DNA of 24,217 nt, from positions 1 through 24,217 of IMG/VR virus record IMGVR_UViG_3300044825_001069; one strand, 5' to 3'. The notes beneath the pieces are model-generated. The model saw nothing but the letters and a program-made list of their open reading frames with translations, was not told the origin of the DNA and ran no database searches. Positions within the stretch are counted from its first letter, which is position 1; each line of letters starts with the position of its first letter. Of the stretch, positions 1 to 24,217 are shown one piece after another. The DNA is from a virus. The translations under genes and the position numbers were made by a program.

Positions 1-317
1 AATATATTTCTTGCCAATTCAAAATATTCTTTTTCTTCAGCATCTATTCTTGCACATTCAACTGTATCTAAATAATATTGTGCTATTTGTGAACTTTCAT
101 GTTCGCCAGTTAATGCTAAAAAATATTCTGTAATTAAATCATTAGAATTTCCATTATAATCACAATATCTATAATCCCCACCTAAAATATTACTTTTTAA
201 TAAAAACCATAATTCTGAATAATTTGAATATAAATTATCTACAAAAGAATAATTATCATTAAACCACTTTTGTTGTTCAATTGGTATTTCTAATAAATAT
301 TTATATTCTTTTTTCAT
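1..317 (-). CDS. Hypothetical protein, C-terminus cut by window edge
   Basis: An open frame of 105 codons runs from ATG at 317 to the left edge with no stop, so the C-terminus lies outside. The start is chosen because a stop (TAA, 335-333) lies six codons upstream in frame and 317 is the first ATG. The protein begins MKKEYKYLLEIPIEQQ and is rich in Tyr, Asn, Glu and Leu, with no signal peptide or membrane segment. Its first 17 nt overlap the end of the preceding small gene, suggesting translational coupling. I do not recognise a family. It is the last visible gene of the early/replication block. Confidence 0.6.
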   Translation of the reverse strand, partial: MKKEYKYLLEIPIEQQKWFNDNYSFVDNLYSNYSELWFLLKSNILGGDYRYCDYNGNSNDLITEYFLALTGEHESSQIAQYYLDTVECARIDAEEKEYFELARNI

Positions 318-456
318 TCCTTTTAGCTTCAATTAGTTTCATAAATAGTTCCCAATTAAAAGTTCCTCTTACTTGGTTTGTTTGTGTTTTCTTTACCCAC
401 CACTCAGCTTGGCTGATTAGTGAAGTCATGTTGTTTTGTGTTTTCATATTTGTCAT
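301..456 (-). CDS. Small hypothetical protein, 51 aa
   Basis: A short frame starting MTNMKTQNN and ending NEKRI; a second in-frame ATG at 447 could be the true start. It contains an aromatic AEWW segment and a charged C-terminal helix, with no recognised domain. Support is contextual: it fills an otherwise empty stretch on the coding strand, has codon use like its neighbours, and its end overlaps the next gene by 17 nt. A hairpin and a near-match -7 box lie just upstream (506-530). Function unknown. Confidence 0.5.
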   Translation of the reverse strand: MTNMKTQNNMTSLISQAEWWVKKTQTNQVRGTFNWELFMKLIEAKRNEKRI

Positions 457-505
457 TAATAATTTTAATAATTTGATATTCTAATTGTTTTGATGTTAAC
501 TAAGT

Positions 506-530
506 CGCTATAAAGTAGCGCAAAGATGTA
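506..530 (-). promoter_or_regulatory. Possible promoter with adjoining inverted repeat
   Basis: On the minus strand CATCTTTG (530-523) differs at one base from the Bacteroidota -7 box TAnnTTTG. Directly downstream is a perfect 5-bp inverted repeat CGCTA-TAAAG-TAGCG (506-520). No TTG is seen at the -33 spacing. It would serve the gene starting at 456 with a leader of about 60 nt. Weak call. Confidence 0.22.
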
Positions 531-544
531 AGTTAGCGGTAATG

Positions 545-793
545 TTAAGACACGCTAAAATTATAACCATTTGAAGTTTCGCAATAATATCTACCTATCA
601 ACCCATTTCTATAATGAAAATCATTAGCTACTGAAATAGCGTGGTGGTCTGAAATTGCCTTGAGTTCAAATTCTACTTGCTTTATTCCTCCTGATATTTT
701 GAACATCACGAAAGAAACACTACCGCTAACAGCACCTAAACAAGATGGCTCTGGCTTTGTTATTTCTCCTAAAGTCTTAAATAAATCTTCCAT
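545..793 (-). CDS. Hypothetical protein, 82 aa
   Basis: Complete small frame from ATG at 793. The predicted protein has a Gly/Ser/Val-rich middle (residues 18-36) and a C-terminal half rich in His and Tyr, suggesting a small beta-rich fold. No signal peptide, membrane segment or known motif. It lies downstream of the primase-helicase gene and of another small gene, with a hairpin-bearing gap upstream (814-836). Probably an accessory early protein; function unknown. Confidence 0.55.
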   Translation of the reverse strand: MEDLFKTLGEITKPEPSCLGAVSGSVSFVMFKISGGIKQVEFELKAISDHHAISVANDFHYRNGLIGRYYCETSNGYNFSVS

Positions 794-813
794 TGTTCTT
801 CGTATTAAAGTTT

Positions 814-836
814 CGAGGTATTAATCAGCCACCTCG
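814..836 (-). repeat. Inverted repeat in gap between two small genes
   Basis: CGAGGT (814-819) and ACCTCG (831-836) form a perfect 6-bp stem with an 11-nt loop, about 20 nt upstream of the start at 793. No T-run follows on the minus strand, so it is not a standard terminator; it could be an RNA stem in the leader or a protein-binding site. Confidence 0.35.
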
Positions 837-861
837 TTTATCTGCATCACGTTATAAGAAA

Positions 862-1053
862 TTATTTAAAATAATCTCTTGGTTCTGTTTTCCAATGACT
901 TTTATCTTTTAGTATTTCTGAATAAACAGATAGCATACCTCTGATAAATTCTACACGTTGACAATCTTTTTGAATTAATTCATTTATAAGTTGCTCGTAG
1001 GCTTCTTCTATTTTATTATAGAATAATCCTGTTTCATTTATTTTTTCCATCAT
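862..1053 (-). CDS. Hypothetical protein, 63 aa
   Basis: Small charged, helix-rich protein starting MMEKINETGLF; ATG triplets at 1053 and 1050 are both possible starts. Residues 15-50 look like two amphipathic helices (Glu/Gln/Leu/Ile-rich, including YEQLINELIQ and RGMLSVYSEIL). No domain recognised. It follows the primase-helicase gene by 46 nt, in the same direction. Coding by context and codon use; function unknown. Confidence 0.5.
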   Translation of the reverse strand: MMEKINETGLFYNKIEEAYEQLINELIQKDCQRVEFIRGMLSVYSEILKDKSHWKTEPRDYFK

Positions 1054-1099
1054 TTTAAAGGTTTTAAGTTATCGTATGTTTTCCCCTGCTCTTTTAGTT

Positions 1100-2914
1100 T
1101 TAAAAAGGTTCATCAGTTGTTTTATCATTTAAAAAATAGTTATTTGTTTCTTTTATTTCAACTTGTCTTGTAGATAATTGTTTCCATTTTACTATTGGGT
1201 CATTTCCATAAATATCTGTAAATCCACAATTATTAATTTTCATTTTTAAAATAAATGGCATATCTAATGGAGTATAACCTCCTCCAGTTTCAATTTCTTT
1301 AATTTTTCTTACATGTAGTTGAGTACACATCCAGTTTTCAGGGTCTTGTGTTTCTCTATGTATAGTTACAAAGTCATCAGCTTTATTTGCAAATTTTCCT
1401 CCACCTTCTGTATCTGCTTTCATAGGTGCAGTTTTTAATCTCATTGCTCCTGTTACTACATGGCAGTTTAAATATACACAAATATCTCTTTTTTTGGCAA
1501 ACATTTGCATTTCACTTGCAGCTTCGTAATGATATTCATGTGTACTTAATTTACTATTATCTGATAAATCTATTTTTAAAGCATTGTAAGGGTCTAATAA
1601 TAAACCATCGTATTTATCTTTTAAGAGTAATTTTTCAGTAATTGTAAGTATATCTTTATAATTATACATCTGTTCATTATTAATTATAGTAAATTTTGAT
1701 TTTATAAAATTATAAGCATTTTCATATTGCATTTCTTTTAACAAATGTATTTTTTCACTACAATAAAATTCAATTAACCTTTTAATTACTGAGCCGTTTC
1801 TATTTTCTGCTGAATATATTATCCATTTCCAACCATGATAAAGAGAACTTAATAAACAAAAATACCAAAGAGTAGTTGACTTACCTACATTATCAAAACC
1901 ATTATAAACGTTAAAATTACCTCTTTTAAATAAAAAATAATTATCTAATGTATCTAAACCAGTTGATAATCCTTTTGTGAATGTTCCTTGTCTCCATTCA
2001 ATTAAATAATTATTAATATCATTTTCATCTGCTAAAAATGAAAAATCATTATCATTTAAATTAATTGTTGATTTAACTTTTGTTTGTTTTATAGGTTCTT
2101 CTATTATTGGTTCGGTTTTACCGTAATTAATCCCATCTAAAATAGTTTGCCTTGCTGTATCAAAATTATCAACTCCTTTATCATTTATTTCTTTTTCAAG
2201 TAATCTTATAGCTTCATTTTCTTCTACATAACCAGTTGCAATATAACCACCCATTAATTTAGATGCCTTCAAAAGAGTAGCGTGTTTACCTCCATCAATT
2301 GAATTTCTAATCATTTCTAATGAAATATTTACCTTTGAATAATCTGTTTTTGTAGCTTTTTTAGTTTTTACATCTTTTGTTTTTATGTTTTCTACTTCTA
2401 CATAATCTGTAAATTTAACTGCATTTTCATTTATCCATAAATTAGCATCTACAGATTCAAAACAAATACGACTTTCATTTATTGATGTACTATCTAATTC
2501 TGGAAATACTTTTAATATTCCACGATAGTAACCCCTATGTTTTTCGATTATAGGAGGTATTTTTACTATTGCTTTAACTCCATTACCACTTGGTGAAATA
2601 AATGCGCTATAAATGAAATTAAAGCGTTTTAAAGATATTTTAAATTCCTCTGCATTATCTAATTTATCAAAATCCAAAATAATGTAACCTGAATGTTCAG
2701 TTAAATCTTTATCAGAACGTGTTAAAAATTTTCCTGAAAAACAAATACAAGGCAATTTCTTTTTTAAAATAGCTTTTCTTTTTTCATCCTTTTCATTTCT
2801 TAATTCATCTATTTTATTTTGTATTTTACATTCTTTAATTCTTTGCAAAACTTTATCAATAGGCAAATAATAAGGATTTTTGGTCTCGTTAAAATCTTTA
2901 AATACAGTTATCAT
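1100..2914 (-). CDS. Primase-helicase: VirE-N/BT4734-type primase fused to DnaB-like helicase
   Basis: A 604-residue replication protein. The N-terminal third resembles the VirE N-terminal/BT4734-like domain of Bacteroidota elements, an archaeo-eukaryotic primase-like fold: IILDFDKL (78-85) carries a D-x-D pair fit to bind metal (D81, D83), and SPSGNGVK (107-114) is the second signature. The C-terminal half is a RecA-like SF4 helicase: Walker A GFDNVGKST (339-347), Walker B GLLLDPYNAL (437-446), then NCH (483-485) in the sensor region. By analogy with T7 gp4 it should prime and unwind at the phage fork, but from unrelated primase parts. It overlaps the upstream nuclease gene by 4 nt (ATGA), implying coupling. 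Family reading is by motif; enzymatic activity is inferred. Confidence 0.85.
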   Translation of the reverse strand: MITVFKDFNETKNPYYLPIDKVLQRIKECKIQNKIDELRNEKDEKRKAILKKKLPCICFSGKFLTRSDKDLTEHSGYIILDFDKLDNAEEFKISLKRFNFIYSAFISPSGNGVKAIVKIPPIIEKHRGYYRGILKVFPELDSTSINESRICFESVDANLWINENAVKFTDYVEVENIKTKDVKTKKATKTDYSKVNISLEMIRNSIDGGKHATLLKASKLMGGYIATGYVEENEAIRLLEKEINDKGVDNFDTARQTILDGINYGKTEPIIEEPIKQTKVKSTINLNDNDFSFLADENDINNYLIEWRQGTFTKGLSTGLDTLDNYFLFKRGNFNVYNGFDNVGKSTTLWYFCLLSSLYHGWKWIIYSAENRNGSVIKRLIEFYCSEKIHLLKEMQYENAYNFIKSKFTIINNEQMYNYKDILTITEKLLLKDKYDGLLLDPYNALKIDLSDNSKLSTHEYHYEAASEMQMFAKKRDICVYLNCHVVTGAMRLKTAPMKADTEGGGKFANKADDFVTIHRETQDPENWMCTQLHVRKIKEIETGGGYTPLDMPFILKMKINNCGFTDIYGNDPIVKWKQLSTRQVEIKETNNYFLNDKTTDEPF

Positions 2915-3492
2915 AGCATTAATTTTTTTTCAAGTTTAACATAATTTACTTCTATGATACCAGTTTCTTGTTCTGTTTTTTTGCCATTAATCCATAAACT
3001 ATCTGATTTCCAAATAGTAGAATTACTAACAGAAAAATAATAACCATTACGTGATTTTCTTACTTCACCTACTCCAAATACTCCTAAAAAACCATTGAAA
3101 GAATGGTGACTAAAATTTTCATCATGCCTATCTTTATGAAATTTTTTACCTTCTATTTCTACTGTTAAATCATTTAATATAAAATAATGATAAGATAAAG
3201 CTGGGCAAATAAAAATAGGGACTTTTTTAAATATACCTTTTTCAATTTCAAATTCATATTTAGTATAACGAATAGCTTGTTTTACATATTCGCCTATTTC
3301 TTCACCTCTTTTACTATTTGGCTGTTTACATTCAACTCCAAAATAATATTTGTCTTTGTAATTTAGTAAAATATCTATTCTACCATTTTTGCATTTGCTC
3401 CAAACTTCTAAGTTAACTTTAAAATGTTTACTGAAAGTGTAAGCAACTACATCTACAAATTCTTGCTCTGTTTTAAATTTATTTTTCTCCAT
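2911..3492 (-). CDS. PD-(D/E)XK-type nuclease-like protein
   Basis: 193 aa. The N-terminal part has the pattern of a restriction-endonuclease-like fold: a helix with E11, then GRIDIL (D40), then FGVECK (E54, K56) and a following helix with Q72. This is D-x13-E-x-K, the usual active site of this superfamily. The C-terminal half (about 100-193) is unfamiliar, with several Gly and aromatic residues. It sits between the replication initiator (14-nt overlap) and the primase-helicase (4-nt overlap), so a role in replication, branch resolution or host DNA breakdown is likely. It could instead be a defence-type nuclease; the exact family is not clear to me. Confidence 0.65.
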   Translation of the reverse strand: MEKNKFKTEQEFVDVVAYTFSKHFKVNLEVWSKCKNGRIDILLNYKDKYYFGVECKQPNSKRGEEIGEYVKQAIRYTKYEFEIEKGIFKKVPIFICPALSYHYFILNDLTVEIEGKKFHKDRHDENFSHHSFNGFLGVFGVGEVRKSRNGYYFSVSNSTIWKSDSLWINGKKTEQETGIIEVNYVKLEKKLML

Positions 3493-4084
3493 ACCTTCTC
3501 ATTTCCTCCATTTGTTCTGCTACTGATTTTATTTTTTTGGCTTCAGGTTTTATTTTATTTTCTTCAGTAAACCAAACTGATTGTGCTTTTTGTTTCCAGT
3601 TTATTACTTTTTTTCCATTGCTATCTTTCCATTCTGATACTGAATAAAAATCAAAAAACTTTTTTGCTGAAATTTCTGTATATCCTTTTTCTTTAAAATA
3701 ATCTATAATTTCATTTACATTTACATTTTCCATATGAGAGGTCATATGACCTTTCTTATGACCTACTTTTTTTGTTGTTTTTTCTGTATATTGATTTTTA
3801 CCTTTTATGTTGTTTCTTCTCGATTCAGTAAAGGCTTTACGCTTTTTTTTCTCCTCTTCTAACCGAATATTATACCATAATCCATTTTCGTCTTGAATAA
3901 ATTTATGTTGTATTGATGACCAAAGTTGACCAACCATACGACCTATCATATGAGAGGTCATATGACCTTGATTAAATTGTGTCATTAATAATTCAAAATA
4001 TGCACCTTTTTCTTCAAAGGTCATACCTAATGTACCACTTATCCAATCTGATGGATAAAAAAGAAAAGCTGGGTCTTTAGCCAT
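3479..4084 (-). CDS. Phage replication initiator, DnaD/Lin1244-like winged-helix protein
   Basis: 201 aa. The N-terminus (AFLFYPSDWISGTLGMTFEE, 6-25, then GAYFELLM) is typical of the winged-helix N-domain of phage replisome organisers related to DUF1376/Lin1244. A basic linker (75-120) follows, then a C-terminal helical domain (about 121-172, with YFKEKGYTE, FFDFY and WKQKAQSVWF) of the kind that recruits a helicase or its loader. It heads the block of nuclease and primase-helicase genes. Tetrapeptide repeats at 40-55 (GHMT, SHMI, GRMV, GQLW) and 108-119 (GHKK, GHMT, SHME) reflect 12-bp DNA repeats, described separately. Part of the first set may be conserved for protein reasons. Initiator role is inferred from domain type and position. 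Confidence 0.72.
   Translation of the reverse strand: MAKDPAFLFYPSDWISGTLGMTFEEKGAYFELLMTQFNQGHMTSHMIGRMVGQLWSSIQHKFIQDENGLWYNIRLEEEKKKRKAFTESRRNNIKGKNQYTEKTTKKVGHKKGHMTSHMENVNVNEIIDYFKEKGYTEISAKKFFDFYSVSEWKDSNGKKVINWKQKAQSVWFTEENKIKPEAKKIKSVAEQMEEMRRYGEK
3728..3763 (-). repeat. Iteron cluster 2: three 12-bp tandem units in initiator linker
   Basis: Reading the minus strand: GGTCATAAGAAA (3763-3752), GGTCATATGACC (3751-3740), TCTCATATGGAA (3739-3728). The middle unit is a perfect palindrome, extended to AGGTCATATGACCT. A 23-bp stretch (3731-3753) recurs exactly at 3947-3969, 216 bp away, which is 18 unit lengths. It lies in the poorly constrained linker of the initiator, as expected for an origin embedded in its gene. 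Confidence 0.6.
3920..3967 (-). repeat. Iteron cluster 1: four 12-bp tandem units in initiator gene
   Basis: Reading the minus strand: GGTCATATGACC (3967-3956), TCTCATATGATA (3955-3944), GGTCGTATGGTT (3943-3932), GGTCAACTTTGG (3931-3920). The consensus GGTCATATG decays along the array. Units are exactly adjacent with a 12-bp period and encode degenerate tetrapeptides G-H-M-T, S-H-M-I, G-R-M-V, G-Q-L-W. Candidate initiator-binding sites. Confidence 0.55.
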
Positions 4085-4265
4085 TTTTGTTTTCTATTAA
4101 GTTTATAAAATCTTTTAATTCATTCATAAATTCTTTTGCTTGTTCTAACTGCAAAATAATATGTGTTCTTTCACCAGTTCTATGTTGAACTAAAAAAACA
4201 ATCTCATGATAAATATTATCGTAAATAGATATTTCATTACCATTTAATGAATCATATTTTTTCAT
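4077..4265 (-). CDS. Hypothetical protein, 62 aa
   Basis: Small protein starting MKKYDSLNGNEISIYD, with a beta-like segment HEIVFLVQHRTG followed by a helix LEQAKEFMNELKDFINLIE. No known family recognised. It overlaps the replication initiator by 8 nt and is the first gene after the structured RNA and terminator at 4279-4354, so any read-through control there acts on this gene and the replication genes behind it. Function unknown; it could be a small regulator or partner of the initiator. Confidence 0.6.
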   Translation of the reverse strand: MKKYDSLNGNEISIYDNIYHEIVFLVQHRTGERTHIILQLEQAKEFMNELKDFINLIENKNG

Positions 4266-4278
4266 ATTTTTTTAAATT

Positions 4279-4354
4279 AAAAAACCCCTAACGATTCGGT
4301 TTAGGTTACTAACCTTGTGTTGCATCTACTCAACACACCGAACCATTAGAGGTT
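4279..4354 (-). terminator. Branched intrinsic terminator ahead of replication genes
   Basis: The 18-bp stem closing the three-way junction ends in GGGG (4288-4285) followed by six T on the minus strand (4284-4279; the first two are also in the stem). This is a GC-end plus U-tract arrangement, with a branched instead of simple stem-loop. It lies 13 nt upstream of the ATG at 4265, so it would stop or throttle transcription into the replication block. Confidence 0.6.
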
Positions 4355-4400
4355 CAAAATTTTACTGTAGATGTTATGTCAATCGGTTAGTTACTCCGAT
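4279..4400 (-). ncRNA. Candidate structured phage RNA: 5' hairpin, pseudoknot, three-way junction, U-tail
   Basis: Predicted transcript on the minus strand, start near 4400, end near 4279. Elements in order: a 5' hairpin (ATCGG 4382-4386 with CCGAT 4396-4400); a linker; an 18-bp outer stem (4337-4354 with 4283-4300), continuous if three G-U wobbles are allowed; inside it two hairpins, 4317-4336 (GUGUUG/CAACAC, 8-nt loop) and 4303-4315 (AGGUU/AACCU, 3-nt loop), joined by 0, 1 and 2 nt. The wobbles become A-C mismatches on the other strand, so the RNA must read from the minus strand. The loop GUAGAUG (4329-4323) is complementary over 7 nt to linker CAUCUAC (4373-4367). Separately, leader ACUAACC (4391-4385) can pair with GGUUAGU (4314-4308) in the second hairpin. 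It could be a free sRNA or an attenuator in front of the replication genes. It is not a tRNA: no CCA end, anticodon arm or T-arm. Confidence 0.65.
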
Positions 4401-4404
4401 GCTG

Positions 4405-4412
4405 CAAATATA
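4405..4412 (-). promoter_or_regulatory. Promoter -7 box for the structured RNA
   Basis: TATATTTG on the minus strand (4412-4405) is an exact match to the Bacteroidota TAnnTTTG box and is followed by CAGC. The predicted start about 5 nt downstream falls at the first base of the 5' hairpin. No TTG is visible at the usual -33 distance, which lowers confidence. Confidence 0.5.
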
Positions 4413-4427
4413 CAAAAAGTTTTTTAA

Positions 4428-4709
4428 TTATTCTATTCCTTTGTAAAATTCTTCTCTCATATTTGAATTAATAGTATGGTAAATATCACCTATTTTATCT
4501 AAGTATTCACCCTCAGTTACATTCTTTGTTTCAAGTTGTTCTAAGAGTTTAAAACCTATTCTTTGCCATAGATTAAAGTCAGCCAGCATCTTTTGTCTAA
4601 ACTTTCCAGTTAAGTGAGTGCTTTGCTCAATTGTTGCCTTGAATAAACCAATTAATAAATGGCTTTCAAATTCAAGTTTTGATTGTTCAGGTGTTAGTGT
4701 TTTTTCCAT
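4428..4709 (-). CDS. Hypothetical helical protein, 93 aa
   Basis: Starts MEKTLTPEQSKLEFESHL and is predicted almost wholly alpha-helical, with amphipathic stretches at about 7-30, 38-60 and 68-90. No Cys/His metal site, membrane segment or known motif. It overlaps the NinG gene by 23 nt and is the last gene before the promoter and structured RNA, so it ends the recombination sub-block. Function unknown. Confidence 0.6.
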   Translation of the reverse strand: MEKTLTPEQSKLEFESHLLIGLFKATIEQSTHLTGKFRQKMLADFNLWQRIGFKLLEQLETKNVTEGEYLDKIGDIYHTINSNMREEFYKGIE

Positions 4710-5226
4710 GTTCTTTGATTTTTAATTTATAAACTTTGATTAATTCTTTGATTTCATCGAGTGTTAATTTTAAAGCATCCCCTCTTTTATTCATTAGTCG
4801 ATTGTAAGCATCCTGACCTATTCTTAAAGGTAATCTTAAACCGTATTCAATTTGATTACCATGTTGATGTTGATTGCAAAAAATACATTGAGCGTGAACA
4901 TTATCTTCATCAAACCTTAGATTAGGATAACGACCAACTGATAAATGATGTCCAGCATCTCGTTTGCCTGTTAATGGTCTATCACATGAAATACATGGTT
5001 TACCTTCATCCCTTAATCGAATATACTTATTAAATACTATTTGAAGTAAACTAAGCCATTCAGTTCGTGTACGGGTGTTCTCAATCATTACTTTTTTCTT
5101 CTCTTTCCATACCTTAGCTTCGGCTAACTTAGTCGCACATTTAGCTCCACATACTACTTGAGTGGTTTTAAAAGGAGTGAAGCTGCCACCGCACTCCTTG
5201 CATTTTTTACTTTTTATTGAACGCAT
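4687..5226 (-). CDS. ninG: NinG-type recombination protein
   Basis: 179 aa, about the size of lambda NinG (Rap). The N-terminus has a zinc-ribbon pattern: C9, C12, C26, C30. A linking helix follows, then a second treble-clef/HNH-like module: C78, C81, AGHH (H93, H94), N109, H111, C114, C117. This layout (KCxxCG, then CxxC, GHxxS, CxxCN) is the NinG/Rap signature. Known members are Holliday-junction/D-loop endonucleases acting with phage annealing proteins. The neighbouring Erf and YqaJ exonuclease genes complete a standard phage recombination set. It overlaps the exonuclease gene by 20 nt. Confidence 0.85.
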   Translation of the reverse strand: MRSIKSKKCKECGGSFTPFKTTQVVCGAKCATKLAEAKVWKEKKKVMIENTRTRTEWLSLLQIVFNKYIRLRDEGKPCISCDRPLTGKRDAGHHLSVGRYPNLRFDEDNVHAQCIFCNQHQHGNQIEYGLRLPLRIGQDAYNRLMNKRGDALKLTLDEIKELIKVYKLKIKEHGKNTNT

Positions 5227-5854
5227 TTAGATAATCGTTAAATAAGTTTCTCGCAATATTTACTTTTTCAGTCATTCTTTCCTGCACCTCTTCGTTAGCT
5301 TCAAATCTTCGAATGTATAAACCACTATCTGAATTTAAAATTAAACGTGGGTCGAATGATATAAAATCACACCACTTACGACCGCTTAATAAAAGATAAC
5401 ACTGCATTTGATAATAATATTCAGAATACTCACTTTCAAAAGTATTTTCAGTAAAAAAGAAATTTAAGTGATTAACTCCTACAAATGGGCATTTAATTTC
5501 AATCATACCATCTTCACCTACTAAGCCATCTGGACTACCTGTTAATCCTTCTATATTTTCGCTTATAAGCAACTTTGATTCGATAACCTCATTACCTGTT
5601 CGGGCTGTGTAATATCTCTTTGCTATTGGCTCATTTTCGTGTCCCCATGCTGTTGCATAGTTATCAATACTTGGCTTAGGTTGTCCACTTAACCTTTCGT
5701 AAACTTTCTCGCGAATGTAAGTTTCTGCACCTTTACTTAGTACATCTTTTTTTGAACGTGGCTCAGTCATAAGGCGATGAACCTCACTTCCGGTGAAATT
5801 ACCTAATCTGTTATCCCACCACGTAGGTGAGTATATTTCAATTGTTGATTCCAT
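5207..5854 (-). CDS. YqaJ-type phage recombination exonuclease
   Basis: 215 aa from ATG at 5854; an upstream TTG (5875) is possible but would begin inside a palindrome. Motifs fit the lambda-Exo/YqaJ PD-(D/E)XK family: GSEVHRLMT near the N-terminus, WGHENEP (E73), GSPDGL (D109), IEIKCP (E119, K121) and YYYQMQCYL (Q149). The expected role is 5'-3' resection of double-stranded DNA ends to give single strands for the Erf protein encoded just upstream. A perfect palindrome lies between the two genes. Confidence in the family is high. Confidence 0.9.
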   Translation of the reverse strand: MESTIEIYSPTWWDNRLGNFTGSEVHRLMTEPRSKKDVLSKGAETYIREKVYERLSGQPKPSIDNYATAWGHENEPIAKRYYTARTGNEVIESKLLISENIEGLTGSPDGLVGEDGMIEIKCPFVGVNHLNFFFTENTFESEYSEYYYQMQCYLLLSGRKWCDFISFDPRLILNSDSGLYIRRFEANEEVQERMTEKVNIARNLFNDYLNAFNKK

Positions 5855-5867
5855 AGTTTTAAAGGTA

Positions 5868-5884
5868 GGGGACAAATTGTCCCC
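5868..5884. repeat. Perfect 17-bp palindrome between Erf and exonuclease genes
   Basis: GGGGACAAATTGTCCCC is fully self-complementary apart from its central base. As RNA it gives a 7-bp GC-rich stem with a 3-nt loop just after the Erf stop and 14 nt before the exonuclease ATG. No U-tract follows. It may be an operator, an mRNA-stabilising intercistronic hairpin or a translation control element. Confidence 0.6.
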
Positions 5885-5888
5885 ATGA

Positions 5889-6473
5889 TTAAATTGATTT
5901 TATAAGTGCTACTTCTACTTCCTGACTAACTGAATACTTTTGTTTGATAACATCTATTGAACCGCCTGACATCATATATTCCTGTGCTTTTTTATACACT
6001 TCACTATTTAAAATTAATTCAGGTTTCTTTTGCTCAACTTTCTTATTATCATGGTCAGCATCCTGTTCTGTTTCATCAATTAAGAATAAACCATTTAAAG
6101 CATATTTACGAGCGTAACTTGAAGCTGTGCCAGTCGCTTGTTCTGCACTCATTCCTTTGTGTTCGCAAAGTTCAGCATAACCATAGGCAAAGTCTACAAA
6201 ATCACCTATTATTATTCTTGCAGTTGCTTTTACAAAGATTTTATTACCACCTTGTACTACTCGGTCGCTTAATCTTAAAAGTGCGCTATATTTAAAAAGA
6301 ATAGGTTTTAAAGCTTCCAAAATATCTTCAGCACTTCTATACTTATAATTACCAAACTTGTTTAAATTACCTTTAGGCACTTTTAACTCATTCTGAATAG
6401 CGATTAACTTTTCAATGTTAGTTAATTGTTTTTCTTGTTGTTTCGTTTCCTGTGTTTGTTCTTTTGTTTTCAT
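5889..6473 (-). CDS. erf: Erf-family single-strand annealing protein
   Basis: 194 aa. After a Gln/Glu/Lys-rich N-terminus, residues 20-135 match the Erf domain: KFGNYKYRSAEDILEALKP (39-57), a beta region to about 100, and the hallmark ATGTASSYARKYALNGLFLI (113-132), then a run of acids (DETEQDADHD). A C-terminal helical part (150-194) may contact partners. Erf-type recombinases anneal complementary single strands, working with the exonuclease encoded downstream and the SSB-like protein encoded 20 nt upstream. The set suggests end-repair or circularisation of phage DNA. Confidence 0.9.
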   Translation of the reverse strand: MKTKEQTQETKQQEKQLTNIEKLIAIQNELKVPKGNLNKFGNYKYRSAEDILEALKPILFKYSALLRLSDRVVQGGNKIFVKATARIIIGDFVDFAYGYAELCEHKGMSAEQATGTASSYARKYALNGLFLIDETEQDADHDNKKVEQKKPELILNSEVYKKAQEYMMSGGSIDVIKQKYSVSQEVEVALIKSI

Positions 6474-6493
6474 AATGTTTTGTTTTTAATTTA

Positions 6494-6757
6494 TTAGAAT
6501 GGGAGCGAATCTGAATCATCTATTTTAGGAGTGTACTTTGTTTCATTAGGATAAGTCTTTGTTTCACTATCTTTTTTAAATGGTTCTTGAAACGATGCAC
6601 TAAAATACTTTGTACCTTTTTGTGATTCTTTGAACCATAAAGAGATTTCCATATCCTTACCGTTTACGTTTACTGTGCCTTTGTAATCTGGCTGAGTATC
6701 TTTTGTCTTATTGTTTTTAAAGATAGCTCCTGAATTGTTTTTGTTTTTACTTTCCAT
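6494..6757 (-). CDS. Small SSB-like DNA-binding protein
   Basis: 87 aa. The middle (about 10-55) has an OB-like beta pattern, with AIFKNN, YKGTVNVNGK, MEISLWF and TKYFSASF resembling DUF736/small phage SSB proteins. The tail is low-complexity and acidic, ending DDSDSLPF, the same kind of acidic-Pro-Phe tip by which SSB proteins recruit partners. It sits directly before Erf and the exonuclease, the usual place for a phage SSB. Its start overlaps the end of the preceding small regulator gene. Function inferred from tail, size and context. Confidence 0.65.
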   Translation of the reverse strand: MESKNKNNSGAIFKNNKTKDTQPDYKGTVNVNGKDMEISLWFKESQKGTKYFSASFQEPFKKDSETKTYPNETKYTPKIDDSDSLPF

Positions 6758-6914
6758 GTTTTAATTGTTTTTTTGATAATATAAATAATAAATGATTTCT
6801 TGTTTCTTTTGAAATATTAACTGAATATTTATTTCTTAAAATAGATATTAAATTAAAATCTTCTTCGGTTACTCTTATAGATAACTTTTTTTTAAGGTTT
6901 GTTTTTATTTTCAT
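6747..6914 (-). CDS. Ribbon-helix-helix-like small regulator, 55 aa
   Basis: A 55-residue frame with start ATG at 6914-6912, overlapping the stop TGA of the previous gene as ATGA, and with its end overlapping the SSB-like gene by 11 nt. This tight fit strongly supports it as a real gene. The sequence KKKLSIRVTEEDFNLISIL (8-26) looks like the DNA-contacting beta strand and first helix of a CopG/Arc-type ribbon-helix-helix protein; SVNISKETRNHLLFIL (31-46) would be the turn and second helix. Such proteins dimerise and repress promoters; this one may control the replication block. Family assignment is by eye. Confidence 0.6.
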   Translation of the reverse strand: MKIKTNLKKKLSIRVTEEDFNLISILRNKYSVNISKETRNHLLFILSKKQLKHGK

Positions 6915-7147
6915 TTTTTCTGTTTTTTATTGGTTAGTGTAAATTCTTTGTAATTAACTTTTGTTTTAGGATTCTGTTTCCAGCACTCGTTAATAGTGTA
7001 ACCTTTCTTTCTAATTTTAGCTAAAACTTTGTGAAGGTTTAACGTACCGCAGGCACATTCTTTTTTAGTGATTTGATAGGCATTTGAGCCTGTTATCACT
7101 TGCCCACCTAATAGGGCATCTAGGATTGCTTGTTCTTGTGTTTTCAT
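6911..7147 (-). CDS. Small winged-helix/HTH protein
   Basis: 78 aa. Residues 1-20 (TQEQAILDALLGGQVITG) and NLHKVLAKIRKKGYTI (37-52) follow the pattern of short winged-helix proteins common in phages: a first helix, a helix-turn-helix with a basic recognition helix, then a wing (NYKEFTL). A CACG motif at 32-35 replaces part of the usual HTH turn; two Cys could bind metal or be incidental. It overlaps the next gene by 4 nt. Probable DNA-binding protein of the early block; target unknown. Confidence 0.6.
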   Translation of the reverse strand: MKTQEQAILDALLGGQVITGSNAYQITKKECACGTLNLHKVLAKIRKKGYTINECWKQNPKTKVNYKEFTLTNKKQKK

Positions 7148-7174
7148 TGTTTTGTTTTTTACAAAATTAATAAA

Positions 7175-7399
7175 TTATTTTTTAAGTGTATTATAAGATA
7201 AATAATTATTTGTAAATCTTTGCATCTGATTTTCAAGTAGTTGGTATTTATCCACTAAATTAGTATCTGATTGCTGCGCTTCATTTAACTGTGCTAACTT
7301 AGTAGCTACATTATACAATTCATTTTCTGTTTCAAATATTTGATTTAATAGCCTTTCCTCTACTTTTGTAAGTCCAGACATATAGTATTTATTTTCCAT
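7175..7399 (-). CDS. Hypothetical coiled-coil protein, 74 aa
   Basis: Begins MENKYYMSGLTKVEERLLNQ; residues 10-65 are heptad-rich with Leu, Gln, Asn and Glu, suggesting one long coiled-coil helix pair. There are no Cys and no membrane segment. It lies between two small genes with short gaps (8 and 27 nt). The 27-nt gap downstream holds TAATTTTG (7169-7162), which fits TAnnTTTG but without a -33 element. Function unknown. Confidence 0.55.
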   Translation of the reverse strand: MENKYYMSGLTKVEERLLNQIFETENELYNVATKLAQLNEAQQSDTNLVDKYQLLENQMQRFTNNYLSYNTLKK

Positions 7400-7407
7400 A
7401 TAATATT

Positions 7408-7647
7408 TTATTTCAAATTAATATTTATTCGTTTTATTACATTTTCAATTTCATTTTGTTTTAATTTCATTATATTTGCTATTGCATCAATATTTTTATT
7501 TGAATTAATTATTTTTTCATTTTCTATTTCTTTTGCCTGTTTAATTAAATCTTCCCAAATAGCCCAAGACATATTAACTCCTACATGGTTGCATAATCGC
7601 TCTACTTCTAAATTAAGCCAATCAATTGCTGTTTGTTTATTTTCCAT
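7408..7647 (-). CDS. Hypothetical phage protein, 79 aa
   Basis: The N-terminus QTAIDWLNLEVERL and the central WEDLIKQAKEIENEKI (46-61 area) follow a pattern seen in many short phage early proteins of Bacteroidota (QTAxxWL ... IxxAKxME). Helical throughout. It overlaps the upstream gene by 11 nt. No function is established for this type as far as I know. Confidence 0.6.
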   Translation of the reverse strand: MENKQTAIDWLNLEVERLCNHVGVNMSWAIWEDLIKQAKEIENEKIINSNKNIDAIANIMKLKQNEIENVIKRININLK

Positions 7648-7846
7648 ACTTTTTTATTTTAACATTATAAAATTCTTCTATTAAGTCCAGTAAGTCATCG
7701 TGGCATTCACCATCTTTAAAAGCCTTTCCAATGGTTACTAAGCTGAAATACTTTTTTTTAGCCATTCCAAAACGTTTTATTTTGGTGTGGTCTCCATGAG
7801 TGTAATACTCAGTCATTTTAAATTTAATTGTTTGTGGTATTTTCAT
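7637..7846 (-). CDS. Hypothetical protein, 69 aa
   Basis: Basic small protein starting MKIPQTIKFKMTEYYTHG; residues 17-35 (GDHTKIKRFGMAKKKYFSL) are Lys/Arg-rich and could contact nucleic acid, and the end is an acidic helix (DDLLDLIEEFYNVKI). An internal Met at residue 11 is an alternative start. Three nt separate it from the upstream gene. No family recognised. Confidence 0.55.
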   Translation of the reverse strand: MKIPQTIKFKMTEYYTHGDHTKIKRFGMAKKKYFSLVTIGKAFKDGECHDDLLDLIEEFYNVKIKKYGK

Positions 7847-7849
7847 AAT

Positions 7850-8203
7850 TTATTTTCTAAAAGTTATATTGTTTTCTATTAATATTTGTTCAACTATTTT
7901 CCATGATTTTATTCCAACATGCCTTAATTGTAAAAATTTTTTTTTGCTTATTTCATCTGCATATTTGAATAAATAACCATTTTTTACGTATTCATTTCCA
8001 TCCCATTTTTCAGGAATATACAATAAAGCATCAACTATTTTATTGCTTAATTTTTCATTATTTACAAAATCTTCAATTGGAATACGATGTAAATTTTTAT
8101 GTACATCTTCTTTTTCTTTTGCTATTTTTTCTTTTAAAAAGTAGCTTTTTAATTCCTCTTTTTCATCATCTGATAATGATTCAATAAATAAATAAACGTT
8201 CAT
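7850..8203 (-). CDS. Protein with RNA polymerase alpha-CTD-like helix-hairpin-helix
   Basis: 117 aa. The N-terminal half is helical and very charged (SDDEKEELKSYFLKEKIA, 10-27). The C-terminal third, ISKKKFLQLRHVGIKSWKIV (85-104) followed by EQILIENNITF, has the helix-hairpin-helix pattern of the bacterial RNA polymerase alpha C-terminal domain (LLxIxNxGxKSxxEIxxxLxxxGL). In alpha this element binds UP DNA and activators. Inference: the phage protein may bind DNA or affect host transcription in the early stage. It overlaps the upstream gene by 4 nt. HhH repeats also occur in repair proteins, so the alpha-CTD reading is tentative. Confidence 0.5.
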   Translation of the reverse strand: MNVYLFIESLSDDEKEELKSYFLKEKIAKEKEDVHKNLHRIPIEDFVNNEKLSNKIVDALLYIPEKWDGNEYVKNGYLFKYADEISKKKFLQLRHVGIKSWKIVEQILIENNITFRK

Positions 8204-8517
8204 ATTGCTTGTTTTAATTGATTTTTAATATCTAAACTTTTAAACATCTTAATTAACTCTTGGCACAGTTGGAAGTTCCAGTCATTCTCATATTGATTGT
8301 TTCCAATGAATATTTTATGCCTTCCAACCACTTGCCCCTTCTCAAAGAATTGAAAATAAAATTGAGTTTCTTTGTCAGTAATAAACATTTCCATTACTGT
8401 ATTTTCTAAATTAACTCGGCTTATATTATTCCTATTGTAAAGGATTAAGTTAGCATCAACGAACCCATACCAATACTCTAAATTGTTATTGAGTTCTACG
8501 TAATTAGCGTTATTCAT
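8200..8517 (-). CDS. Hypothetical protein, 105 aa
   Basis: Starts MNNANYVELNNNLEYWYGFVD; it looks like a beta-rich fold with strands at VDANLILYN, MEMFITD, QFYFQFF and HKIFIG, then a C-terminal helix (FQLCQELIKMFKSLDI). No known motif. It overlaps both neighbours (4 and 8 nt), so it is part of the same early transcript. Function unknown. Confidence 0.55.
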   Translation of the reverse strand: MNNANYVELNNNLEYWYGFVDANLILYNRNNISRVNLENTVMEMFITDKETQFYFQFFEKGQVVGRHKIFIGNNQYENDWNFQLCQELIKMFKSLDIKNQLKQAI

Positions 8518-8755
8518 AAATTAATTTTTTAATGGTGTTGTAAACTTCGTTAAATTCTTTCTCTTCAATTCTTTCATAGCTGCATGGATATTGCATCATG
8601 TGTTGAGTAACTGTTATTGATTGCTCGTTTTCACCGAAAAATAAAACAGTTGTTCTACTTTCTTCTATCATGTAGTAGTGATAGGATTGTTTAGTAAAAA
8701 GTGGAAGTTGAACCTCCACTTGTACTTTTTCTTTTCTTTCAATTGTGATTTTCAT
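8510..8755 (-). CDS. Hypothetical protein, first gene of early operon, 81 aa
   Basis: Start placed at ATG 8755 (MKITIERKEKVQVEVQLPL). A longer frame reaches 8812, but that start would lie inside the promoter. The protein is short and beta-rich at first (ITIERKEKVQVEVQLPLF), with His/Tyr-rich middle segments and a C-terminal helix (EFNEVYNTIKKLI). It is the first gene downstream of the 8781-8812 promoter, so it is probably made early. No family recognised. Confidence 0.6.
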   Translation of the reverse strand: MKITIERKEKVQVEVQLPLFTKQSYHYYMIEESRTTVLFFGENEQSITVTQHMMQYPCSYERIEEKEFNEVYNTIKKLIYE

Positions 8756-8780
8756 TGTGTTTGTGTTTTTAATTATAAAG

Positions 8781-8813
8781 CAAATATAAAGCAAATTATT
8801 ATATAAATGCAAA
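8781..8813 (-). promoter_or_regulatory. Early-operon promoter (Bacteroidota type)
   Basis: On the minus strand a TTTG at 8813-8810 is followed after 21 nt by TATATTTG (8788-8781). This fits the flavobacterial consensus TTG, about 17-23 nt, TAnnTTTG. The predicted start is near 8775, about 20 nt before the ATG at 8755. It is the best complete promoter in the window. The rest of the gap (8814-8875) is AT-rich and holds a small palindrome TTGATAATCAA (8841-8851), a possible operator. Confidence 0.6.
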
Positions 8814-8875
8814 TAAATTTTTATTAATTATCGTAACTAATTGATAATCAAGGCAATTATTTTTAATAAAGTTTA

Positions 8876-9352
8876 TTATTTTATCAGCTTATCTAACTGA
8901 TTTTGTTTTTGTGCAGATCCTTGAGAACTTCCAAAATAATAAGAAATAATTTGAGTACATACGGCTGAAAGTACACCTAATACATAGATTATAATGTCTT
9001 TTTCATTTCCTACTTGCTTAAACATTAGCATGTAAAAAAGAATAAAAGTCAATGCAACTACTGTTAATGCAAGTATTGGAGTTACTATCTTATTTAATAA
9101 AGGGGCTTTTTCCGCTGTAGCTATTTGTATTTCACGATTACGTGCTGACTCCATTTCCTTTTGGTACACTTCTAATTGCTTAGTGTGTTCAATTTCCATA
9201 GCTTTTAACTCTTCACTTACTACCTTTCTTAGTTCTAAGTTAGCAGCATCCTTTTCCTCTTTCGTTTGTACGAATTTATCAACTACATTACCAACTGATT
9301 CAACTATCTGACCAGTTCCTCCAGAAAATATTTTTTGAAATAAATTAGGCAT
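8876..9352 (-). CDS. Holin, 3TM-holin-like
   Basis: 158 aa. The Gly-rich amphipathic N-terminus (GGTGQIVESVGNVVDKF, 11-27) with TKEEK after it is typical of the phage Holin_3TMs family; a long charged helix follows (32-80), then two clear membrane segments at about 89-110 (IVTPILALTVVALTFILFYM) and 119-140. The short Gln/Lys-rich tail would stay in the cytoplasm. It should form the inner-membrane lesion at lysis. It lies beyond a terminator that ends the structural/DUF5675 block, so it may be expressed on its own; a plus-strand promoter-like box overlaps its leader. Confidence 0.8.
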   Translation of the reverse strand: MPNLFQKIFSGGTGQIVESVGNVVDKFVQTKEEKDAANLELRKVVSEELKAMEIEHTKQLEVYQKEMESARNREIQIATAEKAPLLNKIVTPILALTVVALTFILFYMLMFKQVGNEKDIIIYVLGVLSAVCTQIISYYFGSSQGSAQKQNQLDKLIK

Positions 9353-9364
9353 AAATTTTTTGAT

Positions 9365-9439
9365 TATATTTGCACTCGTTCTTTGTGATTTTCATACAAA
9401 TGTTTTTAACACTAAAAGCAGCTTTCGGGCTGCTTTTTT
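9365..9439 (+). ncRNA. Possible plus-strand small RNA antisense to holin leader
   Basis: TATATTTG occurs on the plus strand at 9365-9372 and a strong terminator with six T follows at 9414-9439. A transcript of about 60 nt starting near 9379 is implied, antisense to the region upstream of the holin start (9352). No TTG lies at the ideal -33 spacing (the nearest TTTG, 9334-9337, is 27 nt away). Speculative. Confidence 0.3.
9414..9439. terminator. Intrinsic terminator, end of structural/lysis operon
   Basis: AAAAGCAGC (9414-9422) and GCTGCTTTT (9429-9437) form a 9-bp stem with a 6-nt loop. It sits 4 nt past the stop of the DUF5675 gene on the minus strand, with four T there, and has six T on the plus strand. 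It can act both ways, better in the plus direction. Confidence 0.85.
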
Positions 9440-9440
9440 G

Positions 9441-9866
9441 CTATACAATCTCTATTGTATGAACCTCTTGATTATGTAACAACAAACGATTAACTAAGTC
9501 CGTTTCAGCTTTTGTGCTTTCATAAATAGAGTTCTCACCTTTTTTATATCCGATTAAAATACAGCCCAACGAATCGTTTGCAGAGTTCCCACGATGCAAC
9601 AACACTCCGTCAAAGCCCTTAATATCTAAGATACGAGGTAACATTCTTTTAAATTTAGGTGACTGATTAACTATTAATTTATAAAATCCTGATGGAATAG
9701 CAGTTAAACCGAATATCTTTTTTGTATTGATAAATAATAAAGAATCACTTTGTTTTAATCCCCTGTCCTTATCTTCTAATGTGTAACAAAAGAAAACATC
9801 ATTGATAAATAAACTACCAATGGTGCATACATCGTTCTTTATTTCCCTAACTACTTTTAGTTTCAT
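9441..9866 (-). CDS. DUF5675-family protein, probable lysis role
   Basis: 141 aa. It matches the DUF5675 pattern: CYTLEDKDRG (27-36), GLTAIPSGFYKL (53-64), DGVLLHRGN (86-94) and SLGCILIG (99-106). The conserved His (91) and the GC pair (101-102) recall the His/Cys of L,D-transpeptidase-like folds, hence a role on peptidoglycan is suspected, but activity is not proven for this family to my knowledge. It is next to a small membrane protein and upstream of the holin, consistent with a lysis module. No signal peptide. It overlaps the upstream gene by 20 nt and is the last gene before the terminator. Confidence 0.75.
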   Translation of the reverse strand: MKLKVVREIKNDVCTIGSLFINDVFFCYTLEDKDRGLKQSDSLLFINTKKIFGLTAIPSGFYKLIVNQSPKFKRMLPRILDIKGFDGVLLHRGNSANDSLGCILIGYKKGENSIYESTKAETDLVNRLLLHNQEVHTIEIV

Positions 9867-10050
9867 CTTCTATTTTCTTTGGTAATATAGCTTGTTCAGG
9901 TTTACTGTATATTTGTTCAAGTCTTTCTCTTTCCAAACAGTTATAAAGTTTCTGTTCCAAGTGTTCTACTCGGTTATGTGTATGCCATAGCCACAATACT
10001 AAAACAGCAGTTGCGCCATGTTTCTTTATTAAGTCTAATGCTTCTTTCAT
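9847..10050 (-). CDS. Small membrane protein, possible spanin/holin accessory
   Basis: 67 aa. After a short helix (MKEALDLIKKHG) comes a hydrophobic stretch ATAVLVLWLWHTH (13-25), long enough for a short membrane anchor, then a coiled-coil-like part (RVEHLEQKLYNCLERERLEQ) and a charged tail. This N-in, C-periplasmic arrangement is typical of small lysis accessory proteins such as inner-membrane spanins, but it is short for one. It overlaps genes on both sides (4 and 20 nt). Function inferred from context only. Confidence 0.5.
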   Translation of the reverse strand: MKEALDLIKKHGATAVLVLWLWHTHNRVEHLEQKLYNCLERERLEQIYSKPEQAILPKKIEDETKSS

Positions 10051-10265
10051 GGTATTGGTGGTGTTGGTGGTGGTGTATAAGGGCTTAAAGGAATTTGCAA
10101 TAAAGGAGAGTATTCCGTTTGTGCAATATCTGCTTCATCCTGTTCACTTAAAAATAAAAAATAAACTCCGTTAATATCTTGAACGAAATTAAAAAAAGTA
10201 TCACTATCAATGAATACTCCTTGTAATTGTTCTGCCTGTTCGTTTGTTACTATTCTGCCTTCCAT
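10047..10265 (-). CDS. Small protein with proline-rich tail, 72 aa
   Basis: The N-terminal 50 residues are acidic (QAEQLQGVFIDSDTFFNFVQ, 11-30) and the C-terminus is Pro/Thr-rich (YTPPPTPPIP). Its ATG overlaps the stop of the upstream tail gene as TAATG, a sign of coupled translation. It follows the putative receptor-binding proteins, so it may be a tail-associated or chaperone-like protein. No family recognised. Confidence 0.55.
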   Translation of the reverse strand: MEGRIVTNEQAEQLQGVFIDSDTFFNFVQDINGVYFLFLSEQDEADIAQTEYSPLLQIPLSPYTPPPTPPIP

Positions 10266-11110
10266 TATACGTTTATTCCAAAATAAGTCATTAATGTGTT
10301 TACCCTTGTGTAAAAATTACTTGCCTCTGCATCTGTTAAACCATCCCCTATTGATGCGAATGATTGCTGTCTATTTGAGTAATTACTATATGTATCAATA
10401 CCAGCATCATTAATATATCTTACCGCCCCTAATGGCATTGAATATCTCGCCCTCGTTCCTGTACTTGTATTTGTATTAGTTCCAAAAATTGATGAGTTTT
10501 TATATTGCTTTAAACTTGTTGATGTTGTTCTACTTGTTATATAAAATCCTCGACTATCTGTATTTGCACCAGAAACTCTATTAGAGTCATCTGCTTGTAT
10601 AGTACCATATAAAATATTTGAGTTTCTTGGCAATAAATAATATGTACTTACAACAACACCTGCTCCCATATCATCTTGAATACCAATATCACAACCAGCA
10701 TTATCACTATTTGTTCTTAAATAAACACTAATGTGACTATTATTATTTGTTAAATTAGTACCTGGTATTAAAAAAGTTGATGCGTAGGCATTTGTTGGAG
10801 TAATACCTCCACTTGAATAAGTCCATCCCGTTGAAAATGTTAATCTAAAAGCTGCATTTGTATCAACAGGATTAACTAAATTCCATTTACAAGCCGCTGC
10901 ACTTCCCCATATAGGCAAGTACATCGCCTTAATCTTAGTATAAATGCCATCACTTTTAAGCCCTAAATAAAAGTCGTTTATTGCGTTTTTATCAGCAGAA
11001 CTTGTTATTGCTGTGTTAGCAGTAAAGTAAGCTAAAGCATCTGTATCATAAGCTACAGCTCCACCAGCTTTTACATTGCCTTTAAATAGATTTTTACCTA
11101 TTCCTATCAT
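10265..11110 (-). CDS. Putative tail/receptor-binding protein, 281 aa
   Basis: Residues 24-130 include AYFTANTAITSSADKNAIND and FYLGLKSDGIYTKIKAMYLP, then KWNLVNPVDTNAAFRLTFS and a Gly/Thr/Asn-rich beta region. This pattern (a helical start, GLKxDGIWTKxKAxYP, KWNLxxPxDxxAAxRLxF) is common in tail-tip or adhesin proteins of Bacteroidota phages. The C-terminus (FASIGDGLTDAEASNFYTRV) may form a helical end-cap. It sits among tail fibre genes and probably contributes to host binding. The exact role is inferred. Confidence 0.6.
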   Translation of the reverse strand: MIGIGKNLFKGNVKAGGAVAYDTDALAYFTANTAITSSADKNAINDFYLGLKSDGIYTKIKAMYLPIWGSAAACKWNLVNPVDTNAAFRLTFSTGWTYSSGGITPTNAYASTFLIPGTNLTNNNSHISVYLRTNSDNAGCDIGIQDDMGAGVVVSTYYLLPRNSNILYGTIQADDSNRVSGANTDSRGFYITSRTTSTSLKQYKNSSIFGTNTNTSTGTRARYSMPLGAVRYINDAGIDTYSNYSNRQQSFASIGDGLTDAEASNFYTRVNTLMTYFGINV

Positions 11111-11385
11111 ATATTTTTTTCTGAATAAGCTATAATACTTCCACTTGTTAAAGTAATTGCAGTAATGTATTCAAAATAAGGTAAATAATACCAATCACCA
11201 GCTTTTAATGTTTTACCACTTATTCCAAATGTAGTAACATAATTATTACCTCCTCCAGTTGCAACACTTACAACTGTATCTTCACGAACATAAAAAGCAC
11301 AAATTTGTTTTCCTGTTCTTGCGTTTGTATCTGCAATAAGTTCCGAACCCCCTGAAACTCCTGCTCTATTTGCGAATGTTATCAT
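11107..11385 (-). CDS. Small virion/tail protein, 92 aa
   Basis: Ser/Gly/Thr-rich beta-strand protein (SGGSELIADTNARTGKQICA, then VVSVATGGG). The arrangement, a small beta protein before a receptor-binding-like gene with a 4-nt overlap, fits a tail or decoration protein. No specific family recognised; function inferred from neighbours. Confidence 0.55.
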   Translation of the reverse strand: MITFANRAGVSGGSELIADTNARTGKQICAFYVREDTVVSVATGGGNNYVTTFGISGKTLKAGDWYYLPYFEYITAITLTSGSIIAYSEKNI

Positions 11386-11399
11386 TTTAATTTATTTTT

Positions 11400-11567
11400 T
11401 TATTGTTGTTCTATGTAACCAAATCTAATTTCTGTTTGTGGATAAAGTAAGTCATAAGCATAAAACTCTTTTAATCCATCATACTTACCGCCATAATAAT
11501 AAATGTTATATTTATTAATTATTTTACCGTCTATTTCTATTGGTTCGTGTTTAATCTTATAATACAT
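11400..11567 (-). CDS. Small hypothetical protein, 55 aa
   Basis: A 55-residue frame starting MYYKIKHEPIEIDGKIINKY, rich in Tyr and Ile, and ending GYIEQQ. Its ATG lies 1 nt past the stop of the tail fibre gene and it fills an otherwise empty 180-nt gap. Codon use and base composition match its neighbours. Such short proteins between fibre genes can be fibre-assembly chaperones or connectors, but no family is recognised. Confidence 0.55.
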   Translation of the reverse strand: MYYKIKHEPIEIDGKIINKYNIYYYGGKYDGLKEFYAYDLLYPQTEIRFGYIEQQ

Positions 11568-11568
11568 T

Positions 11569-13020
11569 TTAATATCCTTTTATGTTAAATGAATACATTA
11601 CACTTACTGGATTTGTAACCCAATTAGGATTAGTTATTTGAATAATTAAACTATCGTTTAAACTATTAGCTAATGATGTTCTAAAATATAACTGATTTAT
11701 TCTTTCACTATGTTTTATAGTTCCTAATGTTTGTTCTGTTGATTGAGTAATATTTTGAAGTTTAACAGTTGAATTTTCTGTGCTGCCTAATGTTGTTCTA
11801 ACAAATACAGTCACGTAAATATCATAAATACAATTAGCCTTAATACTTTTAAAAGGTATAGTGTTAGTTGTTTCAGGAGCAAAATTATTTAAAGCACCTG
11901 AATAATAAACAGAACCATCTGGAGAATTAACATTTGATGTATCAGCATATAATTCAAAACTATATAATGGAGCAGGTGTATAACCCAAAACACTTGCTAT
12001 TGTTTTATTTTTCCAAAGTTGTGTTGAACTTTCATAAATCAATGCATCATTATTTGCTAATGTTCCCTGATTAATATATACGTTGTGAAGTTCATCTAAT
12101 TCCCACCCGTTCATTATTTTAACGTATATTTTACCATTGTTTTGGTGTGCGTATTCAACGTAACCGATAACAACAATATGACCTGTACTTCCATCAGGCT
12201 TAACGTTTGTTAAACTTCCTGCTGTTGTTGGGCTTAAATAAAGTACATCACCATCTGCCCATGTTTCACCTTGTAAAGTTCCCGTTGTATCTAATCCAGT
12301 AATTTGTCCTACAGTAATAACAAAACCTTCTTGGTTATTATTTATATTTTCTGCAACTATTCCAATTGTATCTGCGCTGTTTAAATCATTGTTAGCTTGT
12401 GCAAAATTTATAGCTAATCTTTGCCCTTGTGCGCTTTGTACTTTTACAGCCTGATAATTTGCACGTAATAAATTTTGAGTAGTTTTATTTACTACTCTTG
12501 CGTATAAATCCTGTGCTAATTTTGCATTGATTGTACCGCCTTTTAAACCTATTTCACCAGTTCCTAAACTATCATTCCAAACTACTTTACCAACTGCGTT
12601 TGTATTAGTTGCAGTTGTATCTAATTGTAAATAATCACTTGTAACCCCAGCTGTATTAATTGCATTTGTAGTTGTTGCTCCTAAGTCAGTAACGCTTTGT
12701 AAATCTTGACTGCCACCTGCTCCACCACCAACGTAAGACAAAGCACTCCATAAATTAGTGCCATTTCCTATTTTAACTTTATAAGATGCGTTTCCAGTAT
12801 CTTCTATACCTAACTGACCTTTTAATAAAATAGTTGTTGTATCTGCATTCCATTGAGCAGTTGTTTTTGTTAGGTGTTGAATGCTCCAATCTACTAAACC
12901 GCTTGTAACGTTTCCTGTTTGCGTTCCTAAATCTTTTATTCCAAAGATATTTAAAACCACATCTGCAAATGATTTTAACTTCAATACTCCGTTTAATATT
13001 TTAAGTTTATAAGGTGTCAT
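11569..13020 (-). CDS. Tail fibre / host-recognition protein
   Basis: 483 aa. Residues 45-100 carry TKTTAQWNADTTTILLKGQL, then GIEDTG and KVKIGNGTNLWSALSYVGGG, the N-terminal pattern of phage hyaluronidase-like/tropism-determinant fibre proteins (TxxxWxxxxxIL..GxxG.E.DTG..K.GdG..W..L.Y). SVTDLGATTTNAINTAG (109-125) is a typical fibre linker. The middle has a compact beta domain with YVEYAHQNNGKIYVKIMNG; the C-terminus (about 350-483) is another beta domain. It follows the BppU-like baseplate protein with a 4-nt overlap, so it is likely attached to the baseplate. Confidence 0.75.
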   Translation of the reverse strand: MTPYKLKILNGVLKLKSFADVVLNIFGIKDLGTQTGNVTSGLVDWSIQHLTKTTAQWNADTTTILLKGQLGIEDTGNASYKVKIGNGTNLWSALSYVGGGAGGSQDLQSVTDLGATTTNAINTAGVTSDYLQLDTTATNTNAVGKVVWNDSLGTGEIGLKGGTINAKLAQDLYARVVNKTTQNLLRANYQAVKVQSAQGQRLAINFAQANNDLNSADTIGIVAENINNNQEGFVITVGQITGLDTTGTLQGETWADGDVLYLSPTTAGSLTNVKPDGSTGHIVVIGYVEYAHQNNGKIYVKIMNGWELDELHNVYINQGTLANNDALIYESSTQLWKNKTIASVLGYTPAPLYSFELYADTSNVNSPDGSVYYSGALNNFAPETTNTIPFKSIKANCIYDIYVTVFVRTTLGSTENSTVKLQNITQSTEQTLGTIKHSERINQLYFRTSLANSLNDSLIIQITNPNWVTNPVSVMYSFNIKGY

Positions 13021-13352
13021 GAAGTTCTAATTGTAACATGGTTTTCAAAAATTATTTTATCAGTAATTACAGAATAAATAATATTATTCGTATCCTTAAC
13101 TTTTACATCATAAAGAAACGAACCAACTAAACTAACATTTGCTGAAGTCATATCAAATTCCGTGATTCCTTCCAATGCTGTTACATGAGTAGTTGTATTT
13201 ATGCTAATTATAGCTTGTGCGTCAGTATCTTCGTATCTTTTTTTAACAGTAAAAAAGCAAGTGCATCCAGTTAAATCGAATGCAGTGCCATCTTCAGAAA
13301 GTATCTGAATTTTTACTGGATAAGTATCACCAACAATCCTTCGGATAACCAC
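13017..13352 (-). CDS. BppU-N-like baseplate protein
   Basis: 111 aa. It begins RRIVGDTYPVKIQIL, followed by DGTAFDLTGCTCFFTVKKRY and ends in VITDKIIFENHVTIRTS; the pattern (GDtxP..i.l...DGt.iDLTG..i.f.vk ... G.f.ydV) is that of the N-terminal domain of phage baseplate upper protein (BppU). In lactococcal phages this domain links receptor-binding proteins to the baseplate. Here it is a stand-alone protein preceding the fibre. It overlaps the connector gene by 26 nt. Confidence 0.7.
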   Translation of the reverse strand: MVIRRIVGDTYPVKIQILSEDGTAFDLTGCTCFFTVKKRYEDTDAQAIISINTTTHVTALEGITEFDMTSANVSLVGSFLYDVKVKDTNNIIYSVITDKIIFENHVTIRTS

Positions 13353-13881
13353 AGAACCCCCTTCCTTTTTTAATTAATTTTCTTTGTCCTAATTGCCTAA
13401 TATTTTGTTCAGGCATCAACTCTCTTTTATCGTATGAATCATAAAAATCATATTGAACAGAATCGTAAGTAAAATTATCATTGAATAATTTATCTTTTAA
13501 TTTATTCAAATAAGCATTTTTTTTGCTTTGAACATCACCCATTAATTCAGCACGTCTTTTATCACTTACCTCTGTGCTTGTATCTTCGTTATTTTGTCTT
13601 ATTCCGTATTGGCTAACATTAGCACCATGCCATAATAAAAAACGATAGTAAGCACCTAAAACTAAAAAAGGTTTTATATACTCATTAAATAAAGCTGTTA
13701 ATTGTGGCTTAGTTGCAAGGTTATCCATTAAGTCAGTATAAAAAGCATTACTTACCCATGACTCAAATTCTACTTCTTGAGTATCACGAATATGAATATC
13801 TAAGTCAGAATCTTTTATATTCTTACTTATTCTGCAATAAGCATCAAAGTCGCTTTTAATTATTAGTGGTTTGTATGCCAT
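13327..13881 (-). CDS. Head-tail connector-like protein (DUF6712-like)
   Basis: 184 aa, mostly helical, with LDIHIRDTQEVEFESWVSN (27-45) and a Phe/Tyr-rich core helix LFNEYIKPFLVLGAYYRFL. Size, helical content and position right after portal fit the small adaptor/connector proteins of Bacteroidota phages often labelled DUF6712. It ends with a basic, Gly/Cys-containing tail (RKLIKKGRGFCGYPKDCW) that overlaps the next gene. Role inferred from position and fold type. Confidence 0.6.
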   Translation of the reverse strand: MAYKPLIIKSDFDAYCRISKNIKDSDLDIHIRDTQEVEFESWVSNAFYTDLMDNLATKPQLTALFNEYIKPFLVLGAYYRFLLWHGANVSQYGIRQNNEDTSTEVSDKRRAELMGDVQSKKNAYLNKLKDKLFNDNFTYDSVQYDFYDSYDKRELMPEQNIRQLGQRKLIKKGRGFCGYPKDCW

Positions 13882-15067
13882 TGTTAGTATTTAAAGGTTC
13901 ATAACCAGCTATTTCTCTACGTTCATCAACAGTTAAATCTTTTAAGATTTCTTTGTCAATAAACTTAATAGGTTTTAATTGTGTTAATTGAAAATCTAAT
14001 TGTGGAAAACATTGATGTAAGGCATCACTAATTAAACTTTGTAAAACCTTTACACGATTATTAAACAATTCAATGTTATCTGCTATTATATTAGTTGAGA
14101 AACCTACATTACCACCTAAACCAATTAAAAATGGTGGTACTCCAAAGGCTCTTGCTACTTTGTCAGCTACTCTTTTAGTGCTGTTTTCTATTGCATTTAA
14201 AATTCCCTCATTACTTAAAGGTTGGTAAACTGCAAGTTCCTCTTTTGTTTTTGCTTGTAAGATTAATAGTTTTTGTCTTCCACTTGCTCCAGTTTCATCT
14301 TTTACATTACCTGTAAATTGTTCTAAAGTAGCATCTAAATAATCCTGTTGAGTCATTCCGTTTTCATCTTCCTGAGTATTATCATAGTTGCCTACAATGT
14401 TTAAAATGCCACTTGGTAAAAATGAATTTGTAACGCTTTCAAGTTCGTATTTAGAGTTTTCCGAATCTGTATTAATATCTTCTATTGCACTATAAAATGT
14501 AGGAATAGGATAATAATTTTTCATTGGCTTTTTACGGAAGTAATAAAGTATTTCACCAGTATTTTCACCCCACTCCATTACATGTTCACGTAATTGTTCA
14601 GGTGTTATTTCCGCTCCATAAAATGCAGGAAATTCTTTGTCTTTTTCCTTTTTGTATTTTGGAGTTCCAAAGGTATTATTAACTATAAAAGTTCCTCTAT
14701 CTGTTTTTCTTATTTGCTCAAAAGGTACAATTTTAAGTTCACTTACTTTTCCATTTAATCCACGCATAACATACAAAGAAACAGCCTGAAAAGGTGCTAC
14801 ATAACTTGTAATTTCTGCAATAAGTTCGTTGAATGTTTGCTTTTCATTTATCTTAAAATTACCTAACTGCTCATTTACTAAACCATCAGCATAAATATAT
14901 TGAGTAAGTACATCAATACAAGCTGTTGCAGTTCCGCTTTCATCTAATTGTGCTATTAACTTTTGTGGAAAGGCATTGTCTGCACCGTATTTTATTAAGT
15001 CGGTGTTATTGTCTTTATAGATTTTAACTACACGATTTTTATACGTTAAAGTGCGTGGTTTAAACAT
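13856..15067 (-). CDS. Portal protein
   Basis: 403 aa. Features: N-terminal YKNRVVKIYKDNNTDLIKYG, KIVPFEQIRK (115-124 area), a crown-like region with PIPTFYSAIEDI, and the strong C-terminal motif RVADKVARAFGVPPFLIGLG followed by STNIIADNIELFNNRV. The AxAFGVPPxLxG pattern is typical of HK97-type portal proteins. Portal forms the dodecameric channel at the capsid vertex. In most phages it lies beside the terminase and upstream of the protease and capsid genes; here it is downstream of capsid and glycosyltransferase genes, an unusual order. It overlaps the connector gene by 26 nt. Confidence 0.85.
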   Translation of the reverse strand: MFKPRTLTYKNRVVKIYKDNNTDLIKYGADNAFPQKLIAQLDESGTATACIDVLTQYIYADGLVNEQLGNFKINEKQTFNELIAEITSYVAPFQAVSLYVMRGLNGKVSELKIVPFEQIRKTDRGTFIVNNTFGTPKYKKEKDKEFPAFYGAEITPEQLREHVMEWGENTGEILYYFRKKPMKNYYPIPTFYSAIEDINTDSENSKYELESVTNSFLPSGILNIVGNYDNTQEDENGMTQQDYLDATLEQFTGNVKDETGASGRQKLLILQAKTKEELAVYQPLSNEGILNAIENSTKRVADKVARAFGVPPFLIGLGGNVGFSTNIIADNIELFNNRVKVLQSLISDALHQCFPQLDFQLTQLKPIKFIDKEILKDLTVDERREIAGYEPLNTNNGIQTTNN

Positions 15068-15072
15068 GATTT

Positions 15073-15080
15073 CAAATTTA
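15073..15080 (-). promoter_or_regulatory. Possible promoter upstream of portal
   Basis: TAAATTTG on the minus strand (15080-15073) matches TAnnTTTG, but it ends only 5 nt before the portal ATG and no -33 TTG is visible. If used, the mRNA would be nearly leaderless. Low confidence. Confidence 0.25.
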
Positions 15081-15107
15081 AGTTATTATAAATAAGTGTA
15101 AAGATAG

Positions 15108-15713
15108 TTAATATAAATCTTTATAATCAACCCACTTGTTTAATATAGTACTTTGATTAGGTGGGTGTAAAACAAGTTTTTCTTTGCTTTTAAACCATTT
15201 TAATGAAGGCATTAACCCTGCAATATAAGTATCAATTTGTTTTTCCTCTTTTTCTATTTCTTTTAAAATTATTGGAATAGCTTTTTTACTAACTATATAA
15301 CCATAACCGCCCCAACTTGCAAAACATTTGTTTAACATGATTGAGTAATTTACCGTACTTCCTAAAGGTGAGTAACCACCTAAATGTATGCCATCCCAAT
15401 CTTCAGGCAATTCTTTTAAACAATCTTCTAATTTATTTAAAAAGTCATCTGTAAAATCAACGTCATCTTCTAAAATAAAAACACTCTCCAAATTTTCATT
15501 TAAAGAGTGCTGAAGTATTGCCTTATGACTGCGAAGGGTTGCTATTTCAGTCGGCAATAAAAAACCATTATGCTTTATTCCTTTACTTTCGGTTGCCTTC
15601 CACGTTTCCGCTTTGATTCCTGCTCTTTTGGAATTTCTTGCAAATTGTTTTCTCCTATCTCCAGAGGATTGTAAGTTAATGCAATAACATTTTCCGATAT
15701 TTGCTCGAAAGTT
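15108..15713 (-). CDS. GT25-type glycosyltransferase, open only in -1 frame from upstream gene
   Basis: The conserved N-terminus of a GT25 (LPS-biosynthesis type) enzyme is present: KCYCINLQSSGDRRKQFARN, then an AETWKATE segment, NGFLLPTEIATLRSHKAIL, and the catalytic-type acid cluster VFILEDDVDF. Further on come HLGGYSPLG, SWGGYGYIVSKKAI and HPPNQSTI. No ATG, GTG or TTG lies between the last in-frame stop and the CINL strand; the first available start (TTG 15557) is inside the domain and would remove the sugar-nucleotide strand. The frame is exactly -1 to the preceding gene and meets it at an A9 run, so it is probably made as a frameshift fusion of 266 aa (65 + 201). A rare AUU/AUC start or an indel in the A-run are alternatives. 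It should transfer sugar to a phage or host surface target. Confidence 0.65.
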   Translation of the reverse strand, partial: NFRANIGKCYCINLQSSGDRRKQFARNSKRAGIKAETWKATESKGIKHNGFLLPTEIATLRSHKAILQHSLNENLESVFILEDDVDFTDDFLNKLEDCLKELPEDWDGIHLGGYSPLGSTVNYSIMLNKCFASWGGYGYIVSKKAIPIILKEIEKEEKQIDTYIAGLMPSLKWFKSKEKLVLHPPNQSTILNKWVDYKDLY

Positions 15714-15907
15714 TTTTTTTCTTCTTGTAATTGTGCATCGTACAAAGGATTTAATTCAATTAAATGCCCCTGCCCTGAAATAAACATTAAGTTAGCAAAA
15801 TAATCATTGAAGTTTAAATGATTTACCAAAACATCATTTCCTGATTTATCTTTAGTGATTATATCACAATGGATAAATTCTTGCTTAATTCTAAATTTTA
15901 AATTCAT
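15575..15907 (-). CDS. Small virion-associated protein, 110 aa, donor frame for GT25 fusion
   Basis: Starts MNLKFRIKQEFIHCDIITKD and has a compact beta-rich first 60 residues. The zero-frame C-terminus (66-110) ends in a basic tail ESKRKRGRQPKVKE with an AT-hook-like RGRQPK. Codons in this tail (TTC, TCG, CTG, GAG, CGG, AGG, CCG) are richer in G/C than elsewhere, as expected if both frames are under selection. It overlaps the methyltransferase-like gene by 4 nt. It could be a head or glycosylation-cassette accessory protein; family not recognised. Its last 139 nt also encode the GT25 N-terminus in the -1 frame. Confidence 0.6.
   Translation of the reverse strand: MNLKFRIKQEFIHCDIITKDKSGNDVLVNHLNFNDYFANLMFISGQGHLIELNPLYDAQLQEEKKTFEQISENVIALTYNPLEIGENNLQEIPKEQESKRKRGRQPKVKE
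15713..15719 (-). other. Candidate -1 frameshift slippery site A_AAA_AAA
   Basis: Nine A in a row (15720-15712 on the minus strand) are read GAA-AAA-AAA-ACT in the frame of the upstream gene, giving the heptamer A_AAA_AAA in the correct phase. A -1 slip continues AAC-TTT-CGA-GCA into the GT25 frame, which is open to 15108. Polymerase slippage on A9 could give the same product. No downstream stimulatory structure was established. Confidence 0.5.
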
Positions 15908-16476
15908 ACTCTTTTTAAAATAGTTAAACCGTTATTATTTGTATATTGTCTGTAAATATACCATTCTTTATTTGCTTCTAAAAATTCATTTACCGCTGGC
16001 ATCAACCCTGTTTTATTTTCCGTTTGGTAGTTTTCCATGATTTCAGGAGTTTGCCAATCAGTCGGTTCATCAATTGCCCCGTAAGTAGTTGTGTCATGTA
16101 AAACAATATATTTTTTCGCTTTTTTGCCATGTTTAAACAATTCTTTTTTCAGTTGTGAGTAAATGTGTAAGGTATCAATAAAAAGTAAATCTGTAGTCTC
16201 TATATCAATTTTAAGCGTATCTGCTTGTTTAAATTTCCAATTAGGGTAAACCTTTATAGCTTCATCAATATTAGGGTGAACATGCAAATCTATTCCGACT
16301 AAAACACTTGGATTTCTATACATAAATGCCCACGTACTAACAACCGAACGCACCCCCATTTCTGTAATATGTGAACATTCTTTTGCTAAGTCATATAATA
16401 CTGGCAAATGTTCGTTTATATCACTTGGAGTTTTACAAGCCTGATAATAATTGTCTCTAATTAATAGTTGATTCAT
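15904..16476 (-). CDS. Class I methyltransferase-like protein (CmcI/cephalosporin-hydroxylase-like)
   Basis: 190 aa. Rossmann-type motif I ITEMGVRSVVSTWAF (37-51; E39, G41, R43), motif II-like LVGIDLH (59-65), ADTLKIDI (85-92), LLFIDTLHIYSQ (97-108) and KYIVLHDTTTYG (122-133). The E-x-G-x-R start with FIDtlHxY and LHDT is the pattern of the CmcI-type SAM-dependent enzymes found in polysaccharide loci. It lies within the glycosyltransferase cassette, overlapping genes on both sides, so it probably modifies a sugar (O-methylation) or the glycan acceptor. The reaction is not determined. Confidence 0.65.
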   Translation of the reverse strand: MNQLLIRDNYYQACKTPSDINEHLPVLYDLAKECSHITEMGVRSVVSTWAFMYRNPSVLVGIDLHVHPNIDEAIKVYPNWKFKQADTLKIDIETTDLLFIDTLHIYSQLKKELFKHGKKAKKYIVLHDTTTYGAIDEPTDWQTPEIMENYQTENKTGLMPAVNEFLEANKEWYIYRQYTNNNGLTILKRV

Positions 16477-17068
16477 ATTGAGTTTTAATTTCGTTTACTT
16501 GTTCTAAAGGCAAATATTTTTCTATTGCGTGATAGCCTAATGTTCCTAAATGAAATTGTGTTTCACAGCTAAATTTATTTGCAACTTCAACTGGTGCTAA
16601 ATTCAATTTTAAAAAATTACAACCCCACGCAAAAAATATATCTTCATTCATATCATTTTCAGGATTACAAACTTCTAAAACTTTTAACATTGCAGATTTA
16701 TGCCTGAAGCTTAATCCACCATTGCCAACAAAAGGCTGAAAGTTCCAACTTGCTCCAATATAATCGTATTGGTAAAATTCCTCAATACCTTCTCTTAATA
16801 ACCTGCTATCCTCTTGAAATATTAATATATTTTCCTCTTTTATTTTATTCCAAAATTCTTTTGATTTTAAAAGTTTATTATAACCTCTAATATCATTAAC
16901 ATTAACTACATGAAATTCACAATTAAGCATTTCTTGTAAATGCCTATTATCTTCACTGCTAAAAATATAAAGTTTTGTATAATTAGGTAAATAAAATAAA
17001 TGTTCAGTAATTACTTGGTAAAGGCTTAATCTTCTTGTATCTACTATTACTGCAGCTAATTCATGCAT
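16457..17068 (-). CDS. DUF5672-family glycosyltransferase-like protein
   Basis: 203 aa. It shows the DUF5672 order of motifs: AAVIVDTRR (5-13), GYNKLLKSKEFWNKIKEENI (62-81), LIFQEDSRLL (82-91; acid pair likely in place of DxD), YDYIGASW (101-108), VGNGGLSFR (114-122), NEDIFFAW (141-148) and a C-terminal GYHAIEKYL. Proteins with this domain sit in glycan-synthesis clusters and in Bacteroidota phages. Start at 17068 is fixed by an in-frame stop seven codons upstream. The 64-nt gap before it has no clear promoter. Substrate unknown. Confidence 0.75.
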   Translation of the reverse strand: MHELAAVIVDTRRLSLYQVITEHLFYLPNYTKLYIFSSEDNRHLQEMLNCEFHVVNVNDIRGYNKLLKSKEFWNKIKEENILIFQEDSRLLREGIEEFYQYDYIGASWNFQPFVGNGGLSFRHKSAMLKVLEVCNPENDMNEDIFFAWGCNFLKLNLAPVEVANKFSCETQFHLGTLGYHAIEKYLPLEQVNEIKTQYESTIN

Positions 17069-17132
17069 AGTTGTATCGTATATATTTTACATTTCCAAAC
17101 TTCAAAAATACCATCATAAAAATGATAAATAA

Positions 17133-17873
17133 TCATATCAAAGTTTTTTCAAAGTTAGGATGTTTTTTTAAAAATTCAGGTAAATTGTTTTTGTTATATT
17201 TTATAGCATTCCAAAGGTTAATTGAAACTGGATGCAAATCACCAAAGTTATTTTCAGGTGTCCATTTATAAAATATCTTTTCTAAGTAGTCAGCTTTAAT
17301 TTCATTTGCGTGTCCAAAACATGAGTATTTATATTCCATTATTGCTCTACTTTGTGCAGTGCTAAAATGATAAATAGTTAAAGGGCAATTTAAATTCTGT
17401 AATGAATTATGATTGTTTAAATTCTCAATTCTTATTGGTCTAAATCCATCTAAACAAATATGATTAAACGACCTCCAAAAATTAAGATAACCTTTTATGC
17501 CAAAATATCTTTCAGGATGCGTATATGCGTATTTTAAAGCTATTTCTATTTCAGTTGGTTCGAATACCTCATCTGCATCAATAGTCAATATTAAATCAAA
17601 TCCTTGTGAATATTTTTTTGCTACATTTCTATGTATGTTTTCTGCTCCATAAAAATCAGCTTCATCCCAAATTAATTTATTCCCTAAAGTTTCTTCACAT
17701 ACTTTGCGTATATCTTCGGCTTTATCAGGGCATTCTAAAATGGTTTTAAATCCATGCGAAGGTTTATGAACATAACTAACAACCATGCCATCAACGTGGT
17801 CTCTAATTGATAATAAACTTTCCCTTAAATATTCTAAACCATAGTGAATGGTCATAAATCCTAAAACCTTCAT
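17133..17873 (-). CDS. GT2-like (GT-A) glycosyltransferase
   Basis: 246 aa. The N-terminus MKVLGFMTIHYGLEYLRESL followed by LSIRDHVDGMVVSY follows the GT-A pattern of a nucleotide-sugar-binding strand and helix; EADFYGAENIHRNVA (71-85) and LILTIDADEVFEP (94-106) give the D-x-D motif (D99, D101). The rest (GIKGYLNFWRSFNH, GFRPIRIENL, HFSTAQS) fits small phage GT2-like enzymes. No membrane segment, so it acts on a cytoplasmic acceptor. It overlaps the next transferase gene by 4 nt. Confidence 0.75.
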   Translation of the reverse strand: MKVLGFMTIHYGLEYLRESLLSIRDHVDGMVVSYVHKPSHGFKTILECPDKAEDIRKVCEETLGNKLIWDEADFYGAENIHRNVAKKYSQGFDLILTIDADEVFEPTEIEIALKYAYTHPERYFGIKGYLNFWRSFNHICLDGFRPIRIENLNNHNSLQNLNCPLTIYHFSTAQSRAIMEYKYSCFGHANEIKADYLEKIFYKWTPENNFGDLHPVSINLWNAIKYNKNNLPEFLKKHPNFEKTLI

Positions 17874-18793
17874 TTTACTAATTTTAATATATTTTCTACT
17901 TGGTGTTTAAATGTGTTTTTATTTAATACTAATTGTTGTCCGTTGTAAGCAATTTGTTTTCTTTCATCTTCATTTTGTAAATAATAATCAATCTTATTAT
18001 TTAAATCTTCTATTGAATCAAAATAAACTAAATGTTTATAATTTTCATAGTCCTGCTCCATTTCAGGATGCTTATATGACAAACAAAAAGCACCACTGCC
18101 TAATATTCTTAAAAGCCTATCTGAATTATAACGAGGTACATTATAATGACTGCAATTAATAGCCATCTTACAACCACGATACCATTTAGCTTCCTCATGC
18201 TGTGAATTATTTACATTTCCATTTCCTTTTAACCAACCACTACCAAATAAACCAAATGAATTTAATTTATTTTTTAAGTTTTCAGCTATTTCAATTCTAA
18301 ATTGACTAAATGGAAAATAACCAGCCCCATAATTGTTAGCCATAAACAATACCTCATAATTAGTATAACAATCGCCAATGCTATTGTAAATATTTTCATC
18401 ATAACCAATTTCAAGATATTCAGAATCATAACCTAATTTTTGCATTTCTCTTACGTCTTCCATATTACTAAAAGCTGTTAAGTTGACAAAAGGTGCAGCA
18501 TCAACCATCCATTGTGGCACACTATTTCTTTTGTCACCAGTCCAATTAATTACAAAAGCACCATTACTTTTTAAATAATCAAATGTTTGATTTGAAACTA
18601 TATTTTCAGCTTGTATTTGAAAGAAAACAATATCAGGTTTACATTCATTATACTTTTGTAAAATCTTTAGATTTAAGTATTGTTCACCAGTACTTAATTC
18701 AAAGTAATTTTCTTTGCCTAAAACATCTTTAAATGCTTTTTGAAATCCGTTTTCACCTTCGGAAACGCATAAACCTATGTGTAATAATTTCAT
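17870..18793 (-). CDS. CgeB-like GT-B glycosyltransferase
   Basis: 307 aa. The N-terminal half has alternating strands (KLLHIGLCV; PDIVFFQIQAE; GAFVINWTGD); the C-terminal half has the donor-binding pattern of GT-B family 1 relatives: NSDRLLRILGSGAFCLS (about 225-241), PEMEQDYENYKHLVYFDSIE and DERKQIAYNGQQLV. This is the arrangement seen in spore protein CgeB and the glycosyl-transferase-1-2 domain. The ATG overlaps the stop of the upstream transferase gene by 1 nt. It would add a sugar to the same glycan or protein as its neighbours. Confidence 0.78.
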   Translation of the reverse strand: MKLLHIGLCVSEGENGFQKAFKDVLGKENYFELSTGEQYLNLKILQKYNECKPDIVFFQIQAENIVSNQTFDYLKSNGAFVINWTGDKRNSVPQWMVDAAPFVNLTAFSNMEDVREMQKLGYDSEYLEIGYDENIYNSIGDCYTNYEVLFMANNYGAGYFPFSQFRIEIAENLKNKLNSFGLFGSGWLKGNGNVNNSQHEEAKWYRGCKMAINCSHYNVPRYNSDRLLRILGSGAFCLSYKHPEMEQDYENYKHLVYFDSIEDLNNKIDYYLQNEDERKQIAYNGQQLVLNKNTFKHQVENILKLVK

Positions 18794-19578
18794 TAGTGAT
18801 GTGGAAATATAAAATGATATGGTTCGCTTAATCTATCAACTGCCTTATAAGTTCTATGCTGTGATAAATGTAAATGAATTGCATGAATTGTTTTTGAAGG
18901 ATTTAATACATTATAACCTGCTTGTTTTAATTCCCACGCAATTCGGTTGTCACATCCTGCAGTTCCTAAATGGTAATTTCCGTCTTGTATTTTTTTTACT
19001 CCTCCATTAAATACCCATGCATCCTGACTATCTTTCCTATCAAATAAAACAGCAAGTCCATTTTCTTGGTAATCCCAACGGCTTAAAGCATAGCAGTCAT
19101 CTTCACGCATAAAACGAGAAAATAAAATTGTCTCATTAAAATAAATATCACTATTTGCAATCACATTAATGCAATCATGATAATCATTTGTAAGTTCAAA
19201 TATCTGTTTGTATGTTAATCTATCAGTAAGGCTAAAAACTTTATTAAAATGCTTTAAAGAGTGATTTAATTTAGAACATGCATCAAGTTCATTTTGTCTT
19301 TCAGGATTATCTTGTTGGTAGTATTGAACAAATAAATTAAGTGGTTTAAATTCGTATTCACCATTTACGGCTTTTCTAAAATAGTTTTGTGCTTCCAACT
19401 TTATATTGTTTTCTTTTATCCAATTAGTCAAAAGCATTACACCTTCCGTAACACATGATGAACAGTTAACATTTACTACATGATTACAAAGTGTTTTACA
19501 TAATTCCAACAAATCGTTTAATCTTTGTTTTGGATTATCTAAAACTGACTTAACTCTATTTATTAATTCACTATTCAT
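18793..19578 (-). CDS. Glycosyltransferase-like protein with SDIYF and DSQDAW motifs
   Basis: 261 aa. The N-terminal 60 residues are a helical, Cys-bearing part (LCKTLCNHVVNVNCSSC, a possible metal site). The catalytic-type core has HDCINVIANSDIYFNETI (133-150), YALSRWDY, DRKDSQDAWVFNG and DNRIAWELKQAGYNVLNPS, a pattern known from small GT-A-type transferases that handle an acceptor with a DxD-like SDIYF strand. The C-terminus is His-rich (HAIHLHLSQHRTY). It overlaps both neighbours (8 and 1 nt). Precise family and substrate not determined. Confidence 0.65.
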   Translation of the reverse strand: MNSELINRVKSVLDNPKQRLNDLLELCKTLCNHVVNVNCSSCVTEGVMLLTNWIKENNIKLEAQNYFRKAVNGEYEFKPLNLFVQYYQQDNPERQNELDACSKLNHSLKHFNKVFSLTDRLTYKQIFELTNDYHDCINVIANSDIYFNETILFSRFMREDDCYALSRWDYQENGLAVLFDRKDSQDAWVFNGGVKKIQDGNYHLGTAGCDNRIAWELKQAGYNVLNPSKTIHAIHLHLSQHRTYKAVDRLSEPYHFIFPHH

Positions 19579-20311
19579 TTAATAAACCTAATTCTCTTAA
19601 TTTTTTTCTGCTCCAATTTAAACCAGCTTTACCACCCCAAAGCAAATAACTAATCGTGCCACATGCTTTAGTCTCATTTTCATCATAATATGTTTCGGCT
19701 CTGCTTAAATATGAATACATGCGTTGTATTGTATCAATAGTAATTTTTTCTTTTTGTGCTAATTGCTGCGCTCTTACCTTACCTACTTGAGTGGCACATT
19801 TATTATTTACAGCATCATTTAATTCAATACCTCTTTTAGCATTGTTTGAAACACTATCAGGGTAATCATTGTAACTTTCTGCATTCAAATAATTAGTAAA
19901 GTGTAATCCAATAGTATCAATTTGCTTTATAACATCAATGTTATTATCATAATGCTTAGATATTCCTAACTCTTTTATTTTTTCAATCTTTGCTTTATTT
20001 GAGCCTGTTGCATAAACTCTTGAAATAGGAATATTTAAACTCCTTGCAACGCTTAACATACCTGTTCTATTTTGCCTTCCTGAAATTATATACAAATCAC
20101 CTTCGGTACTTTTAGCAAGTTCTTTTCCTTTATCAGTAGTTAATACACCATCAAAGTCGAAAGATATTTTAACTGCTCCGTAAGTTTCTAATTTAGATTG
20201 ACAAACAGCATATCTTTGTTCATTTTCAGGAAATTCACTTTGCATTTGCGAATCACCCATACAACGTTGAATAAATTCGTCGTCGGTTTCTCTTGGTCTT
20301 GGTCGTGGCAT
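19571..20311 (-). CDS. Mosaic phage protein with HAD phosphatase-like insert
   Basis: 246 aa from ATG 20311 (MPRPRPRETDD). A longer frame reaches 20350, but that stretch is a terminator and promoter. Residues 9-41 are a short Cys module (FIQRC, then FPENEQRYAVC) seen in phage head proteins. Residues 47-135 have HAD-like motifs: SFDFDGVLTT (50-59; D52, D54), ISGR (76-79), K106 and YDNNIDVI (121-128). Residues 158-246 follow a phage pattern: KRGIELN, RAQQLAQ, ITIDTIQRMYSYLSR, ISYLLWGGKAGLNWSRKKL. It heads the glycosyltransferase operon. The phosphatase could act on sugar phosphates or be structural; its position beside sugar genes favours a link to glycosylation. Inference. Confidence 0.65.
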   Translation of the reverse strand: MPRPRPRETDDEFIQRCMGDSQMQSEFPENEQRYAVCQSKLETYGAVKISFDFDGVLTTDKGKELAKSTEGDLYIISGRQNRTGMLSVARSLNIPISRVYATGSNKAKIEKIKELGISKHYDNNIDVIKQIDTIGLHFTNYLNAESYNDYPDSVSNNAKRGIELNDAVNNKCATQVGKVRAQQLAQKEKITIDTIQRMYSYLSRAETYYDENETKACGTISYLLWGGKAGLNWSRKKLRELGLLNE

Positions 20312-20326
20312 AATTATAAAGTTTAA

Positions 20327-20334
20327 CAAATATA
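20327..20334 (-). promoter_or_regulatory. Promoter -7 box of glycosyltransferase/portal operon
   Basis: TATATTTG (20334-20327, minus strand) lies directly past the U-tract of the terminator and 15 nt before the ATG at 20311. The predicted start is near 20322, leaving about 10 nt of leader. No clear TTG -33 element; the stem of the terminator occupies that region. Confidence 0.48.
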
Positions 20335-20337
20335 AAT

Positions 20338-20362
20338 AAAAAAGCCCCACATGAGTGAGGCT
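20338..20362 (-). terminator. Intrinsic terminator after virion protein gene
   Basis: Minus-strand stem AGCCTCAC (20362-20355) with GTGGGGCT (20350-20343), loop TCAT, eight pairs including one G-U wobble, followed by T-run 20343-20338 (six T counting the last stem base). It lies 21 nt past the stop of the gene 20384-20950 and closes the capsid transcript. Confidence 0.82.
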
Positions 20363-20383
20363 CTTAATAATAAAATTTTTAGA

Positions 20384-20950
20384 TTAAGTTAAAGCATCTA
20401 AGTAAGCTTGATTAGTTGCTAAACTTGCAGCTGCATTTACTCTAAAGATGTTAGGTGCACTTGTTTGTTCACCACTTAATGTTATCATGTAAGCAGTTGA
20501 ATCATTTAACAAAATACCTGAACCACCTTCACCAGCAGTTGCGTTTAATCCTTTGTCTAAACCTAAAACATAGATTTTACCATCATTACCTTCCATGAAA
20601 ACTACAACGTCATCAGCATTTGCTAATTGATTAAGTGTTTCAAGTTCTGAAGGTGTTGAATAATACAATGCCATCATAGCTTGGTGGTTAAATGTATTAA
20701 TGTTTTCACCTGCAGTTAAAGGAAAAGCAAAAGAGTTTTTATCACGCTTTCCAGTGAATGTGTAAAGTTTTGAAGGCAAAGAACCTACAGTCGCCATTGA
20801 AACAGTATTTACATATCCGTTTGAATCTTTTGTGTAAGTAATATTACCTTTCAAGCCAATCCAAACACGCTTATTAACACCACCTACTTTATTAAGTGCG
20901 TCACATGCTGGATTAATTCCGCTTATTAAGTCATTACAATTTGTTGCCAT
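20384..20950 (-). CDS. Probable tail or virion structural protein
   Basis: 188 aa. Begins MATNCNDLISGINPACDALN and has KRVWIGLKGNITYTKDSNGY, NSFAFPLTAGENINTFNHQA and LGLDKGLNATAGEGGSGI, a beta-rich fold with Gly/Ala/Thr/Asn-rich loops. The combination of size, composition and place just after the major capsid gene suits a tail-tube-like or minor capsid protein of Bacteroidota phages. No close motif confirms which; a strong terminator follows. An intercistronic hairpin precedes it. Confidence 0.6.
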   Translation of the reverse strand: MATNCNDLISGINPACDALNKVGGVNKRVWIGLKGNITYTKDSNGYVNTVSMATVGSLPSKLYTFTGKRDKNSFAFPLTAGENINTFNHQAMMALYYSTPSELETLNQLANADDVVVFMEGNDGKIYVLGLDKGLNATAGEGGSGILLNDSTAYMITLSGEQTSAPNIFRVNAAASLATNQAYLDALT

Positions 20951-20974
20951 TTTTTTATTTAATTAAATTGTTAA

Positions 20975-20992
20975 GGGAGTGTTTCCACTCCC
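20975..20992 (-). other. Intercistronic hairpin downstream of the major capsid gene
   Basis: GGGAGTG (20975-20981) and CACTCCC (20986-20992) form a 7-bp stem with loop TTTC, flanked by TTAA on both sides. No U-run follows on the minus strand, so it is not a strong terminator. It lies 6 nt past the capsid stop, a typical site for a hairpin that protects or tunes capsid mRNA. Confidence 0.55.
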
Positions 20993-20998
20993 GTTAAA

Positions 20999-22015
20999 TT
21001 AGAATCCTGCAAATACGTTTAACTCACCGAATGCATAGTTGTAACCAGCCTTATAACGTAAACGAGTATAGTTTTTGTCATCAGTTTGGTCATACCACAT
21101 TTGAACTTGTGAAGATGCTGTTAAAGTATCAGTCGCTAAGTAATGGTTATCAGCTTTAGTTAAGATAGCACGATAAGGAGTTGAAATAGCAGCTGGTGAA
21201 CCTGTAGCGAAATCAGTTGCTAAGTATTTATCTAAAACACCTAAAGATACCATTGGAATACCACGATAAGTAACACCAGTTAAACCGTTTACTAAAGCGT
21301 TTCTTTGCTCAACAATTCCATAAGCAGTTGATGAAAGGTATTTAACCCATGCTTTGTAAATGTTATCAGTTACTAACAATACTTTTTGTGAATCTTCAAT
21401 AAACTTTAATTCGTAAGGTTGTACTTCATACAATTTAGAATCTAAAGTATTAACAATGTTTGATGTGTTAATATCACTTGCTGAAACAGTACCACCATAA
21501 ACAGTACCATCACCTGCTAAATATCCAGCTTTTACTTTTTTAAATACACCATCAAATGCAGTATAATCGCTATTTGATAATGTAGTATCACCTAAGAACA
21601 TAATACGGAATAAATCACGCGCTGCAGCTTCAGCAACTCTTTCAAGTACATAAGCTTCAATTTCTGTTCCTGTTAAGTCATTAATATCAGCACCTTTTTT
21701 TCTTACGATTTCTGCAATTGTAGAATCAAATACCGCTGCACATTGCTCTAATTGTGCCTGCATATTTGCAACTGACAAAGTGAAAGATGAAACTGAAATA
21801 CCAGTTCCTGTTTCTGTGTTTTGACAAGTTGTAAATTTTTTTGTGATTTTATCCAAATAGTTGTCTTTGTACATAATCTTATTAGATTGTACGTCTTCAA
21901 CTAATTGAAAGCCTAATTGGTCTACTCTTGCATAACCAGCAAGTTTTTTCATAACCAATTCTCTAAATTCTGATTGTTTACCTGTATAAGTTGTAAACGA
22001 TGTAACTACTGCCAT
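20999..22015 (-). CDS. HK97-type major capsid protein
   Basis: 338 aa. It follows the protease/scaffold gene by 25 nt and has composition and pattern of HK97-fold capsid proteins of Bacteroidota phages: an N-terminal helical arm (SEFRELVMKKLAGYARVDQL), middle helices with AYVLERVAEAAARDLFRIMF, the loop with GTVYGGTVSAS, the P/A-domain-like FIEDSQKVLLVTDNIYKAWV, GVTYRGIPMVSLGVLD, and a C-terminal strand run with YNYAFGELNVFAGF. High Ala, Thr and Val content suits an abundant structural protein. Family assignment is by context and pattern. Confidence 0.8.
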   Translation of the reverse strand: MAVVTSFTTYTGKQSEFRELVMKKLAGYARVDQLGFQLVEDVQSNKIMYKDNYLDKITKKFTTCQNTETGTGISVSSFTLSVANMQAQLEQCAAVFDSTIAEIVRKKGADINDLTGTEIEAYVLERVAEAAARDLFRIMFLGDTTLSNSDYTAFDGVFKKVKAGYLAGDGTVYGGTVSASDINTSNIVNTLDSKLYEVQPYELKFIEDSQKVLLVTDNIYKAWVKYLSSTAYGIVEQRNALVNGLTGVTYRGIPMVSLGVLDKYLATDFATGSPAAISTPYRAILTKADNHYLATDTLTASSQVQMWYDQTDDKNYTRLRYKAGYNYAFGELNVFAGF

Positions 22016-22040
22016 GATGTTTTGTTTTTAAATTTTAATT

Positions 22041-23231
22041 TTAGTTTTGATTTTTATATTTATTTATTGCCCATGCTCCAAATGAATTGTCGCTTGTAGC
22101 TTCTTTTTTGGCAAAATCTTGTTCACTTGCTTGAAAGTTTGAACCTTTACCAATAACCACTTTTTTAAGTGATTCAAATTCGTTTTTAAATGCGTTAAAT
22201 TCTGTTTCTGATTTTGATTTTTCAGCTTTTACTGATTCTAATTCAGATGTTAAATTTGCTTTTGTTTCTTCTAATTCAGCAATCTTTGCAGTTAACTCTT
22301 CAATTGAAGGTTTTGTTTCTTCTACTTTTGCTTGTGGCTCTACAACTTCAGCAACTACACCTTCAGCAACTTTAATAACTCTGCCATTAGCATCAGTATA
22401 ATCACCGTTTGGTGCTGCATTTTCATTGCCTTCAGCATCTAATAAATAAGCAGGTTTTCCTACTAAATCTTCAGTTTCTGATTCAACATATAATAATACT
22501 TCATTTCCTTCTGCATCCTTAACTGGCATTTCCATGTTCAAAGTAACACCGTTTATCATTGCAGCTAATTTCGTGAATCCTCTTTTAATCCACGATACTG
22601 AATTTTCTGTTTTGTTCATTTTTGTTTGTTTTGGTTTGTTTTCTTTTGTATCTACAAATGCAACTAACTTGTAAGGAGTATAATTAACACTTGTTGAAAT
22701 TATTTCATTTGCAAAGCCTAATTCAATTGCTTGTGTACTTGTTAAATCTGTAGCCTTTTGCATTAATGGTTCTAATTCTTCTACTGCCATTCCTGTTTGA
22801 GCTGAATAGAAATCTAAAATCTTTTTTTGTTCCGCCTGTAAACTTTCACCTAAAGAAATCAAGTCATCCGCTTCCATTGGTGTTGGTGAGTCAGGCTGCC
22901 AATAAGGATTATGAATAAAGAAACGTGAATTTTCATGTAACTTGCGATAATCACCAGCCATAAAAATAATGGTTGCGATTGAGCCAACCATTCCTTCACC
23001 TATTGTAGTTATTTTTTTACCGCTTGTTTTTAGTTTATCATAAATAGCCCAGCCCTCTACTACCGAACCACCACCGCTATTAATGTAAACATGAATATCA
23101 GTTACATCACTTTCCAACGTATCTAAGAAACGTTTTAAAGCTGCTAAATTAAAGGTTTCAGCACCAGAAAATAATGATACCATATCACTACCGCCAATGT
23201 AACCTTCAATATTTAATTTAGCTATTTTCAT
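22041..23231 (-). CDS. ClpP-type prohead protease with C-terminal scaffold region
   Basis: 396 aa. The N-terminal part (1-180) is a ClpP/SppA-like (S14/S49) prohead protease: VYINSGGGSVVEGWAIYD (48-65), catalytic S84 in GMVGSIATIIF, H107 in RFFIHNPY, D162 in KATDLTSTQAIELG. The C-terminal half (206-396) is acidic and coiled-coil forming (SIEELTAKIAELEETKANLT, 309-328, to about 357), like a scaffold. An internal ATG at codon 205 (22619-22617, MNKTENSVSW) could start a separate scaffold protein, as lambda C/Nu3 do. It directly precedes the major capsid gene, as usual. Confidence 0.88.
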   Translation of the reverse strand: MKIAKLNIEGYIGGSDMVSLFSGAETFNLAALKRFLDTLESDVTDIHVYINSGGGSVVEGWAIYDKLKTSGKKITTIGEGMVGSIATIIFMAGDYRKLHENSRFFIHNPYWQPDSPTPMEADDLISLGESLQAEQKKILDFYSAQTGMAVEELEPLMQKATDLTSTQAIELGFANEIISTSVNYTPYKLVAFVDTKENKPKQTKMNKTENSVSWIKRGFTKLAAMINGVTLNMEMPVKDAEGNEVLLYVESETEDLVGKPAYLLDAEGNENAAPNGDYTDANGRVIKVAEGVVAEVVEPQAKVEETKPSIEELTAKIAELEETKANLTSELESVKAEKSKSETEFNAFKNEFESLKKVVIGKGSNFQASEQDFAKKEATSDNSFGAWAINKYKNQN

Positions 23232-23264
23232 ATTATTATGTAAATTTATTCAAAGGAAAAAAAT

Positions 23265-23272
23265 TAAATTTG
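23265..23272 (+). promoter_or_regulatory. Promoter box for lone plus-strand gene
   Basis: TAAATTTG on the plus strand matches TAnnTTTG and lies 24 nt before the ATG at 23297, in the 65-nt gap between the divergent genes. A start near 23279 gives a leader of about 18 nt. A -33 TTG is not clear. It is the only visible promoter candidate for the plus-strand gene. Confidence 0.38.
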
Positions 23273-23296
23273 TTTTTTATTATTACTTAATATAAA

Positions 23297-23485
23297 ATGT
23301 CAAAAAAACCAAAGAATTATAAAGTATTTCAAGTATGTTTAGGCTCAACTACTTTGCATAAATTCGAATGTGATTTAACAGATAGTGAGCAAAGGGCATC
23401 TTCTAAAATACGTGAAATATTAAAAGATTACTACAAAGATAAAGAGCCTTTTGGTTGGAAGGATTATGTAAAAAAATTAAAGTGA
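23297..23485 (+). CDS. Lone plus-strand small basic protein, 62 aa
   Basis: Starts MSKKPKNYKVFQVCLGS; later DLTDSEQRASSKIREILKDY (27-46) looks like a helix with an Arg/Lys face, and the end is basic. It is the only gene in the window on the plus strand, lying between tape measure and protease genes, and it meets the tape measure tail to tail with a 9-nt overlap. A promoter-like box precedes it. Its pattern loosely recalls a small DNA-binding protein (for example ribbon-helix-helix), but no family is secure. It looks like an inserted extra gene with its own expression. Confidence 0.6.
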   Translation: MSKKPKNYKVFQVCLGSTTLHKFECDLTDSEQRASSKIREILKDYYKDKEPFGWKDYVKKLK

Positions 23486-24217
23486 ACTAACATTTACTGC
23501 TCTTTGTACGCTATTCTGTGTTTTATTTATATCAGTTACCCTCACAACTGGATTAGGCATACTTTCAATAAATTTTTGCATCATTGTTTGATTTGCTAAC
23601 ATATTAGTCGTTTCCATACCAGCACTACGACCTGTAAAACCACCATCAAACATTCCACTAATATGTGGCATTGGATTACTTATTCCTAATCTCATTGTTT
23701 CTAATTGTGAAGCTAATGCAGAACCCTTAGTTGTATTTAAAACTCTTGAAGGGATTACATATTCATCTTTGTGGTAAGTATAAGATTTACTTCCTAAATT
23801 AGTAGAAACTTCATGCGGATTTCCTTCACCTGTGTAACCACCTTCCTCAAATGAATTAATTAACTGCTTTGCTTGTACCATATTTGAAGTAATGGTAACT
23901 AAACCTGCTGCTAACTTTGCGTAAGCTGCTAAACCACCAGTCATAACGTTGTCAGGTGAAGCAGGTGAAAATGCAGTTGCTGTTAAGTTTGAAATTGCTA
24001 TACCTGTATTTGCTGCAACATTTATTAATGCAGCCATTTTAGCAAATGCTCCTTGTTGTTCTTGGTCTTTAGAAAGTAAAGCACCTAAGTTCATTATCAC
24101 TTGCATTGTTTGTGCAACTGATTGTACTTCAGCTTGTCTTAATTTTGCTTTTTCATCCTGCTTTTGTCTTTCTAATTCTATTTCTTGTAAATTATAACGT
24201 GATATAATTTCATTATA
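23477..24217 (-). CDS. Tape measure protein, C-terminal part (cut by window edge)
   Basis: The frame is open from the right edge to TAA at 23479-23477, at least 246 codons; its N-terminus lies outside. The visible start is a charged coiled-coil part (EIELERQKQDEKAKLRQAEV), then a long Ala/Ser/Thr/Gly-rich membrane-like stretch (ALINVAANTGIAISNLTATA), then FEEGGYTGEGNPHEV and YHKDEYVIPSRVLN, the hallmark C-terminal motif of tape measure proteins (FxxGGYTG...HkxEyViP). It sets tail length and is carried inside the tail. It is placed just before the protease/capsid genes, where terminase or portal is more usual. Confidence 0.85.
   Translation of the reverse strand, partial: YNEIISRYNLQEIELERQKQDEKAKLRQAEVQSVAQTMQVIMNLGALLSKDQEQQGAFAKMAALINVAANTGIAISNLTATAFSPASPDNVMTGGLAAYAKLAAGLVTITSNMVQAKQLINSFEEGGYTGEGNPHEVSTNLGSKSYTYHKDEYVIPSRVLNTTKGSALASQLETMRLGISNPMPHISGMFDGGFTGRSAGMETTNMLANQTMMQKFIESMPNPVVRVTDINKTQNSVQRAVNVSSL

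Follow-up and report, generated by a model that had tools for sequence, protein, structure and literature searches.

A structured RNA ahead of the replication genes

The analysed window (24,217 nucleotides, positions 1 to 24,217 of IMG/VR virus record IMGVR_UViG_3300044825_001069) carries a minus-strand replication operon that is preceded by an intergenic gap of 162 nt (4266-4427). A sequence-only reading had placed a pseudoknotted three-way-junction RNA of unrecognized type in this gap, which raises the questions whether such an RNA exists and what it might do at the head of a replication operon. All elements listed in that reading were found on the minus strand, namely the promoter box, the 5' hairpin (H0), the linker, the closing stem (P1) with three G-U pairs, two hairpins (P2 and P3), three-way junction joins of 0/1/2 nt, and a T6 tract. 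Its placement of the element before replication genes was borne out by the PHROG matches of the downstream products. The features are as follows, all on the minus strand.

4428..4709, minus: conserved 93-aa gene upstream of the RNA, the query for relatives (57 loci)
4405..4412, minus: predicted promoter box TATATTTG (TAnnTTTG; sequence reading)
4382..4400, minus: 5' hairpin H0, AUCGG / loop AGUAACUAA / CCGAU, 4400-4396 paired with 4386-4382 (sequence and fold)
4367..4373, minus: 5' strand of pseudoknot PK1, linker CAUCUAC, pairs with 4323-4329 (7 bp)
4340..4355, minus: antiterminator-like hairpin GAACC/GGUUC, 4355-4351 with 4344-4340 (truncated-transcript minimum free energy (MFE) folds and covariation)
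4337..4354, minus: 5' strand of P1, closing/terminator stem of 18 bp, pairs with 4283-4300
4317..4336, minus: hairpin P2, GUGUUG / AGUAGAUG / CAACAC (covariation)
4323..4329, minus: 3' strand of PK1, GUAGAUG, within the 8-nt loop of P2, exact complement of the linker
4303..4315, minus: hairpin P3, AGGUU-AGU-AACCU, its loop contacting H0 (covariation)
4283..4300, minus: 3' strand of P1, pairs with 4337-4354
4279..4284, minus: T6 tract, end of the terminator-like element (sequence reading)
4077..4265, minus: first downstream gene, 62 aa, start 13 nt after the T tract
3479..4084, minus: second gene of the operon, replication/primosomal-type protein (PHROG 3992, E 3e-8)
1100..2914, minus: DnaB-like primase/helicase of the same operon (PHROG 18375, E 2e-79)

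No ORF of at least 60 aa among the window ORFs covers positions 4279-4412. A generic terminator scan of the window did not list the element, because the scan allows short loops only.

The minus strand folded with -43.3 kcal/mol, compared to -26.9 ± 3.3 kcal/mol for shuffled sequences (z = -5.0; 0 of 200 shuffles), and a 7-nt loop match was seen by chance in 0.8% of the sequences obtained by shuffling the 5' part. The strand assignment of the sequence-only reading held: an RNA on the plus strand was ruled out by its weaker fold (z = -2.75) and by the low score of the model built for this RNA on the reverse strand (22.5 versus 115.3 bits). The decisive evidence for the RNA is comparative and comes from the homologous sequences described below.

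Homologues and covariation

The 93-aa upstream gene has 57 relatives in IMG/VR, and the region following it contains the same RNA (referred to as type A) in many loci and different RNAs in others. A pattern scan for type A returned 63 stretches, six of which were chance matches in unrelated sequence, and the corresponding scan for a second RNA (type B) returned 52. Strong matches to the type A model (E < 1e-19) numbered 68 in one locus set and 11 in another, several of them being one contig under two locus names. All six helices, i.e., H0, P1, P2, P3 and the two tertiary contacts PK1 and PK2, held in a first alignment of 22 type A sequences, which was made with MAFFT and without use of structure. 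In a larger, model-aligned set of 60 sequences (34 distinct), standard pairs occupied 99.8% of 1292 cells, a nested-pair count that leans toward the nested structure to which this set was fitted; PK1 and PK2 are absent from the model and thus were not favoured by the alignment. Changes on both sides of a pair were observed for 29 of the 38 pairs among the 34 distinct homologues, and covariation reached 0.532 versus 0.157 in shuffled alignments (0 of 500 shuffles). Sliding the partners by 1-3 nt made the pairing collapse to 27-39%. Double changes affected 13 of 15 aligned pairs in P1, four of five in P2 and all three aligned stem pairs in P3, and H0 reads GUUGG/CCAAC in L131/L157, with two compensatory pairs. 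The type A homologues, too, have a T-rich tract after the stem.

The sequence-only reading had named homologues that keep the gap and lose the pairing as the observation that would speak against it; the homologues keep the pairing, and the compensatory changes it had proposed to look for in the 18-bp stem and in both 7-nt contacts were found. We conclude that the pseudoknotted three-way-junction RNA at 4412-4279 is real and lies far beyond chance expectation. Sequence comparison further establishes the predicted promoter box, the six helices including both tertiary contacts, the U tract and the placement of the element. A chance structure, or just an ordinary terminator hairpin, could also arise in a long intergenic region that is rich in A+T and has a T tract, but all helices covary and the observed values were reached by none of the 500 shuffles, which leaves this explanation a negligible probability.

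The pseudoknot PK1 and the loop-loop contact PK2

PK1, in which the linker pairs with the P2 loop over 7 bp, was paired in 100% of cells in both type A alignments and showed a covariation of 0.86 versus 0.18 after shuffling. It is intact in every type A copy and occurs in 14 alleles of different sequence. The second 7-nt match of the sequence-only reading (4391-4385 with 4314-4308) was thought to break the second hairpin and to create two alternative folds. Instead, it proved to be a loop-loop contact, PK2, between H0 and P3, with a central 5 bp of ACUAA (4391-4387) and UUAGU (4312-4308). PK2 is compatible with P3 because it uses loop bases while the base of P3 stays in place. Two of its positions covary among the type A homologues (exchanges G-C/U-A and C-G/U-A), and it occurs as ACUAA/UUAGU, as ACGAA/UUCGU and, in L131/L157, as a third version, UGAUGA/UCAUCA.

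Several RNAs that are near-identical elsewhere differ by three to four whole pseudoknot pairs, as observed for L025, L037 and L046 (type A) and for L016 versus L005 and L115 versus L126 (type B). On a tree built without PK1, we counted 4.86 parsimony steps per PK1 pair versus 2.18 for the other helix pairs. The apparent faster change of the PK1 sequence relative to the rest of the RNA is suggestive only, because P2 and P3 are as different as PK1 at larger distances and recombination blurs the tree. A pseudoknot that seems to change fast yet is always perfectly paired constitutes a concrete, testable puzzle. Pairing of PK1 with the downstream gene is unlikely, since one allele was seen with many downstream genes. 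It is conceivable, albeit improbable in our judgment, that PK1 acts as a specificity tag, with a constant core in which whole sets of pairs are swapped so that each leader folds on itself. If true, such a tag would prevent, or put to use, trans pairing between the leaders of competing phages that share a cell, and would represent an RNA-based incompatibility at the replication operon.

An alternative, antiterminator-like hairpin

Although the second 7-nt match need not create two alternative folds, a different alternative was found that uses the 5' strand of P1. The segment preceding P1, which reads AACAUUUAG in most type A copies, is similar to the 3' strand of P1, and the 5' strand can therefore pair with either; the resulting antiterminator-like hairpin and the 5' half of P1 are mutually exclusive. 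In its main register, 90.9% of cells were paired, with a covariation of 0.199 versus 0.109 in shuffled alignments. Omitting the 3' strand of P1 from the folded transcripts gave 34 minimum free energy structures, 33 of which contained a hairpin of four or more pairs at this position, the energies of these truncated transcripts ignoring pseudoknots; L067 was the one transcript of the 34 without it. The register in the window (GAACC/GGUUC) differs from that of most type A homologues. The alternative hairpin appears to have the anatomy of an antiterminator, with weaker support than the main fold. No obvious antiterminator was seen in type B.

Other RNAs at the same site

Among 45 loci whose 93-aa gene is at least 66% identical, 43 carry an RNA of type A, B, C or D, as searched within about 2.5 kb downstream of that gene and with loci that are partly non-independent; in the remaining two, the contig ends too soon to show any of them. 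The site lies between the 93-aa gene and the replication genes. Most records contain one copy of A or B, some contigs contain one of each, and where both occur in one contig, A comes first.

Type B has a 5' hairpin of 4 bp with an 8-nt loop, which contains a 7-nt complement to the apical loop of the terminator-like stem. This match was present in all 32 distinct copies, and type B covariation amounted to 0.341 versus 0.121 after shuffling. The conserved internal loop UGAGUA/GAAAG of type B presumably fits the bulged-G (sarcin-ricin) consensus AGUA/GAA. A hammerhead-like core, considered for the same element, was dropped, the element being a two-sided internal loop. Types C and D follow the same plan with unrelated sequence and were found in few copies; their matches comprise 9-10 nt (C) and 7 nt (D), and their U tracts are weak. 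Type B was also detected ahead of endonuclease-type genes in five contigs unrelated to the window, one of which (L117) is 266 kb long. Copies of these kinds are located as follows.

L012, 4285-4409, and L011, 4229-4366: type C/D candidate leader RNAs at the same genomic place
L117, 3161-3245, and L133, 5304-5391: type B before GIY-YIG/NUMOD endonuclease genes (Pfam)
L146, 9174-9262: type B before a similar endonuclease gene (by eye)
L148, 4977-5063, and L124, 1890-1971: type B before HNH-like genes (by eye)

All four types have in common a short perfect contact between a 5' segment and a loop in the terminator-like stem, which spans 7 nt in A, B and D and 9-10 nt in C. This shared contact suggests one design principle, either arrived at repeatedly or retained despite strong divergence.

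Promoter, neighbouring genes and host

The box TATATTTG matches TAnnTTTG, which we take to be the -7 promoter box of Bacteroidota. Of 46 type A copies, 45 have it just ahead of the RNA, as do 35 of 39 type B copies; the type B copies without it are in distant contigs (it is absent before type B in L117, L133, L146 and L148). Of 72 A and B copies followed by a scorable, ATG-started ORF, 71 have a co-directional start codon 3-39 nt beyond the end of the T tract, with gaps in some type A rows overlong by up to about 11 nt because an earlier T run was scored. The exception is the type B copy in L130, which has an overlapping upstream alternative start. In the window, the stretch between T6 and the ATG was unpaired in the centroid fold, which fits control of termination better than masking of the start codon.

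The 62-aa gene following the RNA has four relatives in IMG/VR, all of them in contigs where a type A RNA also directly precedes the gene. The product of 1100..2914 contains a BT4734-like_N domain above and a DnaB_C domain below the cut-off. Type B directly precedes replication-type genes in small phages, a label with partial family support (for example, a DUF6291 protein in L030). Downstream genes also occur without the element in some relatives (L024 versus L022). In the distant relatives L047-L058, the same site carries a TATATTTG-like box and no RNA, and the next gene follows directly. From this arrangement, the promoter seems normally to drive the genes downstream of it, with the RNAs positioned after it as leaders. 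The box in L047-L058 lies a few nt before a GTG start, just after the relative of the 93-aa gene, and the GTG-started message is possibly a leaderless mRNA.

Assignment to a Bacteroidota host rests on the promoter box, the BT4734-like domain and NinG, which matches Flavobacterium phages at about 50% identity, and is thus a sequence-based prediction. Neither A nor B had a DNA match among cultured phages (50,697 records), and no copy of either was found by exact pattern in 84,980 bacterial and archaeal genomes, which thus offer no prophage context. Together with the lack of an integrase in 17 records, which are possibly incomplete, this gives no sign of lysogeny.

Comparison with known regulatory RNAs

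In agreement with the sequence-only reading, in which the motif was not recognized, Rfam 15 gave no match in the whole window and no credible match for six loci representing types A, B and C. Even at a lax threshold the best window hits were at chance level (e.g., S15-Flavobacteria with 17 bits versus the 46.5 needed); membership in a known RNA family was rejected, as no score exceeded the gathering threshold. Our data hence add at least two structured RNA families with covariation support (A and B), neither of them in Rfam 15, which stand before phage replication genes, at a site that is served by several different RNAs.

The element resembles attenuators and transcriptional riboswitches in its order of predicted promoter, structured leader, competing hairpin and terminator-like stem before the first gene. 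The scored A and B copies occupy a 5' leader position on the strand of the gene, and their sequence predicts an intrinsic terminator (P1 and T tract) before the start. In contrast to such systems, it has no leader peptide, no recognized aptamer and no Rfam match, it contains an apparently fast-changing 7-bp pseudoknot, and other RNA types occur at the same site. No leader ORF is common to the copies: in type A, no shared ATG precedes the terminator stem, and distant copies of type B lack the ATG that others have within the 5' stem, so that a leader peptide was rejected for both.

IsrK of Gifsy-1 and the CI/seqA immunity RNAs of P4 are phage RNAs ahead of phage genes that are governed by termination or read-through; IsrK is equipped with a promoter and a terminator of its own, and in P4 short complementary sequences direct an early stop of transcription ahead of the replication genes (PMC4825925). 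The RNA described here likewise lies ahead of phage genes and contains complementary 7-mers, but these lie within one RNA, and no sign of lysogeny was seen in the records and genomes given above. The HK022 put RNA consists of two stem-loops of about 70 nt, and putL is a structured RNA directly after an early promoter (PMC9378689). The type A element likewise is a structured phage RNA directly after a predicted promoter, but it has a three-way junction, a pseudoknot, a kissing contact and T6, and does not show the structure expected of put.

The promoter-early stem-loop (PeSL) cassettes of T4-type phages, ascribed to Arbiol et al. in 2010, reportedly combine a promoter with a terminator-like hairpin around which genes are shuffled. 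Several such promoter and stem-loop copies occur per T4-type genome. The element is similar in that a promoter and a terminator-like hairpin lie between co-directional genes with different genes around them; it differs in its usually single copy per record, its conserved pseudoknotted fold and its occurrence in other phages and hosts.

Proposed function and alternative explanations

Since the RNA ends in a terminator-like signal before the first gene, it probably is a switch acting on the replication genes, and we propose, with roughly even confidence, that it is a cis-acting transcription attenuator (a terminator/antiterminator leader) of the replication operon. According to this model, host RNA polymerase would start just after TATATTTG and transcribe H0 and then the linker. 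The linker would initially be the partner of the 5' strand of P1, as the antiterminator, after which P2 would bind the linker through the 7-bp pseudoknot and P3 would kiss H0. As soon as the 3' strand of P1 emerges, the 18-bp stem and U6 could stop transcription 13 nt before the start codon. Read-through would yield the mRNA of the replication operon and termination a stable RNA of about 120-130 nt. The model presumes that the RNA is transcribed autonomously, that the P1 stem is a true terminator, that the pseudoknot fold sets the choice between termination and read-through, and that some phage or host factor may shift this choice. Covariation of all helices and both contacts, the placement of the element and the competing hairpin in most type A copies argue for attenuation. 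Counting against it are the weak U tracts of C and D, the lack of an obvious antiterminator in type B, the antiterminator register of the window, which is unlike that of most homologues, and the absence of this hairpin from L067, as well as the downstream genes that lack the element in some relatives. Moreover, compact operons could put any small RNA gene near the next start.

The main rival to the attenuator is a free, trans-acting sRNA of about 125 nt, stable and made early in infection from its own promoter and intrinsic terminator. It would act on a host or phage target (RNA, polymerase or defence protein), its position before replication genes being incidental. The promoter box in nearly all type A copies, the strong terminator-like end and the elaborate fold with two tertiary contacts would all suit such an RNA, and one pseudoknot allele occurs between many different upstream and downstream genes, which indicates that the RNA is not adapted to a single mRNA. 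Still, the scored A and B copies are always co-directional with the next gene and lie at most 39 nt before its start, even in the unrelated L117 and L146, and the promoter, but not the RNA, is present in the distant lineage. The context therefore leans towards a cis leader, and we regard the free sRNA as unlikely, although it deserves serious consideration. The same exchange of neighbours, with one pseudoknot allele in several upstream contexts and before several downstream genes, and the replacement of A and B by each other at one site, sometimes in succession, would also fit a mobile promoter and terminator cassette of the PeSL kind that insulates transcription units and offers homology for gene swapping. 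A mere terminator would have no need for a perfect 7-bp pseudoknot and a kissing contact, however, and records usually hold one copy, which makes this explanation improbable. Finally, by analogy to putL, which is placed alike (PMC9378689), a structured RNA that opens an operon immediately behind an early-type promoter might ride on the elongating polymerase and suppress termination over the replication operon, its own stem included. We consider this quite doubtful, as A and B are built differently from the two stem-loops of put and contain a terminator-like stem with a T tract.

Other observations in the window

Two further regions of the window were noted. At 9353-9440, in a gap flanked by minus-strand genes, the plus strand carries a TTATATTTG box that no obvious gene on that strand follows. 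A run of minus-strand ORFs at 15108-18793, some of which are glycosyltransferase-like by eye, lies between portal-like and head genes.
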